A stretch of DNA of 64,000 bases. Origin: an uncultured Cohaesibacter sp. (GTDB lineage Bacteria; Pseudomonadota; Alphaproteobacteria; Rhizobiales; Cohaesibacteraceae). A model generated the notes under the pieces. It was not told the DNA's origin, searched no databases, and was given only the letters and a program-made list of their open reading frames with translations. The DNA lies in NCBI RefSeq assembly GCF_963676485.1, contig NZ_OY781114.1, positions 496,001 to 560,000 of the forward strand, read 5' to 3'. This document shows, in pieces, positions 1 through 64,000 of the stretch; position 1 is the stretch's first letter, and each line of letters begins with the position of its first letter. The translations under genes and the position numbers were made by a program.

Positions 1-103
1 GGGAATCCTTCACAGGGGACGGTGTCGTCCCTTGATATATTAGGAATATAGGCTGGCAAACACCACACTTTTTTGGCGATTGCATGCGATCTGGTGGATT
101 AGA

Positions 104-451
104 TCACGCTTCTTTTATCGCCAGCTCTTCTTCCCCTGCAGGCAGGGCCTGCGGACACTCATCCTGCAGAAAGGCCATAAGGTCGGTCAGGCAATCCTGC
201 AAACCATAATATATCATGTTCCGCCCCCGACGCTGGGAGCGGATCAAACCGGCCCGTTGCAGAATGGACAGGTGGGTGGAAAGGGTGTTGTGCGGCACAT
301 CCAGACTTTTCGCAATGGCACCAGCGCCCATTCCTTCAGGCCCGGCCTGAGAGAGAAGGCGGAAGACTTCCAGCCGCGTTTCCTGCGCCAAAGCGGACAG
401 AATGATTTGCGCCCGTGATTGCGCATTCCAGATGTCGGACACCTTATGCAT
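104..451 (-). CDS. ArsR-family winged-helix transcriptional regulator
   Basis: This is a 115-residue protein with a compact winged helix-turn-helix. The recognition helix is around NTLSTHLSILQRAGLI (about residues 55-70), followed by a basic wing (RSQRRGRN) and a short C-terminal dimerisation helix. Size and layout are those of ArsR/SmtB repressors. The only cysteine is near residue 99, so the classic CVC metal site in the recognition helix is absent and a metal effector is not supported. Such regulators usually repress their own operon, but the gene reads towards the window edge and its partner is not visible. It is divergent from the PPDK gene across a 265-base intergenic region. The family call is firm; the ligand and targets are unknown. 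Confidence 0.85.
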   Translation of the reverse strand: MHKVSDIWNAQSRAQIILSALAQETRLEVFRLLSQAGPEGMGAGAIAKSLDVPHNTLSTHLSILQRAGLIRSQRRGRNMIYYGLQDCLTDLMAFLQDECPQALPAGEEELAIKEA

Positions 452-716
452 TGCAAACCTGCCTGAAGACCAAAGCTTGAAAATGACGCGATAGACAATC
501 GTGGCCCTTTAACGAGGAGGGCCGAATATCAGTCGAAATCTATCGACGGCTCGTGACACTCCCATGACAGCCCAAACAAAAAGGGCCACGCCACACCGCT
601 ATTTTGACCCTCTCGAGCAACAGCAGGCAGAAAAATAGAGCAAGAACCCAGTTTCACCTTGATCTGAGCGTTGGGAAAGGTACTAAGGACTCGTAACGCA
701 GAAGGAATGGAAGAAA

Positions 717-3386
<2,670 letters not shown>

Positions 3387-3412
3387 TCGCAACAGAATAA
3401 GACAAAGCCAAG

Positions 3413-3440
3413 AAAGGGGCGCATGGCTTTCGCCCTTTTC
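3413..3440 (+). terminator. probable terminator after ppdK
   Basis: A stem AAAGGGGCG / CGCCCTTTT with one bulge and an eight-base loop, ending in four T residues, begins 27 bases after the ppdK stop. It is compatible with rho-independent termination, although the U-tract is short. Confidence 0.5.
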
Positions 3441-3737
3441 ATCCAAAGGATCCTTATCCAAACCTGCCCCGCGCCTTTTTAGCAATAAGGCCTACCAAGC
3501 GATGCTCAAAAGCCCCAAAGTCTGACACCATAAAGACCAGGCTCTGCAGCCTTTCCAGCGGCCTCCTAGCCCTTTTCTGTTGCATGCTAACTGTACCGAA
3601 TGGCGCACTGCCGCTATTCCACGGTTGCACCCTGTAAAGCGAAAGAGAATAGCCTCTAGCTCTGGCAGGCATCCGTTGGTGGGAAAGCTGGCAGCAAATA
3701 TTTCGGTTTGAAGCAAAGGCCAGTGTGCAATTCCGTA

Positions 3738-3772
3738 ACTATTGCGGATTTTTCATCATATTCCGCAATAGT
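3738..3772. promoter_or_regulatory. 11-bp perfect inverted repeat upstream of the LysE-family exporter
   Basis: ACTATTGCGGA (3738-3748) and TCCGCAATAGT (3762-3772) are perfect inverted arms separated by 13 bases. TATCGATA palindromes follow at about 3792 and 3815, and a further GCAATA lies near 3823. No T-run follows at once, so an operator is more likely than a terminator. The cognate regulator is not identifiable from this window. Confidence 0.4.
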
Positions 3773-3915
3773 CGCGTATTTTTAAGCTCCTATCGATAGA
3801 ATATTGCATGCACATATCGATACGCAATAAACTATCCAACAGATATAGCAGCGTCGCCCCTTCTTCTTGCCGCAAGCCGGCCTGCCGACGGGGGCCTTAC
3901 TCAAGCCGGATCGTG

Positions 3916-4548
3916 ATGATGAGCAGTATTTATCTTCAAGGGGTTGTCATTGGCCTTGCCATTGCGGCGCCGGTTGGCCCGATCGGGCTTTTATGCATCC
4001 GCCGCACCTTGCGCGAGGGGCGCTTGATGGGGATAGCGACCGGCATGGGTGCAGCAACAGCCGACGGGGTTTATGGCATTCTCGCAGCCACAGGGCTTGC
4101 GGTTTCGGGGCTGCTGGTCAGCCATGGCGACTGGATGCGACTGGCGGGTGGACTGTTGATCCTCTATTTGGGATTTTCAACATTCCGACGCGGCTTTGAG
4201 GCCCAGCCCCACGATCCGGCCGCCGCCCCTTCTGCGCATGCACCGCTCAAGGCCTATGCCACAACCTTTCTGCTCACGCTTTCCAACCCGGCGACCATCA
4301 TTGCCTTCATCGGTATGATCTCAGGTCTTTCCAAGGGGGCAGAGAGCGGGCCTGATGCGGCTTTCTGGCTGGTGTTCGGAGTGTTTTGCGGGTCTGCGCT
4401 TTGGTGGTGTATCCTTGTTGGATTGACGGCGCTGGTGCGCGAAAGGGTGCCAGATCGCTTCATGCAAGCCGTCGATTTTATCTCCGGGGCCATACTCTCC
4501 CTCTGGGGGGCTCGGCTCATCTGGCAGGCCGCAGCCATCCTTTTCTAG
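3916..4548 (+). CDS. LysE/RhtB-family amino-acid exporter
   Basis: The protein is about 210 residues and strongly hydrophobic with roughly six membrane segments. It opens with SIYLQGVVIGLAIAAPVGPIG, the family hallmark around a conserved APVGP. The open frame extends upstream to 3808, but that extension is not hydrophobic and would misplace the first helix. GTG 3913, ATG 3916 or ATG 3919 gives the family's usual length, and I chose ATG 3916. Members export basic amino acids, homoserine/threonine or other small metabolites across the inner membrane; the substrate cannot be read from sequence. Expression may be controlled through the inverted repeats just upstream. Confidence 0.88.
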   Translation: MMSSIYLQGVVIGLAIAAPVGPIGLLCIRRTLREGRLMGIATGMGAATADGVYGILAATGLAVSGLLVSHGDWMRLAGGLLILYLGFSTFRRGFEAQPHDPAAAPSAHAPLKAYATTFLLTLSNPATIIAFIGMISGLSKGAESGPDAAFWLVFGVFCGSALWWCILVGLTALVRERVPDRFMQAVDFISGAILSLWGARLIWQAAAILF

Positions 4549-4704
4549 CCCGTTTTTGCCAATAGATTGCGAGGAAGCAGCATCGCTACGTTGCCTGCAT
4601 CACGCCACGCATCTATCCTTCTAGCCTAAGTCTAACGTCTGTCTGGTGACATTGCGTGCATATGCTAAGCGATATGGGAACCCGAGCCTATCACACGGAA
4701 CCCC

Positions 4705-5685
4705 ATGAACAAGCGCACCGGCTTACATCAAATGCCTTCCTTATCTCTTGCAACCATACGAGAGGGGGGCAAGCGTGCATTATCTCGGGCGCTCAGTGCT
4801 TTGGAAGCCGAAGAGGGCAGTGAGGCGATTGCAAGGCTGCTAGATGAGGCTGCCGAACATGCACAGGCGCATGTGGTCGGGCTCACAGGTCCACCCGGCG
4901 TCGGCAAATCCACTCTGACCAACAGCCTGATCCGCCATTGGCGAGCAAAGGGCGAGCGCGTGGGCGTTGTTGCCGTGGACCCCTCTTCCCGCTTTTCCAT
5001 GGGCGCACTGCTCGGTGACAGGACGCGTCTGGATACGGACCCAAGCGACAAGGATGTATTTGTTCGCTCCATGGCAGCGCGCGACCGCCTTGGCGGCCTT
5101 TCTCATGAAGCTGTTGCCGCCATTGTGTTGATGCGAGCCCTGTTTGACCGGGTGCTTGTGGAAACCGTGGGGATTGGCCAATCGGAATCAGACATCGCCT
5201 TTGCCACAGATACCGTGGTGCTCTGCATCCAGCCCGGCTCGGGCGACAGCCTGCAATTCATGAAAGCCGGCGTCATGGAACTTCCCGATATCATGATCAT
5301 CACCAAAGCGGATCTCGGCCCCTTGGCCAGACGCGCCAAGGCCGATGTCGATGGTGCCTTGTCGCTCGCCATGCGCAAGGAAAAAGACTGGTCAGTGCCT
5401 GTCTTGCTGGTTTCGGCAGTAGACGATACAGGGTTACAACAACTTATAGAGGCAATTGACCTTCATTATAGCAGTTTGCTGGATAGTGATCGATTTTTGG
5501 CATTTCGCCAAGATCAATCAACAGTTTGGCTGTTGGATCGCATCAGAAGGAAGTTCGGAGAGATCGGGTTGGCCCAGATTGACCCTGTAGCAGAAGTCAC
5601 GCTGGCGGGAGGCCCTTTTATGGCTGATCATATCATCACGAAAGAATTGGAGCGGCGCCTGACCAGTACAATCAGAACTAAATAA
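4705..5685 (+). CDS. meaB: methylmalonyl-CoA mutase-associated GTPase MeaB (ArgK/MeaB G3E-type)
   Basis: This 326-residue P-loop GTPase has GPPGVGKST at residues 62-70, the MeaB switch motif ETVGIGQSE, and TKAD as the guanine-specificity motif. MeaB proteins gate cofactor loading and protect adenosylcobalamin-dependent methylmalonyl-CoA mutase from inactivation in propionate and ethylmalonyl-CoA metabolism. No mutase gene is in the window, so the gene is an orphan here. An alternative start at ATG 4732 (MPSLSLATI) would trim nine residues. The C-terminal dimerisation region is present and the length is normal. Confidence 0.93.
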   Translation: MNKRTGLHQMPSLSLATIREGGKRALSRALSALEAEEGSEAIARLLDEAAEHAQAHVVGLTGPPGVGKSTLTNSLIRHWRAKGERVGVVAVDPSSRFSMGALLGDRTRLDTDPSDKDVFVRSMAARDRLGGLSHEAVAAIVLMRALFDRVLVETVGIGQSESDIAFATDTVVLCIQPGSGDSLQFMKAGVMELPDIMIITKADLGPLARRAKADVDGALSLAMRKEKDWSVPVLLVSAVDDTGLQQLIEAIDLHYSSLLDSDRFLAFRQDQSTVWLLDRIRRKFGEIGLAQIDPVAEVTLAGGPFMADHIITKELERRLTSTIRTK

Positions 5686-5939
5686 AAGCCACCGGTAGCA
5701 ATTCACCTGAAACGCTTCCATACATGGGGTGCATTGCGTATTATTGATATGGGGCAAACTTGTCCAATTGTGAACAAACTATTCGCCACGAACACTTGCG
5801 TAAAATGATGTAACACCCAAATTAAATGAAAAAATTTTCTATTTATAACTTTTTCCTATTGGGAACTTGGCAAATTGGATAAATTAAAAAGCGAAAAACA
5901 TTAATTTTGGGGTGATTTAATATTCATTTCCAGTTAGAT

Positions 5940-6131
5940 TTAGATTGCTTGTTTATGCGCACAGGAGAGCGTCACCTTATTTGGCTCTAGGTGTAGTGCG
6001 GACATTCTGCGGGGACTGTTCTGACATTCGCCTCCTACGTTTTCGGTTCTTTGCTGGTTTGAACCAAACGGAAGGGCACATAGACAAGTATCACTTGCCC
6101 GGACCCTTCATTGGGCTCCGGGCATTTTTTT
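5940..6131 (+). ncRNA. candidate small RNA ending at a strong intrinsic terminator
   Basis: The 3' end is defined by a GC-rich hairpin GCCCGGA...TCCGGGC (6097-6123, with an inner CCC/GGG extension) followed by a seven-T run. The nearest upstream gene on this strand stops about 410 bases earlier, too far for a simple terminator of meaB. The 5' boundary is a guess, placed just after the AT-rich block. I do not recognise a known family (not 4.5S, tmRNA or RNase P). Confidence 0.35.
6097..6131 (+). terminator. strong rho-independent terminator, not next to a gene
   Basis: GCCCGGACCC pairs with GGG(C)TCCGGGC around a six-base loop and is followed by TTTTTTT. It lies 410 bases past meaB and about 390 bases before the next gene. 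Confidence 0.75.
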
Positions 6132-6341
6132 GCTCAAAACACCGCCCCTTGCCCGCTTCATATTCAAGAGTATCTCGGCAACACAACCAGAAATGTGCAT
6201 AGGCGACCAGAATCGCCTTACCCCTTTGAGGTAGCAAGCACATTGCATTTTGCTCCATTCCTCCACATTTTTTTCCTAGCCAAAATCTCCCTACTGTCAA
6301 ATTTGACTATAGAAAAAATTTTCTGCCCAAGCTTTGCCGCA

Positions 6342-6399
6342 TTAACGCTTTACCGCATGCTTAACGCTGGGCGTGTCGTTAACGCTCTCTCAAGGTTAA
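6342..6399. promoter_or_regulatory. three TTAACGCT direct repeats plus a TTAA upstream of the wall-hydrolase gene
   Basis: TTAACGCT occurs at 6342, 6361 and 6379, spaced 19 and 18 bp, with a fourth TTAA at 6396. The near-helical spacing suggests an array of half-sites for one regulator. TTAAC is the core of the alphaproteobacterial CtrA motif, but CtrA identity is an inference. Confidence 0.4.
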
Positions 6400-6522
6400 T
6401 GGTGCATTATTCTCTCTAGAACCGGTCAGTTCTCCGGTTGTTCTGCGTGCGCGGTCTTGTTTGCGAGTATCAACAAGATACGCGATAGAGTGTAATAGTT
6501 GCGTTGTGTAATTGGTGACAGA

Positions 6523-8166
6523 ATGTCGAAATCCTTGCTGGGCCAGAAGAGCCTTGGTCTGACCGCCTGTCTGATGATAAGCACCGGTTTGGTCCTTTCT
6601 TTCACTCAGTCTCTCGACGAGGACAGATCTGCAGCCGTTTCACTGGCTGACCTGCGTGAGCAGGGCTGGACCGGAGAGATCTTCACCCAAACAGCCACGC
6701 CTCAAATTCATTTGGCGAGCACACAGTCTTCCGTCCCCCCCGTTCCCAAAGCTCTGACATCCGCAGGACAGTTCAACAAAGGCACCTATATCCAGATGTC
6801 TGAACCATCCGGTAAGGACAAACTGGGGCGAACGCACGAAAGTTACCAGATCGCGAAATATTCCGATCTGGAAGAGACCTTCAGCATTAATGGCAAAGGC
6901 AAAGGTGATCGCCGCCGCCGCTGGGCATTCGAACCGTTCAAGGTTTCCCATGGTCGGCGCGACATTGCCATGAACTGGTCCGGCTCGGTTTGGTACATGA
7001 ACAGTCCCATGGCCGAGGAAGACAATGATGCCCTCCCCAAGCTGGTGTTTGCACCGGCCGAGGATTTGCGCCTGGTGATGGCCGATGCGCGTCAATTCCT
7101 GATGACTGAAACATTTACGACCGGACCGGCCATGATGGTTGCGCAGAACGGCGCCGCGACCCCGTCCATTCAGGGAGTAGACCCCACGGTCACGGGCTCT
7201 ACCGCGATGGCCTATGCGCCGACAGGAGACAGCACCCAAGCCCCATTCGAGGCTATTCTGACCGAACAGCGCAAAGGCGAGATCAGCGAAGATAATCAGA
7301 TTACGGTGCTGGACGCCGTCGATGATTTCAATGGCACAGATGAGGCAGAAACAAGTGAAGATGTGACCACACCAGCACCTATGCTTGCGTCCATAGCACC
7401 GATTGATGCCCTGCCCCGCGTGCGCGCTCCTTTCGCCGGAGCACCTGACGAAGCCAGCAAAACAGCCAAGGTCAGCAAGCCGCTTGATATCTCGCCAATC
7501 GTTGCAGATGCCGAGAAACATGCGCAGCAAGTGGCCGAAGAACAGGACGAGGGCGATATTCCCCCAACCCTTGCTCTCAGCCGTGAACGCCGCGCCGAGC
7601 TGAAACTTGCCAAACTTGCCGATGACGACAAGGAAGAAAAGACCAAGAAAAAGTCCCGCTGGGCGAGCTGGTTCAGTTTTTCCAGCAAAAAGGCCAAGAT
7701 TGATGCAAGGGGCGAACATGCATGGGTGAAGAACAAGCTGCCGAAATCGTCCTATACGAAAAAGCAGAAGACGTGCCTTGCTAATGCTATCTATTTTGAA
7801 AGCCGCTCCGAACCGGAAGATGGGCAGATCGCCGTGGGTCAGGTGGTCATGAACCGGGTGAAGAACCCGGCCTATCCGAATTCGATTTGCGGTGTTGTTT
7901 ACCAGAACCAGCATAAGCGCAACGCCTGCCAGTTCTCCTTTGCTTGCGATGGCATCCCTGATCGTGTCCGTTCCAAAAAGGCATGGAATCTCGCCTGGAA
8001 ACTGGCCGATGAAGTGGTGAATGAAGAAGTCTGGCTCAAGTCAGTTGGCTCTTCCACACATTATCACGCCACCTATGTGCACCCCAAATGGGCGCGTACA
8101 ATGAAGAAACGCAAGAAAATCGGCTTGCATATCTTCTACAAGACCTACGGTGGCGGCTGGAGCTAA
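6523..8166 (+). CDS. SleB/CwlJ-type cell-wall hydrolase with long N-terminal region
   Basis: The protein has about 547 residues from ATG 6523; a TTG at 6499 would add eight residues and is less likely. The N-terminus has one hydrophobic stretch (about residues 12-28) that acts as a signal or membrane anchor. A long low-complexity acidic/Ala-rich region follows, then a Lys-rich stretch. The C-terminal ~110 residues form the Hydrolase_2 (SleB/CwlJ) domain: CLANAIYFESRSEPEDGQ, GQVVMNRVKNPAYP, CQFSFACDG and STHYHATYVHPKWA, with the catalytic Glu in the YFESR motif. Such proteins cleave peptidoglycan (lytic transglycosylase-like) in the periplasm of alphaproteobacteria. The gene is single, has its own terminator, and sits behind the TTAACGCT array. 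Confidence 0.9.
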   Translation: MSKSLLGQKSLGLTACLMISTGLVLSFTQSLDEDRSAAVSLADLREQGWTGEIFTQTATPQIHLASTQSSVPPVPKALTSAGQFNKGTYIQMSEPSGKDKLGRTHESYQIAKYSDLEETFSINGKGKGDRRRRWAFEPFKVSHGRRDIAMNWSGSVWYMNSPMAEEDNDALPKLVFAPAEDLRLVMADARQFLMTETFTTGPAMMVAQNGAATPSIQGVDPTVTGSTAMAYAPTGDSTQAPFEAILTEQRKGEISEDNQITVLDAVDDFNGTDEAETSEDVTTPAPMLASIAPIDALPRVRAPFAGAPDEASKTAKVSKPLDISPIVADAEKHAQQVAEEQDEGDIPPTLALSRERRAELKLAKLADDDKEEKTKKKSRWASWFSFSSKKAKIDARGEHAWVKNKLPKSSYTKKQKTCLANAIYFESRSEPEDGQIAVGQVVMNRVKNPAYPNSICGVVYQNQHKRNACQFSFACDGIPDRVRSKKAWNLAWKLADEVVNEEVWLKSVGSSTHYHATYVHPKWARTMKKRKKIGLHIFYKTYGGGWS

Positions 8167-8566
8167 GCGCCTTCCCCAAGGCGTCCGTTTCTGCCAAACC
8201 TGCGCAGACTCGGGATCTGAACATGCTATTCATCAAAAGCGGGCCTCTTAAGGCTCGCTTTTTTTACATCTGATCACTTGGCGGGAGAAAGCGCGGTTAA
8301 GGCTTTGAAAGCAGACCGGGTGTCCATTTTAACAAGACCTGTTTTATTCTCCTTCGACAAAACAGGCTAATGATACAACTATAACAAACCAATGCCCCAC
8401 CATTTGTAATTTTGACAATGATTCTTGAAAATTTATTTCAAATATGCCCCATATCGGGAATGCATTCCATTGTAATGATATATCTCGTAAATTATTTTTT
8501 TAGATCCTTGTGACAATATGCAACCCGAACCAGTCTCAGGAATTTTCACAATAGTTCGGTGTTCCC
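8167..8566. other. 400-base intergenic region upstream of the first chemoreceptor
   Basis: It holds the wall-hydrolase terminator, then AT-rich DNA with a 12-bp palindrome GGAATGCATTCC near 8458. No gene is seen. The palindrome is a possible operator for the chemoreceptor, but it lacks the GGTAAAAT arms found upstream of the two other receptors. Confidence 0.5.
8236..8265 (+). terminator. terminator after the wall-hydrolase gene
   Basis: AAAGCGGGCC pairs with GGCTCGCTTT (one G-T pair) around TCTTAA and is followed by a T-run, 70 bases past the stop codon. Confidence 0.8.
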
Positions 8567-10552
8567 ATGTTTATGAAGTCCGCTCGGTTTCTCAAATTTT
8601 CACAATCGTTGAAAATTTCCCATCGCATCATTGCCCTTACAATTGTCTGTTTGTTGGGTGTCGTGATCCTCGGTACAACCAACTATGTTGGTTCGAATAT
8701 GCGTACTGCAGCTATCAAGGAAGGGGAAATTGCCAACTCCATCAAGGATATTGTGCAGCAGGTCAACCTGTCGGTTTTGAATATGCGCAGCAACGCCAAT
8801 TCCTTCCAGACCGTAAATAACCGCAAGTTTGCTGTCCGCTTCGATCTCGCCTACGACGATGCAGTCAATCTGCTAGACGAGATCAACGAGGTAGACATCT
8901 ACGGCGCAACCAATGAGTCTGTTAGTGAACTGCGTGCGGCCCTCGCGGACGATCAGAATAGCTTCCACAAAATCGTCGAAAAGACCAAGGAAATCGGCTT
9001 TTCCGACTATAGCGGCATGCGCGGAGAGCTGAACGCGATCGCAGAGGATGTTGACAAGGCCATCAGAAAGACGCGGAACCAACATCTGTTGGTACTTCAG
9101 CTTGAAATGCGCCATCTGGAAAAAGACTATTTGAAAACCGGTGCGGCAGACATTCTTACTGATTTGAAAGATAAACAGAAAGATATGAACAACGCTCTGG
9201 CTACTGCGATGCTGTCTTCTGATGTGCGCGCTTTCATCATCAAGAATGTTGAGTCCTACACCCAGACGATCGGCAACATCCAACAAGCCAGAAACAAGCT
9301 CTTCAGAATGTCTGCTGAGATGAACTCGCTCTATAACACCATGTCGTTCAAGTTCGCCACTATCCGCGAACTGGCCAACAAGAGCAGCGAACAGGCAGCA
9401 CAGAAACTGAGCCAGATCGACAAACAGGTCACACTGATCTTCATCTCCACCCTGTTTGGTTCTGTTGTTCTGACCGTTTTGTTTGCCTTCTTCCTTGGAC
9501 GCAGCATCGTTGTTCCGATCCGCAACATCATCAGCTCGATGAACAATCTGGCCGAAGGGGACAGAGCATCGGAAATCCCTTATGCCGGTCTGCGCAATGA
9601 GATTGGCGACATCGCGAAAGCCGTGGAAGTCTTTCGCAAGAATGCCATCGAACGTGAGCGCCTGAAAACCACGACCGAGAAAGAGCAGGAAGAGCGTCTG
9701 CGTCGCCAGCACCGTATGGAAGAGCTTATCGAGCAGTTCCGTGGTCTGGCGCAGCTTGCCATGCAAGCCGTTGCCTCAAAAACCAAGGGCATGGAAGAAA
9801 TCGCCAGCACGCTTTCGGCAAATTCGACTCAGACCTCGACACAGGCCGACACCGTGGAACGCTCGTCCAACGAAGCTCAAGAGCATTTCCAGGCTGTGGC
9901 TGCTGCGGCTGAGCAGCTGTCCGCTTCGATCAGCGAGATCGGGCGCCAGACCGAAAGCTCTTCCACAGTCATTCAGAAGGCCGTCGACACAGCAACGGCT
10001 GCGGATGCAAGGATCTCCAGTCTTGCCAATGCTGCCCAGCAGGTTGGCGAAGTGGTGACCATGATCCAGAATATCGCCGAGCAGACCAACCTTCTTGCCC
10101 TCAATGCCACCATAGAGGCAGCTCGGGCCGGAGAAGCTGGGCGTGGCTTTGCCGTGGTTGCTGCCGAGGTCAAGGAGCTGGCCAACCAGACCAGCAAGGC
10201 AACCGAGGAGATTTCCGGTCAGATTACCGCCATTCAGTCAGAAACAAATGAAGCGGTGGAAGCCATCCGCGCCATCACCCAGACCATGACTGAAGTCGGC
10301 TCGTCATCGAACACCATCGCAGCAGCCGTGGAAGAACAGGGCAGCGCAACGGAAAATATCAGCGAGAATGTTCAACGGGCAGCCGCTGGTGCCGCCAACA
10401 TCACCGAGAATATCGGCAGTGTGGCGGAAGCCGCCAGCGCCAACCTCGATTCAGCCCAGAATGTTTTGACGGTCTCCCACGAAATGCTGAAACAGACCGA
10501 TGAACTTCAGACACTCATCAACGAGTTCCTCGAGGATGTGGCTGCCGCCTAA
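8567..10552 (+). CDS. methyl-accepting chemotaxis protein with a long helical periplasmic sensor
   Basis: This 661-residue transmembrane receptor has TM1 at about residues 20-38, a ~250-residue helix-rich periplasmic domain and TM2 at about 288-312. A HAMP domain follows (to about 366), then a cytoplasmic signalling hairpin with the conserved tip [20 protein letters not shown]. The sensor resembles helical-bimodular (HBM/4HB-like) domains rather than Cache, since no PAS-like beta motifs are visible; that call is by inspection. There is no C-terminal CheR/CheB-tethering pentapeptide (it ends EFLEDVAAA). It should signal through CheA/CheW to CheY; no cheA is in this window. The ligand is unknown. 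Confidence 0.93.
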
Positions 10553-10579
10553 CCGATAGCCTATCAATGCATAAAGAAC

Positions 10580-10610
10580 AGGCCGCGCCGGAGATATTCC
10601 GACGCGGCCT
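10580..10610 (+). terminator. terminator after the chemoreceptor gene
   Basis: AGGCCGCG and CGCGGCCT form a perfect 8-bp stem closely after the stop codon. The U-tract is weak (TTTACTTTG). Confidence 0.65.
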
Positions 10611-10673
10611 TTACTTTGTCAGCTAGCTTTGCAGAACAGGAGAACAAAGCGAATAGAAACATCACATTGGCAA

Positions 10674-10919
10674 CTATTTCCCTGCAGCCAATCTTTCTTT
10701 GTACTGCTTCATGGTCTTGCCACACAATTTTTCGCATGGAATTCCATCCCTATCTCTGTCTCGGGCTTTGTGACCACAGACCTTTAGGAAATAGGTTGCT
10801 TCTTTACAGCTTTTCATCTGCGAACAGGTTTTCTTCGGCGTGCAGCTCTGGGCATAAACCGTTGTCTGCATGATCGTCAAAGCAAAGAGAGCAATTATTA
10901 GCCGAGCAAAATAGAACAT
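10674..10919 (-). CDS. small secreted Excalibur calcium-binding domain protein
   Basis: This 81-residue protein has an N-terminal signal peptide (about residues 1-23, ending VYAQ) and a Cys-rich Excalibur module: CTPKKTCSQMKSCKEA, then the calcium loop DRDRDGIPCE. Excalibur domains bind calcium and are found in secreted or surface proteins, often fused to nucleases; here the domain stands alone. Six Cys lie in the mature part, consistent with disulfides in the periplasm. Function unknown. It converges with the upstream chemoreceptor gene. Confidence 0.8.
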   Translation of the reverse strand: MFYFARLIIALFALTIMQTTVYAQSCTPKKTCSQMKSCKEATYFLKVCGHKARDRDRDGIPCEKLCGKTMKQYKERLAAGK

Positions 10920-10999
10920 TCTTGAATGCTACCACAGAGTGCGGGGCTTTAAACACTCGTCAACTGCAAAAAATGGCTCAGAACTGAACCAATTTTGTG

Positions 11000-11926
11000 T
11001 CAGCCAAGTGCATCAAGCTTTGCTGCCACTTCCAGCAGATCTTGCCAGGCTGCGCGCTTTTGCGCCGGGGTCCGCAGCAAAAAGGCCGGATGCAACGTGG
11101 ACATGACCGGAATATCCCGCTGAGGCTTGTCCTGCCCACCGATGGAATAGGTCCGCCAGCGGCCACGCAGGCGCATGATGCCATCCTTGCTGCCAAGCAG
11201 TTGCTGGGCGGATGTTCCTCCCAGAAAAACAAGTATCTTGGGATTGACCAGTTCGATATGCCGATGAATGAATGGCTGCATCAGCGTCTGCTCATCAAGG
11301 CTCGGCTTGCGGTTGCCCGGCGGACGCCAAGGCAGAATATTGGTGATGTAGCTGTTGCTCCGGTCCAGATTGACAGCAGCCATCATCTTATCGAGCAACT
11401 GCCCTGCCCGACCGACAAAAGGCACGCCTTGCAAATCCTCGTCCCGCCCCGGCGCTTCGCCGATGAACATGACGTCAGCTTTGGGATTGCCATCCCCGAA
11501 TACGAGAGTCTTTGCGGAAAATTTCAAACTACAGCCTTCAAAGGCAGCAAGCGTCTGGCGCAACTGATCCAGGCTGTCCGCCTGCAACGCCAATGCCCGC
11601 GCGTTTTCAACGGCCCCTTGTGCATTGGTGGGCAAGCCGCCCGGTCTCCCCGCCCCAGCCGCATTGTGCGCTGCAACATTGAACGAAGGATGGGATTGAT
11701 TGCCCGCCCCTGCTGGCGTAGGTCTAGGAGAAGGACGTTGAGGGGAGGAAGACCTGTTTTGTTGAGATTCCGGCGCTGGCCGCACCTTTTGGCGCGCCTG
11801 AGCCTGACGTAGACTTTCTGCAAAACGATCTTGCGGCGCAGCATCGACAGCACAATCCACGCCCATCGCCTCGTACCAGTCGAGGAGGGCTTTCAGATCA
11901 TGAGATGTTGTTACCACGTTATGCAT
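11000..11926 (-). CDS. uracil-DNA glycosylase, family 4-like, lacking Fe-S cysteines
   Basis: About 308 residues. The N-terminal ~130 residues are Gln/Pro/Arg-rich and probably disordered. The glycosylase core has [36 protein letters not shown] and the C-terminal [10 protein letters not shown], all hallmarks of UDG family 4 (removal of uracil from DNA). Only two cysteines are present (about residues 25 and 150), so the four ligands of the usual [4Fe-4S] cluster are missing. ATG 11926 is preferred over an upstream GTG at 11935. It is divergent from the ETF-QO gene across ~110 bases. I am sure of the superfamily; in vivo activity is unverified. Confidence 0.88.
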
Positions 11927-12038
11927 ATTGAACACTTGGATTCGGTCTTCTTTTTCCGCTAATTATATTCCTTATAGGGCCAACTGCGATAAGTGTCGAT
12001 AGAAAGCCTGTCGACCGGATAATGAAAAGGACCTTCAC

Positions 12039-13730
12039 ATGACAGAGTCGAACGGAACTGAAGTGAGCGAACTTCCTGAGCGCGAAAGCATGGAATTCGA
12101 CGTGGTGATCGTTGGTGCAGGGCCTGCCGGGCTGTCTGCCGCCATCCGGATCAAGCAACAGGCAGCCGAGAAGAATGAAGAGATCTCGGTCGTGGTTCTG
12201 GAAAAGGGCTCAGAAGTGGGTGCGCATATTCTTTCCGGCGCGGTGATTGATCCGGTGGCGCTTGGCCGCCTCATCCCCGACTGGAAAGAAGATGAAAGCT
12301 GCCCGGTGAAAGTACCGGTGAAAAAGGACAAATTCCGTCTGCTCGGACCAGCAGGCGCGATCAGCCTTCCCGGCTTCATCATGCCGCCGCTGATGCATAA
12401 CCATGGCAACTATATCATTTCTCTTGGCAATCTGTGCCGCTGGCTGGCTGAAAAGGCCGAAGCGATGGGCGTGGAGATTTATCCCGGTTTTGCCGCCGCA
12501 GAATTGCTCTATGACGACAAGGGCGCGTTGCGCGGGGTCGCCACCGGAGACATGGGCCTTGGCAAGGATGGGAAGCCCAAGGACACCTATATGCGTGGCA
12601 TGGAGCTTTTGGGCAAATATACGCTCATCAGCGAAGGCGTGCGCGGATCGCTGGCCAAGCAGCTGATCGCCAACTACGCTCTCGACAAGGATTGCGACGT
12701 GCCAAAATTCGGCCTCGGGATCAAGGAAATCTGGGAAGTCGATCCGGCCAAACATCAGGAAGGCCTCATCGAGCATACCTTTGGCTGGCCGCTGGACAGC
12801 TCCACAGGGGGCGGCTCCTTCCTTTATCATATGGAAAACAATCAGGTTGCAGTAGGGCTTGTGGTCTATCTCAACTACAAGAATCCATATCTCTCGCCCT
12901 TTGAAGAATTCCAGCGCTTCAAAACCCACCCGACAGTCAGGCCCCTGTTTGAAGGAGGCAAACGCCTCTCCTATGGTGCCCGCTGCATCGCAGAAGGCGG
13001 CTATCAGTCCGTACCAAGGCTTACCTTCCCTGGAGGTGCCCTGCTCGGCTGTGCCGCCGGTTTTGTCAATGTGCCGCGCATCAAGGGTATCCACAACGCG
13101 ATGGATTCGGGCATTTTCGCAGCCAACGCAGTCGTCAATGCCTTGGGCGAAGGACGCGCCAACGACGAACTCGTTACCTTCGAGGAAGAGTGGCGTAAAG
13201 GACCGATTGGCAAGGACCTGTTCAAGGTGCGCAATGTCAAGCCGCTCTGGGCCAAGCTGGGCCTGTTTCTCGGCGTCGGTCTTGGCGGTCTCGATATGTG
13301 GACCAACACGCTGTTTGGTTTTTCCTTCTTTGGTACGCAAACCCATGGAAAGACGGATGCCAAGGCAACCCTGCCAGCGGCCCAGTGCGAACCGATTGAC
13401 TATCCCAAGGCAGATGGCGAGATAACCTTTGATCGTCTGAGCTCGGTTTATCTCTCCGGGACCAGTCATGAAGAGGATCAACCCTGCCATCTGGTGGTTG
13501 CCGATGAAGCTCTACAGAAGAGCTCCGAGCATGATGTCTATGCAGGTCTTTCCCAGCGCTTCTGTCCGGCAGCGGTCTATGAGTGGGACGAAAGCGGCGA
13601 TACGCCGAGCTATGTCATCAATGCGGCCAACTGCGTCCATTGCAAAACCTGTGACATCAAGGATCCCAATGGGAATATCACATGGACCGTCCCAGAAGGC
13701 GGTGGCGGGCCAACATATCCAAACATGTGA
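12039..13730 (+). CDS. etfD: electron transfer flavoprotein-ubiquinone oxidoreductase
   Basis: The 563-residue membrane-associated flavoprotein passes electrons from ETF (fatty-acid, amino-acid and choline-derivative dehydrogenation) to ubiquinone. The N-terminal FAD-binding fold is VVIVGAGPAGLSAAIR. The C-terminal [4Fe-4S] domain has the first Cys in RFCPAAVYEW and the ferredoxin-like NCVHCKTCDIKDP, followed by the conserved end ITWTVPEGGGGPTYPNM. RBS AAAAGGA precedes ATG 12039. The 3' end is odd: the last 45 coding bases recur at 13792-13836 (see the repeat entry). The symbol follows the human ETFDH / bacterial etf-QO naming. Confidence 0.96.
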   Translation: MTESNGTEVSELPERESMEFDVVIVGAGPAGLSAAIRIKQQAAEKNEEISVVVLEKGSEVGAHILSGAVIDPVALGRLIPDWKEDESCPVKVPVKKDKFRLLGPAGAISLPGFIMPPLMHNHGNYIISLGNLCRWLAEKAEAMGVEIYPGFAAAELLYDDKGALRGVATGDMGLGKDGKPKDTYMRGMELLGKYTLISEGVRGSLAKQLIANYALDKDCDVPKFGLGIKEIWEVDPAKHQEGLIEHTFGWPLDSSTGGGSFLYHMENNQVAVGLVVYLNYKNPYLSPFEEFQRFKTHPTVRPLFEGGKRLSYGARCIAEGGYQSVPRLTFPGGALLGCAAGFVNVPRIKGIHNAMDSGIFAANAVVNALGEGRANDELVTFEEEWRKGPIGKDLFKVRNVKPLWAKLGLFLGVGLGGLDMWTNTLFGFSFFGTQTHGKTDAKATLPAAQCEPIDYPKADGEITFDRLSSVYLSGTSHEEDQPCHLVVADEALQKSSEHDVYAGLSQRFCPAAVYEWDESGDTPSYVINAANCVHCKTCDIKDPNGNITWTVPEGGGGPTYPNM

Positions 13731-13836
13731 CGATCCATGTTTTCTGCGCGATAGGCGTGTCATGCGGGCTTGCCCGCATGGCCTATCTGGTGACAGTCCC
13801 AGAAGGGGGCGGTGGGCCAACATATCCAAACATGTG
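13685..13836 (+). repeat. direct repeat of the 3' end of the ETF-QO gene (45 bp, period 107)
   Basis: Copy 1 (13685-13729) is the end of the ETF-QO gene; copy 2 (13792-13836) lies in the 3' flank. They differ at four of 45 positions, all at third codon positions and all synonymous, so both encode TVPEGGGGPTYPNM. In copy 2 the stop TGA reads TGC. Weaker similarity continues for ~25 bases past each copy. This looks like a remnant of a diverged allele or paralogue joined behind the intact gene. Confidence 0.8.
13751..13786. other. large palindrome between the two repeat copies
   Basis: CATGCGGGC (13761-13769) and GCCCGCATG (13772-13780) form a perfect 9-bp stem with a two-base loop, extended by ATAGGC / GCCTAT at the base. 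No T-run follows. It may stabilise the ETF-QO 3' end or be a small mobile palindromic element. Confidence 0.6.
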
Positions 13837-13877
13837 CAAGCCTATGCTTTCCTTGCGACGAGCTTCTTTCACGGAAT

Positions 13878-13906
13878 AAAAAAAGCCGGGCGCATGAGCC
13901 CGGCTT
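13878..13906 (-). terminator. terminator of the cheZ-like gene
   Basis: AGCCGGGC / GCCCGGCT stem with a six-base loop. The A-run on the left is a T-run on the minus strand, and the hairpin lies 45 bases past the stop of the minus-strand cheZ-like gene. It may also stop transcription from etfD. Confidence 0.8.
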
Positions 13907-13948
13907 TGAGAGTCTTGGGTGAAATCATTACCAATAAGGCAAGGCCGT

Positions 13949-14677
13949 TTAGCCAAACAGGGCGTCGATATCGTCCTGACTGCTGCCTTCCTCTTCCTTC
14001 AGCTTCTTGTTGCTGAAGTCCAGATCCGCCAACATGGCATCGACTTCGTCCTGCTGAACGCCTTCCCCTGCATGCTGCGGACCATGAAGGATCAACTCGC
14101 GTTTGCGACGCTCTTCATCGGTTTCGGTTTCGGTATAGTCAGCATCTTCAATATCCTGCATTTTCATGCGCTCGACGAAGGTGGTAACGCGCTTGTCGAT
14201 CACATTGAGAGCATGCACAACCTTGGAGATGCGCTGGCCCGTGATATCCTGGAAGGAACAGGCCTCGAAAATCTCAATCACCTTGTCATTGACCAATGCC
14301 TGATAGGCATCGGCGTCGCTTGGATCAGCGCCCATGATTTCTTCAGCAGAAGACATGATGATGTTTGTTGCATTTTCTGTTGCTTCGACAACAGCATCCA
14401 GTTCGCGCCCGGCATCGGGGATGGCGGCATGGCGCATTTGCGAAGGACGCAAAGCGGCAATCTCGTCTTTCATGGATGAGATTTCAGTCGCGATGGATGT
14501 AAATTCTTCATACAGGGTCTTGTCCAAGGCTTGCAAATAGGAATCAAGGCTGCCCGCCATGACCTCTGCCAAAGCCATGATATCATTCAGGGAGACGGCT
14601 TCTCCCTTATTCTGTTCTAGAAAAGCAACGAGTCGCGCGACTTTGTCTGCACTTAGCTGTTCTGCTTCTGCTGCCAT
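13949..14677 (-). CDS. cheZ: CheZ-like chemotaxis protein phosphatase
   Basis: This 242-residue, mostly helical cytoplasmic protein carries the CheZ catalytic signature ACSFQDITGQRISKVV (about residues 137-152). The Asp and Gln of QDITGQ correspond to the pair that drives CheY-P hydrolysis. After an acidic linker there are two short amphipathic acidic motifs, QDEVDAMLADLDF and, at the very end, SQDDIDALFG. Both resemble the CheY-docking helix of CheZ and the FliM N-terminal peptide. It lies downstream of cheY on the same strand, separated by 350 bases. Family assignment rests on the catalytic motif and the cheY neighbour. Confidence 0.87.
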   Translation of the reverse strand: MAAEAEQLSADKVARLVAFLEQNKGEAVSLNDIMALAEVMAGSLDSYLQALDKTLYEEFTSIATEISSMKDEIAALRPSQMRHAAIPDAGRELDAVVEATENATNIIMSSAEEIMGADPSDADAYQALVNDKVIEIFEACSFQDITGQRISKVVHALNVIDKRVTTFVERMKMQDIEDADYTETETDEERRKRELILHGPQHAGEGVQQDEVDAMLADLDFSNKKLKEEEGSSQDDIDALFG

Positions 14678-15027
14678 TTCATCTTCCCCTTGGGTCTGAT
14701 TTCAGAATTTTGACCGACTTTGTCACCACTTTATTTCAAAATGTTTCCGCGACTTGTTCGCTCAAAGCGCCTATGAGTTGTATTTCCCGTCAAAGGCGAG
14801 ATTTTGCGGTAGACGCTACCGTAGACCGCGGGAGAATTCCTGCGGCGAAGTCCCTTGTCATAGTGTAGCAAGGGGGAAACTGGGTGGCTTCTCGCGACGT
14901 GCGCCGAGAGGCCATTGTCTGGCAGAGGAGCTTGCCGGGCAAGTGCCCGGCTCTTCGGCCCAACCAAACAATCATCATCCTGCATCTTACCCTCCCTTTC
15001 GGGAGGGCAGCAATGCGAGTAATCGAC
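14678..15027 (-). other. 350-base cheY-cheZ spacer with two perfect hairpins
   Basis: No gene is supported. Two perfect 7-bp stems lie in the spacer: CCCTCCC/GGGAGGG at 14990-15007, with a GAAA loop on the minus strand, and GCCGGGC/GCCCGGC at 14934-14951. Neither has a T-run on the minus strand. They could be processing or partial-termination elements that set the cheY:cheZ ratio. Confidence 0.5.
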
Positions 15028-15411
15028 TTAGTTATCGAAGACTGCGTCAATCTTGGTTTTAAGCGTTGCAGCGTTGAATGGCTTCACGATGTAGTTGTTC
15101 ACACCGGCCTTCTTGGCTGCAATCACGTTTTCGGTTTTGGATTCGGCTGTCACCATAATGAACGGTGTCTTGGACAGGGAATCGCTTGCGCGGACCTGTT
15201 TGAGAAGCTCGTAACCGGTCATTGGCTCCATGTTCCAGTCGGAAATGACAAGGCCATAACGGCGATCCTGCATTTTCGCCAGAGCTTCGGTTCCATCAGC
15301 AGCATCATCTACATCTTCAAAACCAAGCTGCTTGAGCAGGTTCTTGATGATGCGGATCATGGTTTTATAGTCATCGACTACCAGTACCGGCATAGAAAGA
15401 TCGAGGGCCAT
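15028..15411 (-). CDS. cheY: chemotaxis response regulator CheY
   Basis: This single-domain receiver has 127 residues. The acidic pair is in VLVVDDYKTM (about residues 13-14), the phospho-acceptor Asp in LVISDWNMEPMTG, the Thr in FIMVTAES, and the Lys in NNYIVKPFNAATLKTKI. There is no output domain. The length and the WNMEPMTG loop are typical of chemotaxis CheY, which carries the phosphoryl signal from CheA to the flagellar switch. RBS GGAG precedes ATG 15411. The CheZ-like phosphatase gene is downstream. A CtrA-like motif lies ~130-140 bases upstream of the start. Confidence 0.94.
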   Translation of the reverse strand: MALDLSMPVLVVDDYKTMIRIIKNLLKQLGFEDVDDAADGTEALAKMQDRRYGLVISDWNMEPMTGYELLKQVRASDSLSKTPFIMVTAESKTENVIAAKKAGVNNYIVKPFNAATLKTKIDAVFDN

Positions 15412-16081
15412 TTGTTTACTCCAAACTCACACTGCATTACCGCCATTTTCAGCGGAATTTTCGACTTTTCAGACTGTTGGTTTTTTGTGCTCGGGAATTC
15501 TGAGTTCCCTGACATGGAGAGCAGACTATCCCAAGGGTTTAAAAAAGCGGTTAACTGGCAAAATGCGGCCAATTCCAAATTCCTAACAAATGGCCTGTTT
15601 TGTTAGGAAATCATCGAAATTTGCTTCAATATTTACCTAGATGTCGTATTTTATTCAGCCTTTGCTAACCTTTATATCGATTAACCATAAAGGATCCGAT
15701 TTGACCACAGGCTGAAGGAAAAGTCTTTGGTTCCTAGGGGCTTGACAAGGCACCTTTTTAAAAGCTGCCGTCTATATTTTTTCACAGTCCGCAAAAGTGA
15801 CAATCTTCCGACCTTTTTCTTTTTGAAACCTGAGAACTGCCCCTTCATTGCCACTTTGGCTCTATAGACCTATGCCTTGTTGACGTTAAGCAGTTTGTTG
15901 CACAAGCTCAATTTTGCTGCGTTGCGAAATATCGTTGCGGCATATCGTCCGTCACGAAAAGGTTTCATTCCCGCAGTCGAACTCCGGCTTCATGTCATCA
16001 TGAAACCAGTTGGCAAGCGGAATGAAAAGAAGGACGAGCCGTTGGGGAACCGCGGCTCAAAAAGCCTAAGGAGATAAAATT
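15412..16081. other. 670-base divergent region between cheY and the MaoC gene
   Basis: It carries the CtrA-like motifs described for cheY and AT-rich DNA. Before the MaoC gene there is a long-range inverted repeat (TTTCATTCC near 15963 with GGAATGAAA near 16019), followed by the ribosome-binding site AAGGAGA. A 66-codon open frame at 15877-16077 has no RBS or recognisable homology and is not called. Confidence 0.5.
15540..15554 (-). promoter_or_regulatory. CtrA-like motif upstream of cheY
   Basis: On the minus strand the sequence reads TTAA-N7-TTTA (CCGCTTT spacer), one mismatch from TTAA-N7-TTAA. A second alphaproteobacterial 8-mer TTAACCAT is at 15681-15688 on the plus strand. Binding by CtrA is inferred, not shown. 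Confidence 0.45.
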
Positions 16082-16534
16082 ATGACTGCACCGTTTGAAG
16101 GCGTCGAACCACAAACAATCTATTATGACGACATGAAGATCGGGCAGAAGGAAAGTTTGACCCATAAGGTAACTGAAAGTGATATTTCAGCTTTTGCCGA
16201 TCTCACAGGCGACCACAACCCTGTTCATATAGACAAGGCCTATGGCGCGGCCAGCCGATTTGGTAGCAATATTGCCCATGGGATCTACACCGCCAGCCTG
16301 CTGTCTGCAATTATCGGCATGCGCTTGCCCGGGCCGGGGTCCATTTACGTATCGCAAAACCTGCAGTTCAAGGCGCCAGTCCATGTGGGCGACACAGTGA
16401 CAGTGACCGCCACCGTGAAGGATCTGCAAGACAAAGGCCGCCGCGTTACGCTTGACTGCACTGCAGAAGTGGATGGCCGCATCGTCATGTCCGGAGAGGG
16501 CATCGTTATGGCGCCGAAAAAACCGGCCGCCTGA
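16082..16534 (+). CDS. MaoC-like (R)-specific enoyl-CoA hydratase
   Basis: This 150-residue hot-dog-fold protein has the hydratase-2 motif: FADLTGDHNPVHID contains the catalytic Asp and His, followed by IAHGIYTASLLSAIIG. It would hydrate trans-2-enoyl-CoA to the (R)-3-hydroxyacyl-CoA in the cytosol, linking beta-oxidation or fatty-acid synthesis to polyhydroxyalkanoate or other pathways. Substrate chain length is not readable. A strong RBS (AAGGAGATAAAATT-ATG) fixes the start, and a clear terminator follows, so it is monocistronic. Confidence 0.92.
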   Translation: MTAPFEGVEPQTIYYDDMKIGQKESLTHKVTESDISAFADLTGDHNPVHIDKAYGAASRFGSNIAHGIYTASLLSAIIGMRLPGPGSIYVSQNLQFKAPVHVGDTVTVTATVKDLQDKGRRVTLDCTAEVDGRIVMSGEGIVMAPKKPAA

Positions 16535-16651
16535 TCCTATTCTTTTGTGGTCGCGCCCTTGCGCGGTAACTTTTGGGCCTTTGCTTTTGAACGTCCGCCC
16601 GTAACGGGTTGGGCATTGTGCCCACGATAGGAAGTATTTTCCAAGAAGCAT

Positions 16652-16699
16652 GCCTGAGTTTTCTTGCGCTCATGCGCCTAGAAGCTCAGGCCTCTTTTT
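16652..16699 (+). terminator. terminator after the MaoC gene
   Basis: GCCTGAG / CTCAGGC outer stem with inner TTCT/AGAA and GCGC/GCGC pairings, then CTCTTTTT. It lies 120 bases past the stop codon. Confidence 0.75.
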
Positions 16700-16755
16700 G
16701 TGATCCCGCATCAATGAGAGAGAAGCACCTATTGGCATGCCCCTGCAATAATCGG

Positions 16756-17370
16756 TTAGCCAACGGTAATACCGGTGCGCGTCCAGTCGAAATCCATTTG
16801 CCGTGCGGTTTTCTTTGCCAATTCTTCGGAGCCGAGACGGGCAACCATTTGCAGAGCCATATCAATACCTGCGGAAATGCCCGCCGAGCTGATCAGAGCA
16901 CCATCTTCCACCCACCGCACATCCCGGGCGCACTCTATGGCAGGGTAACGCTTGACGAAATCGGGAATATCTTCCCAATGAGTGGTCATCGTCCTGCCGG
17001 TACAGCAGCCTGATTCGGCGAGAATGAAGGCTCCGGTGCAGACCGATGCGAGCAGGGAAACCTCTTTGGCCTGCGTTTCGACCCAGCCCAGCAGCTGTTC
17101 GTCATCAAGCAGAGGTGCATGCACCCCGCCCGGCACAAGAAGAATGTCCAGAGCGGGATGGGAAGCAAAGTCATGGTCCGGCAACACCCTGTAATCAGCG
17201 CGGGCACGCACCGGCTCTAGCGTTGCAGCAATGAGCAAAGGCGCGAAGGCGAAGACCTCGCCATTCTTTTCGGCCACCCTGCGCGCTGTCGTGAAGACCT
17301 CAAAGGGGCCGGAAAAGTCCAGCACTTCTACGCCTTCATAGAGCAGAATTCCAATATGACGTTCCTGCAT
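16756..17370 (-). CDS. DJ-1/PfpI family protein (isonitrile-hydratase-like)
   Basis: This 204-residue single-domain protein begins HIGILLYEGVEVLDFSGPFEVF, with the conserved Glu of the elbow region, and has the nucleophile Cys in SVCTGAFILAESG followed by TTHW. This matches the GATase1-like subgroup of AraC-type and InhA-type proteins. No C-terminal helix-turn-helix is present, so it is not an AraC regulator. Isonitrile hydratase or a glyoxalase/chaperone-like role are options; none can be chosen from sequence. RBS GGGAGAG precedes ATG 17370. It is followed closely upstream by the MATE gene on the same strand (29-base gap), so the two may be co-transcribed. Confidence 0.85.
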   Translation of the reverse strand: MQERHIGILLYEGVEVLDFSGPFEVFTTARRVAEKNGEVFAFAPLLIAATLEPVRARADYRVLPDHDFASHPALDILLVPGGVHAPLLDDEQLLGWVETQAKEVSLLASVCTGAFILAESGCCTGRTMTTHWEDIPDFVKRYPAIECARDVRWVEDGALISSAGISAGIDMALQMVARLGSEELAKKTARQMDFDWTRTGITVG

Positions 17371-17399
17371 TTGCTCTCCCTGTTCGTTATAGGGTCATG

Positions 17400-18863
17400 C
17401 TAGCCCTGCCCTGGAACCTCCAGAATCATTCTGTTTGGAAATTTCACCAGCCCCAAACGCTCGCGATTGACAAACCGATAGGTCAGTGATGCAGCCGTGA
17501 TGGCAAGGCCGGACGCCAGCCCAAGCCAGATCCCCTCGCCTTCCCAACCAAGGATAAATCCACAGAAATAGGAAATCGGCAAGCCACATCCCCAATAACC
17601 GGCAATGGCAATGAGCATTGGCATATTGGTGTCACTGAGCCCGCGCAAGGCACCGGCCATCGTTGCCTGCAGGCCATCGACCATCTGGAACAGGCCTGCA
17701 TAGGCCAGATAACTCACAGCCAGCGTAAAGGGTACGCTGTTGGCCGCAACGGTCGGGTCCAGATAAAGGCTGACAAGGAAATGCGGGAACAGCAGAAAGC
17801 TGGCGCAACTGATCGAGTTGAACAGTGCCGAGATCAGCACAGAGACCCAACCGGCCCGGCGAATACCTTCACGGCTCCCCGCACCATAGGCAAGACCTGC
17901 GCGCACCGTTGTCGCCTGACTGAGACCAAGCGGCACCATAAAGGCCATTGAGGCCAACTGCACAGCAACGGTATGGGCGGCTAGAGCATCGGTGCTGATC
18001 CAGCCCATCAGGAACACGGCGGCAGCGAACAGCCCCACCTCCACCATGACCATCAGGCCAATGGGAATGCCAATGCGAAACAGCTCGAAAAAGCGCGGCC
18101 AGTCCGGCTTCCAGAAGCGGGCCAGCAAATCATATTTGCGGTATCCCTTCTTGAAGATCACATAGAGCGCCATAAAAATGAAGACAAAGGTCTGCACTAT
18201 GGAGGTGGAGATACCGGCACCAGCCAATCCGAGCGCGGGAAACCCGAATTTGCCGAACATCAAAAGATAGTTGCCTGCAAAGTTGACAAAGAAGCTCGCA
18301 ATGGTCGTCACCAGAATGATGCGGGTTTCGCTGTGGGCAGTCACCAGCGAACGCAGAGCGACAAATCCCAGCGAGGGGAACACCCCGAGGGCAGCGAAAT
18401 TGAGATATCTGGCGGCTTCAATGGAAATGCCGGGCATTTGGCCGGCAGCTGCATAGATATGCTGGCTCTGATACAGCAAAATCATGATCATCACAGAGAT
18501 GACAAAAGCCACCCAGATGCCCTGACGGGCAGACCGGCGTACAGAGGTATGATCCTTCGCGCCGATTGCCTGCGCAACCATCGGGCTTACGGCAGACAGG
18601 GCTCCGATACCGAAAACGACTACCGGATGCAGCAGGGCAGCAGCAAGCGAACCGGCCGCCAGAGCCTCTCGCCCGAGCCAGCCCATCATGATCACATCGG
18701 TAATCTGAAGGGAAAATTGCGCCAGCTGCGCCAGAACCAGCGGCCAGGCAAGCGCCAAGGTGGCCGAGATTTCCTCTCGCCAGGAAATAGGGGTTCCCTG
18801 TTTTACTGTGGCTTGGTCAGAGACTCCGCTCTGTCCATCCAGCACCGGTGGCTGGTCTTGCAT
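17400..18863 (-). CDS. MATE-family multidrug efflux transporter (NorM-like)
   Basis: The product is 487 residues with about 12 membrane helices in two repeats (for example WPLVLAQLAQFSLQITDVIM near the N-terminus and IGIPIGLMVMVEVGLFAAAV mid-protein). This is the MATE architecture that exports cationic drugs or metabolites in exchange for Na+ or H+. The frame opens at a TTG (18899), but ATG 18863 (MQDQPP) is preferred. A cytosolic N-terminal tail of ~40 residues precedes the first helix. It probably shares a transcript with the downstream PfpI gene. A second MATE gene at 54514 is not closely similar by eye. Confidence 0.93.
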   Translation of the reverse strand: MQDQPPVLDGQSGVSDQATVKQGTPISWREEISATLALAWPLVLAQLAQFSLQITDVIMMGWLGREALAAGSLAAALLHPVVVFGIGALSAVSPMVAQAIGAKDHTSVRRSARQGIWVAFVISVMIMILLYQSQHIYAAAGQMPGISIEAARYLNFAALGVFPSLGFVALRSLVTAHSETRIILVTTIASFFVNFAGNYLLMFGKFGFPALGLAGAGISTSIVQTFVFIFMALYVIFKKGYRKYDLLARFWKPDWPRFFELFRIGIPIGLMVMVEVGLFAAAVFLMGWISTDALAAHTVAVQLASMAFMVPLGLSQATTVRAGLAYGAGSREGIRRAGWVSVLISALFNSISCASFLLFPHFLVSLYLDPTVAANSVPFTLAVSYLAYAGLFQMVDGLQATMAGALRGLSDTNMPMLIAIAGYWGCGLPISYFCGFILGWEGEGIWLGLASGLAITAASLTYRFVNRERLGLVKFPNRMILEVPGQG

Positions 18864-19416
18864 GGTATCACCAGAATTATGAAAATAGTCCGGTCCCAAA
18901 AAATCGGGATTTGCAGCTCACCCTGGGGGCATTGATCCGCCACACTCTTGCAATATCTTGCATTGAAGGCGTGACGGTGCGCCATAAGCGTTCCGCGCCG
19001 AACGGGATTGTTGATCGGACTGGCACCCTAGCCGCGTCGCCCGCATAAGTATAGTGTGAATCTTGCCTCATAATGTATTTCCCTTATGCACCCCCATTCC
19101 GCTGCCCTTGGCAGATCATAGTGTCCTGTTTCCAGCATCCTATGGACGTGTCCATATCCGGAAAACCGGTCTCTTTTCAGGGATACTAAAACCCGACGAC
19201 AGCTTTTGATCCGGACTGGAGAAAAAGAACTGGCCTCAGATCAGGTCCCGTTATAAAACGGGGCGTGCATGCTTTATCGCTTTGCCGCCGCAGCGTTTCT
19301 TCCGGTCGGCTATCTTTTTTGGCATTTTCTTGAATGTCTCCTTGCTATCCGGCCATTGCCTTTATGGATGGATGGATTGTCCGCCTGCCCTTCCACGCGT
19401 ACCTTGAGAGGTTGTC
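18864..19416. other. 553-base region without a recognised gene
   Basis: It lies between the divergent MATE gene and the lipoprotein gene. The short frames here have no supported start or recognisable content. I see no strong hairpin, repeat or RNA signature. Confidence 0.5.
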
Positions 19417-19944
19417 ATGTTTGACTTCAAGACCGCATCCCTGCCCGCCCTCTTTCTGTTGACCGCGCTTGCCGGTTGTCGCTCCGTGACAATGGGCATG
19501 GACGGCATCGGCGATATGCTGCCATCCAACGAAGAGGTTTCCGGCGAAGTGCAATGGGAATTTGCTGCAAAAAGCGGTGATGTGGTGCTTGTTGGACTGC
19601 AGGATGGAGCCGGTATGCTCAAACAGACCAGAGTAATCCCGGCGCCCGGCGTCAAGCATGTCGATTTTGCGCTGTCTGTGAATGACAATGACCGGACCAA
19701 ATGTGCGTCCCGAGGCTCTTGTCGCTATTCGGCACAGTTGATCTCTGGAGAAAGAGTCAAGGCCAGCGGCTTTATCTATTACAACACCACGTCACATCCG
19801 ATTGTCCTGCTTAATGGCACCGCAGCCCGGACAGGGGCTGGGATGACCGCAGCAAGCCAAGCCATGCAGGGCCAGCAACCGCCCGCGCACCAAAGCGGCC
19901 GTGCTGTGACACAACAGGCCCTGCCAAAACCGGTCTATCGATGA
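19417..19944 (+). CDS. predicted lipoprotein, YbaY-like
   Basis: This 175-residue protein has a lipoprotein signal peptide: a hydrophobic segment, then LAGC (Cys at about residue 21). The mature region is beta-rich, about 100 residues (GEVQWEFAAKSGDVVLVGLQ... ASGFIYYNTTSHPIVLL), and resembles by eye the small YbaY/YscW-type lipoprotein domain. A low-complexity Gln/Ala/Pro tail follows. The RBS GAGAGG precedes ATG 19417. It would be exported and lipidated. Function is unknown and the family link is weak. Confidence 0.65.
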   Translation: MFDFKTASLPALFLLTALAGCRSVTMGMDGIGDMLPSNEEVSGEVQWEFAAKSGDVVLVGLQDGAGMLKQTRVIPAPGVKHVDFALSVNDNDRTKCASRGSCRYSAQLISGERVKASGFIYYNTTSHPIVLLNGTAARTGAGMTAASQAMQGQQPPAHQSGRAVTQQALPKPVYR

Positions 19945-20169
19945 AGAAAAGATCATTATTCTCATGAAGCACCGGCGTGAAGACGGCATGTCATGATGCT
20001 CGAACCTCCCTTGATGTGGATTGCTCGGCCTCTATATTAACGAGAGATCTTGACCTGACCCTAGAGGTTAGGCACCCTCCCGCCAAACCTTTCAGCATAG
20101 CCATGGCGTTATGCTTTACTGTTTTCAACCCTGCCGGTCTTTGCGCCGGTTACAAGGAGTTGCCTTGAA

Positions 20170-21162
20170 ATGATGACCCCAGCCTCGTCCTTTGTTGACA
20201 TCCGATATCCTGAGCAGCCTTTGCCGGATTCGCTCAGAGGCGGCGTTGTGGCGATTGGCAATTTCGATGGCATGCATCGCGGGCACCAAGCCGTGCTGGA
20301 AGATGCCGTCAAGGAAGCGCGCGCCTCCGGCCTCAAAGCCGTGATGCTGACTTTCGAACCGCATCCGCGCACTTTATTCCGGCCCAACTATCCGGTTTTT
20401 CGCCTCACACCCCATGAGGAAAAGGCAATGATCGCACGGGCACTCGGGCTTGATGGCATGGTATCGCTGGCTTTTGATGCATCCTTTGCCAGCCAGTCAC
20501 CGGATCTCTTCATTACCGACATGCTGATCGACAAGCTCGATGCCAAGAGGGCCATTGCCGGCTATGACTTCCATTTCGGCAAGGATCGCACCGGGACACC
20601 GGACTATTTGCAGGAAAAGGGCGAAGCGCTGGGTATTGGCGTCACCATCGTCGACATGAAAACAGATCGCTCGGGCGATGCCGTGTCGTCGACCCGCATC
20701 CGGCAGGCGCTGGAAGATGGCGCGGTGGCTCCGGCCAACCGGCTGCTGGGCTATCGGCATTTCTTCTCGGGCGTGGTAATCCATGGCGCCAAGAATGGCC
20801 GCAAACTGGGCTATCCGACAGCCAACATGACCCTACCGGACAATAGTCGCCTGCGCGAAGGGGTTTATGCGGTCAAATTCGTGCGGTCTGATGGCTCCCA
20901 GCATGATGGCGTGGCCAGCTTTGGTCGCCGCCCGATGTTTGACAATGGTCCCCGTGTTTTCGAGGTGCATGTCTTTGATTTCGACGATAACCTCTATGAC
21001 GAAAATGTGCGGGTCGTGCTCTATTCCTATCTACGCGAGGAAATGAAGTTTGATGGCCTTGAGGCATTGATCAACCAGATGGATGCTGACAGCGTTCAGG
21101 CGCGGGCCATTCTGCGCTATGCCGAACCACTCTCTGAAGTGGAAAGCCGGATTTGGGAGTGA
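20170..21162 (+). CDS. ribF: bifunctional riboflavin kinase / FAD synthetase
   Basis: The 330-residue enzyme converts riboflavin to FMN and then FAD. The N-terminal nucleotidyltransferase (FAD synthetase) domain has GNFDGMHRGHQ at about residues 30-40 and the later SSTRIRQAL motif. The C-terminal riboflavin-kinase domain has GYPTANMTL near residue 215 and the terminal LYDENVRVVLYSYLREEMKF. It begins at tandem ATGs (20170/20173) after AAGGAG. In many bacteria ribF directly precedes ileS and lspA; here an amidase gene on the opposite strand separates them. Essential housekeeping gene; the length is normal. Confidence 0.96.
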   Translation: MMTPASSFVDIRYPEQPLPDSLRGGVVAIGNFDGMHRGHQAVLEDAVKEARASGLKAVMLTFEPHPRTLFRPNYPVFRLTPHEEKAMIARALGLDGMVSLAFDASFASQSPDLFITDMLIDKLDAKRAIAGYDFHFGKDRTGTPDYLQEKGEALGIGVTIVDMKTDRSGDAVSSTRIRQALEDGAVAPANRLLGYRHFFSGVVIHGAKNGRKLGYPTANMTLPDNSRLREGVYAVKFVRSDGSQHDGVASFGRRPMFDNGPRVFEVHVFDFDDNLYDENVRVVLYSYLREEMKFDGLEALINQMDADSVQARAILRYAEPLSEVESRIWE

Positions 21163-21214
21163 TCCCGGCTGGTTTGGCGCCCTTGGCTGACTTTCCTTTC
21201 AGAGGACATCGCAA

Positions 21215-21245
21215 AAGAGGCTCCCTTACGGGGCCTCTTGCTATT
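21215..21245. terminator. bidirectional terminator between ribF and the amidase gene
   Basis: AAGAGGC and GCCTCTT pair around a short loop. The minus-strand version is followed by TTTT and serves the convergent amidase gene. The plus-strand U-tract is weak. Confidence 0.65.
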
Positions 21246-21274
21246 TGTATCTGGTAAGTTTCCTGACAGATAAA

Positions 21275-22129
21275 CTAGTCCAGCGCGACCAGCGATCCAT
21301 TGATCCAGCCCTGCTGATTTCCCGTCTCGACCAGATGCCATAGTTCCGCATTCCCGAGTGGCTTGAAGCTGCCTGAACGGATGATGCTCAGAGCGGTTCC
21401 TTTTTCAAGCACCTGAATGATATTGTCTGCATAGGAGGGCCAGCGGCGCAGATTGGCGTCGGCGATCACCATGGGAGCGCCCTGTTCGCCCTCGGCCCCA
21501 AGCAGGGCATTGCGTAAAGCATCCAGCGGAAAGAGCGGGTTTGGATCGATCTTGCGTCCCGGCGCGATTTCCCAATGGCCCGCGATGAAGGAGAGTGCAT
21601 ATTTGTCGATCAGGCTGTGAGCTATCGCTGCGACCGTGCGAATCTGCGCCGCGGTATAGTCCAGCCACCAACCCTTGCCATGAGCACGACTGGCGGCAAA
21701 GGCAAAGTGAAGCCCGTCCGTGCCATCGCGATAATCGCCCTTGAACCACGGCTGGATGGAGCCATCGCGCAACTTGTTGCATTTGCCCAGATTGACCATC
21801 TCGATGCCAAAGGCGAAGGCATTGACGCCCTCTTCCCCGCGATAGCTGCTCTTGCCCGCATGCCAGGCGCGGCGATTGAAGGCCACTTGCTGGGTTACCG
21901 AGCCATCCCGCTCGATGGTGAGATGGGCCGAAGCCTTTGCTTCGGGCCTGAGGAACCAGTCAACAGCGTTGCCTTTTTCCAGTCGTCCTGCGGTATCATG
22001 CAGAATGATCCCGCGTGGTGAGAATTCACCCGACTGGTTGGGCGAGCGCGCAAAGGGCACCGGCGCACCATCGGCGCACAGCATGTGGTGGCGGATGGAA
22101 TAGGCAGAGTGCGTCGAAATATCGAACAT
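21275..22129 (-). CDS. N-acetylmuramoyl-L-alanine amidase (Amidase_2) with C-terminal SH3-like domain
   Basis: This 284-residue protein has an Amidase_2 (T7 lysozyme-like) fold. Zinc ligand His is in GIILHDTAG, then ASAHLTIERDGSVTQQV, RAWHAGKS and the C-terminal FIAGHWEIAPGRKIDP. The last ~60 residues (ANLRRWPSYADNIIQVLEKG... GWINGSLVALD) form a bacterial SH3-like domain likely to bind the cell wall. It hydrolyses the amide between MurNAc and L-Ala. No signal peptide is obvious, so it may act in the cytosol in muropeptide recycling (AmpD-like) or be exported unconventionally. It sits between ribF and ileS on the opposite strand. Confidence 0.88.
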   Translation of the reverse strand: MFDISTHSAYSIRHHMLCADGAPVPFARSPNQSGEFSPRGIILHDTAGRLEKGNAVDWFLRPEAKASAHLTIERDGSVTQQVAFNRRAWHAGKSSYRGEEGVNAFAFGIEMVNLGKCNKLRDGSIQPWFKGDYRDGTDGLHFAFAASRAHGKGWWLDYTAAQIRTVAAIAHSLIDKYALSFIAGHWEIAPGRKIDPNPLFPLDALRNALLGAEGEQGAPMVIADANLRRWPSYADNIIQVLEKGTALSIIRSGSFKPLGNAELWHLVETGNQQGWINGSLVALD

Positions 22130-22719
22130 AAGCGGTCCTTCCTTCTTGTTGATGCTTCACCCTGCGGGCATTGGGAGCATCACCCACAGAGAGCATGGCA
22201 ACAGACTCTCATGGCTTGGCAGAAGGAGGATTGGGGGGATTTGTCGAGCATATCTTTGCAGCTCAGGGCCCGTACTGAAGAGCCATAGGCTCAAAGCAGG
22301 ATTTTTTAAGGAAAGTTACGGTCTTGGGGGGCTTGTACTCGGCTCGGGCTTGAATTAATGTCGCGCGCGAGAAAAAGGCAACCGAGATGCTTATGAGACA
22401 TGCCCTGCGCATGAAACCAGATATGAGATTTGCCACGTTACGGTATTTCGCACCACCCGCCCGAGGCTGCATTGGGCCGATAGCCAGTCGAATTACTGGC
22501 CCGGCCTTCGTGTGACTGGCGCATCTGACGCGCCCACGAGGGACCGGGACGACCACAAGGCCAAGCAGCCTTTCTGCTGCCTGATGCCTTTTCCCACGAA
22601 TTCAATAGCTTGACCGAACCGGACCAAGCCGCAGACCATATGCCCCGGCATTTTACTCCCGCGGTTTTCGCTCTTAAAGAGCCAGTCACGGTGGCCGAGC
22701 TTCACGGAAGTGATAGATA
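22130..22719. other. 590-base region upstream of ileS without a gene
   Basis: It separates the divergent amidase and ileS genes. Minus-strand open frames here (22263-22705) have no RBS and no recognisable domain. No T-box-like element was recognised. Confidence 0.5.
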
Positions 22720-25638
22720 ATGACTGAAGAACGCGATTATTCCGAAACGCTTTACCTGCCCAAAACCGACTTCCCCATGCGAGCCGGTCTGCCCAAGAAT
22801 GAACCCAAGATCCTGAAGCGCTGGGAGGATATTGATCTTTATAAGGCCCTGCGTGAACGGTCTACAGGCCGCGAGAAATATGTGCTGCATGATGGCCCTC
22901 CCTATGCCAACGGCAACCTGCATATCGGCCACGCGCTCAACAAGACCATCAAGGACATCATCACCCGTTCCTTCCAGATGCGCGGTTTTGATTCCAACTA
23001 TGTGCCCGGCTGGGACTGCCACGGCCTGCCGATCGAATGGAAGATCGAAGAAAAATACCGCAAGAAGGGCAAGAACAAGGATGCTGTGCCGGTCAACGAG
23101 TTCCGTCAGGAATGCCGTGACTTCGCGTCTGAATGGGTGAAGATCCAGTCTGAAGAATTCAAGCGTCTTGGCGTGGTGGGTGATTTCGAGACCCCATACC
23201 GCACCATGACCTTCGATGCCGAAGCCCGCATCGCGAACGAATTGATGAAATTCGCCATGTCCGGCCAGCTCTTCCAGGGCTCCAAGCCGGTCATGTGGTC
23301 CATCGTCGAGAAAACCGCTCTGGCGGAGGCCGAAGTCGAATATCAGGATCACACCTCCTTCACCATCTGGGTGCGCTTCCCCGTCTCCGGTGTGCATGGC
23401 ACGGTCGACACCGACAAGCTCGACGCCCTGCTGGATGCGGATGTGGTGATCTGGACAACCACCCCATGGACCATCCCGGGCAACCGCGCCATCTGTTTTG
23501 GCCCGTCCATCAGCTATGGCCTTTATGAAATCACCGAAGCGGCAGACGACAACTGGGGCAAGGTTGGCGACAAGCTGATCGTGGCTGACACACTGGCTGC
23601 TGATATCTTCAAGGCTGCCCGCGTTGATGGCTATGAGCGCAAGTTCGATGTCGATCCGTCCCAGATCTCAGAATGCACCCATCCGTTTGCGGGACTGGAT
23701 GGCACTGATGGCTATTATGACTATGATGTGCCGATGCTGCCTGGCGATCATGTAACCGAAGATGCAGGCACCGGCTTTGTGCACACCGCACCGGGCCATG
23801 GGGCGGAAGACTATGAGGTCTTTGTTGCCAACCGCGAGCGCTTTGAAGAATGCGGCACGACGGAAATCCCGCATACCGTGATGGAAGACGGGGCCTACTT
23901 CCCGCATGTGCCGCTATTCCAGGGTCATTACATCCTCAACCGCAAGGGCGGCGAAGGCACCACAAACGGGGCCGTCATCGACAAACTGACAGAAGTTGGC
24001 GCTCTCTTGGCACGCGGCAAGATCAAGCACAGCTACCCGCACAGCTGGCGCTCCAAGGCTCCGCTCATCTTCCGCAACACACCGCAATGGTTCATCGCCA
24101 TGGATCGCAACATCGACGGCGAAGGCGATACCCTGCGCAAGCGTGCCCTTGATGCGATTGATGCCACCCGCTTTGTTCCGAAGTCCGGCCAGACCCGTCT
24201 GCGCTCGATGATAGAGACACGTCCTGACTGGGTGATCTCCCGTCAGCGCGCATGGGGTGTGCCTATCACCATCTTCATCAAGAAGGATGATCCGAGCGTT
24301 GTTTTGCAGGATAGTTCGGTCAACACCCGCATCTTTGATGCTTTCATGAAAGAAGGCGCCGATGCATGGTTTGCCGAGGGCGCCAAGGAACGCTTCCTTG
24401 CTGCGGATCACAATCCGGACGAATGGGAACAGGTGATGGACATCCTCGATGTCTGGTTTGATTCCGGCTCGACCCACTCCTTCGTTTTGGAACAGCGCGG
24501 CGACCTCAAATGGCCAGCCGATCTCTACATGGAAGGCTCGGACCAGCATCGCGGCTGGTTCCATTCCTCTTTGCTGGAAAGCTGCGGCACGCGCGGTCGC
24601 GCGCCTTATAATGCCGTCCTGACCCATGGCTTCACCATGGATGAACAGGGCCGCAAGATGTCCAAGTCGATCGGTAACACGATTGCCCCGCAAGAGGTGA
24701 TCAAGCAATATGGTGCCGATATCCTGCGTATGTGGGTGGCAAGCACGGATTACACCGATGATCAGCGCATCGGACCGGAAATCCTCAAGACCATCGCCGA
24801 TGCCTATCGCAAAATGCGCAATACCATCCGCTGGATGCTCGGCTCTCTGGCGCATTTCGATGGCACCGAGATTGCCCTGTCTGATATGCCTGAGCTGGAA
24901 CGGCTGATGCTGCATCGCATCCACGAACTGGATCACATGGTCAGAGACTCCTATGATAATTTTGACTTCAAGCACATCATGCATGAACTCAACTATTTCA
25001 TGGGTATCGAGCTTTCCGCCTTCTATTTCGATGTGCGCAAGGATGCGCTTTATTGTGACGCGCCAAGCTCCATGCGCCGCAAGGCCGCGCTCTATGTCAT
25101 CCATGAGCTGTTCATCCATCTTACGGCATGGCTTGCGCCGATCCTTCCCTTCACCATGGAAGAGACTTGGCAGAGCCGCTATCCGAATGCAGATGATTCG
25201 GTTCACTTCCGTCAATTCCCCGAAGTTTCAGGCGATTGGCAGGATAATGAACTGGCTGCCAAGTGGGACAAAGTCAGAGCGCTGCGCCGCGTAGTCACCG
25301 GTGCGCTGGAAATCGAACGCCGGGAAAAACGGATCGGGTCTTCTCTTGAGGCCGCTCCGAAGGTGTATGTTTCCGACGAAGCCATCCTCAAGGCGATGGA
25401 CGGCATTGATCTTGCCGAGATCTCCATCACCTCTCAGGCTGAACTGATCAAGGGCGAAGCGCCTGAAGGGGCCTTCACCATGGACGAAGTGACGGGCGTG
25501 GGCGTTGTTCCCGCTCTGGCAGAAGGCAAGAAATGCCAGCGCAGCTGGAAGATCCTGCCGGAAGTTGGCTCCGATCCGGATTATCCCGGCCTGTCGCTGC
25601 GCGATGCGGCCGCGATCCGCGAGATTGATGCCGCCTAA
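22720..25638 (+). CDS. ileS: isoleucyl-tRNA synthetase
   Basis: The 972-residue class I synthetase charges tRNA-Ile. HIGH is at residues 68-71 ([11 protein letters not shown]), the CP1 editing domain contains [12 protein letters not shown], and KMSKS is at residues 646-650. An anticodon-binding helical domain follows, and the C-terminal end [18 protein letters not shown] is typical of alphaproteobacteria. It starts at ATG 22720 after GGAAGTGATAGATA. A terminator follows at once and lspA begins 115 bases later. Length and motifs are fully normal. Confidence 0.98.
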
Positions 25639-25661
25639 CAGCCGCATTTCAAGTTATAGTG

Positions 25662-25700
25662 AAGCCGGGGTCTGGCGCTGTCCGGATCCCGGCTTTTCTT
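25662..25700 (+). terminator. terminator between ileS and lspA
   Basis: AAGCCGGG and CCCGGCTT form an 8-bp stem with an 18-base loop followed by TTCTTT, 24 bases after the ileS stop. It would reduce read-through into lspA. Confidence 0.75.
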
Positions 25701-25753
25701 TACTGGCCCGGCAACGGGCATAATATGGGTCCGACATCTTTTGGGGGACAGGC

Positions 25754-26290
25754 TTGTCTTCACGGTCTTTGGGATATCTCGTTGCCTTGATTGGCTTTGT
25801 CGTTGATCAGGCTTTCAAGCTCTGGATGCTTTTCGGCTTTCAGATCGATGCAGTCATGCGCTTTGAAGGGCCGGTGAGGATCACACCATTCTTCGATCTG
25901 GTTCTGGTCTGGAACCACGGCATTTCCTATGGCCTGTTTCAGCAGGATGATGATCTTGGCCGCTATATGCTGATCGGTCTGGCGGGTGTGGCCGCGATTG
26001 CTCTGGGGATCTGGATCTGGAAAAGCCATGACAAGCTGACACCCCTTGCGCTCGGCCTCATCATGGGCGGCGCTCTGGGCAACGGGCTGGATCGCATTCT
26101 GCATGGAGCCGTGGTCGATCTGTTCCACTTCCATGTGGGAAGCTTCAGCTGGTATATTTTCAATCTCGCTGATGTCTGGATTGTTGTCGGGGCAGCTCTT
26201 CTGGTGCTGGAAAGCCTGTTTGGCAGGCGAAATTCCTCAGAACGCAAGAACAGGCCCGATTCCAGCCGCAAAGATGCCGCAAATGAATGA
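25754..26290 (+). CDS. lspA: lipoprotein signal peptidase (signal peptidase II)
   Basis: This 178-residue inner-membrane aspartyl protease has four hydrophobic segments. The catalytic pair is D113 (GALGNGLDRILHGAVVDLF) and D140 (IFNLADVWIVVG). It removes signal peptides from prolipoproteins after lipidation. The start is a TTG at 25754 behind GGGGGACAGGC; no ATG fits the family N-terminus. The C-terminal tail (GRRNSSERKNRPDSSRK) is basic and slightly longer than usual. Its position after ileS and before a lipoprotein gene is the conserved order. Confidence 0.95.
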   Translation: MSSRSLGYLVALIGFVVDQAFKLWMLFGFQIDAVMRFEGPVRITPFFDLVLVWNHGISYGLFQQDDDLGRYMLIGLAGVAAIALGIWIWKSHDKLTPLALGLIMGGALGNGLDRILHGAVVDLFHFHVGSFSWYIFNLADVWIVVGAALLVLESLFGRRNSSERKNRPDSSRKDAANE

Positions 26291-26481
26291 TTAGTAGCAA
26301 AAGCAGCGGTATTTCCTGCGATCAGGGTCTTTTGTCTTTGCCCAAAGCCAAGCTTCTCTTGATCTACAACCCCATTAGGAAGTATGTCTAAATCTAATTG
26401 GCACATGTTTAACGATGTGCCTGAGGTGGTTTGCGTAAGAGCATTCATGAGAATGCCCGAATATCAAAAGGCGAGATCGTC

Positions 26482-27270
26482 ATGACAGTCAGCAGGTGCA
26501 AGGACATTTTCCTTACCAGTGCCGAAACTTTCAAAAGCCGTGCGGCTCAGCCTTCAGGCGTGATGGCTCTGGTTATGTTGGGGACGCTCAGCATGGGTCT
26601 TTCAGCATGTTCGGGAGTTTCTTCTACAACCTATGGCACCGGCGAAACCCATGAGCGGGAGTTGCTGGACGATGTCACCGGATTGCTGGGTGCCCTGCCC
26701 AACGAAAAAAAACGCCAGACGATTGACTATTCCGCCCGCGCAGGCCTTGTTCTGCCGCCTGCTGGCGCACCTCTGCCAACACCGGAAGATGGCAAGCGCC
26801 TGCCAGCCTATGCACAGGCCGACTGGCCACAGGACCCGGACAAACTGCGCGAGATCTATAACGAGCGCATGGAAAATATGACCGACGAAGAGCGTGCGCA
26901 ACTGCTTGAAGCCATTCGTCGTCTGCCACCGGCCCAACGTGATTCCATCATCAAGAACAACACCGCTTCTGCCAACTTTGCCCGTCAGATCAAAGAGCCC
27001 GACTATGGCGACGGGCCGGTCGATCCTGCAGAGCTGAGGGAATATGAAAAACAGGTCAAGGAGCGCCTCGCCCTGATCAGAGCCCAGAAACAGGGCGAAA
27101 AAGGCAAGCGTACCTATCTGACCCAACCGCCAGAGCGCTTTACCGACGTGACCCCAGAGGTCGCCTCGCAAATGGAGCAACTCAAGCAGCAAGAGAATAA
27201 AGGCAAGAAGAAGCGTTTCTTCTCGCGGATCTGGCCATTCGGCAAAAACGACTCAGATTCAGATTCGTAA
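26482..27270 (+). CDS. DUF3035-like lipoprotein (possible BamF-type)
   Basis: About 262 residues from ATG 26482; the frame opens earlier at a TTG (26431), but that leader is not signal-like. It has a lipobox LSAC at about residue 35, then IDYSARAGLVLPPAGAPLPTPEDG, which resembles the 'RaPLvvPP' core of DUF3035 proteins. A long charged helical region and a Lys-rich end (KGKKKRFFSRIWPFGKND) follow. Some alphaproteobacterial DUF3035 lipoproteins are called BamF in the outer-membrane protein assembly complex. The location after lspA fits that family, but the assignment is by eye. Confidence 0.65.
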   Translation: MTVSRCKDIFLTSAETFKSRAAQPSGVMALVMLGTLSMGLSACSGVSSTTYGTGETHERELLDDVTGLLGALPNEKKRQTIDYSARAGLVLPPAGAPLPTPEDGKRLPAYAQADWPQDPDKLREIYNERMENMTDEERAQLLEAIRRLPPAQRDSIIKNNTASANFARQIKEPDYGDGPVDPAELREYEKQVKERLALIRAQKQGEKGKRTYLTQPPERFTDVTPEVASQMEQLKQQENKGKKKRFFSRIWPFGKNDSDSDS

Positions 27271-27829
27271 AGAAGACGTCTCGACCGCACTTCCGTTCCT
27301 CTTAAAGGGCCGCGTCTGCAAACAAGCAGGGGCGGCCTTTTCATATGCAGCGCTCTTCGGGGCCAGAATCAGTCATTGCATGAGCGTACAGAGCCTTACA
27401 GCGACAGAATCGATTCTTTGAATTGGCCAAAATATCTTCCGAATCCGGTTTTCATGGGCCTTTTTATGAGTCTTTGCGCTCAGGCCAAGCTGTTTTTTTA
27501 TGCCTCAGACGGAAGAATCCGGATCACTCTTCCTCACCAGAATCCTGTTTTTCATTTTCAATCCCCATAGAAGCCCACCAAAAAGCGGCGAAATTCACAT
27601 GGATCCCGTTAAGAATTCAGTAACGAATTGGCAGAAAACCGGGGTATAGCGTCTATTTTGTGTTTTTTGTGCAACAGTCCTCTCAAAGTCATCTCGACAA
27701 ATACGAGAGTCGATTGAACCCGCCGGGGAAACGAGTATTGTCAGTCTTGTCGCAAGCAGTGAATTACAGTTCTGACTGGACTGGTCACTGCAAAATAATT
27801 TTTTTGTTATGACAATGAAGGTCAGAAAC
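27271..27829. other. 559-base region upstream of the porin gene
   Basis: It holds the terminator at 27304-27341, then AT-rich DNA that is likely to carry the porin promoter and a long leader. A short inverted repeat TCTCG/CGAGA lies near 27691-27707. No gene is supported. Confidence 0.5.
27304..27341 (+). terminator. terminator after the DUF3035-like gene
   Basis: GGGCCGC..CTGC pairs with GCAG..GCGGCC(TTTT); an A-run precedes and a T-run follows. Confidence 0.75.
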
Positions 27830-28900
27830 ATGAACATCAAGAGCCTCATCCTTGGCTCCGCAGCTGCTTTGGTAGCTGGCGGTGCAGCACAGGCAGCAGA
27901 TCTGCCAGTAGCGGAACCAGTAGATTACGTTAAAGTATGTGATGCATACGGCGCTGGTTACTTCTTCATTCCAGGTACCGACACCTGCCTGAAAATCTCC
28001 GGTAAAGTTGAATTCGGTGTAGAATCTGGCGGTTTCCAGTCTAAATCTTCAGATGGTGGCACCCCTGAGTACACTCGTTCTGACAATCTGGTTTCCATGT
28101 ACACAGAAACCACCTTCACCTTCGACGTTAAAGAAGAAACCGAACTCGGTACTCTTGCTGCCCACATGGAATTCGATGATGCGTCTGACAGCAATTCAGG
28201 CACAAACACCGCATTCGATAAAGCTTATCTGCAGCTCGGCGGCCTTTATGCTGGTATGACCGACTCCATCGTCGACTTCAACGCTGGCCTCTACTACGAT
28301 GACTTCGGCATCGGCCACGATGATCTGGACGCTATCGGTTATGTAGCTTCTTTCGGTAACGGCGTATCCGCTACCATCGCTTTGGAAGAATACACCGGCA
28401 ACGAAACTGGTGCTGGCACGACCATGCCTTCCGTCGCAGCTCGCTTGGCTGTGAAGCAGGGCTGGGGTTCTGCAAACGTAGCCGGTGCTGTTTATCAGGT
28501 TCGTTATGCTGATGCTACGTACGATACAGATATGGGCTACATCGTTGGTACAGAAGCTTCCTTCAACCTGATGCAGGGCCTGACCTTCGGTATCTCCGCA
28601 GCTTATGAAAATGGCTATGCTAACGATGCCGCAGGTAACCTGTATAGCAAATGGGGCCTGACCGCTGGTCTTGAATATGCTTTCGCTGACAACCTTGTAT
28701 TCGGTGTTGACGCTGGTTACATTGACTATGACGACGAAAACTACAAGACTTGGGGTACTTCCGCTCAGATCACCTACACCCCGGTTGCTAACCTCGAAGT
28801 TGGCGCTCGTGTAGGTTACGAGAAAACTGACGTAAACAGCACCTCTGTTGGTGATTGGGACGACGTAGCAGGCAAACTGTACCTGAAACGTTCTTTCTAA
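27830..28900 (+). CDS. outer-membrane porin, Porin_2 (Omp2b/RopA) family
   Basis: This protein of about 356 residues forms a 16-strand general porin of the Brucella/Rhizobium type. The signal peptide runs from MNIKSLILGSAAAL to AQA, followed by ADLPVAEPVDYVKVCDAYGAGYFFIPGTDTC, the diagnostic N-terminus with two conserved Cys. It ends KLYLKRSF, with the terminal aromatic needed for BAM recognition. ATG 27830 is chosen over 27809 because AAGG lies ~10 bases before it and the signal peptide fits. Codon usage is strongly biased (GCT/GCA, GGT, GTA/GTT, AAA, GAA), unlike the GC-ending codons of its neighbours, which signals very high expression rather than transfer. Confidence 0.94.
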   Translation: MNIKSLILGSAAALVAGGAAQAADLPVAEPVDYVKVCDAYGAGYFFIPGTDTCLKISGKVEFGVESGGFQSKSSDGGTPEYTRSDNLVSMYTETTFTFDVKEETELGTLAAHMEFDDASDSNSGTNTAFDKAYLQLGGLYAGMTDSIVDFNAGLYYDDFGIGHDDLDAIGYVASFGNGVSATIALEEYTGNETGAGTTMPSVAARLAVKQGWGSANVAGAVYQVRYADATYDTDMGYIVGTEASFNLMQGLTFGISAAYENGYANDAAGNLYSKWGLTAGLEYAFADNLVFGVDAGYIDYDDENYKTWGTSAQITYTPVANLEVGARVGYEKTDVNSTSVGDWDDVAGKLYLKRSF

Positions 28901-28937
28901 TCTAAGCTTAGCTTAGACTGGAAGTCCAAGAATTCTG

Positions 28938-28965
28938 GGCCCGAGAGATTTCTCTCGGGCCTTTT
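28938..28965 (+). terminator. terminator after the porin gene
   Basis: GGCCCGAGAGA and TCTCTCGGGCC form an 11-bp perfect stem with a two-base loop, followed by TTTT, 38 bases after the stop. Confidence 0.9.
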
Positions 28966-29076
28966 GCTATATGGCCCCTCAGTTTTTTCGACAAGACTTT
29001 TTTGTCTGCCCACCACGCTGGCAGAAACAGCCTCCCCGCCTAACTTGTTGGAGCATTCAGGCGCAGCGTCTGCTCG

Positions 29077-29877
29077 TTAAAAGAGGTCCAACTGAGTATC
29101 GTCCTCAGGCTTTTCTTTTGGCTCCTTCTTCGCCTTCGTCTCAGGCGGCTTTTCCTTGTTCTTGTTATTCCCATCTGCCGCTGAGATCTGCTGCGTCTTT
29201 ATCGGTTCCGTTACGGACGCATCATCAATGCTTGGATTATTGACGCGATTGGACACGGGATAAGCCACAAGATCATCCGGCAAGGCGCTGCACAGCAACG
29301 GACGGGCTTCATCAAAGCGGCCAGAACGGATATTCAGCCAAGCGTCATGATCATCATGAGAAATGAAGAGGGGCAGTCGCTCGGAGATCTTGCGGAAAGG
29401 CTGCCTCGCCGGAACGGTCAGCAATGCGAGTCCGTCAAATTCCTCGCCATTTGGCCCCATCCAGGGTTCCCATATGCCCGCCAACGCAAACACACGCCCA
29501 TCGGTTCTCCTGAAAAAGTAAGGCCCTCCCTCGCTGCCCTCTTTCTGTCTTTGCCATTCATAAAAACCGGTCACAGGCACCAGGCACCTGCGGTATTTGA
29601 CTGCATTTTTAAAGGACGGCTTCTTCTCGACCGTTTCCATGCGGGCAGTACTGATTTGAGTGAAGTCGCGCGGATCTTTTGCCCAATCTGGCACAAAAGT
29701 CCATTTCATCAGCCGGGCGGTGCGCGCACCATATTCATGGGTGATTGTGAGAACTGGCGTGCCCGGTGCGACGTTATGTCTAGGCGGCATTTTGTGCAAT
29801 CCGGGCAACAACTCTGTGACACCGAAAAATTTAATCAATTCAATCTCTTCTGCCACCAAGTGCAATCTACCGGTCAT
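29077..29877 (-). CDS. variant SRAP (YedK/HMCES-like) protein with C-terminal beta-clamp motif
   Basis: This 266-residue protein has the SRAP fold: PRHNVAPGTPVLTI, WTFVPDWAKDP, RCLVPVTGFYEW and LPLFISHDDHDAWL align by eye with E. coli YedK. SRAP proteins trap abasic sites in single-stranded DNA through Cys2. Here the N-terminus is MTGR instead of MCGR, the Asn of INARxET is replaced (STARMET), and the His of IHDRRP is Ser (ISERLP); only the Glu of GFYEW remains. A ~50-residue Lys/Glu/Pro-rich tail ends exactly in QLDLF, a canonical sliding-clamp-binding pentapeptide. I verified both termini at the nucleotide level. It is either a re-purposed or an inactive replisome-associated SRAP. Confidence 0.88.
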   Translation of the reverse strand: MTGRLHLVAEEIELIKFFGVTELLPGLHKMPPRHNVAPGTPVLTITHEYGARTARLMKWTFVPDWAKDPRDFTQISTARMETVEKKPSFKNAVKYRRCLVPVTGFYEWQRQKEGSEGGPYFFRRTDGRVFALAGIWEPWMGPNGEEFDGLALLTVPARQPFRKISERLPLFISHDDHDAWLNIRSGRFDEARPLLCSALPDDLVAYPVSNRVNNPSIDDASVTEPIKTQQISAADGNNKNKEKPPETKAKKEPKEKPEDDTQLDLF

Positions 29878-30180
29878 GAGCGTCCAATTCGATTTCTTCT
29901 AAAGGGTTTGCTAAATATTTATCCTGTTTCATCTTTTTCACCGACGTGGTCTCACGTCAAGTATTTGGAAACTATAGCACCTTATGGTTAAGTTGGACCG
30001 TCTTTGGAAACCGCTTATTGCAGATATGTGGCGACGAAAACCGGGATCACATATCTTGCTCAAAGTCGTAAATCTTGCGGCGATTGGCATGAAGATATCG
30101 CTCCTGTGTTGCCCATAAAGCTATTTCGAAGACTGGTCGCGTCACCTGAATGCCAATGAAGTTGCGTTGAGAGTCACACG
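29878..30180. other. 303-base divergent region between the SRAP gene and the gene at 30181
   Basis: No gene is seen. One copy of TTAACCAT on the minus strand (29984-29991) is a CtrA-like 8-mer. No GAAC-N7-GTTC LexA box is visible. Confidence 0.5.
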
Positions 30181-30690
30181 ATGTCAGAAATGTCTACACT
30201 TCCTGATGCGAAATTGTTGCAGGACGCCAACATCAACCCATCGACGTTGCTCGCGACGGACTATCTCAACCATTTTAATGAAGTGCTGATGCTAATCGAA
30301 ATGCTGTCAGCCATGCCGGAATGCGCCGAAGACATTGTTGCCTGGCGCCCAATGGGCTACTCGGACTATTTCCAGCAATCCACCTTCAAGGAAAAACAAC
30401 TCGCCATTTCCCTTTATGCCTCCGTGCAGCCCGAGATGCGCGACCAGCTGGAATCGCTCGTGCATGAAATCGACGTCAAGATTGAGGGATTGATCGAGCG
30501 CATCGTGGATCTCAATGGCGATCTCTCGAATGAGTTTCTCGATAGCGTCGCCTTCATGGCTTCCACCGAAGTTCGTCCGCTGATCGATCGCGTGAGCGCG
30601 CTGATCAATGATACGGCCAACGCCACCGACTGGATGCTGGCCATCGATCACCCAACGGCACAGGACGAAGTCGACCGTCTGTTCGACTGA
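30181..30690 (+). CDS. uncharacterised alphaproteobacterial protein with FliM-like C-terminal motif
   Basis: This 169-residue soluble, helical protein has no signal peptide. It begins with INPSTLLATDYLNHFNEVLML, a pattern I associate with an uncharacterised alphaproteobacterial family. The C-terminus is TAQDEVDRLFD, closely matching the FliM N-terminal CheY-binding peptide pattern (SQxEIDALL) and the terminal motif of the CheZ-like protein in this window (SQDDIDALFG). No CheC/CheX phosphatase motif is evident. I infer a possible CheY-interacting or chemotaxis accessory role; nothing in the immediate neighbourhood proves it. Confidence 0.7.
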   Translation: MSEMSTLPDAKLLQDANINPSTLLATDYLNHFNEVLMLIEMLSAMPECAEDIVAWRPMGYSDYFQQSTFKEKQLAISLYASVQPEMRDQLESLVHEIDVKIEGLIERIVDLNGDLSNEFLDSVAFMASTEVRPLIDRVSALINDTANATDWMLAIDHPTAQDEVDRLFD

Positions 30691-30808
30691 CCCGCCTCGC
30701 GCCATACCATTTCCAAGGCCCCTTGCTCACTTTTGCCCAATTGCGAGCGGCATCATGGTTCGTCTCACGTAGGCGCACGCACCCCACGCCTTTACGCAGA
30801 TGAGAGCA

Positions 30809-31507
30809 TCAGGCCTCGTCTTCTTCGACAATCCATGGCTCCTTCAGAGCCTCTTCTTCCCATTCCTTCCAGGCAGGCAGGGTTTTGATGGCGAAGCGGT
30901 AGGCATGAAACACTTCGCTATCGGTAAGCTCGTATTTCTCAAAGCGATTGATAACCGGAGCAAACATGGCATCCACGGCCCCGAAAGAGCCAAACAGGAA
31001 GGGGCCACCGGATGCATCAAGGCATTCGCGCCAGATCTGCTCGATCCGTTCGACATTTTTGACCACGGCAGCCGCGCTATAAGGGTCCAGATCCAGCCGC
31101 TTGGCTTCCCGGCGGATGTTCATCGGGCATGAGCCTCTCAGCCCGAAAAAGCCGCCATGCATTTCAGCGGCATAGGCCCGTGCCCGTGCGCGCTCCATGA
31201 CATCGACCGGCCAGAGCCCGGCTTCAGGGAAAATATCTGCAATCGCCTCAAGAATGGCAAGACTCTCGCAAATGATCACTGGCTCTGCACCCTCTTGCTC
31301 GATTTTCAGAGCGGGCACCTTCTTGGTCGGCGAATATTCGATGAAATGGGCGTGGCCTGTGGCTTCGTCAAACTGCAAAAGATGCTCGGTGAAGACGATA
31401 TTCTTGGTCTTCATGGCAATCCATGGCCGCAAAGACCAGGAGGAGTAATTCTTGTTGGCGATATAAAGCGTCAATTTGAGATGATCAGCAGAAATTAGGT
31501 CGGTCAT
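30809..31507 (-). CDS. glutathione S-transferase family protein
   Basis: This 232-residue protein has an N-terminal thioredoxin-like domain with NKNYSSWSLRPW, whose Ser/Tyr region serves glutathione activation in this subgroup. KVPALKIEQ with the cis-Pro, then the gamma-glutamyl-binding CESLAILEAIADIFP follow, and then the all-helical C-terminal domain. The closest named relatives by pattern are YfcF-type and maleylacetoacetate-isomerase-like GSTs; the substrate is unknown. It is transcribed alone, converging on the gene at 30181. Confidence 0.9.
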   Translation of the reverse strand: MTDLISADHLKLTLYIANKNYSSWSLRPWIAMKTKNIVFTEHLLQFDEATGHAHFIEYSPTKKVPALKIEQEGAEPVIICESLAILEAIADIFPEAGLWPVDVMERARARAYAAEMHGGFFGLRGSCPMNIRREAKRLDLDPYSAAAVVKNVERIEQIWRECLDASGGPFLFGSFGAVDAMFAPVINRFEKYELTDSEVFHAYRFAIKTLPAWKEWEEEALKEPWIVEEDEA

Positions 31508-31791
31508 CGGCGCACTTCCCCTTTAGCAATCGGTTTCATAAAGACTAGGCACAAATTCCATGCTCTGAAAAGTGTACATTCGCATTCCTTGTGACTCGCT
31601 TGCGTCCTGTGAAAGAATTATCCAAAAGGACTTTGATTGATGCGTTGCTTGGGTGGTTCGCCTTGTGTGCGGTGTTTTGTGGGCATCAATTTCCATGATG
31701 GATGAATTCCAACGATATGTTGGACCCGCGCCACCAAATGACGTTATAGTCCGGGCAAATGAATGCGATGCAAGAAAGCAGGAGACATATC

Positions 31792-32196
31792 ATGGAAGAC
31801 ATGCTGACTGGCCGGTGCCTTTGTGGTGCTGTCGAATTCGAATTTCCCGGTCATGCCAATCCCATGGTTATGTGCCACTGCAAACAATGTCGCCAATGGG
31901 GTGGCCATGCATGGCCCAGCATCACGATCCAATTCAGCAATCTGGAGATCAAGAAAGGCCGGGAAACCCTGACCTGGTATGAGTCGTCCGAATTTGCACG
32001 CCGCGGCTTCTGCTCCAAATGCGGATCGTCCCTATTCTGGCACGCGGATCGGCACCCTGAATGGAAAGACGAAATTGCGGTCTCCGTGGGCTGCATTGAC
32101 GATGTGCAGGGCAGACGCCTGACCAAGCATATTTTTGCTTCGCATAAGGGCGACTATTACGACATCACCGACACCCTGCCGCAAGAAGACGACTAG
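31792..32196 (+). CDS. GFA (CENP-V/Gfa-type) zinc-binding protein
   Basis: About 134 residues. The zinc-binding cysteines are TGRCLCGAVEF, CHCKQCRQWGG and FCSKCGSSLFW, the full set for the glutathione-dependent formaldehyde-activating enzyme family. The frame opens at 31759, but ATG 31792 is preferred because AGGAGA lies just upstream. Most members have unknown substrates and the formaldehyde role is confined to a few. It converges with smc. Confidence 0.88.
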   Translation: MEDMLTGRCLCGAVEFEFPGHANPMVMCHCKQCRQWGGHAWPSITIQFSNLEIKKGRETLTWYESSEFARRGFCSKCGSSLFWHADRHPEWKDEIAVSVGCIDDVQGRRLTKHIFASHKGDYYDITDTLPQEDD

Positions 32197-32279
32197 GCAC
32201 GCGTTCCAAACCGCAGCCGTTTTCCTTACTCTAGATATGTATCTAACCCCTTTTGCTGCCGGTCTGCCGGAAGCCCTGC

Positions 32280-35200
32280 TCAGGGCTGCGGATAGCCCGG
32301 CGGCACCGTAGCTATTGCGGCTCGGTTCTCATCCTCAGCAATCAGCTCTTCTGCTGCTTCCAAGTTGACCGAAACAAGCTGGGAAACACCACGTTCGGCC
32401 ATGGTCACACCGAACAGCCGATCCATGCGCGCCATGGTGATCGGATTATGCGTGATGGTGACGAAGCGGGTTTCCGTGAGTGTCCGCATTTCTTCCAGCA
32501 AGGCGCAAAAGCGCTCCACATTGGCATCATCCAGCGGTGCGTCAACCTCATCAAGCACACAGATGGGGGCCGGATTGGTCAGGAATACCGCAAAAATCAG
32601 GGCCATGGCCGTCAGCGCCTGTTCCCCGCCCGAAAGCAGGGTCATGGTCTGGGGCTTCTTGCCCGGCGGGCGGGCGATGATATCAAGGCCAGCCTGTAGC
32701 GGATCATCCGCATCGGTCAGGGTCAGCTCCGCCTCGCCGCCACCAAACAGTTTGGCAAACAGGGATTTGAAGTGGTTGTTGACCACATCGAAGGAGGAAA
32801 GCAGACGGGCGCGCGCTTCCCTGTTGAGGTTGAAGATGCCCGTGCGCAGCTTCTTGATGGCTTCGATCAGATCGTCCCGCTCGGTTTCCATGGTGGTGAG
32901 CTGATCGGTGATTTCATTGGCTTCCTCGTCAGCGCGCAGGTTCACGCCACCAAGACGCTCTCGTTCATTCTTGAGGCGCTCCAGCCTGCCTTCCACTGAC
33001 GCCATCGCGGGCAGCGGCGCATCTTTCTTGAGGCCGGACAGACCGAAGGTGGCAGCAGGTGCACAATCCATGGCATCATCGATCTGGCGGGTCAGTTCTT
33101 CCTTGCGCGCCTTGATGCCATTGATGCGTTCATCAGCGCGGCTGCGTTCTTCGCGGGTGGAGCTGAGAGCTTCCATGGCGCTCTTGGCTGCAACGCCAGC
33201 TTCAAGGGCAGTGCGTTCTGCCACAGCTAGTTTGTCGCCCGCTTCCTTCTGAGCGTCTTCGGCCTTGGCTATTTCAGACAAGAGGGAGCGGCGCTTGTTT
33301 CCGATCTCATCGGGAGTTTCGCTTAGTTGTTCACGCTCCTGCTCGGCCTCGGACAGGCGCGCATCAAGCGTAGCGATCTGGGCGTCTGCATTTTGAGCGC
33401 GAGATACCCAACTTGAGCGCTCACGCTCGATTGCAGCCAGCCTCTTGGTGCGCATGATCGCATCGCGCACCAGACCATCAGCCTTGGCGCGAACCTCAGT
33501 CAACGAGGCGCGCTTTTCACTCTGGATCAGCCGCGCATTATCCCGCTCGCGTTGCAGATGATCGATGGCCGGCAAATCCTTCTGCTGTTGCTCGGCCTCA
33601 TCGAAAGCGGTCCTTGCCTCTTTCTCCTCTTCAGCCAGCCGGCCAATGGTCGCTTCCAGCGTCGCCTTGCGGGCGAGGATCTGGTTGGCATCGCGCTCGG
33701 CCTTGGTCAGGCTGTCGCGCAAAGCAGACAGACGCTTCTGGGCGTCCCGCCACCGATTGCGCGCGCTCTGCTCTTCCCGCGCCTTGTCAGAGGCGATGGT
33801 GCGCTGTTCCTCAAAGGCATTGCGGGCAATTTCGAGGCGCTCTTCCGCCTCTGCCAGACGCCCCTCCAGCTCTTCAAGGCGATTGCGCTGTTCAAGGCGC
33901 TGGGCTGCGGGTGTGGGGGCTCCAGCCTGGATGACAAGGCCATCCCAGCGCCACAGGTCCCCTTCGCGGCTAACGAGCCTTTGGCCCGGTTTTAATTGTT
34001 TTTGCAGGCTAGCGCCAAGACTGGCATCAACTATGCCGATCTGATCAAGACGGCGGGTCAAGCGCTCGGGGCCGAACACATAGCTGCTAAGGCGCGGCAC
34101 ATCATGCGGCATGGCAGGGTCTGCAGCATTGGGCTCCACATCGCTCCAGTGGCGCGGAGCTGCAGCATCAAGCGGCGCATCCAGATCTTCGCCCAGCGCT
34201 GCGGCGAGCGCCACCTCATAGCCAGCCTCCACCTTCAGGCTGTCGAGCACCGGCGGATAGCGTTTGTCCTGCCCGCCTTCCACAATCTTGGCAAGAGTGC
34301 GGGCTTCGGTATCAAGCCGATTGAATGCGCTTTCCGCTTCAGCGCGGGCGCGACGGGCGGCGGTTTCGTCCTCACGGGCTTCAGCCACGGCAGCGGTGGC
34401 CTCTTCGGCATAGACCTCAAGAGTTCCGAGCACCTCGGACGCGCTTTCCACCTCTTCGCGCAATTGATCCAGTCCGGCATCCTTGTTCAATTGCTCGTCA
34501 ACACGATCCAGATCGCGCTCGCTCTGCGCTTTCTGGCTGGAAAGGCGGGCAAGCCGCCCGCGTGCCGCTTCCGTTGCCTGTTGCAATTGCCGGGCAGAGC
34601 CTTCGGCCTCAGCCAGACGGGATGTCCAGTCGCTGGCAGCGCTTTCGGCCTTGGCCAGATCCTCTTCAGCCTTTTTCAGGGCTTCGTCAGCGGCCTCCTG
34701 TGCCTTGGCCGCACCTTCCTCTTCGGCGACAAGACTTGCGCGTTCTTCGTCAAGGCTTCTCAGGAGATCGGCATTCTCGTCAAGCATCTGTTTTTCGCGC
34801 AGCTTGTCAGCCTTGAGCTGATCAATGCGACGGGAAAGATCGGCAAGCTTTTCTTCAACGCGCTTTTCTTCATTGTCGAGTTCGCGCGCAGCCAATGTCA
34901 AACGCTGCAAAGAGGCGGCCTTGGCGGCAGCTTCATCGCGCAAAGCTGGCAAGGCATGGTTGGCCAAAGCCTCCTCACGCGCAGCGGAAGACTGAGCGGT
35001 TGTTGCCTCGGCCACATTCAGATCGGCCAGACGCAGAGTTTCCTTTGCTTTCTCTTCTTCGGCCAGTATCTCCTGCCAGCGCAGATGATAGAGCGTTGCC
35101 TCGGTTGCGCGAATATCGGATGAAAGATTGCGGTAGCGGCTGGCCTGACGCGCCTGACGCTTGAGCCCCTCAAGCTGGGTGGCGATTTGCGCCATGATAT

Positions 35201-35786
35201 CTTCAAGGCGTTCCAGATTGGCTTCTGCGGCCTTCAGGCGCAATTCCGCTTCATGACGGCGACTATGAAGGCCGGAAATGCCTGCGGCCTCTTCCAGCAG
35301 GCCACGTCGCTGTGTCGGCTTCTGGCTGATGATTTCGCCAATGCGCCCCTGCCCCACAAGCGAAGGCGAGCGCGAGCCGGTGGATGCATCGGCAAACAAC
35401 AGCTGGATGTCGCGGGCGCGCGCGTCCTTGCCATTGATGCGATAGTTGGAACCATTCTCGCGTTCGATGCGGCGCGATATTTCCAGATCGTCACTATCGT
35501 TGAAACCGGCAGGCGCTGTGCGATCGCTGTTGTCGAGATGCACGGTCACCTCGGCGGTGTTGCGGGCCGGTCTGTTGGTGGAGCCAGCGAAGATGACGTC
35601 ATCCATGCCGGAGGCGCGCATGTTCTTGTAGCTATTCTCCCCCATAACCCAGCGCAAGGATTCCACCAGATTGGACTTGCCGCAACCATTGGGGCCGACG
35701 ACGCCAGTGAGCCCCGTTTCGATAATAAAATCCATGGGCTCCACAAAGGACTTGAAGCCCAGCAGGCGCAGCTTGGTGAATTTCAT
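32280..35786 (-). CDS. smc: chromosome segregation protein SMC
   Basis: This 1168-residue SMC ATPase has Walker A GPNGCGKSN at residues 31-39, two long coiled-coil arms with a central hinge, and the C-terminal signature LLSGGEQALTAMAL. Walker B is PICVLDEVDAPLDD. It forms the condensin-like ring with ScpA/ScpB that organises and segregates the chromosome. The Ala/Glu/Arg-rich arms produce long shadow frames on the opposite strand. It is preceded on the same strand by the DsbA-like gene, the usual rhizobial order. Length and motifs are normal. Confidence 0.97.
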   Translation of the reverse strand: MKFTKLRLLGFKSFVEPMDFIIETGLTGVVGPNGCGKSNLVESLRWVMGENSYKNMRASGMDDVIFAGSTNRPARNTAEVTVHLDNSDRTAPAGFNDSDDLEISRRIERENGSNYRINGKDARARDIQLLFADASTGSRSPSLVGQGRIGEIISQKPTQRRGLLEEAAGISGLHSRRHEAELRLKAAEANLERLEDIMAQIATQLEGLKRQARQASRYRNLSSDIRATEATLYHLRWQEILAEEEKAKETLRLADLNVAEATTAQSSAAREEALANHALPALRDEAAAKAASLQRLTLAARELDNEEKRVEEKLADLSRRIDQLKADKLREKQMLDENADLLRSLDEERASLVAEEEGAAKAQEAADEALKKAEEDLAKAESAASDWTSRLAEAEGSARQLQQATEAARGRLARLSSQKAQSERDLDRVDEQLNKDAGLDQLREEVESASEVLGTLEVYAEEATAAVAEAREDETAARRARAEAESAFNRLDTEARTLAKIVEGGQDKRYPPVLDSLKVEAGYEVALAAALGEDLDAPLDAAAPRHWSDVEPNAADPAMPHDVPRLSSYVFGPERLTRRLDQIGIVDASLGASLQKQLKPGQRLVSREGDLWRWDGLVIQAGAPTPAAQRLEQRNRLEELEGRLAEAEERLEIARNAFEEQRTIASDKAREEQSARNRWRDAQKRLSALRDSLTKAERDANQILARKATLEATIGRLAEEEKEARTAFDEAEQQQKDLPAIDHLQRERDNARLIQSEKRASLTEVRAKADGLVRDAIMRTKRLAAIERERSSWVSRAQNADAQIATLDARLSEAEQEREQLSETPDEIGNKRRSLLSEIAKAEDAQKEAGDKLAVAERTALEAGVAAKSAMEALSSTREERSRADERINGIKARKEELTRQIDDAMDCAPAATFGLSGLKKDAPLPAMASVEGRLERLKNERERLGGVNLRADEEANEITDQLTTMETERDDLIEAIKKLRTGIFNLNREARARLLSSFDVVNNHFKSLFAKLFGGGEAELTLTDADDPLQAGLDIIARPPGKKPQTMTLLSGGEQALTAMALIFAVFLTNPAPICVLDEVDAPLDDANVERFCALLEEMRTLTETRFVTITHNPITMARMDRLFGVTMAERGVSQLVSVNLEAAEELIAEDENRAAIATVPPGYPQP

Positions 35787-35933
35787 CGCCTCGCCCCCAA
35801 AAGGGTGGCGAAGGAAAGCGGGCTAACAAACGCAAAAAGGCGCCACCTTTGCCCACACATGCTCAGCATGAAAGAGGGAAAGGCAGGCGCCCGAAAAAGG
35901 TCAGCAGAGAGCACCCTGCCAACGAGCATCAAA

Positions 35934-36590
35934 TTACAGCAATGGCTCCAGTATCTTGTCGAATTCTTCACTCGACAGGGCTCCGATATGCTTCTCACCA
36001 TTCACGAAGAAGGTTGGCGTTGAATCGATTCCGAATTCTTTATGCCCACGTTCACGTACTGCTTCGATGGCGTCCAGCAATTTATCATCAGAAACGGCTT
36101 TCTCGAAGCTTTCCTGTGAAAAACCGGCCAATTTGGCGAAGCGTTGCAGATTGCCAACCGGATCATCGGTAAAGGCCCATTTGCGCTGCTGGCTGAGCAA
36201 CAGGTCGATCATGGCGATCGCCTTGCCTCCGGGCGTGCGCCGCGCCAGCATGGCACCTGCGGTCGCCAGCGGATCGAGCGGGAATTCACGCAGGATGAAA
36301 CGCATCTTGCCGGTATCGATATATTTTTCCTTGAGATATTTATAGGTCGTGCCGTGGAAGTGGGCGCAATGGCTGCAGGTCATCGAAAAATACTCGATCA
36401 CCGTTATCGGTGCGTCTTCTTTTCCTTCAGAAATGTCTTTCAAATCCCCGGGCGTCTTGAGCATCTCTTCCAATGGATAGGATTCAGCGGCAGCAGGTAC
36501 GGACATTGCCAGGGGAAGTCCTGCCAGGGCAACGAAGCCAGCAGTTGCTTTTGCGCCGGTGATCAGAAACTCTCTACGGTTCAAAGCCAT
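35934..36590 (-). CDS. DsbA-family periplasmic thiol oxidoreductase
   Basis: The protein has 218 residues. The N-terminus NRREFLITGAKATAGFVAL is Tat-like (twin Arg, hydrophobic segment), with cleavage likely after PAAA (~residue 35). The thioredoxin fold has the redox motif CSHC (residues 72-75) in EYFSMTCSHCAHFH, and the cis-Pro loop STPTFFVNGEKHIG. It would form or shuffle disulfides in the periplasm. This subgroup (DsbA/DsbG/ScsC-like, DSBA_oxidoreductase) lies just upstream of smc in rhizobia. The exact subtype (oxidase or isomerase) is unresolved. Confidence 0.9.
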   Translation of the reverse strand: MALNRREFLITGAKATAGFVALAGLPLAMSVPAAAESYPLEEMLKTPGDLKDISEGKEDAPITVIEYFSMTCSHCAHFHGTTYKYLKEKYIDTGKMRFILREFPLDPLATAGAMLARRTPGGKAIAMIDLLLSQQRKWAFTDDPVGNLQRFAKLAGFSQESFEKAVSDDKLLDAIEAVRERGHKEFGIDSTPTFFVNGEKHIGALSSEEFDKILEPLL

Positions 36591-36782
36591 GATGTATTTC
36601 CTTAAGGGTTGCGTTTTGGGTCGTTGGGGACATGTGTCATCATCATAGCGAGAATGCCCCGGCAGTCCTGTTTCTACGATACCCTATCCAATCACATTTT
36701 GGCGATGAGAGGGCAAGACGCGACAAAATGCCGTTCGTTACAAAATTGTAATTTTCACTATTTCAAAAATTACCAACAAGAT

Positions 36783-37409
36783 CTAAAGCTTACGCGCCAC
36801 AATGAAGCGGGTTTCCTCTGCCTTGGGAAATGTACAGGACTCCAGAATCTCGAAGCCCTGCTCTACCATCACCGTCTCGAGGCGCGAGGCTGAAATATAG
36901 CTCACATGCGGAGCCTTGCCCAGCCATTGCATGATCGTGATGGGAATACGCAGCAGGCCATAGCGCCCCGCAAGACATCCCGTTTTCGAAATAAGAACCC
37001 CGCCGGGTTTCAAGAGCTGGTTCATATGCTTGATGGCGGCGGGAATATCTTCCAGAAGATGGATGAAATTGAACGCCCAGATGCAGTCATAAGGAGCATT
37101 GGCGGCCAACGCTTCGTCATACATGTCTGCATGTAGAAAATCGACATTCCCCACCTTCTGCTCTTTGGCCTTTTCCCTGCCGATTTGCACCAGACGGGAT
37201 GAGAGGTCGCTGGCCCAGATATGGCCAACATGACCGGACAGGAGCAAGGCAGTGGAGCCAGATCCACACCCGAGTTCCAAAACGGTATCATTCGCATGGA
37301 GATATAGGCGCGTGCGCTCCAGTGTCTTTGAATAGGCATCCATATTCTTGATGGGCTTGGCGGCATAATCGCAGGCCATATTGTCCCAGAATTGCTCCGA
37401 AGTCCGCAT
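36783..37409 (-). CDS. class I SAM-dependent methyltransferase
   Basis: About 208 residues from ATG 37409, which is preceded by AAGGGG; an upstream ATG at 37427 has no usable RBS. Motif I is VLELGCGSGSTALLLSGHV, motif II WASDLSSRLV, and DFLHADMYDE precedes the AFNFIHLLEDIPAAIKHM region. The pattern is of small-molecule or ubiquinone/menaquinone-type methyltransferases (Methyltransf_11/25). The substrate is unknown. It sits between the ohr gene and dsbA on the same strand but with gaps of ~200 bases, so it is probably a separate unit. Confidence 0.85.
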   Translation of the reverse strand: MRTSEQFWDNMACDYAAKPIKNMDAYSKTLERTRLYLHANDTVLELGCGSGSTALLLSGHVGHIWASDLSSRLVQIGREKAKEQKVGNVDFLHADMYDEALAANAPYDCIWAFNFIHLLEDIPAAIKHMNQLLKPGGVLISKTGCLAGRYGLLRIPITIMQWLGKAPHVSYISASRLETVMVEQGFEILESCTFPKAEETRFIVARKL

Positions 37410-37525
37410 TGTTGGTTTCCCCTTCATCCTCGGGCCTCGCTTCTATGGCGCGGTCATTTCAATTGGTGCCCGCTTAATAATAGATGGTATGGATTCGAGA
37501 GAAAGTAAACAGCCCGCTGTACAAG

Positions 37526-37556
37526 AAAAAAGGCGCGCCTTGCGTGGACGCGCCTC
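37526..37556 (-). terminator. terminator of the ohr gene
   Basis: AGGCGCG and CGCGCCT pair. The A-run on the left is a T-run on the minus strand, 60 bases past the ohr stop. Confidence 0.8.
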
Positions 37557-37615
37557 TAGTCTGGATAGTTTTATATTCTTATTTGTCTTGTAGGTCTTCA
37601 AACCGTCATGGTTGC

Positions 37616-38035
37616 TTATTTGGCTGTGACGCTTACTTCGATATTGTTGCGCGTAGCATTGGAATATGGGCAGACCTGATGGGCTTTTTCCAGCAGCTTT
37701 GTTGCTGTTCCCTGATCGACATCTTTGAGGTCAGCAACCAGATCCACTTTCAAAGAAAAGCCTTCGCCCTTTTCGTTGTTGCCAATACCAACCTTTGCGG
37801 TGATGGTCGGGTCTTTCAGCGCGACCTTCTCCTGAGACGCAACCAGCTTTAGCGCACTGAGAAAACACGCGGCATAGCCTGCTGCAAACATCTGCTCGGG
37901 GTTGGTGCCGTTGCCGCCTGCGCCGCCCAGTTCCTTCGGGGTCACAAGGGTAACATCGAGTTGGCCGTCCTCTGATTTGGCAGAGCCTTCACGCCCCCCG
38001 GTTACTGTTGCGCTGGTGCTGTAAAGAACTTTCAT
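37616..38035 (-). CDS. ohr: organic hydroperoxide resistance protein Ohr
   Basis: This 139-residue thiol peroxidase of the OsmC/Ohr family reduces organic hydroperoxides, using lipoylated proteins as donors. Both catalytic Cys are present: GYAACFLSALKLVA and AHQVCPYSNATRNN. ATG 38035 is preferred over the open frame's 38086 because AGAGGAAACAGCT precedes it and it gives the family length. The gene is directly downstream of the MarR-type ohrR, with a perfect 14-bp palindrome in between that is the likely operator. Confidence 0.95.
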   Translation of the reverse strand: MKVLYSTSATVTGGREGSAKSEDGQLDVTLVTPKELGGAGGNGTNPEQMFAAGYAACFLSALKLVASQEKVALKDPTITAKVGIGNNEKGEGFSLKVDLVADLKDVDQGTATKLLEKAHQVCPYSNATRNNIEVSVTAK

Positions 38036-38094
38036 AGCTGTTTCCTCTTCTATTGGTTTTTGTCGCAATGCGTGGGTCAGATGCAACCAATTTA

Positions 38095-38108
38095 GTTATT
38101 GCAATAAC
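38095..38108. promoter_or_regulatory. candidate OhrR operator in the ohr promoter
   Basis: GTTATTGCAATAAC is a perfect 14-bp palindrome, 60 bases upstream of the ohr start and between ohr and ohrR. Its size and position fit a MarR-family dimer site; OhrR autoregulation is the expected control. Confidence 0.6.
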
Positions 38109-38177
38109 CATTATCAAGAGCCCCATAGGTCTAAGCTCAATAAATTTTGCTTTTCTCCATGATGGCGATTGGCAGAT

Positions 38178-38615
38178 TCAATTCTGGGCTTGCAACAGGT
38201 TCGTGCGCAGCTCTTCCAGCTTCGCCTTCATCTCCACAAGCTCCGCAATCGGCATGCCGCAGGCTTCGGCCACACAGGGGCCAACCTTTGCCGCCTCGGT
38301 GCGCAGGGCCTTGCCTTTTTCTGTAAGCCGGATGTTGAGCGCACGCTCATCCTTTTCATCGCGGATGCGCTCGACCCGCCCATCTTGCTCAAGGCGCTTG
38401 AGCACAGGGGTCAAGGCGCCCGACTTCTGGCCGAGCTTTGCCCCGATATCCTTCAGGCTCACCCCGTCATGCTCCCAAAGGATCAACATGATCAGATATT
38501 GCGGATAGGTCAGCCCGAGTGGTTCCAGCAGAGGCTTGTAAAGCTGGGTCATGGCCAGAGAGGCAGAATAGAGCGAAAAGCAAAGTTGCCTGTCGAGAGG
38601 CATGATATCATTCAT
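38178..38615 (-). CDS. ohrR: MarR-family peroxide-sensing repressor OhrR
   Basis: This 145-residue winged-helix repressor has the sensing Cys near residue 12 (LDRQLCFSLYSAS) and two further Cys near the C-terminus (VGPCVAEACG), the two-Cys OhrR arrangement. DNA-binding motif: LGQKSGALTPVLKRLEQDGRVERIRDEKDER. Oxidation by organic hydroperoxides would release the operator and induce ohr, which lies immediately downstream on the same strand. A second imperfect palindrome sits in its own promoter. Confidence 0.94.
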   Translation of the reverse strand: MNDIMPLDRQLCFSLYSASLAMTQLYKPLLEPLGLTYPQYLIMLILWEHDGVSLKDIGAKLGQKSGALTPVLKRLEQDGRVERIRDEKDERALNIRLTEKGKALRTEAAKVGPCVAEACGMPIAELVEMKAKLEELRTNLLQAQN

Positions 38616-38629
38616 GGCGCGTTCCTGAA

Positions 38630-38653
38630 TTGGTTATCGCGCAACGTAATCAA
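38630..38653. promoter_or_regulatory. second candidate OhrR operator in the ohrR promoter
   Basis: TTGGTTA (38630-38636) and TAATCAA (38647-38653) are near-perfect inverted arms spanning 24 bp, 15-38 bases upstream of the ohrR start. The core GTTAT is shared with the site before ohr, which suggests autoregulation. Confidence 0.45.
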
Positions 38654-38721
38654 CAGACGCAAGAAACACAAGGTGGTCTTAAGTGGACCACCGCTGGAGG
38701 AGGCTCCTGCGGCATGCAGGT

Positions 38722-39270
38722 TTATTTGCGCGCAAGCACTGCGTGACCCAACCGGCGCAGTGCCTCAGCCATCTTGTCATCCTTGACCCCTTCGATCTGA
38801 TGCTCCAGCGCATCAGCCTCTGTGAGGGTCAGGGGGCGAAGAGGGTCCGGGCGCTTTGATGTCTTGGCATTGACAGGGCGCTGCAAGATCTGGATTCGAT
38901 CAATAGCCGGATAGCCGAAATAGGCGTTGACGCGCTGAATGATGGTCGCTTGTTCATGCTGCAGAAAAACCGACTGAGCCCCTTCGCAATGGAGCACCAG
39001 TGTACCGGGCTTGAAGCCTTGCGCCTCATCGCGACGCGGCCAGCGAATGCGCTCGGGCTCTGTACAGTCAGCAAATTGTGGTCCGACGATTTCGCCCCAG
39101 AAACGCAGAATATCAGAGGAGGCAAAGCCCTGCTTCCGGCAGAGCGGTGTCAGCGTCGACCCTATCACGTCGCGCAATTGTACCGCTCCCCTTTTGCGGA
39201 AGCCTGTCTGGGCAGTTTGGCGCAGCCGCGTATCAGCGGTTCTGCTTTTGCTGTCTTGTTTTTTCTTCAT
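38722..39270 (-). CDS. DUF721 / DciA-family protein
   Basis: This 182-residue protein has an N-terminal DUF721 domain (RGAVQLRDVIGSTLTPLCRKQGF, ILRFWGEIVGPQFADC, GTLVLHCEGAQSVFLQHEQATIIQRVNAYFGYPAI). DUF721 includes DciA, which assists loading of the replicative helicase DnaB in bacteria lacking DnaC. The neighbours (ccrM, mutY, dsbA, smc) reproduce the usual rhizobial context. The C-terminal ~60 residues are variable. The DciA function is inferred from the family. Confidence 0.85.
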   Translation of the reverse strand: MKKKQDSKSRTADTRLRQTAQTGFRKRGAVQLRDVIGSTLTPLCRKQGFASSDILRFWGEIVGPQFADCTEPERIRWPRRDEAQGFKPGTLVLHCEGAQSVFLQHEQATIIQRVNAYFGYPAIDRIQILQRPVNAKTSKRPDPLRPLTLTEADALEHQIEGVKDDKMAEALRRLGHAVLARK

Positions 39271-39377
39271 GCCAACAGCCGATCCTGTTTATCCGACTGA
39301 TCAACCAACGGCACCCAAAGCTGGCATTTCTGCCTTTCACATGAGGTGCTGCTTATAATTTAAGCTGATTTGCAGGG

Positions 39378-39405
39378 TTAATCCAGTTTAACCATGCAAG
39401 ATTAA
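39378..39405. promoter_or_regulatory. CtrA-like TTAA cluster including TTAACCAT
   Basis: TTAA occurs at 39378, 39388 and 39402; the middle one is the Rhizobiales CtrA 8-mer TTAACCAT. It lies between DUF721 (minus) and ccrM (plus) and could serve either promoter. A GANTC site (GATTC) follows at 39437. Confidence 0.45.
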
Positions 39406-39622
39406 CGAGATACCGTAAAGATTGCGGCAAATTTACGATTCTTTTCATGAAGTTGACCAATTTTCATAAACAAAAAGCAGTAGAGCCTCATCTTCAGCGT
39501 GTTTTCCCATAACACTCCCCAAGAGGCATGGAAACAGACCGCTTGCGCTTCAAGGAACGCAACAGAGCGACGAGAAACGCCTCGAAGTGGAACCGTTAAC
39601 CTTTTGTTATCTATAATTTTTT

Positions 39623-39695
39623 GACTCTTGTTGCGCTGTTGGATCAATTTGCACAAAAAAGCACAAGTTGACGCTTTTGCTTAACCGCTGGTTTA
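39623..39695 (+). promoter_or_regulatory. ccrM promoter-proximal GANTC and CtrA-like box
   Basis: GACTC lies at 39623-39627 and TTAA-N7-TTTA at 39681-39695 (TTAACCGCTGGTTTA), ~180 bases upstream of the ccrM start. In Caulobacter, ccrM is activated by CtrA and its promoter region is sensitive to GANTC methylation; the same logic is plausible here. Confidence 0.5.
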
Positions 39696-39868
39696 CCATG
39701 ATGGCTCAGGATAGCCTTGTCGGAAGGGTGATCGGGTTTTGATCACTCCAGATATTTCCAATTTGGGTAGTGCTTTTCGGGCTGCTCGATCGGGTGTCAT
39801 TCCGGCATTTGCAGCAAGACCGCTGATGTCAAAATCACGGGATTTGCTCTCGGGTGAAATTCAGTTGA

Positions 39869-41005
<1,137 letters not shown>

Positions 41006-41188
41006 GGGCGCGTGGCAACAGGCGGCTTTCGCAGTCGCCATCGAGCTTAACCAAGGAGATGTTCGAAGTTTCGGCTTTTTTGGTGAAATTCATTCAAGAT
41101 CCGACGTCGTCTGCCTGAGGTTTTGCGTAGCAGACGACCAAGGCTTGATCTGACCGAATTGCGACCTCAGATATTTCACCCACCTGGA

Positions 41189-41211
41189 GGCGGCCCACTG
41201 GCCGCCTTTTT
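41189..41211 (+). terminator. terminator downstream of ccrM
   Basis: GGCGGCC and GGCCGCC pair around CACT and are followed by TTTTT, about 185 bases past the ccrM stop. Confidence 0.85.
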
Positions 41212-41221
41212 ATTTGGCCTG

Positions 41222-42097
41222 TCAGATATGCTTCTCGAAAAACAGATCCGGATAGGGATCTTCATTGAAGCGTTCGATCTCAGTCCAGCCGAGTTTGTGA
41301 TACATGGCCACCGCATCGCTGAGCACGCTGTTGGTGTCCAGTCGCAGGCACTTTATGCCAAGTCCCCTCGCCTCATTCTCTGCCTCGGTCATCATGCGCT
41401 TGGCCAGCCCCATACCGCGTGCCGACGGCACGATCCAGAGCCGTTTGAGCTCTGCGTAGCCTTTGTCCGTTCCCTTAAGACCGATGCAGCCGATGGGCAT
41501 GCCATCCAGCATGGCCAAAAGGAAAGCGCCGCGCGGATGCTCCATATCGCTGGCTTCCGGATCGGCTGAGAGATTGACGTCAAAGCCGCTTTTGAGGTTC
41601 CTTGCCAGTTCCTCATAATAGGCTTCAAGGCACACCACGGCACGGGGATCCAGCGGCGAGACGCATTCAATCGTCGTGCGCTGGAAGCCAAGCGCTGTTG
41701 CCACAACATCCATGGCCTGCAACAGAGTTTCCGGATGCGGATGACGCGCCACGATATCTGCGGCCTGTTTGTCTGACAGGGCCTCATAGGCGGAGAATTC
41801 CTCTCCGCCAGACTTCGTCAGTGTGGCAATTCTGCGACGGGCATCCGTTTCGCTGGCCGATACCGTGATCAACCCTTCTTCCTCCAAGCCACGCAGGATG
41901 CGGCTCATGAGCCCGGAATCCAGCCGCAAGTAGCTTCGGATTTCGGCAATATCTGTGATGCCCCGCCCGATGGCGTTGAGCACGCGAGCAGGCCCCAACG
42001 GGCGCCCTCGCCCCAGAAAGGATGCATCAAGCACCCCTGCTTCCGTGGTAACAGCGCGATGAAATCTGCGTGTGCGGGCAACCGGATCTGTCAGCAT
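41222..42097 (-). CDS. MarR-GNAT fusion (winged-helix regulator with acetyltransferase domain)
   Basis: The 291-residue protein has an N-terminal MarR-type winged helix (about residues 1-105; IRSYLRLDSGLMSRILRGLEEEGLI) and a C-terminal GNAT domain (about 150-290). The GNAT domain has the acetyl-CoA-binding RLWIVPSARGMGLAKRMMTEAE and the end DTNSVLSDAVAMYHKLGWTE. This is a known bifunctional architecture: the acetyltransferase may act on a small amine and feed back on DNA binding. Neighbouring genes give no substrate. RBS GGGAG precedes ATG 42097. Both domains look intact. Confidence 0.9.
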   Translation of the reverse strand: MLTDPVARTRRFHRAVTTEAGVLDASFLGRGRPLGPARVLNAIGRGITDIAEIRSYLRLDSGLMSRILRGLEEEGLITVSASETDARRRIATLTKSGGEEFSAYEALSDKQAADIVARHPHPETLLQAMDVVATALGFQRTTIECVSPLDPRAVVCLEAYYEELARNLKSGFDVNLSADPEASDMEHPRGAFLLAMLDGMPIGCIGLKGTDKGYAELKRLWIVPSARGMGLAKRMMTEAENEARGLGIKCLRLDTNSVLSDAVAMYHKLGWTEIERFNEDPYPDLFFEKHI

Positions 42098-42304
42098 CCT
42101 GATGACTCCCTTTGCTATTTTGACTTTTGGCTTTCCCTTGGAAGGGCAATCCTATCAGGCATTTTGAATTTACCTGACTTTAGTCAGAAAAATAATCCAA
42201 GGCAATCGTCACTTTTAAAATCCCACGGATTTTTATTCACGCCATATAGCAGCAGGAAGACAGGCCAATAGAGGCCAAAAGAAGCAGGCCGGAAGGCGCA
42301 GGAG

Positions 42305-42655
42305 TTAGAGCCCCTCTCCTCTGCCCTCCGGGCCGGAATAGTCGCGCTCGACCTTGGCCACGCGCAGCTCGTAATGCGCATACCAATCCTCGATCCCGAG
42401 GCGCTGGGCAACCAGATGCTCGGCATTGCGCTTCCAGCCGAGCATGCTCTCCTCATCCTTCCAGTAAGAAACGGTTATGCCAAAGAGCGCTCCATCGCGG
42501 GTGCTTTCCGCTCCCAGACAACCGGGTTGCTCAAGGGCGAGCTTGTACATGGCATCCCCCATCGCCTCATAGCCTTCATGCTCATCCCGGAGCTGGTTGG
42601 AGAAGATCACGGCATAATAAGGTGGCTTTGGGGTTTTGGCGAAACGGTCTGACAC
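42305..42655 (-). CDS. antibiotic biosynthesis monooxygenase-like (ABM) protein
   Basis: About 116 residues from GTG 42655, which has AGAGG eight bases upstream; the frame opens further up at TTG codons. This is the ferredoxin-like ABM fold: YYAVIFSNQLRDEHEGYEAMGDAMYKLALEQPGCLGAES, then ITVSYWKDEESMLGWKRNAEH. The closest pattern is the small heme-degrading/ABM proteins of unknown substrate. It is in line with the GNAT/mutY genes but upstream of the MarR-GNAT gene. Function unassigned. Confidence 0.75.
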   Translation of the reverse strand: MSDRFAKTPKPPYYAVIFSNQLRDEHEGYEAMGDAMYKLALEQPGCLGAESTRDGALFGITVSYWKDEESMLGWKRNAEHLVAQRLGIEDWYAHYELRVAKVERDYSGPEGRGEGL

Positions 42656-42732
42656 GCGAAGGCCTCTCAACAAACGGGAAGGGGAAATAGAGTGCGCGTT
42701 GCCTTGATCAAAAGCCGCCGACAGGCAGCCGC

Positions 42733-43206
42733 TCAGGCATCAAGGGCTTTGCGCATGGTGATGGATGTAACGTGATCATAGCCCGGATGGGCCGTCTCTG
42801 CGGTTTTGACGAAGCCCAGGGCGGCAAAGATCTGATGATTTTCAACAAGCTCGATGCGGGTTTGCAATTCCAGTGTATGATAGCCCAATGCCAGCGCTCT
42901 CTGTTCGGCCACCTCGACCATACGAGCCCCGAGCCCCTGACCGCGCGCATCGGAAGCGACCGCCAGCTTGCCCAGATAGAGACAGTCGGGCTTCTTTGAG
43001 AGGAAAACACAGGCCTGCACTGGTGCGCCAAGGGACCAGACTTCACCGGTTTCGCATTGGCGCGCGACATCGGCAAGGGTCAAGTTCAGCATGGAGCTGG
43101 GCGGATCGATCCGTCCGTCCATATAGGCAAAGCTCGTCTGAATCAGATCCAGAATATCGCCCAGTTCCGGATCTTCTGGCTTATGCTGTTTTGCATCTTT
43201 TATCAT
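42733..43206 (-). CDS. GNAT-family N-acetyltransferase
   Basis: The 157-residue GNAT fold has acetyl-CoA loop YLGKLAVASDARGQGLGARMVEVAEQRALALG, then LELQTRIELVENHQIFAALGFVKTAE. The substrate is unknown. The start ATG overlaps the mutY stop by four bases (43203-43206), so translation is coupled to mutY and the two form an operon. Members next to mutY in rhizobia are of unknown function; a link with DNA repair is not implied by sequence. Confidence 0.85.
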   Translation of the reverse strand: MIKDAKQHKPEDPELGDILDLIQTSFAYMDGRIDPPSSMLNLTLADVARQCETGEVWSLGAPVQACVFLSKKPDCLYLGKLAVASDARGQGLGARMVEVAEQRALALGYHTLELQTRIELVENHQIFAALGFVKTAETAHPGYDHVTSITMRKALDA

Positions 43207-44312
43207 GTATCAAATTCCACAACTTTTCGAAATACGGTTGGCAGTGCTTCGCCCTTGATGGCACGCGATGTCGACCACCAGCCTTCCGTCGTGGGGGCTG
43301 GTGCATCTGAAGCCGCTTCATAGATATCCAGTAGAAGATGGAAATGGGTGAAAGTGTGTGTCACCTGCCCCGTTTTCCTTTTGAAGTCAATTCCGTCAGG
43401 GGCATTTTCAAGGGCGGTGGCGGGATCAAAGCCTTCCCCTGCCTTTTTGTCAAACCAGTTGGTGGTCGGCACGGCCGCCATGGAGGCCAGCAGCCCCTTC
43501 TCCGGCCGTTTAACCAGCCAAAGCGCGCCATCGCTGCGCCGGATGAGAAAGGCCGCGCCGCGACGGGTCGGCTTTTCCTTCTTGGGGGCCTTGACCGGAT
43601 AGCGTTCCATATCGCCAACGGCTTGGGCTGCGCAAGCGCCGTCAAATGGACAAAGAGCACAGGCTGGTTTTCTGGGACTGCAAAGGCTTGCCCCCAGATC
43701 CATCATGGCTTGCGCAAAATCCCCCGGACGCTCTTGCGGGGTCAACTCAGCCATCTTCTGCTTGATAGGCTTCTTGGCAGCTGGCAGCGCTTCTTCTATG
43801 CGATAAAGCCGCGCAAGGATGCGCTCGATATTGCCATCGACCACGGCAACGGGCTCATCAAAGGCGATGGCTGCAATGGCGGCGGCGGTATAGTCACCGA
43901 TGCCGGGCAGAGACTTCAGCTCGGGAACCGTCTCGGGAAAGCGGCCACCAAGGTCGTTCACCACTGCGCGGGCGCATTTGTGCAGATTGCGGGCGCGGGA
44001 ATAATAGCCGAGCCCTGCCCACGCCTTGAGAATATCGTCTTCCTCTGCGGCAGCCAGATCGGCAACTGTGGGCCAGCGGGCCAGAAAGGCCGTGAAATAG
44101 TCCTTCACCGCTCCGACCGTTGTCTGCTGGAGCATGATTTCGCTCAGCCAGACATGATAGGGCTCGGGCAAAACGCCAAGCGCAGCATCCGCAGGTGAGG
44201 TCCTCCATGGCAATGTACGGTGGTGTCTGTCATACCAGGCCAGAAGCAAGGATGCATCTGCGGCGGCAAGGGCTTTGCTGGCGAGATCGGTCACAATGGT
44301 CTTTTCATCCAA
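43203..44312 (-). CDS. mutY: A/G-specific adenine DNA glycosylase MutY
   Basis: The 369-residue glycosylase excises A opposite 8-oxoG. The helix-hairpin-helix is SLPGIGDYTAAAIAAIAFDE, followed by the catalytic Asp in VAVVDGNIERIL. The [4Fe-4S] cluster cysteines are in LCSPRKPACALCPFDGAC. A C-terminal NUDIX-like 8-oxoG recognition domain follows (RRGAAFLIRRSDGALWLVKRP... GQVTHTFTHFHLLLDIY). Start MDEKTIV at 44312. The downstream GNAT gene overlaps by four bases. Length and motifs are normal. Confidence 0.96.
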   Translation of the reverse strand: MDEKTIVTDLASKALAAADASLLLAWYDRHHRTLPWRTSPADAALGVLPEPYHVWLSEIMLQQTTVGAVKDYFTAFLARWPTVADLAAAEEDDILKAWAGLGYYSRARNLHKCARAVVNDLGGRFPETVPELKSLPGIGDYTAAAIAAIAFDEPVAVVDGNIERILARLYRIEEALPAAKKPIKQKMAELTPQERPGDFAQAMMDLGASLCSPRKPACALCPFDGACAAQAVGDMERYPVKAPKKEKPTRRGAAFLIRRSDGALWLVKRPEKGLLASMAAVPTTNWFDKKAGEGFDPATALENAPDGIDFKRKTGQVTHTFTHFHLLLDIYEAASDAPAPTTEGWWSTSRAIKGEALPTVFRKVVEFDT

Positions 44313-44770
44313 CGCGGTCTGGTCCTTAATTGATCATTGCATGCTTGTTCCGCTCATTCGAGGATCAGTCATACGGGCAGGAAGCGTCCGGCAGGGATGG
44401 AATGAGCAAACGGGACGGGTTTCAAGATTCGGGCCAGATCGCAGTCTGGCTCACCAGATGCCATGAAATCAAGCCTTATGCCACTCGATAGTCGATGGTT
44501 CCGCAGGCGACACTTCCAAGAAAAACAAATTCAAAAATAAGAATTCATCTCATTGTTTTGAGTAATTTACCAGAATAAAAATAGGTAAAATGTATATATT
44601 TTACCCAACTGTAGGTAAAAAATCACAAATTAACAGCTATAAATGTGAAATTAAAATAAATTACACATTCCTTAACCTCTACATTGCTTACTTGTTTTGA
44701 AGTTCCTTCCCTATATTTCCCGCATCTCAACAATATGGGAATTCACTTATCTAGTTTCCAGGATCAGGTC
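44313..44770. other. 458-base AT-rich region upstream of the second chemoreceptor
   Basis: No gene is seen. It carries four alternating TTTACC/GGTAAA half-sites (44566-44620), including the perfect GGTAAAAT/ATTTTACC inverted repeat, within very AT-rich DNA that probably includes the promoter. Confidence 0.55.
44566..44620. promoter_or_regulatory. array of GGTAAA/TTTACC half-sites upstream of a Cache chemoreceptor
   Basis: Half-sites lie at 44566 (TTTACC), 44584 (GGTAAAAT), 44598 (ATTTTACC) and 44614 (GGTAAAA). The central pair is a perfect 8-bp inverted repeat with a six-base spacer. The same arms recur before the third chemoreceptor gene at 51629. Confidence 0.45.
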
Positions 44771-46510
44771 ATGTCTACCAAACAGTTCTCTTTCTTGCCG
44801 AAATGGGTGACATCTATCAAAGCAAAGATTTTTTCTATCGTATTGCTTTCCGCCATCGGCATCGCAGCCTTGGCAGTGCAGTCAGGCCTCACCTCCAGGG
44901 ATGACCTGATGGCCAGCAAGGAAACGGAACTGGCACATCTTGTCGAGTCAGCCCAAGGCATTGCCGAGAAGTTCAGAGATCACGCGCAAAAGGGCCTTTT
45001 AACGCAAGAAGAAGCTCAACAACGCGCCAAGGAAGCCATCTCCATGATGCGCTACAATGGCGGCGACTATTTCTTCGTTCTTGATACCAGCGGCCATATG
45101 CTGATGCACCCATTCAATCCGGATATGGTTGGCAAGGATACAACGGGCAAGAAAGACATAAACGGGGTATATACCACTCGCAGCTTTATCCAGATTGCAA
45201 AGGAACAGGGCGCCGGAGCGGTTAAATATGTCTGGCCCAAACCGGGGGCAACAGAAGCAAGCCCGAAAATGTCCTATGTCAAGATGTTTGCCCCATGGGG
45301 CTGGATTATCGTGACCGGCGTCTATATCGACGATTTAAATACGATGTATCACCACAACATCGAGAAGCTGCTGCTTTCCTCCGGTTTGATTGCGCTGATC
45401 ATTGTTGTTCTGTCCGCGCTCACCGCCTTTTCCATCACACGACCTCTTGGCAAAGCGGTGGGGACGACCCGCAAGCTTGCTGACGGGGATCTCGACGTGG
45501 ATATTCCAAATACCGAACGCAGCGACGAGATCGGTGCTCTTGGCCGCGCTCTGATTATCTTTCGCGATGGTGCAAGGCAGAGAAAAACCATGGAACAGGA
45601 GCAGGCCGAGCAGAAGCTGCTCAACGAAGAGCAGCAACGCCAGATGCTGTTAGATATGGCGGATCGCTTCGACAGCTCTGTTAGCCAGATCATCAAGACT
45701 GTGGCGCATGCTGCGACCGGATTTGGCCATCAGACCGAGCAGCTTGCCACCCGCTCGAAAGAGAATAGCGACCGTGTCAAGACGATCTCGGAAGCCATGG
45801 CAGCCACGAGCAGCAATGTTCAGACCGTTGCGGGCGCTTCGGAAGAGATGACCACATCCATTGCGGAAATCGTCTGCCAGATAGACGAAACCAACAACTA
45901 TTCCCGTACGGCCGTGGATGAAGTGCAGAAGGCCACGAGCGTGATCGGCTCCCTGTCGCAATCGTCCAAGGCTATCGGCCAGATTGTCGGCCTCATCAAG
46001 GATATCGCCGAACAGACCAACCTGCTGGCGCTCAATGCGACCATCGAAGCAGCCCGCGCTGGCGAAGCGGGGCGCGGCTTTGCTGTGGTTGCTGCCGAGG
46101 TCAAGGAACTGGCTTCCCAGACGGGCAAGGCAACAGAAGAGATTGCTGATCAGGTCAACACAATTCAGCACACTATCTCCGATGCAGTGGTCGCGATTGA
46201 ACATGTGGATGGAACGATTGGACAGCTCAGCCGCATTTCCAGCACCATCGCTTCTGCTGCCGAGCAACAGGGCGCTGCGTCTCAGGAAATCAGTTGCAGC
46301 ATTTCCGAAGCCGCCCAGAATAGTCTTCAGGTGACGGATAATGCCGAGGCGCTCAATAATCTGGCCATGGAAAATGATCAGGCAGCCGACGACATGTCCA
46401 TCCATGCAGCCGATCTGGAAACCCAGATTGCCAATCTCTCCGAACATGTCGATACATTCCTCTCGACCATTCGCGAGCAGAATCAGCAAGTCAGTGTGAC
46501 AGCCGCCTGA
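44771..46510 (+). CDS. methyl-accepting chemotaxis protein with single Cache sensor
   Basis: About 579 residues from ATG 44771 (the frame opens at 44684 without a signal-like start). TM1 is at about residues 14-38. A single Cache (sCache_2-type) periplasmic domain follows with [19 protein letters not shown]... [17 protein letters not shown], and TM2 is at about 199-222. HAMP and the signalling hairpin with [20 protein letters not shown] complete the receptor. Cache domains of this type bind small organic acids or similar ligands. No CheR/CheB pentapeptide. It should feed the same CheA-CheY pathway as the other receptors. Confidence 0.94.
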
Positions 46511-46545
46511 CCGGTAGCCTCAATTTGTTGCCCTTGATGGCGAAG

Positions 46546-46592
46546 AAAAAAGCCCCCGTCGATTTGTAAGAATCAATGACGGGGGCTTTTTG
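46546..46592. terminator. bidirectional terminator between the chemoreceptor and EF-hand genes
   Basis: AGCCCCCGTC and GACGGGGGCT form a 10-bp perfect stem with an A-run on the left and TTTTT on the right, serving both convergent genes. Confidence 0.9.
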
Positions 46593-46622
46593 TATTTAGA
46601 AGGGTGACCGATCAGACGTTCA

Positions 46623-47069
46623 TCAGGCCGCAATATCCACGCTGGAGCCTTCTTGCTCGCTCGCGGGGGCCTTCATCGCACTTTCATATTCCTTGGTCAG
46701 ATGCAGCATATAGTCGATGAAATTCTGCTTGCTCTCGTTGTTCGATACCTCGGAAACAATCTGGGAGAAAACATCCTCGTTGATCGCCGAGCCGCCCAAA
46801 AGCAAGGCCATAGGATTGGTAGCGTTGCCCTGCCCGATTTCCATTTTCATCTGATCGAGATAGGTCGTGAACTCCTTCTCGGTCAGCTTGCCATCGCCAA
46901 AACTATCCGCACTTTCGAAATTCTTGCGGCTGAGAATAGGCACATTCTGCGCTTCATCGACATCGAGATCGCCGGATTTATCCAAATCATATTTCCCGAT
47001 CATCATGTCGACTGCATCGGTGTTGCTGATGCGGAAGATGGGCATGTAGCTTGATGCACCACTGATCAT
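46623..47069 (-). CDS. EF-hand calcium-binding protein
   Basis: About 148 residues from ATG 47069, with GAGAGGAGTGGAG just upstream; the open frame reaches 47111. It has one canonical EF-hand loop DLDKSGDLDVDE and a second, degenerate one DSFGDGKLTEKE. A helical C-terminal half follows. No signal peptide is evident, so it is likely cytosolic. Rhizobial proteins of this type are uncharacterised. Two perfect TTAACCAT motifs on its own strand upstream suggest cell-cycle (CtrA) control. Confidence 0.8.
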   Translation of the reverse strand: MISGASSYMPIFRISNTDAVDMMIGKYDLDKSGDLDVDEAQNVPILSRKNFESADSFGDGKLTEKEFTTYLDQMKMEIGQGNATNPMALLLGGSAINEDVFSQIVSEVSNNESKQNFIDYMLHLTKEYESAMKAPASEQEGSSVDIAA

Positions 47070-47462
47070 GGCTCCACTCCTCTCGTCATCGCTCTGAAAT
47101 CCGGGGCGCATTTGCCCCTTGTCGGATTGGTTCGCGCATGGTTAGCCGTCATGGTTAATCAATCTACAAAAACATGGTTAACTCTTGGTTTAATTTTCAT
47201 CTGCAGCAACATTCATCAAAATACAGACACATTGATCCCGCCCGCTTGCGTTGCTTCCACAGGCCTTTAAGCGAAGAAATTTATATTATTTAATTCTTTA
47301 ACTGGATATTGGCCGCCAAGGGTCTTATGTCTAGAATAAGTATAGTCACACAATTGCAATCATCACTGCGGGTTCACCATGCATTCTTTATCATCGACTT
47401 TGCCAGCTTCCCTCCAGGCGATCTCTCCTGCCTCGAGTCTCATCAAGGGAGAAGGCAAGGAT
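47070..47462. other. 393-base divergent region between the EF-hand gene and tldD
   Basis: It contains the CtrA-like motif cluster near the EF-hand gene and AT-rich DNA towards tldD. No gene is seen; the open frame before tldD (47379-47462) has no RBS. Confidence 0.5.
47138..47195 (-). promoter_or_regulatory. CtrA-like motifs upstream of the EF-hand gene
   Basis: TTAACCAT occurs on the minus strand at 47151-47158 and 47174-47181, with an imperfect copy (CTAACCAT) at 47138-47145. The plus strand reads TTAA-N7-TTTA starting at 47178. They lie 70-125 bases upstream of the EF-hand start. The cluster is the densest in the window. Confidence 0.5.
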
Positions 47463-48878
47463 ATGCTCGAAAGCTACGGGCTCGATAAAGATCAGTTACG
47501 ACAAGTGCTGGCCGATACGGTGCATGGCGCAGATGATGGCGAGTTGTTTTTCGAACAGACGCAATCTGAAAGCCTTGTCTTTGATAACGGGCGCCTGAAA
47601 AGCTCTGCCTTCGACACCGGACAGGGCTTCGGCCTGCGCGCCGTTGCTGGCGAAATGGCCGGGTATGCGCATTCGGGCGAATTGAATATGGGCGCGATCC
47701 GCCGCGCAGCAGACTCCGTGCGCGGTGTGGCAGATGGCTATGAAGGCGTGTGGGATATGGCGCCACCAAAAGCCAACCATACCATCTATCGCGGCTTCAA
47801 TCCGGTGGATGACCTGAATCTCGGAAAGAAGATTGCGCTTCTGGAAGAAATTGACGCCTATGCGCGCGAGAAGGATCCGCGTGTCCGTCAGGTTTCTGCT
47901 TCATTGGTCGGCAACTGGCGACGCGTTGGCATTCTGCGCCCCAACGGGCAATGGTTTGAAGATGTGCGCCCTCTGGTGCGACTCAATGTTTCCGTTGTGG
48001 TAGGCGAAGGCGATCGCAAGGAAGCGGGCAGCCATGGCTTTGGCGGTCGCAACAGTTATGAATTTTTCCTTGAGGCCAATGGTCTTGAAGGCGGCTGGCG
48101 CAATGCCACCGATGAGGCCATCCGGCAGGCGCTTGTCAATCTGGAAGCTGTCGCAGCTCCGGCGGGCGAGCTGGACGTGGTGCTTGGCCCCGGCTGGCCG
48201 GGGGTGTTGCTGCATGAGGCCGTGGGACACGGCCTTGAAGGCGATTTCAACCGGCGCAAAAGCTCTGCTTTTTCCGAACTGATGGGCCAGCAGGTCGCCG
48301 CCAAAGGCGTAACGGTGGTGGACGACGGCACCATTCGCGGCAAGCGCGGCTCTCTGAATATTGATGACGAGGGCACTCCTTCACAGCGCACAACGCTGAT
48401 CGAAGACGGCATTCTGGTTGGCTATATGCAGGACCGGCAGAATGGTCGCCTGATGGGCACAAGCTCGACCGGCAATGGTCGTCGCCAGTCCTACGCGCAT
48501 CTGCCCATGCCGCGCATGACCAACACGATCATGGAAGCGGGCGAGCATGAGCCCGAAGAAATCGTCAAATCTGTCAAGAATGGCATCTATGCGGTGAATT
48601 TTGGCGGTGGTCAGGTGGATATTACATCGGGCAAGTTCGTTTTCTCCTGCACCGAAGCGTATCTCATTGAAGATGGCAAGGTTGGTGCACCAGTCAAAGG
48701 GGCAACCCTTATCGGCAACGGGCCTGAGGCCATGAAACGCATATCCATGATCGGCAACGACATGGAGCTGGACACCGGCATAGGCACATGCGGCAAGCAG
48801 GGCCAAGGCGTGCCGGTGGGTGTTGGCCAGCCGACATTGCGAATCGACGGTATTACGGTTGGCGGCACACGCACCTGA
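47463..48878 (+). CDS. tldD: metalloprotease TldD
   Basis: 471 residues from ATG 47463, the family length; GGGAGAAGGCAAGG precedes it. An in-frame ATG at 47379 would add 28 residues without an RBS. The zinc motif HExxxH is at residues 251-256 (LLHEAVGHGLEGDF). TldD pairs with PmbA/TldE, also in this window at 60825, to form a heterodimeric protease that degrades unfolded peptides and matures some RiPP peptides. The N-terminal GADDGELFFEQTQSESLVFDNGRLK is typical of alphaproteobacteria. Confidence 0.95.
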   Translation: MLESYGLDKDQLRQVLADTVHGADDGELFFEQTQSESLVFDNGRLKSSAFDTGQGFGLRAVAGEMAGYAHSGELNMGAIRRAADSVRGVADGYEGVWDMAPPKANHTIYRGFNPVDDLNLGKKIALLEEIDAYAREKDPRVRQVSASLVGNWRRVGILRPNGQWFEDVRPLVRLNVSVVVGEGDRKEAGSHGFGGRNSYEFFLEANGLEGGWRNATDEAIRQALVNLEAVAAPAGELDVVLGPGWPGVLLHEAVGHGLEGDFNRRKSSAFSELMGQQVAAKGVTVVDDGTIRGKRGSLNIDDEGTPSQRTTLIEDGILVGYMQDRQNGRLMGTSSTGNGRRQSYAHLPMPRMTNTIMEAGEHEPEEIVKSVKNGIYAVNFGGGQVDITSGKFVFSCTEAYLIEDGKVGAPVKGATLIGNGPEAMKRISMIGNDMELDTGIGTCGKQGQGVPVGVGQPTLRIDGITVGGTRT

Positions 48879-49118
48879 TTGCCTGACATAGAGATTTGAA
48901 GCGTGGCGCAGGCGAAGACAATGCATCTTCACCTGCTCTGTCCGTATTATATTGCCCTTTATTTGCCCTGTTTTCAGGGAACAATAAGATATGCAAACAC
49001 GTTGGGCATTCTCTGCGCATTGTTCATGCGGCTTTCAGTCGCGTCAGCATGCCGGGCAATGACCAGCAAACTCCCCAAAATCACTGCAGAGTCGTAAAGG
49101 CTCCTTGCACAATATAGA

Positions 49119-49742
49119 ATGGCTATGGACCTGGATTACCCTCACCTCATCTCCATCTTCGTCAGTTTCTTCGCTGTTGTGGACCCCATCGGGACCATTC
49201 CCGTTTTCATGGCAGTAACCACAGGCATGGATGGGCGTGCGCGTCGACTGGTTATTATCAAGGCCTGTGCGGTGGCCGCCGCCATTCTTTGCTTCTTTGT
49301 CATTGCGGGAGAAGTCATTCTCACCTCTCTTGGCATTCCATTGCCAGCCTTTCAGATTTCCGGAGCAATCGTGCTGTTTCTGTTTGCGTTGACGATGATT
49401 TTCGGCCCCGGCAAACCGGAGACGGAATTGGAGCTCAAGAATGCCCACGATCTCGCCGTCTATCCGCTGGCCATCCCCTCCATTGCCAGCCCCGGAGCTA
49501 TGCTGGCTGCCGTTCTGTTGACGGAAAACTCAAAATTCCCCATTGCCCAACAGATCATCACCACGGGACTGATGATCAGCGTTATCCTGATCACCGCCGT
49601 CCTGCTTCTGGTGGCAAGCTATGCACAGAAGGTGATTGGCAGAAATGGCGCCAGCATCATCAGTCGCGTCATGGGCATGCTGCTGGCAGCCGTGGCCATG
49701 GAAAACGCTCTTTCCGGGCTCAAGGTCTATTTCGGCATATAG
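49119..49742 (+). CDS. MarC/YhgN-family integral membrane protein
   Basis: This 207-residue protein has six predicted membrane helices in two repeats (LISIFVSFFAVVDPIGTIPVF at the start; AIPSIASPGAMLAAVLLTENS in the second half). MarC proteins resemble LysE-type exporters; the old link to antibiotic resistance has not held up and the substrate is unknown. It starts at ATG 49119 or 49125. It converges on the next chemoreceptor gene. Confidence 0.9.
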   Translation: MAMDLDYPHLISIFVSFFAVVDPIGTIPVFMAVTTGMDGRARRLVIIKACAVAAAILCFFVIAGEVILTSLGIPLPAFQISGAIVLFLFALTMIFGPGKPETELELKNAHDLAVYPLAIPSIASPGAMLAAVLLTENSKFPIAQQIITTGLMISVILITAVLLLVASYAQKVIGRNGASIISRVMGMLLAAVAMENALSGLKVYFGI

Positions 49743-49801
49743 GATAGAAATCGCCAAAGGCTCATACCTGCTTTTGCAAGGCCGCCCCCTCAAGCACGAA
49801 C

Positions 49802-49832
49802 AAAAAAAGAGCGCGATAACAGATCGCGCTCC
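49802..49832 (-). terminator. terminator of the third chemoreceptor gene
   Basis: GAGCGCGAT and ATCGCGCTC form a 9-bp stem with a five-base loop; the left A-run reads as seven Ts on the minus strand. Confidence 0.85.
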
Positions 49833-49874
49833 TCTGAAGTCTGTTTTAAATAGCATCCTATGCCTTGTCTGGCA

Positions 49875-51557
49875 TCAAGCGGCAGACACATCGGCAAGGA
49901 ATTTCTCGATATTCATTTTGAGAGAGTCGGCACTCTTGTTGAGCTCGCCAGAGGCGCCCTTTACAAGATGTGCAGATGCTGTTGTCTGCGCCGTTTTTTC
50001 CGACACCAAACACATGTTGCTCGATGCAGAATTGGTGCTATCAGCTGCCTGCTGAACGTTGGTGGCAATCTCACCCGTCGCTGCGCCCTGCTGTTCAACA
50101 GCGGTTGCAATCGCAGAGGTGTAGCCGTCAACTTCTTCCATGACGCGGGCAATCTTGGCGATGGAATCCACCGTTTCGCCGCTTGATGCCTGGATGGCGT
50201 CAATCAGGCTGCTGATCTCCTCGGTTGCCTTGGAGGTCTGGGTGGCCAGTTCTTTCACCTCGGCGGCGACGACTGCAAAGCCCCTGCCAGCTTCTCCGGC
50301 ACGGGCCGCTTCGATGGTGGCGTTCAGCGCCAACAGGTTGGTTTGCTCGGCGATGGCCTGAATGAGACTGACCACTTCACCAATCTTGCGGGAGGCTTCA
50401 TCCAGTTCAGCAACCTTGCCGTTGGAAATCTTGGTATCCTCGGTTGCCACAGCCACAACGTCCTTGCTGCGCACAGCCTGCTGCATGATTTCGTTGATGG
50501 AGGCGGTCAATTCTTCGGCAGCAGAAGCCACTGAATGGACATTGGCAGAAGCATCCTGACTAGAGGCAGAAGCCTGTGAAGAGCTATCTTCGGTCTGGCT
50601 TGCAATCTCTTCGAGCTGATCTGCCGCACGCTCCATTTCGACGATCTGAGATGAGACGGCACCCAGATTCTGCCCAACGCTTTCACGGAATATGGAAATG
50701 AGGTCTGCAATCCGTTCGGCTTTCTGAACGCTTTCCAAATTGCTCACTTTTTCCTGCTCCGCAAGGCGCTGACGTTCGATTGCCCCATGACGGAAGCCTT
50801 CAACGGCGCGGCTCATGGCACCCATTTCATCATTGCGCTCCTGACCGGAAATCTCGATATCGAGCTGATTGTTGCCAATGGCGACGATATCCTGATTGAG
50901 CATTGAAATGGGCCGCGCGATTGACCGGGCAAGAAGGAAGCCCAACCCGCCAGCAATAACAACGAGCGACAAGGCTATCAGGCCGGAAATCTGCGCTGCA
51001 TTCCAAAATGCCTGCTGCACATCTTCCAGCAGAACGCCGGATCCGAGAATCCAGCCCCATGCCCTGAAGTGCTTCACAAAGGAAATTTTCTTATGAAAGC
51101 TGCCGTCCTTGTTTTTCAGAACATAGTCGACATAGTCCTCACCATTCTGCACCGCTTTATGGATTATTTCCTTGACATGATACTTGCCACTGCCGTCTCG
51201 CGCGTTGATCCGGTTGGTATTTTCTTTTTCCGGCTTGGTTGGGTAAACGATGTTCGTGCCGGTTTCATCATAGACAAACACATAATCCTTGCCCTGATAT
51301 ATTATGCCACGAAGGGCAGTCTTTGCCCTGAGCTTTGCTTCTTCTTCTGTTAGCTCACCACTTTTGAATTTCTTGTAGTAAGTGTCCGTCACATTGTATG
51401 CTACCTCGACAACACTCTGAATTTCATGACGTTTAAAGCTATTGAGATTGGTATCCAGATTAAACAGCTGGTAGCCCAGCAAAAGCAAAAAGGACAGAAC
51501 GAAAAAGGCAACGAGCGCGTAGAGGCGGCTCGAAATACTTCGAAAGATACGGGACAT
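49875..51557 (-). CDS. methyl-accepting chemotaxis protein with single Cache sensor
   Basis: The 560-residue receptor has TM1 at about residues 12-32 and a periplasmic single Cache domain ([21 protein letters not shown]... [17 protein letters not shown]). TM2 is at about 190-212, followed by HAMP and a signalling hairpin with [19 protein letters not shown]. Its architecture matches the receptor at 44771, but the sensors have diverged, so ligands probably differ. It ends FLADVSAA without a tethering pentapeptide. A GTAAAATATTTTAC palindrome precedes it. Confidence 0.94.
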
Positions 51558-51624
51558 ATGGATTGGCTCCAGTACGGGGGGCTTTTCTAAAATTTTCGCG
51601 ATATTCCTCCTCCACGCGTTAGAG

Positions 51625-51651
51625 AAAGGTAAAATATTTTACGCAACCTTT
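51625..51651. promoter_or_regulatory. nested palindrome upstream of the third chemoreceptor gene
   Basis: GTAAAATATTTTAC (51629-51642) is a perfect 14-bp palindrome nested inside AAAGGT...ACCTTT arms, ~70 bases upstream of the start. It shares the GTAAAAT/ATTTTAC arms with the array before the receptor at 44771. Confidence 0.45.
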
Positions 51652-51749
51652 CACAAAATGTCGGTTTTACCCGCGCCAATTTGGACATTTTGTCGCAGGT
51701 ATCGGCTTTTATTTCTCTCAAGACATAGTCCAAGCATGGAAACAGGCAA

Positions 51750-52055
51750 ATGGTTAAGCATCCTCTTGATCATCTGATCGAACAACGCATTCAGGAAGCA
51801 TTGGAGAATGGCGACCTTTCCAATTTACCCAATGCCGGTAAACCACTTTCGGATCTGGACAAGTCGGCCGATGACCTGCTTGCACGCGTGGTGCGCGAAC
51901 AAGGCGGCAAACCGGCCTATGTGGTGCTGAATGGCAAATTGCAGGCCCTTCTCAAGCGCCTCGGGCAGGTTAAGGATCCACTGAGGCACAAAGCTCTTGA
52001 ACAACAAATCGCGGACATGCGCACCAGAATGGCACTTGAGAAGGAGCGCGGTTAG
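51750..52055 (+). CDS. DUF1992 (DnaJ-homologue-subfamily-C28-like) protein
   Basis: This 101-residue helical protein carries the DUF1992 signature: LIEQRIQEALENGDLSNLPNAGKPLSDLD, followed by YVVLNGKLQALLKRLG. Despite the 'DnaJ' name there is no J-domain HPD motif. Function is unknown in bacteria. It is transcribed ahead of the helicase gene with a 330-base gap. Confidence 0.85.
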   Translation: MVKHPLDHLIEQRIQEALENGDLSNLPNAGKPLSDLDKSADDLLARVVREQGGKPAYVVLNGKLQALLKRLGQVKDPLRHKALEQQIADMRTRMALEKERG

Positions 52056-52383
52056 GCGGATAGAAAGTCCCCCTACAGCCCACTATGTGCCCACCCGATG
52101 TTTCTTGTCTGTGCGCGATTCTGCGCGCAATGTTGAGAGTGGATCATGATGCGGCAGGCCGATGTCACGCAGCTTTTTTCCCAATTGCTCAAAGTGATTG
52201 CCAAGGAGTGATTGCAATTTGGCGAAGCGTCCTCTACAAGGGGGCCTCACCCCGTGACATGGTTGGCCGATGGAGCAGCTTGCGACTGAGCAAGAGAGCT
52301 GCGAGGGGAAAAGGCTTCAAGACGCGGGAATCAATTTACGAAGGCCAGAGCTCTGCTGGCAAGGACTTCCTGGAAAGCCTAAT
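52056..52383 (+). other. 328-base leader region before the DEAD-box helicase gene
   Basis: The frame of the helicase stays open back to 52270, but no RBS or homology supports a longer protein. I see no clear hairpin with a T-run. DEAD-box genes often have long regulatory leaders, which is a possibility here. Confidence 0.4.
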
Positions 52384-54183
52384 ATGACAAATTTCGAAAG
52401 CGTGCATCCCGTGCTCGCCACTGCTCTATCCACCCATGGTTATGATCATCTTACCTCTGTGCAGCAAGCCGTCATCGAAGCCGATGTAAAGGGCCGCGAC
52501 CTTTTGGTGTCCGCCCAGACCGGCTCTGGCAAAACCGTCGCCTTCGGGCTGGGCATGGCCGAAAGCCTGCTGGGGGAAGATGGCAAGCTGCCGCGCGCTG
52601 CCGAGCCGATGGCGCTGGTCATTGCCCCGACGCGCGAATTGGCCATGCAGGTCAAAGCCGAGCTGACATGGCTTTATGCTGATTGCGGCGCCCATATCGC
52701 GTCCTGCGTGGGTGGCATGGATATCCGCCGTGAGCGCCGCGACCTCTCCCATGGCTGTCACATTCTGGTGGGCACACCGGGCCGCCTGCGCGACCATATC
52801 GAGCGCGGCTCTCTGGACCTGAAATGGTTGAAGGTCTCTGTGCTCGACGAAGCGGACGAAATGCTTGATCTGGGCTTCCGCGAAGATCTGGAATATATTC
52901 TCTCGAACGCATCCGAAGAGCGCCAAACCTTCCTTTTCTCGGCAACCGTACCGCGTCCCATTGAAGAGCTCGCCAAAACCTATCAGCGCGATGCCTTGCG
53001 CATTACGACGGCAGAGCAGCGCCAGCAGCATGCCGACATTGACTATCACGCCCATCTTGTGTCCCCCAAGGACAAGGAAAAGGCCGTCATCAACGTTCTG
53101 CGTTTCCATGAGTCTCCCAGCACGATGATCTTCTGCTCCACCCGCGAAATGGTGCGCCATCTGTCTGCACGCCTTTCGAACCGTGGATTTGCCGTTGTGG
53201 CCTTGTCCGGTGAACTCAGCCAGGCCGAACGCACCCATGCGCTGCAGGCCATGCGCGATGGACGGGCCCGGGTCTGCGTGGCCACCGACGTGGCGGCACG
53301 CGGCATTGATTTGCCGAACCTTGATCTGGTGATCCATGCGGATCTGCCCAACAATTCTGACGCCCTGCTGCACCGCTCGGGCCGTACGGGTCGCGCCGGT
53401 CGCAAGGGCAATTGCGCCATCATCGTGCCGCATAACAAGCGCAATCTCGTCAACCGCCTGTTGAAATTCGCCCGTGTGCGTGTCAGCTGGGATCCGGTGC
53501 CGACCATCGATGACATTTTGAAAAATGATCAGGCGCGCATCTTCGAGCATCAAAAGCTGCTTGAAGTGCCAACCGGCGATGATCTCACATTGGCCGAAAG
53601 CCTTCTGGCCACCTACGGCGCCGAACAGGTCGCCCATGCCTTTCTGGCAACCCAGCAGTCCAACTATCCTGCTCCTGAAGAGCTGATTGCCGTCAATTAC
53701 AAAGAAGACACTCGCAAGGGCGTTCAGGAAAGAAACGACTTCGAAAATGGCGTCTGGTTCCGCATCAATGCCGGTCGCAAGCATCGGGCTGAACCACGTT
53801 GGCTGTTGCCGCTCATCTGTCGTGTCGGCGGCTTCAACAAGAAGAAAGTCGGTTTCATCCGTATTCTTGATGGCGAGACCGTGTTTGAACTGGCTCCTGA
53901 TGTTGCAGATCGTTTTCAGGATGTGACCGAAACGGAAGGCACAGGCGAGAAGAGCCTGCGCATCACCAAGATCGGCGAACGCCCCGAGCATCTGCTGAAC
54001 TCCGGTGGTGGCCACGGTAAACCGCGCGGCGCAGGCGGCAAGGGACGCTTTAATGACGGTCCTCGCCCACGTCGTCGCGATGGTCGCAGTGAGGGCCGCG
54101 GTCGGGATGATGCATCCCGCAAGGACAAGAAGCCCCATCGTGGCAAGAGCGGTACCAAGAACTATCATCCGCTCAACGACTAG
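52384..54183 (+). CDS. DEAD-box RNA helicase, DbpA/CsdA-like
   Basis: 599 residues from ATG 52384, with GGAAAG upstream. All helicase motifs are present: AQTGSGKTVAFGL (I), PTRELA (Ia), GTPGRL (Ib), DEAD in VLDEADEMLDLGF (II), SAT (III), and HRSGRTGRAGR (VI). After the two RecA domains comes a DbpA-type RNA-binding domain (FRINAGRKHRAEPRWLLPLICRVGG...). A Gly/Arg/Lys-rich tail of ~70 residues (GGGHGKPRGAGGKGRF...) follows and is suited to non-specific RNA binding. Likely roles are ribosome assembly and cold adaptation. Confidence 0.95.
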   Translation: MTNFESVHPVLATALSTHGYDHLTSVQQAVIEADVKGRDLLVSAQTGSGKTVAFGLGMAESLLGEDGKLPRAAEPMALVIAPTRELAMQVKAELTWLYADCGAHIASCVGGMDIRRERRDLSHGCHILVGTPGRLRDHIERGSLDLKWLKVSVLDEADEMLDLGFREDLEYILSNASEERQTFLFSATVPRPIEELAKTYQRDALRITTAEQRQQHADIDYHAHLVSPKDKEKAVINVLRFHESPSTMIFCSTREMVRHLSARLSNRGFAVVALSGELSQAERTHALQAMRDGRARVCVATDVAARGIDLPNLDLVIHADLPNNSDALLHRSGRTGRAGRKGNCAIIVPHNKRNLVNRLLKFARVRVSWDPVPTIDDILKNDQARIFEHQKLLEVPTGDDLTLAESLLATYGAEQVAHAFLATQQSNYPAPEELIAVNYKEDTRKGVQERNDFENGVWFRINAGRKHRAEPRWLLPLICRVGGFNKKKVGFIRILDGETVFELAPDVADRFQDVTETEGTGEKSLRITKIGERPEHLLNSGGGHGKPRGAGGKGRFNDGPRPRRRDGRSEGRGRDDASRKDKKPHRGKSGTKNYHPLND

Positions 54184-54513
54184 GAAGCGGGCTGGTTTCA
54201 GCCTCCCATTCCGATCCAATCCCAATGTTTTTCGGCCCGTGTCTTTGATCAGCACGGGCCGATTTCTTTTAGCCCTGACCCGCCAAGCATCCCATAGCAC
54301 CAAGGAGTGAGGAGGATGAGCCGGTAGAGAAGAAAGCACCCTGCCCCTCTTTCAATGTCCCCCAACAGTCCCTATTTGATTGACCTGACATTTTCTCTAT
54401 TATCCTTGTTCTTCTTGAACAGACAAGAGCACTCTCGTGCTGCCATTTTATGCCCTTGCCGGATAGCGCCAAGCCAGTTCGCAAAAGCCGGATGCCAATA
54501 AACAGGAATTTGC
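54184..54513. other. 330-base region between the helicase and the second MATE gene
   Basis: It contains the helicase terminator and the promoter region of the MATE gene. No riboswitch consensus was recognised. Confidence 0.45.
54233..54270 (+). terminator. terminator after the helicase gene
   Basis: CGGCCCGTG and CACGGGCCG form a 9-bp perfect stem followed by ATTTCTTTT, about 50 bases after the stop. Confidence 0.85.
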
Positions 54514-55983
54514 ATGACCGACAAGATCACGCAGCCGTCTTCGGCAGCCGCTCCCCAGCCAGATGATCGCGCGAGCCAACGCGCCAAATTCGTAACCGGC
54601 TCGATTTTCCGGCACGTTGTCACCATGACAGCGACCGGTGCGGTGGGCATGATTGCCGTCTTCATGGTGGACCTGGCCAATCTGTTTTACATCTCTCTTC
54701 TGGGGCAGGCGGAATTGGCGGCTGCCATCGGCTATTCGGCCACGATCATGTTTTTCAATAACTCGCTCAGCATCGGCATGATGATCGGCGGCTCGGCCAT
54801 CATTGCACGCGCTCTGGGCGAAGAGCGCAAGGAGCTTGCCAAAAGGCGCGCGGGCAGCGCACTGATTGCCGTGTTCCTGATGATGATCGTGGTGGCGGGG
54901 CTGGTCTTTGTTTTCATCCCTCAATTGCTAACCTTCATAGGAGCGAAGGGGGATACCCATACGATCGCTACCAGCTTCTTGTCCATCGTCATCCCCTCCA
55001 TGCCGTTTCTTGGCATATCCATGATGCTGGCCGGTATCATGCGCGCCAATGGAGACGCAAAGGGGTCCATGTATGTCACGCTGGCGGGTGGCTTTGCCTC
55101 GGCCATTCTTGATCCGATCTTCATTTTCGGCTTCGGGCTTGGCATCGAAGGGGCCGCCATCGCTTCGGTCCTATCGCGCTTCGTCATGATCGGCATGGGC
55201 ATTCGTGGCACGCTTTTCGTCAAGCAGATTCTTGCAAAACCTACGGATATGGAAGATCTATTCAGCCAATGGCGCGTGCTGTTTCCCATTGCCGTTCCGG
55301 CCATGCTGACGAATGTGGCCACCCCCGTCGGCAATGCCTATGTCACCATGTCCATCGCCGATTATGGCGATCAGGCCGTGGCAGGCTGGGCGATTATCGG
55401 GCGTATCCAGCCTCTGGCATGGACGGCCCTCTTTGCACTTTCCGGCTCGGTGGGGCCGATTTTCGGACAGAATCTGGGTGCCGGGCTTCATCATCGTGTC
55501 ACACGCACCCTGCGCGACAGCATGTATTTCATTCTGGGTTATTCGCTATTTGTCTGGTTCATTCTATTTGTCGCACAGGACATGATTGTCGACATTTTCC
55601 GCGCTGAGGGTGATGCCGCCGACTTCGTGCGCTTCTTCTGCACGTGGATTGCCCCAAGCAGCATTTTCATGGGCTTTCTGTTTGTGTCCAACGCCGCCTT
55701 TAACAATCTGGGCCACCCCGCCTATTCCACCGCCTTCAACTGGGGCCGCTCCACGCTGGGCACCATCCCCACCGTGATGCTGGGCACCTATCTGGCAGGT
55801 GCCGAAGGGGCACTGCTTGGTCAGGCTGTTGGTGTTGTCATCTTCGGGATGATGGCTATCCTGACCTGCTTTTATGTCATCAACAAACAACATGGCCAGG
55901 GCGATGCTTACAAGGACAATCCGGTCGAGAACTGGTATCGACGCGCTCTCTCGCCCTTCTCCTCTGGCAAGGGCAACATGTAG
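54514..55983 (+). CDS. MATE-family efflux transporter
   Basis: The 489-residue transporter has about 12 membrane helices (IFRHVVTMTATGAVGMIAVFMVDLANLF at the start; AVPAMLTNVATPVGNAYVTM at the second repeat). It differs from the MATE protein at 17400 in its N-terminal repeat and is closer by pattern to the DinF/MepA-like side of the family. Drug or metabolite export coupled to ions is expected; the substrate is unknown. RBS AGGAA precedes ATG 54514. DUF2093 follows 107 bases later. Confidence 0.92.
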   Translation: MTDKITQPSSAAAPQPDDRASQRAKFVTGSIFRHVVTMTATGAVGMIAVFMVDLANLFYISLLGQAELAAAIGYSATIMFFNNSLSIGMMIGGSAIIARALGEERKELAKRRAGSALIAVFLMMIVVAGLVFVFIPQLLTFIGAKGDTHTIATSFLSIVIPSMPFLGISMMLAGIMRANGDAKGSMYVTLAGGFASAILDPIFIFGFGLGIEGAAIASVLSRFVMIGMGIRGTLFVKQILAKPTDMEDLFSQWRVLFPIAVPAMLTNVATPVGNAYVTMSIADYGDQAVAGWAIIGRIQPLAWTALFALSGSVGPIFGQNLGAGLHHRVTRTLRDSMYFILGYSLFVWFILFVAQDMIVDIFRAEGDAADFVRFFCTWIAPSSIFMGFLFVSNAAFNNLGHPAYSTAFNWGRSTLGTIPTVMLGTYLAGAEGALLGQAVGVVIFGMMAILTCFYVINKQHGQGDAYKDNPVENWYRRALSPFSSGKGNM

Positions 55984-56090
55984 CAAGCTGCATTGCAGGA
56001 AAATAGGGATCAATCGTGCCACAAGGGCTGGTCAGAGCCCTGATTGAGCGCTAGAACAAGACAAGACGAATAAGGAAAAGGACCAAGACA

Positions 56091-56312
56091 ATGATGATCA
56101 ATCTGCCCAATTCCGGCAAGGAAGCCGTCCTGCGTTACAAAGATGCAGATCTGCAGGTCATCCATTCAGGGTCATATGTCAGATGCGCCGTTACCGGTCG
56201 CCCCATTCCTCTCGATGATCTGAAATACTGGTCGGTGGACCGGCAGGAAGCCTATGTGGATTGCGAAGCCTCCTACAAGGCAGAGAAGGCCGCCGCCGCG
56301 AAAAAGGACTGA
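56091..56312 (+). CDS. DUF2093 protein
   Basis: This 73-residue protein has VLRYKDADLQVIHSGSYVRCAVTGRPIPLDDLKYWSVDRQEAY, the full DUF2093 pattern, with two Cys. The family is nearly confined to Hyphomicrobiales and lies next to lpxK, as here (convergent, 51 bases apart). RBS AAGGAAAAGG is strong. Function unknown; the positions of the Cys suggest a possible metal site, but that is only a guess. Confidence 0.85.
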   Translation: MMINLPNSGKEAVLRYKDADLQVIHSGSYVRCAVTGRPIPLDDLKYWSVDRQEAYVDCEASYKAEKAAAAKKD

Positions 56313-56363
56313 AGCGCCCTTATGGTCTTTGGCGCATGCCGCCAAGACAGATATCGACATCGC

Positions 56364-57383
56364 CTAGCGGCGCGAGAATTTGCGCAGGGCCTCTCCCAGC
56401 ACACGCGCCGCAAAGCCTTTGTCCTCAAAACACATATCGACCTCGATGACATGGGCCTTTTGCGCCAATTGTGCGCCGATATCGCCCAGCTCGGCAAGGC
56501 GGACATGATCCTTGGCTGTAGTCACGATTTCCAGATTCTGCGCGTCTGCCCGATCCAGAATTTCCTGCCCCTCTTCCCTTGAGAAGCTGTGATGATCATC
56601 AAAATTGATATGGTCGATCACCGCAAGATCCAGTTGGCTGAGCGTGCGATAAAATTTCTCCGGCTGGCCGATGCCGCAGAAGGCAAACACGCGGGTTCCT
56701 CCCAACAAACTGCATTTGCCCGGTTGCAAACTGGCACTGACGGCCCCTTTGCCCAGTCTTGAGAAAAGTTGGTGCAATGTGGGGGCCTTGTCCCCCTCTC
56801 CAACGATGACAAATTGATCAGCGCGCCACACCTGCGGATGGAGTGGTGCCCGCAAGGGACCGGCGGGGAAGACAAAACCGTTGCCAAGACCTTGTTGCGA
56901 ATCCACGATGATCAGATTGAAATCCTTGTGCAAATAGGGATTTTGGAATCCATCATCCATGATGATGATGCTGCCTTCCTTGCCGCCAGAAATCTCTTCT
57001 GCCAGTTTTGCGCCAGCCACCCTGTCTCTGGAAACGATCGTAGGAGCCACGCGTGCCAACAGCAAGGCCTCATCACCAACATCGGCGATGGAATGCGTTT
57101 GCGGATCGACCAGTAGAGGGCCAGCCTCTCGCCCCTTGAAGCCACGCGTTAGAAAGGTAGGAGAAAGATGCTGGCTCTTGGCCATACGCCCGAGTGTAAG
57201 AGCTGTCGGCGTCTTGCCTGCTCCACCCATCACAAGATTGCCAATACAGAGCACGGGCATAGGGGCCTTATAGCGAGCTTTTTTCTTGATACGGGCAAGG
57301 GAAATGCGGCCATAAACGAGACTGACAGGATAGAAAAGCCACGCCAGAGCGTTGCGCTCTGTCCAAAAGCCGGGTGCCTTCAT
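56364..57383 (-). CDS. lpxK: tetraacyldisaccharide 4'-kinase LpxK
   Basis: The 339-residue inner-membrane-associated kinase phosphorylates the disaccharide lipid A precursor to give lipid IVA. The P-loop GNLVMGGAGKTPTALTLGR follows the N-terminal hydrophobic anchor (LAWLFYPVSLVYGRISLARI). Conserved IIMDDGFQNPYLHKDFNLIIVD and LRAPLHP follow. RBS AACAGGAGAG precedes ATG 57383. It is co-directional with waaA (35-base gap), so the two are probably co-transcribed. Confidence 0.96.
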   Translation of the reverse strand: MKAPGFWTERNALAWLFYPVSLVYGRISLARIKKKARYKAPMPVLCIGNLVMGGAGKTPTALTLGRMAKSQHLSPTFLTRGFKGREAGPLLVDPQTHSIADVGDEALLLARVAPTIVSRDRVAGAKLAEEISGGKEGSIIIMDDGFQNPYLHKDFNLIIVDSQQGLGNGFVFPAGPLRAPLHPQVWRADQFVIVGEGDKAPTLHQLFSRLGKGAVSASLQPGKCSLLGGTRVFAFCGIGQPEKFYRTLSQLDLAVIDHINFDDHHSFSREEGQEILDRADAQNLEIVTTAKDHVRLAELGDIGAQLAQKAHVIEVDMCFEDKGFAARVLGEALRKFSRR

Positions 57384-57418
57384 ATTCTGCTCTCCTGTTG
57401 CCCGTTGGCCGCGTCAGC

Positions 57419-58738
57419 TCAAGGCGTTTCGCTGTTCGCCCTGTTCAGCTCAGCATTGATCTTGAGGGGCTCAAGGAAAGGATTAAGCGCCATCATCGTC
57501 ATGTCAAGCGCACCGGAAAATGGCCGCAAGGACCGTCTGGCCAATTCGACACGCCGATCGATCTCGGCAGTGGAAGACATCAGGCGCGCGAGGCTTTGAA
57601 TGAGCTCGCGTTCGTTATGCAGGCATTCCGCACCGCCGGTTTGATCCAGCGCTTCGTAGATATTCTGGAAATTCTCCACGCTCGGACCATGCAGGATCGT
57701 ACAGCCCAGCCGCGCCGGTTCGATCGGGTTCTGTCCGCCATGGTTGACCAGAGAGCCACCGACAAATGCAATGCGCGACAGGCGATAGAACAGCCCCATT
57801 TCACCGATGGTATCGGCGATATAGATATCGGTTTTTGGCAAGAGGTCAGGCTCTTCGGAGCGACGCTGGATGCGCGGCACGATGCCGACCAATTCCTTCA
57901 TGATATCTTCACTGCGCTCGGGATGGCGCGGTACGATGATCGTCAGCAGGTTGGGGATGCGCACAGCCATGCGGCAATGGGCCTGAGCCAGAAGCCGCTC
58001 TTCCCCCGGATGGGTACTGGCCGCCACCCAGACCGGACGTTTGCCAACGCCAAGGCGCAGGCGCTGTAATTGTTCTTCATCGGCCTGAGGCGGTGGCACA
58101 TCGAATTTAAGGTTGCCGGTTACCTCGACCTGCGCCACGCCCAGATTGGTGTAGCGGTCCCTGTCGTCCTCGGTCTGGGCAAGACACAACGGCACATTAC
58201 CGAACATCTGCCGAAATACAGATGGGAATTTGGACCAGCGCCGGAATGACCGCTCGGACATGCGCCCATTGACGACGATCATGGGAATATCACGATTGTT
58301 CAATTCGGACAGAATAAAGGGCCAGATTTCCGATTCCACAAACAGCGCCATATCCGGCTGCCAGAAGTTGAGGAAGCGATTGACATAGGGTGCAATATCA
58401 AACGGCACGAACTGATGAAACGCTCCGCTCGGTAGATGCTTCTGCGCGATCTGGGCGGAGGTGACCGTTACGGTTGTCAAAAGCACCTGTGTGCCGGTTT
58501 CCGTGATCAGATTGATGAGGGGCAGCACCGCATTGGTTTCCCCTACCGATGCGGCATGCACCCAGATAAGAGGGCCAGAAGGCCGTGCGATGGAGGATTT
58601 GCCATAGCGCTCCTTGCGACGGGCCGGAATTTCTTTGCCCTTGCGCGCACGCAAACCCACCAACAGCGGAGCCAACGGGCTCGCCGCATATCCCGCCATG
58701 CGATAGGTGGAAAGTGCAAATCGTCCTGACCAGTCCAT
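57419..58738 (-). CDS. waaA: Kdo transferase WaaA (KdtA)
   Basis: The 439-residue GT30 glycosyltransferase adds Kdo from CMP-Kdo to lipid IVA on the inner membrane. Hallmarks: LIWVHAASVGETNAVLPLI, FVESEIWPFILSEL, PVWVAASTHPGEERLL, RIAFVGGSLVNHGGQNPIEPA. ATG 58738 is preferred over an adjoining TTG. The gene is followed by lpxK and preceded (with a 319-base gap) by an acyltransferase gene. Number of Kdo residues added cannot be told from sequence. Confidence 0.96.
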   Translation of the reverse strand: MDWSGRFALSTYRMAGYAASPLAPLLVGLRARKGKEIPARRKERYGKSSIARPSGPLIWVHAASVGETNAVLPLINLITETGTQVLLTTVTVTSAQIAQKHLPSGAFHQFVPFDIAPYVNRFLNFWQPDMALFVESEIWPFILSELNNRDIPMIVVNGRMSERSFRRWSKFPSVFRQMFGNVPLCLAQTEDDRDRYTNLGVAQVEVTGNLKFDVPPPQADEEQLQRLRLGVGKRPVWVAASTHPGEERLLAQAHCRMAVRIPNLLTIIVPRHPERSEDIMKELVGIVPRIQRRSEEPDLLPKTDIYIADTIGEMGLFYRLSRIAFVGGSLVNHGGQNPIEPARLGCTILHGPSVENFQNIYEALDQTGGAECLHNERELIQSLARLMSSTAEIDRRVELARRSLRPFSGALDMTMMALNPFLEPLKINAELNRANSETP

Positions 58739-59057
58739 CAATTATCCGTTCCGTTTTCCTAACTATGGCCCAAACTTATGGTCCAAAAGATGGCGGCGGG
58801 GATAAAATCAATAGCTTGCCCCTCAATACGAGGCCCCCGATAGCGCTGCCGCATGCTACAAATGTCCGAGCGAATGGCCAAGCCATTTCTACAATCATAT
58901 TTTATACAACCTTGCACATTACATGCAACTTTACCCAAACATGCAAGCGTTTATGTTCTTTTGCAAGGGTTTCTGCGCATTGAGCCCCTGCAGGGTAAAT
59001 ATATCTGCCCCGGCGCCGGACCATTCTGGTTACAATCAGAAACCTCTTGCCCGTGCT
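58739..59057. other. 319-base gap between waaA and the acyltransferase gene
   Basis: No gene is seen. In many rhizobia a DUF4170 gene lies in this neighbourhood; no frame here or at 59754-59995 resembles it. Confidence 0.5.
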
Positions 59058-59753
59058 CTAGCGTTTGAGGGTTTCGTAAGCTTTGCGGGTGGTTTCATTC
59101 AGAGCAGCTTCCACCGTCTGGCGCATGTGCTCCAATTCTTCCTCATCAGCCTCGCGCGACACATAAATGGGCTCGCCAATGATGAAGGCTGCCTTGCCGA
59201 AAGGCAAGTTGACCGATGCCTTGTCCCAGGTATCAAGGTCAATGCGTCGTGAAGAGGCATAGGCTGCCGGAATGATGGGGCGCCCACTCAGCTTAGCCAG
59301 AGTGACCACACCCAAACCGCATTCCCTTGCACCGGTTTTCGGCACATTGACCGTCATCACAACGCCCGTGCCTTCGCGCAGGCAGGACACCAGATTCTTG
59401 AGGGCAGAAATGCCACCCTTTGTCAGCGTCTTTGAGCGATTGCGCCCACCGGAGCCGCGCACCACGTCAACGCCAAGTGCTTCGGCGGCAACGCTGTTGA
59501 GATGTCCATCACCAGACCGCGACACCAGCGCCTTGAAAGGGTCGCCCTTGCGCTTGACCAGAGGCACCATGAAATGCTGCCCATGCCACAATGCCACAAT
59601 CGCCGGATAGTGGCCCTCGACCCTTGCGTAGCCATCGTCCGGATTGTTGACCATGCGTGTCGTAGCATGAACCAGCCGCAACCAGAGCGCAATCAGCCGT
59701 CCCCCCAATGTCAACACTGGTTTGGAGCGAAAAATTTTCTTCAACTCTCGCAC
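59058..59753 (-). CDS. lysophospholipid acyltransferase-like protein (DUF374)
   Basis: 231 residues from GTG 59753. One N-terminal hydrophobic segment (VLTLGGRLIALWLRLV), then the acyltransferase-like IVALWHGQHFMVPLV, followed by VSRSGDGHLNSVAAEALGVDVVRGSGGRNRSK and VVTLAKLSGRPIIPAAYASSRR. This is the DUF374/LPLAT pattern, with VPKTGAR replacing the usual DGPRGP, as in rhizobial members. It probably acylates a lipid in the inner membrane. Being in the lipid A cluster suggests a role in lipid A or phospholipid acylation, but this is inference. Confidence 0.85.
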   Translation of the reverse strand: MRELKKIFRSKPVLTLGGRLIALWLRLVHATTRMVNNPDDGYARVEGHYPAIVALWHGQHFMVPLVKRKGDPFKALVSRSGDGHLNSVAAEALGVDVVRGSGGRNRSKTLTKGGISALKNLVSCLREGTGVVMTVNVPKTGARECGLGVVTLAKLSGRPIIPAAYASSRRIDLDTWDKASVNLPFGKAAFIIGEPIYVSREADEEELEHMRQTVEAALNETTRKAYETLKR

Positions 59754-59995
59754 GGTTTGCGCCTACTCCGATCTGACCTGACGAAGAAAAACTCCTGCTC
59801 GAACAAGTCAGCCAGCTCCGTCTTATGCGCTCTCCATATAGTGCTATTTGTCAGCAAAGGAAAGAGCGGAGACCATGAGAGAGGCAAAGGTTCTGCCATA
59901 TTTCGGCTGTTAAATCTGGCAACATGATACAATCCACAAGCAGGAGCCCATAAACGGCTGCAAAGCCTTTGTTTTCAGCCAGCTCGAAGCCAGAC

Positions 59996-60838
59996 TCAGC
60001 CATGGCGCCTTTGCGGAAACTGAAGAACCGGCATCATCGGTGCAACCAGACGCCCGAGCGCCTTGCAGGAGGCATAAAGGCTATCATGATGCACATTGGG
60101 CCGATTATATTTCAGTAGATTGTTGGACTTGTCGCGCAGGATACCGTGTGCTTCCTCAACGATAAGATCCGCTGCGGCCAAATCCCAATCGTTGGCATCC
60201 TCACGCGCCAATGCCAGATCGAGCGCTCCGGTTGTTACCATGACGATCCGATAGGCCAGCGAGCGGACATAACCGGCATTCTGCACACCGGCACGGGCCA
60301 GCGGCCCTCTTGCAATGGCCGGACGCGGCCCAGCAACTCTTGCACCATCCAAATTGGCAAGGCGCGGGCATACAACGGGCACATTATTGAGCTGCGTGCC
60401 ACCAAAGCGGGAAGCACAATACATCTCCCCGCGCACAGGCGCGAACAAGACAGCTGCCACCGGTCTGTGATTCTCCACCACAGCCAGCGAAATGGTCCAT
60501 TCGGTGCCGCCGTCAATGAAGGCGCGGGTGCCATCAATGGGGTCAATGACGAATACGCGTTGTTTTTCCAGCCGCTCGGGGTTGTCTTCGCTCTCCTCGG
60601 AGAGCCAACCATAATCCGGGCGCGCGGCCATGAGCGTTTCCTTGAGAAACTCGTCAACAGCCAGATCGGCTTCGGTCACCGGGCTGTAATTCTGCTTGGT
60701 CCATACCTGGGGATCCCTGTTGAAATAACGCAGCGCAAGCGCCCCGGCCTTGCTGGCAGCCTCTTCCAGCAGCTGGGTGTCTTCCTTATAGGCGTGTTTG
60801 AAACCGGCAGATGCCTTGCAAGTCTTATCGTCCGGCAA
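59996..60838 (-). CDS. inositol-monophosphatase-family 3'(2'),5'-bisphosphate nucleotidase (CysQ-like)
   Basis: The 280-residue Mg-dependent phosphatase has the family motifs GWLSEESED, VFVIDPIDGTRAFIDGG (metal ligands) and DANDWDLAAADLIVEEAHG. Members dephosphorylate PAP/PAPS or inositol phosphates; CysQ-like is the usual assignment in this rhizobial context. The start is TTG 60838, with GAGGG about nine bases upstream inside pmbA; no ATG lies near the family N-terminus. It overlaps the pmbA 3' end by 14 bases, so the two are translationally linked. Confidence 0.9.
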   Translation of the reverse strand: MPDDKTCKASAGFKHAYKEDTQLLEEAASKAGALALRYFNRDPQVWTKQNYSPVTEADLAVDEFLKETLMAARPDYGWLSEESEDNPERLEKQRVFVIDPIDGTRAFIDGGTEWTISLAVVENHRPVAAVLFAPVRGEMYCASRFGGTQLNNVPVVCPRLANLDGARVAGPRPAIARGPLARAGVQNAGYVRSLAYRIVMVTTGALDLALAREDANDWDLAAADLIVEEAHGILRDKSNNLLKYNRPNVHHDSLYASCKALGRLVAPMMPVLQFPQRRHG

Positions 60839-62195
60839 CTGTCATGCCCTCTACCAGAATAGACGGTGCATTGACCGCATGTTCAAAGGAAAGATCGTCG
60901 GCAGGAATCATCCGTGCGAACATGTCGACGAGGTTGCCGGCAATGGTGATTTCGGAAATGGCTTCGGCCAGCTTACCATCCTTGATGCGAACCCCGGACG
61001 CGCCCCGGGAATAGTCCCCCGTCACCCCGTTCACGCCCTGCCCGATCAGGTCGGTGATATAGATCCCGTCCTTGATACCGGCAATCAATTCCTGCTGTGT
61101 GTGGGTGCCCTTCTCAAGGCGCAGATTGGTCGTGGATGGATAAGGGTTGGCACCGGAGCGGGTTGCCCGTCCGTTGGTTTTCATCCCGAGCTCTGCTGCT
61201 GTTGCGCTATCCAGAACCCACTGATTCAGATAGCCATTTTCAACCAGCGCCAGGGGCTGACAATCCACACCTTCCCCATCAAAGGGGCGCGAGCCAAGGC
61301 CGCGCGGCAGCATCGGATCGTCATTGATGCAAATGCCAGCCGGAAAGACCTGACGGCCAAGCTTGTCATTGAGGAAGGAGGTATGCCGCGCGATGGCAGC
61401 GCCATTGATGGCAGAGGCAAAATGGCCGACCAGCGTGGTGGCGACCCGCGGCTCGAACAGGATATCGTAAGTACCGGTTTCGATCTTGGCCGGATTAAGA
61501 CGGCTCACCGCCCGTTCGCCAGCCCGTCGCCCCACAAGGCTGGGTGAGCGCAAATCGTCCCGATGCACGGCAGACGAGAAGGAATAGTCCCGCTCCATTG
61601 TTGTACCGCTGCCTGCGATTGCGGTGACAGAGAAAGAAATGCGCGAAGACATATATGAGCCCACAAAGCCGTGGGACGTAGCCAGAACGGCGCCCCCCAG
61701 AAAATGTCCGGCACCAGCGCCACCGGATTTTGAGACCCCGTCCACAGCCATCGCCGCTTCTTCGGCTTCTTCCACCATGCGGGTCAGATCTTCCGAAGTG
61801 GGGATATTGAGATCGGCCGGATCACAGGCCTTGACCCGCTCGGCCACCAGGGATGGTTCCATCAGATCGCTGCGTGCAGCCAGTCGAGCAAAGGGATCAG
61901 GCGGGGACAGATGCGCCATGGCAACCGCCCGCTCTGCGAGTTTGGTCAGAATATCCAGATCGTCGGTGGTATTGGTGGAAATGGACGCCTTGCAGCCATC
62001 TATAAAGACACGCAACGCCATGGAGTCATTCTCGGAATGCTCATTCTCTTCCAGCGATCCGTCACGCAAACCAACCGAACTGGAGATCGCTCTGGCAGCG
62101 ACCGCATCAGCGGAGTCCGCTCCGGCCTTCATGGCGGCTTTTACGAGATGATGGGCTCTTTCCTCAATAATGGATTGATCAAGAAGGTCTGACAT
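60825..62195 (-). CDS. pmbA: TldD/PmbA-family protein PmbA (TldE)
   Basis: The 456-residue partner of TldD. It has the family's beta-rich N-terminal domain and VLDSATAAELGMKTNGRATR, but no HExxxH motif, as expected for the non-catalytic TldE subunit. Together with TldD (47463) it would form the TldD/E protease. The two subunits are encoded 12 kb apart on opposite strands, the normal situation in many bacteria. It is the first gene of the pmbA-cysQ-like unit. Confidence 0.94.
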   Translation of the reverse strand: MSDLLDQSIIEERAHHLVKAAMKAGADSADAVAARAISSSVGLRDGSLEENEHSENDSMALRVFIDGCKASISTNTTDDLDILTKLAERAVAMAHLSPPDPFARLAARSDLMEPSLVAERVKACDPADLNIPTSEDLTRMVEEAEEAAMAVDGVSKSGGAGAGHFLGGAVLATSHGFVGSYMSSRISFSVTAIAGSGTTMERDYSFSSAVHRDDLRSPSLVGRRAGERAVSRLNPAKIETGTYDILFEPRVATTLVGHFASAINGAAIARHTSFLNDKLGRQVFPAGICINDDPMLPRGLGSRPFDGEGVDCQPLALVENGYLNQWVLDSATAAELGMKTNGRATRSGANPYPSTTNLRLEKGTHTQQELIAGIKDGIYITDLIGQGVNGVTGDYSRGASGVRIKDGKLAEAISEITIAGNLVDMFARMIPADDLSFEHAVNAPSILVEGMTVAGR

Positions 62196-62477
62196 AAACT
62201 CTTGTCTTCTGCTTTGCTGGTGGAGCGAAAAACACGCTTTCCTTCTGTCTTAGGGGCTTGAAGCGGCTTGAGCAAGTAAAAAGGCATAAGGGCTTTGAGC
62301 ACAATCTGGGGGAAAGTGGTTGCCAAAAGGTGAAGATCCGACCCCGGTAATAATTCCCTAACCCTATATAATATCACGCTTTTTTAACCCTCTTAATTAA
62401 GCAAATGCTGAAGCCTGTTTGCTAGGCTGAGCCTATTCAAAAGAAGCATCCCATAAGGGGCTCGAAGGAGAAGGCTC

Positions 62478-63125
62478 GTGAGGCGTCAGGAAAATCAAAA
62501 ATACACGGAAGCCATTTCCTACCAGACTGTAGGGGCCGCACGTATAGACCCCCATAATCTGGCCAAGTATTTTCAATCCGGTGAGATCCGGTCCAAGGCA
62601 GCCAAGCTCAGCGGCTTCAGCGAAACCGCTTTGTTCGGCGCACAGGTGCCCGGTATCGTACAAATCAAAGCAGATCAGGTTCTGGTCGAATGCAATCTCA
62701 GCTGCGGTCTGCCGCTGCTCGTGCGCGTCCCGCTGGCTTATTATAAAGGTGTCGGGGCTCGTTTCATTGTCGGAAAACGCGAAGGCAATCCGCTGATCTG
62801 TATTCTCGAACTCGTTCATGACGATCCCAATCTGACCTTGCCCCTAATGGCAAGCACAGATCTGGAAGAAGCCGCTGTTGACTGGCAAAGCTGGTCCAAT
62901 CGTTATCATCTGCCCATGCTGCACAAGCCGCTGGGCGCTGGCGATTACGAAGTGGCCAGTGACAGGGATGGCCCGCTTGCTGATCTGGTGACAGGGCCGC
63001 AAATGCCACGGCGCCCTCATGCACAGATCTCGGCCCGTCGGCCACGTTTTCTTGTGCGTCGAAAAACCGGCATAACCGGTCCGATGCAACAGTTTGCAGG
63101 CCGTGAACTCATCGCGCGCAACTAG
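62478..63125 (+). CDS. DUF6101 family protein
   Basis: The 215-residue protein begins with GTG 62478 after GAAGGAGAAGG. The central part LPLLVRVPLAYYKGVGARF... LELVHDDPNLTLPL, followed by DWQSWSNRYHLPML, matches the rhizobial DUF6101 pattern. The C-terminus is basic (RRPHAQISARRPRFLVRRK). Function unknown. It is divergent from pmbA, as commonly seen in Hyphomicrobiales. TTAA motifs lie ~90 bases upstream (TTAACCCTCTTAATTAA near 62384). Confidence 0.8.
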   Translation: MRRQENQKYTEAISYQTVGAARIDPHNLAKYFQSGEIRSKAAKLSGFSETALFGAQVPGIVQIKADQVLVECNLSCGLPLLVRVPLAYYKGVGARFIVGKREGNPLICILELVHDDPNLTLPLMASTDLEEAAVDWQSWSNRYHLPMLHKPLGAGDYEVASDRDGPLADLVTGPQMPRRPHAQISARRPRFLVRRKTGITGPMQQFAGRELIARN

Positions 63126-63174
63126 GCGCGTTTGCAAGATAATATCCCAAGACCTGCACGAAAAAGACATATGT

Positions 63175-63205
63175 GAAAAAAGAGGGCCAATCGGCCCTCT
63201 TTGTC
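63175..63205. terminator. bidirectional terminator between DUF6101 and the Spy-like gene
   Basis: AGAGGGCC and GGCCCTCT form an 8-bp stem with a four-base loop, A-run to the left and TTTGTCTTT to the right. Confidence 0.8.
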
Positions 63206-63272
63206 TTTGCAGCAGCTTGTATTGAATTCTCACATGCTGGCTTCGCCTGACCGGCTCATTCTTTGAGAAATC

Positions 63273-63896
63273 TTAGCCCTCTTCGCATCCATTATGCTTG
63301 CGCCACATGGCGGCGTCATGCCCCTCTGGCACAGAAGCGCAGGCGTCTTTCTCTTCGTTATAGCCACGCAAGGCATTATAGCGCTCGATTTGCTCGGGCG
63401 TCACAATCCTTATTGCTTGCAGATGCGCAGAAAGATGAATGTAGCGCAACTTACGGCGGGCTTCCTCAATGTAGCCCAAGGCCGTACGCAACAGACCATC
63501 GTTGATACGGCCCGTTCTGAATTCCTTTTCAAGCTTGGCTTCAAGGAGGATATAGGTCTTTGCCTCCTTTTGCGCATCGCTTGTCATCTGTTCATAGAGC
63601 GCCTGGAGTTTTTCCACCTGCTCGGCGTCAAGGGCCAATTTATCTTTCATCTCGAGCAGATGCGCCGGTCCGGGATAGCCGTTGAGTTCGGCCGCCTTGG
63701 CGAGCCCCCAGCCGCCGCCCTTCTTCAACTCGTCAAGATCCTCTTGCGACAGGCTCTTGATGGTTCGATTTTGCTGCCCTGCATAATTCGATTGCTCTTC
63801 CGGCTTCTGCATACCCGCCGTCATTGCCTCCATGGGTATCAGAACGGCAAAAAAGGCACCAAAGCAAATGGAAGGGACATGATGGGATAAGGGCAT
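63273..63896 (-). CDS. Spy/CpxP-like periplasmic protein
   Basis: About 207 residues from ATG 63896 (a TTG at 63917 would add seven). A signal-like hydrophobic segment (CFGAFFAVLIPMEAM) precedes a mature, helix-rich domain: GWGLAKAAELNGYPGPAHLLEMKDKLALDAEQVEKLQALYEQM. This resembles Spy/CpxP/heavy-metal-resistance chaperones with the L-x-Q repeat pattern. The C-terminus has a His/Cys end (KHNGCEEG) that could bind metal. Likely an envelope stress chaperone; the family call is moderate. Confidence 0.7.
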   Translation of the reverse strand: MPLSHHVPSICFGAFFAVLIPMEAMTAGMQKPEEQSNYAGQQNRTIKSLSQEDLDELKKGGGWGLAKAAELNGYPGPAHLLEMKDKLALDAEQVEKLQALYEQMTSDAQKEAKTYILLEAKLEKEFRTGRINDGLLRTALGYIEEARRKLRYIHLSAHLQAIRIVTPEQIERYNALRGYNEEKDACASVPEGHDAAMWRKHNGCEEG

Positions 63897-64000
63897 GGAT
63901 GATCCAGGGTTGAACAAGTTGGTTTATGGTTTGAAGTGAGGCTATGATGGAGAATTCTACGTATTACACCATACATACCCCCTTTATGTGAACACAACAT

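Follow-up and report, generated by a model that had tools for sequence, protein, structure and literature searches.

A clamp-binding-like C-terminal motif on a Cohaesibacter SRAP protein with a non-canonical active site

SRAP proteins have been described by Aravind and colleagues as having an absolutely conserved Cys2 and as occurring in SOS contexts (PMC3765255, in its accessible part), and the SRAP literature examined, as far as its text was available, leaves unaddressed how the bacterial members locate abasic sites in replicating DNA. For the human protein HMCES, movement with replication forks on PCNA by means of a C-terminal PIP box has been suggested, the PCNA site reportedly lying in a flexible tail, and the accessible text of the source for this, PMC8053108, itself argues that an APIM motif fits better. 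Without the thiol, YedK makes a Schiff base by way of its N-terminal amine and cleaves AP sites; E105Q slows this lyase activity 25-fold and H160Q 2.5-fold, and at internal AP sites the effect of N75A is modest (PMC9436759, available sections). Ligands of the bacterial beta sliding clamp share the consensus QL(S/D)LF, in general form Q-aliphatic-x-[L/M]-[F/L], the strongest peptide being QLDLF, and negatively charged flanks or free C-termini are usual (PMC11139829, available sections). In term searches of the obtainable text, neither SRAP nor YedK occurs in that clamp review, and neither clamp nor PCNA in PMC3765255. Within the open-licence literature, where absence is weak evidence and texts were partly accessible, we found no paper joining SRAP or YedK with the bacterial sliding clamp or DnaN; nor did open-licence searches yield one on Cohaesibacter together with SRAP, or on clamp-binding motifs, DnaN and a proteome-wide scope combined. 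The SRAP fold and the clamp motif are parts already known, and their combination with a non-canonical active site appears to be new.

Such a combination is found in the window, by which we mean the whole analysed stretch of 64,000 nucleotides of Cohaesibacter DNA. The gene, of a type here called A', and its C-terminal parts lie as follows:

29077..29877, minus strand: SRAP-fold gene of type A', 266 amino acids, MTGR...QLDLF
29080..29094, minus strand: clamp-binding-like motif QLDLF, C-terminal residues 262-266, recognised from sequence, orthologue conservation and a family survey
29095..29199, minus strand: linker with Lys, Glu and Pro, residues 227-261, predicted to be disordered, fast-evolving, with acidic EDD right before QLDLF

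The encoded protein matches the Pfam profile PF02586 over its full length (profile positions 1-214 of 214) with 184.7 bits at a cut-off of 27.1, and by our three-dimensional test it has the SRAP fold; NCBIfam gave a match below its cut-off (65 vs 349 bits). Upstream of the ATG the frame is closed by a stop codon at a distance of eight codons with no ATG, GTG or TTG in between, so that Thr2 is secure provided that the open reading frame is translated. At the other end, the minus strand from 29130 to 29077 (AAG AAG GAG CCA AAA GAA AAG CCT GAG GAC GAT ACT CAG TTG GAC CTC TTT TAA) reads KKEPKEKPEDDTQLDLF*, so that the gene finishes in DTQLDLF and a stop codon at 29077-29079 (-), and the protein in EDDTQLDLF-COO- on a tail of about 40 residues. 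The original prediction had named QLDLF as the last five residues, had likened it to the bacterial clamp consensus and had placed it on a flexible tail rich in Lys, Glu and Pro. All three points hold: the codon-by-codon reading agrees, the peptide fits the published QL(S/D)LF (PMC11139829, in part), and the tail is borne out both by the composition of linker residues 227-261 (9 K, 5 E and 4 P per 35 residues) and by AlphaFold pLDDT values below 50 at residues 229-256 and 258-266, which are consistent with disorder. QLDLF thus has the consensus of a beta-clamp ligand and sits in a region predicted, by the same pLDDT values, to be accessible and flexible.

The active site of the protein departs from that of E. 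coli YedK at three of four positions:

29872..29874, minus strand: Thr2 codon in place of the catalytic Cys2 (aligned to C2 of E. coli YedK; T in nine and S in one of ten orthologues)
29647..29649, minus strand: Thr77 codon where YedK has Asn75 (all ten orthologues have T, S or I)
29557..29559, minus strand: Glu107 codon, corresponding to YedK Glu105 and kept (E in all ten orthologues)
29383..29385, minus strand: Ser165 codon where YedK has His160 (all ten orthologues have S or T)

Of the features of a canonical crosslinker, the window protein therefore lacks Cys2, Asn75 and His160 and retains Glu105, and because of these three losses it should not be classed as a crosslinker of the YedK/HMCES type; with the thiol gone, a stable thiazolidine crosslink to AP-DNA would not be expected of A'. 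In the alignment to E. coli YedK, R4, W67, R77, E105, T149 and R162 are kept in all ten A' proteins, and several of the kept positions are presumably DNA contacts of YedK. The same presumably applies to W68 and R85 of YedK, which are absent from A', canonical type A and type B of the genus alike. The C, N, E, H core is intact in the genus's four canonical type A proteins and in its 14 of type B, and in a wider tally, which omits nine proteins scoring 80 or less, it is intact in 239 of 274 SRAPs. In that tally the ten A' proteins alone combine replacement of C2, N75 and H160 with a kept E105 and the clamp motif. Elsewhere, eleven SRAPs (plus two with a gap) have another letter at Cys2, and just one of these bears the motif, namely a protein from a Paenochrobactrum MAG (L170) with Pro2, an otherwise intact N-E-H core and the ending QFSLF, which may reflect true variation or an error in the contig. 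Three SRAP-like proteins from the same phylum and another class (L297, L299, L300), with Thr2 or Ala2, Cys at 75, V, L or I for Glu105 and no clamp motif, are another, more altered branch of the family.

The surroundings of the gene are conserved within the genus:

27809..28900, plus strand: porin (Porin_2; PF02530, E 2.9e-52), the conserved neighbour on one side by synteny
30181..30690, plus strand: conserved gene of no known family, the neighbour on the other side (65-74% identity in the six genus regions compared)
30809..31507, minus strand: glutathione S-transferase-like gene (PF13409), a synteny anchor present in 18 of 18 genus genomes

The product of the gene at 30181-30690 (+) has no Pfam, NCBIfam or PADLOC match, and PADLOC matched none of the three proteins scanned. 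In all 14 genomes with A or A' the GST-like neighbour lies at most 3 kb from the SRAP match, and in L314 (a canonical A) and L315 (the Ser2 A') the SRAP gene likewise stands between the homologue of the gene at 30181 and the porin; the window A' occupies the same locus as the canonical SRAPs of the genus. The ten A' proteins group together in the tree (SH-aLRT 85) beside the four canonical type A proteins (support for the union 98), and type B forms a separate clade. Among the 18 genus genomes, ten hold A' and type B, four canonical A without B (among which G005, at 64%, and G009, at 90%, are the least complete of the genus), four type B without A, and none canonical A with B. All four genomes with type B alone (L310-L313) have the block undisturbed, and at this place it contains roughly 250 bp without any SRAP, a clean absence. 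This looks like one replacement history, in which B is present and A was lost or rebuilt. Because the A' copies make up a single clade of a single genus, the association of A' with type B counts as one evolutionary observation and not ten; it suggests a cause without proving one.

The type B proteins themselves (L001, at G000:C1:692544-693173, L045-L052 and L073-L077) end in TLF or SLF in 12 of 14 cases, mostly without Gln; the exceptions with Gln are two QTSLF and one QRSLF, and the type B of the window genome ends in SKTLL. Since Gln is mostly missing from these ends and the window genome has SKTLL, the affinity of type B for the clamp may be weak or nil. As to regulation, a search for GTTC-N7-GTTC, which we take to be the alphaproteobacterial LexA box, as a sign of SOS control gave 34 matches with at most one mismatch in the window vs 41 expected and none between 29878 and 30180, and no sigma-70-like promoter was found at 28850-30250.

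Five residues make a short motif, and at the level of DNA alone its occurrence is at chance: the pattern Q[L/F]x[L/F]F followed by TRR has 18 matches in the 5.08 Mb genome vs 20 for the reversed control. Frames of at least 100 amino acids end in it in just two of the 18 cases, the window SRAP gene and a gene of the PA0069 radical SAM family. An 80-residue frame at 29660-29902 (+) of the window, antisense to the SRAP start, ends in QFDFF and fits the DNA pattern too, probably by chance. For proteins we used a strict motif, Q[LMIVFA]x[LM][FL], and a relaxed one, Qxx[LMI][FLI], both within two residues of the C-terminus. The survey comprised 290 SRAP loci giving 283 unique proteins, a part of all matches that leans to high profile scores, with 80 named loci that are the best 80 of 584 ranked by a query that includes the tail, and with start codons chosen by script that may be wrong for a few entries. 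The strict motif ends 95 and the relaxed motif 160 of the 283, and 84 still have it if Phe is excluded at position 2, nearer to the published definition. The corresponding rates in 56,600 shuffled 25-residue tails are 0.055% (strict) and 0.25% (relaxed), and none of 767 other open frames of at least 250 amino acids in the same loci has the terminal motif.

Within the genus the motif is held where its surroundings drift. Mean pairwise identity among the ten orthologues, with gaps counted, is 0.68 for the domain, 0.19 for the linker and 0.85 for the last five residues, which read QLDLF in seven, QFDLF in two and QLTLL in one. For the nine of 45 A' pairs with domain dS below 1.5, which are non-independent, being drawn from a cluster of 4 and a cluster of 3 proteins, dN/dS is 0.075-0.106 in the domain and 0.27-0.58 in the linker, with domain synonymous divergence of up to 1.05 making some of the ratios approximate; the one canonical type A pair gave 0.198 over its whole length. 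The last five codons carry synonymous changes in seven of the nine pairs and a sole replacement, L/F at position 2. By pairwise identity and by codon comparison alike, the motif is under selection in the A' orthologues. The possibility that close homologues would all lack it was examined, and what we see is a form of the motif in ten of ten close orthologues, together with Thr2 (nine) or Ser2 (one).

The motif is in no way peculiar to A'. Among alphaproteobacterial SRAPs scoring at least 200, which we treat as the main subfamily, 151 of 213 have the relaxed and 92 of 213 the strict motif (135 and 79 of 185 without Cohaesibacter), and 62 of 213 have none; at the same score, five of the 23 other SRAPs have the relaxed motif, two of these five being MAGs without class assignment. 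The motif is seen in, among other genera, Roseibium, Labrenzia, Devosia, Bradyrhizobium (QGSLF), Agrobacterium (QMSLF), Rhizobium, Ensifer and Aminobacter. A fast tree of the 213 sequences requires 28 changes of the relaxed-motif label, which implies that the motif was gained or lost often; it is common, yet not fixed, among alphaproteobacterial SRAPs. Individual forms deviate: QGSLF and QFDLF (two of ten A') differ at position 2 from the published general form, and in L042, a canonical type A, QLSLF sits five residues before the C-terminus and not at the end. E. coli YedK, of 222 amino acids, ends in AELIQPV and lacks the motif. In another phylum, two Armatimonadota SRAPs (L144, L146) end in EMRLF and ELRLF, a version with Glu for Gln. 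The C-N-E-H core is intact in 139 of the 151 motif-bearing and 59 of the 62 motif-free alphaproteobacterial proteins, so that terminal motif and catalysis are uncoupled. The original prediction had tied the motif to the loss of Cys2, and this did not survive the survey: given the intact core in 139 of 151 motif bearers, the parallel to HMCES belongs to the family, within which the window protein is derived. The parallel itself stands in part, as a PCNA link of the C-terminal HMCES motif holds second-hand, and its assignment to the PIP class is disputed in favour of APIM (PMC8053108, as far as accessible).

Clamp docking is the best-supported function of the tail, and we consider it very probable that the A' tail binds the clamp. 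Beyond the published pocket, eight further positions of the genome's DnaN, presumably clamp positions too, include three (278, 346 and 361) that differ from E. coli. Among the ten pocket residues named in the available text of PMC11139829, nine are kept in this DnaN, and R246K differs. Clamp docking has to contend with the shortness of the motif, with its lack in YedK and in 62 of the 213 main-subfamily proteins, and with the variants at position 2. A chance match, which the 18 genomic pattern matches vs 20 reversed might have suggested, is excluded by the family-wide recurrence against shuffle rates of 0.055-0.25% and by conservation in orthologues, and with just two long open frames ending in the pattern we give it practically no weight. 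Selection for some other use, be it a different partner or a stability signal, is unlikely: 28 of 283 SRAPs, including most type B of the genus (xTLF or xSLF), do end LF-like without Gln, but 160 of 283 retain the Gln and the spacing that the published clamp consensus calls for, a similar ending recurs on the unrelated radical SAM family, and the clamp pocket is largely conserved.

That second family is represented in the window genome by a PA0069-family radical SAM protein (NF033668, 534 bits; G000:C1:478209-479261 (-), locus L093) ending in AQLSLF. Matches occurred in 41 of the 100 genomes searched; 30 loci from these, the window genome's included and the relatives numbered L320-L349, were compared. 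By eye, every one has Q..[LM][FLI] or QMALDL near the end, and by the terminal test 20 of 30 have the strict and 24 of 30 the relaxed motif. Open-licence literature yielded no paper with both PA0069 and radical SAM. Judging from these endings, the family is possibly a second one of clamp-docked repair enzymes.

For A' we propose that QLDLF would dock onto the beta sliding clamp (DnaN), with the disordered tail keeping the SRAP domain near replicating DNA, and that a similar tether would be common in alphaproteobacterial SRAPs with intact active sites. Most of Cohaesibacter has a second, intact SRAP (type B), and the resident type A would have been either lost or rebuilt into A' by exchange of Cys2, Asn75 and His160 for Thr, Ser or Ile. 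With Glu105 and the clamp motif retained, as well as a small residue 2 and several presumed DNA contacts, A' would still bind abasic sites close to the clamp and would make a transient Schiff base there, with possible strand cleavage, in place of the stable thiazolidine crosslink. That A' is a clamp-tethered abasic-site SRAP without a stable crosslink, acting by reversible Schiff base or AP-site cleavage, appears likely to us as a general description. Taken on its own, the Schiff-base/lyase chemistry at the clamp is our leading guess, put forward tentatively, since changes of His160 slow crosslinking by YedK 10-fold or more, several positions have changed together in A', and the lyase data come from C2A YedK and not from any Thr2 protein. 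A free N-terminal amine at residue 2 needs removal of the Met, with which Thr or Ser at this position is compatible. For a division of labour between A' and type B, the arguments seem to us evenly balanced.

Close behind the Schiff-base/lyase chemistry ranks a reading that may well be wrong but deserves weight, in which A' would act at the clamp as a scaffold or competitor without catalysis, binding ssDNA or abasic sites with no covalent step and so limiting, for example, type B or translesion polymerases. The replacement of Cys2, Asn75 and His160 in all ten A', the retention of fold, motif and several presumed DNA-contact positions, and the presence of type B alongside in ten of ten genomes are what such a protein might show; yet Glu105, described as catalytic, is invariant in all ten, and residue 2 is always Thr or Ser, compatible with Met removal and thereby with an N-terminal amine that can react. 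The recognition or scaffold role first suggested for the protein is accordingly possible, and a Schiff-base/lyase protein suits the retained residues at least equally (PMC9436759, available sections). That A' is a decaying copy, redundant to type B, whose motif persists through inertia could draw on the altered active site, the presence of type B and the missing gene in four genus genomes, but the domain dN/dS of 0.075-0.106, which excludes a pseudogene, the lack of internal stops in all ten copies, the consistent substitutions (T or S; T, S or I; S or T) and a motif held next to a fast linker make this very improbable. Returning to the Schiff-base/lyase proposal, its widest form would have Alphaproteobacteria run a clamp-recruited SRAP pathway, an analogue of PCNA-tethered HMCES missed since YedK is tail-less, with the tethered Cohaesibacter copy, once a suicide crosslinker, now a reversible Thr2 Schiff-base lyase beside an intact crosslinking SRAP; as a whole we regard this as speculative and somewhat doubtful.

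The recurrent clamp motif suggests that bacteria and eukaryotes each linked SRAP to their own sliding clamp. Cohaesibacter A' represents a natural experiment in which the crosslinking thiol was lost and Glu105 and the tether were kept under purifying selection, and for this reason it can separate crosslinking from clamp-linked functions. If the proposal is true, abasic sites in Cohaesibacter meet two opposite fates, one of them fixed at the clamp.

Compared with known systems, the window protein differs from E. coli YedK, which has C2, N75 and H160 and no tail, in having T, T and S at these positions and a 40-residue tail ending in QLDLF. The C2A form of YedK (structure 8d2m; PMC9436759, in its accessible part) resembles A' in that the thiol is absent and Glu105 and the N-terminal amine are present, but it is a laboratory mutant retaining H160 and N75, whereas A' occurs naturally and has Thr2 or Ser2. 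Human HMCES, by the accessible text, is a crosslinker with a different clamp and peptide class (PIP box proposed, APIM argued). Pol II, Pol IV and Pol III alpha share with A' a motif in the C-terminal tail and the Q-L-x-L-F consensus, and differ in being polymerases (PMC11139829, available sections). Nearest of all are the canonical type A SRAPs of the genus, at the same locus and in the same clade as A' (SH-aLRT 98); these and many other alphaproteobacterial SRAPs have the same kind of C-terminal motif, but they hold C-N-E-H where A' holds only the Glu.
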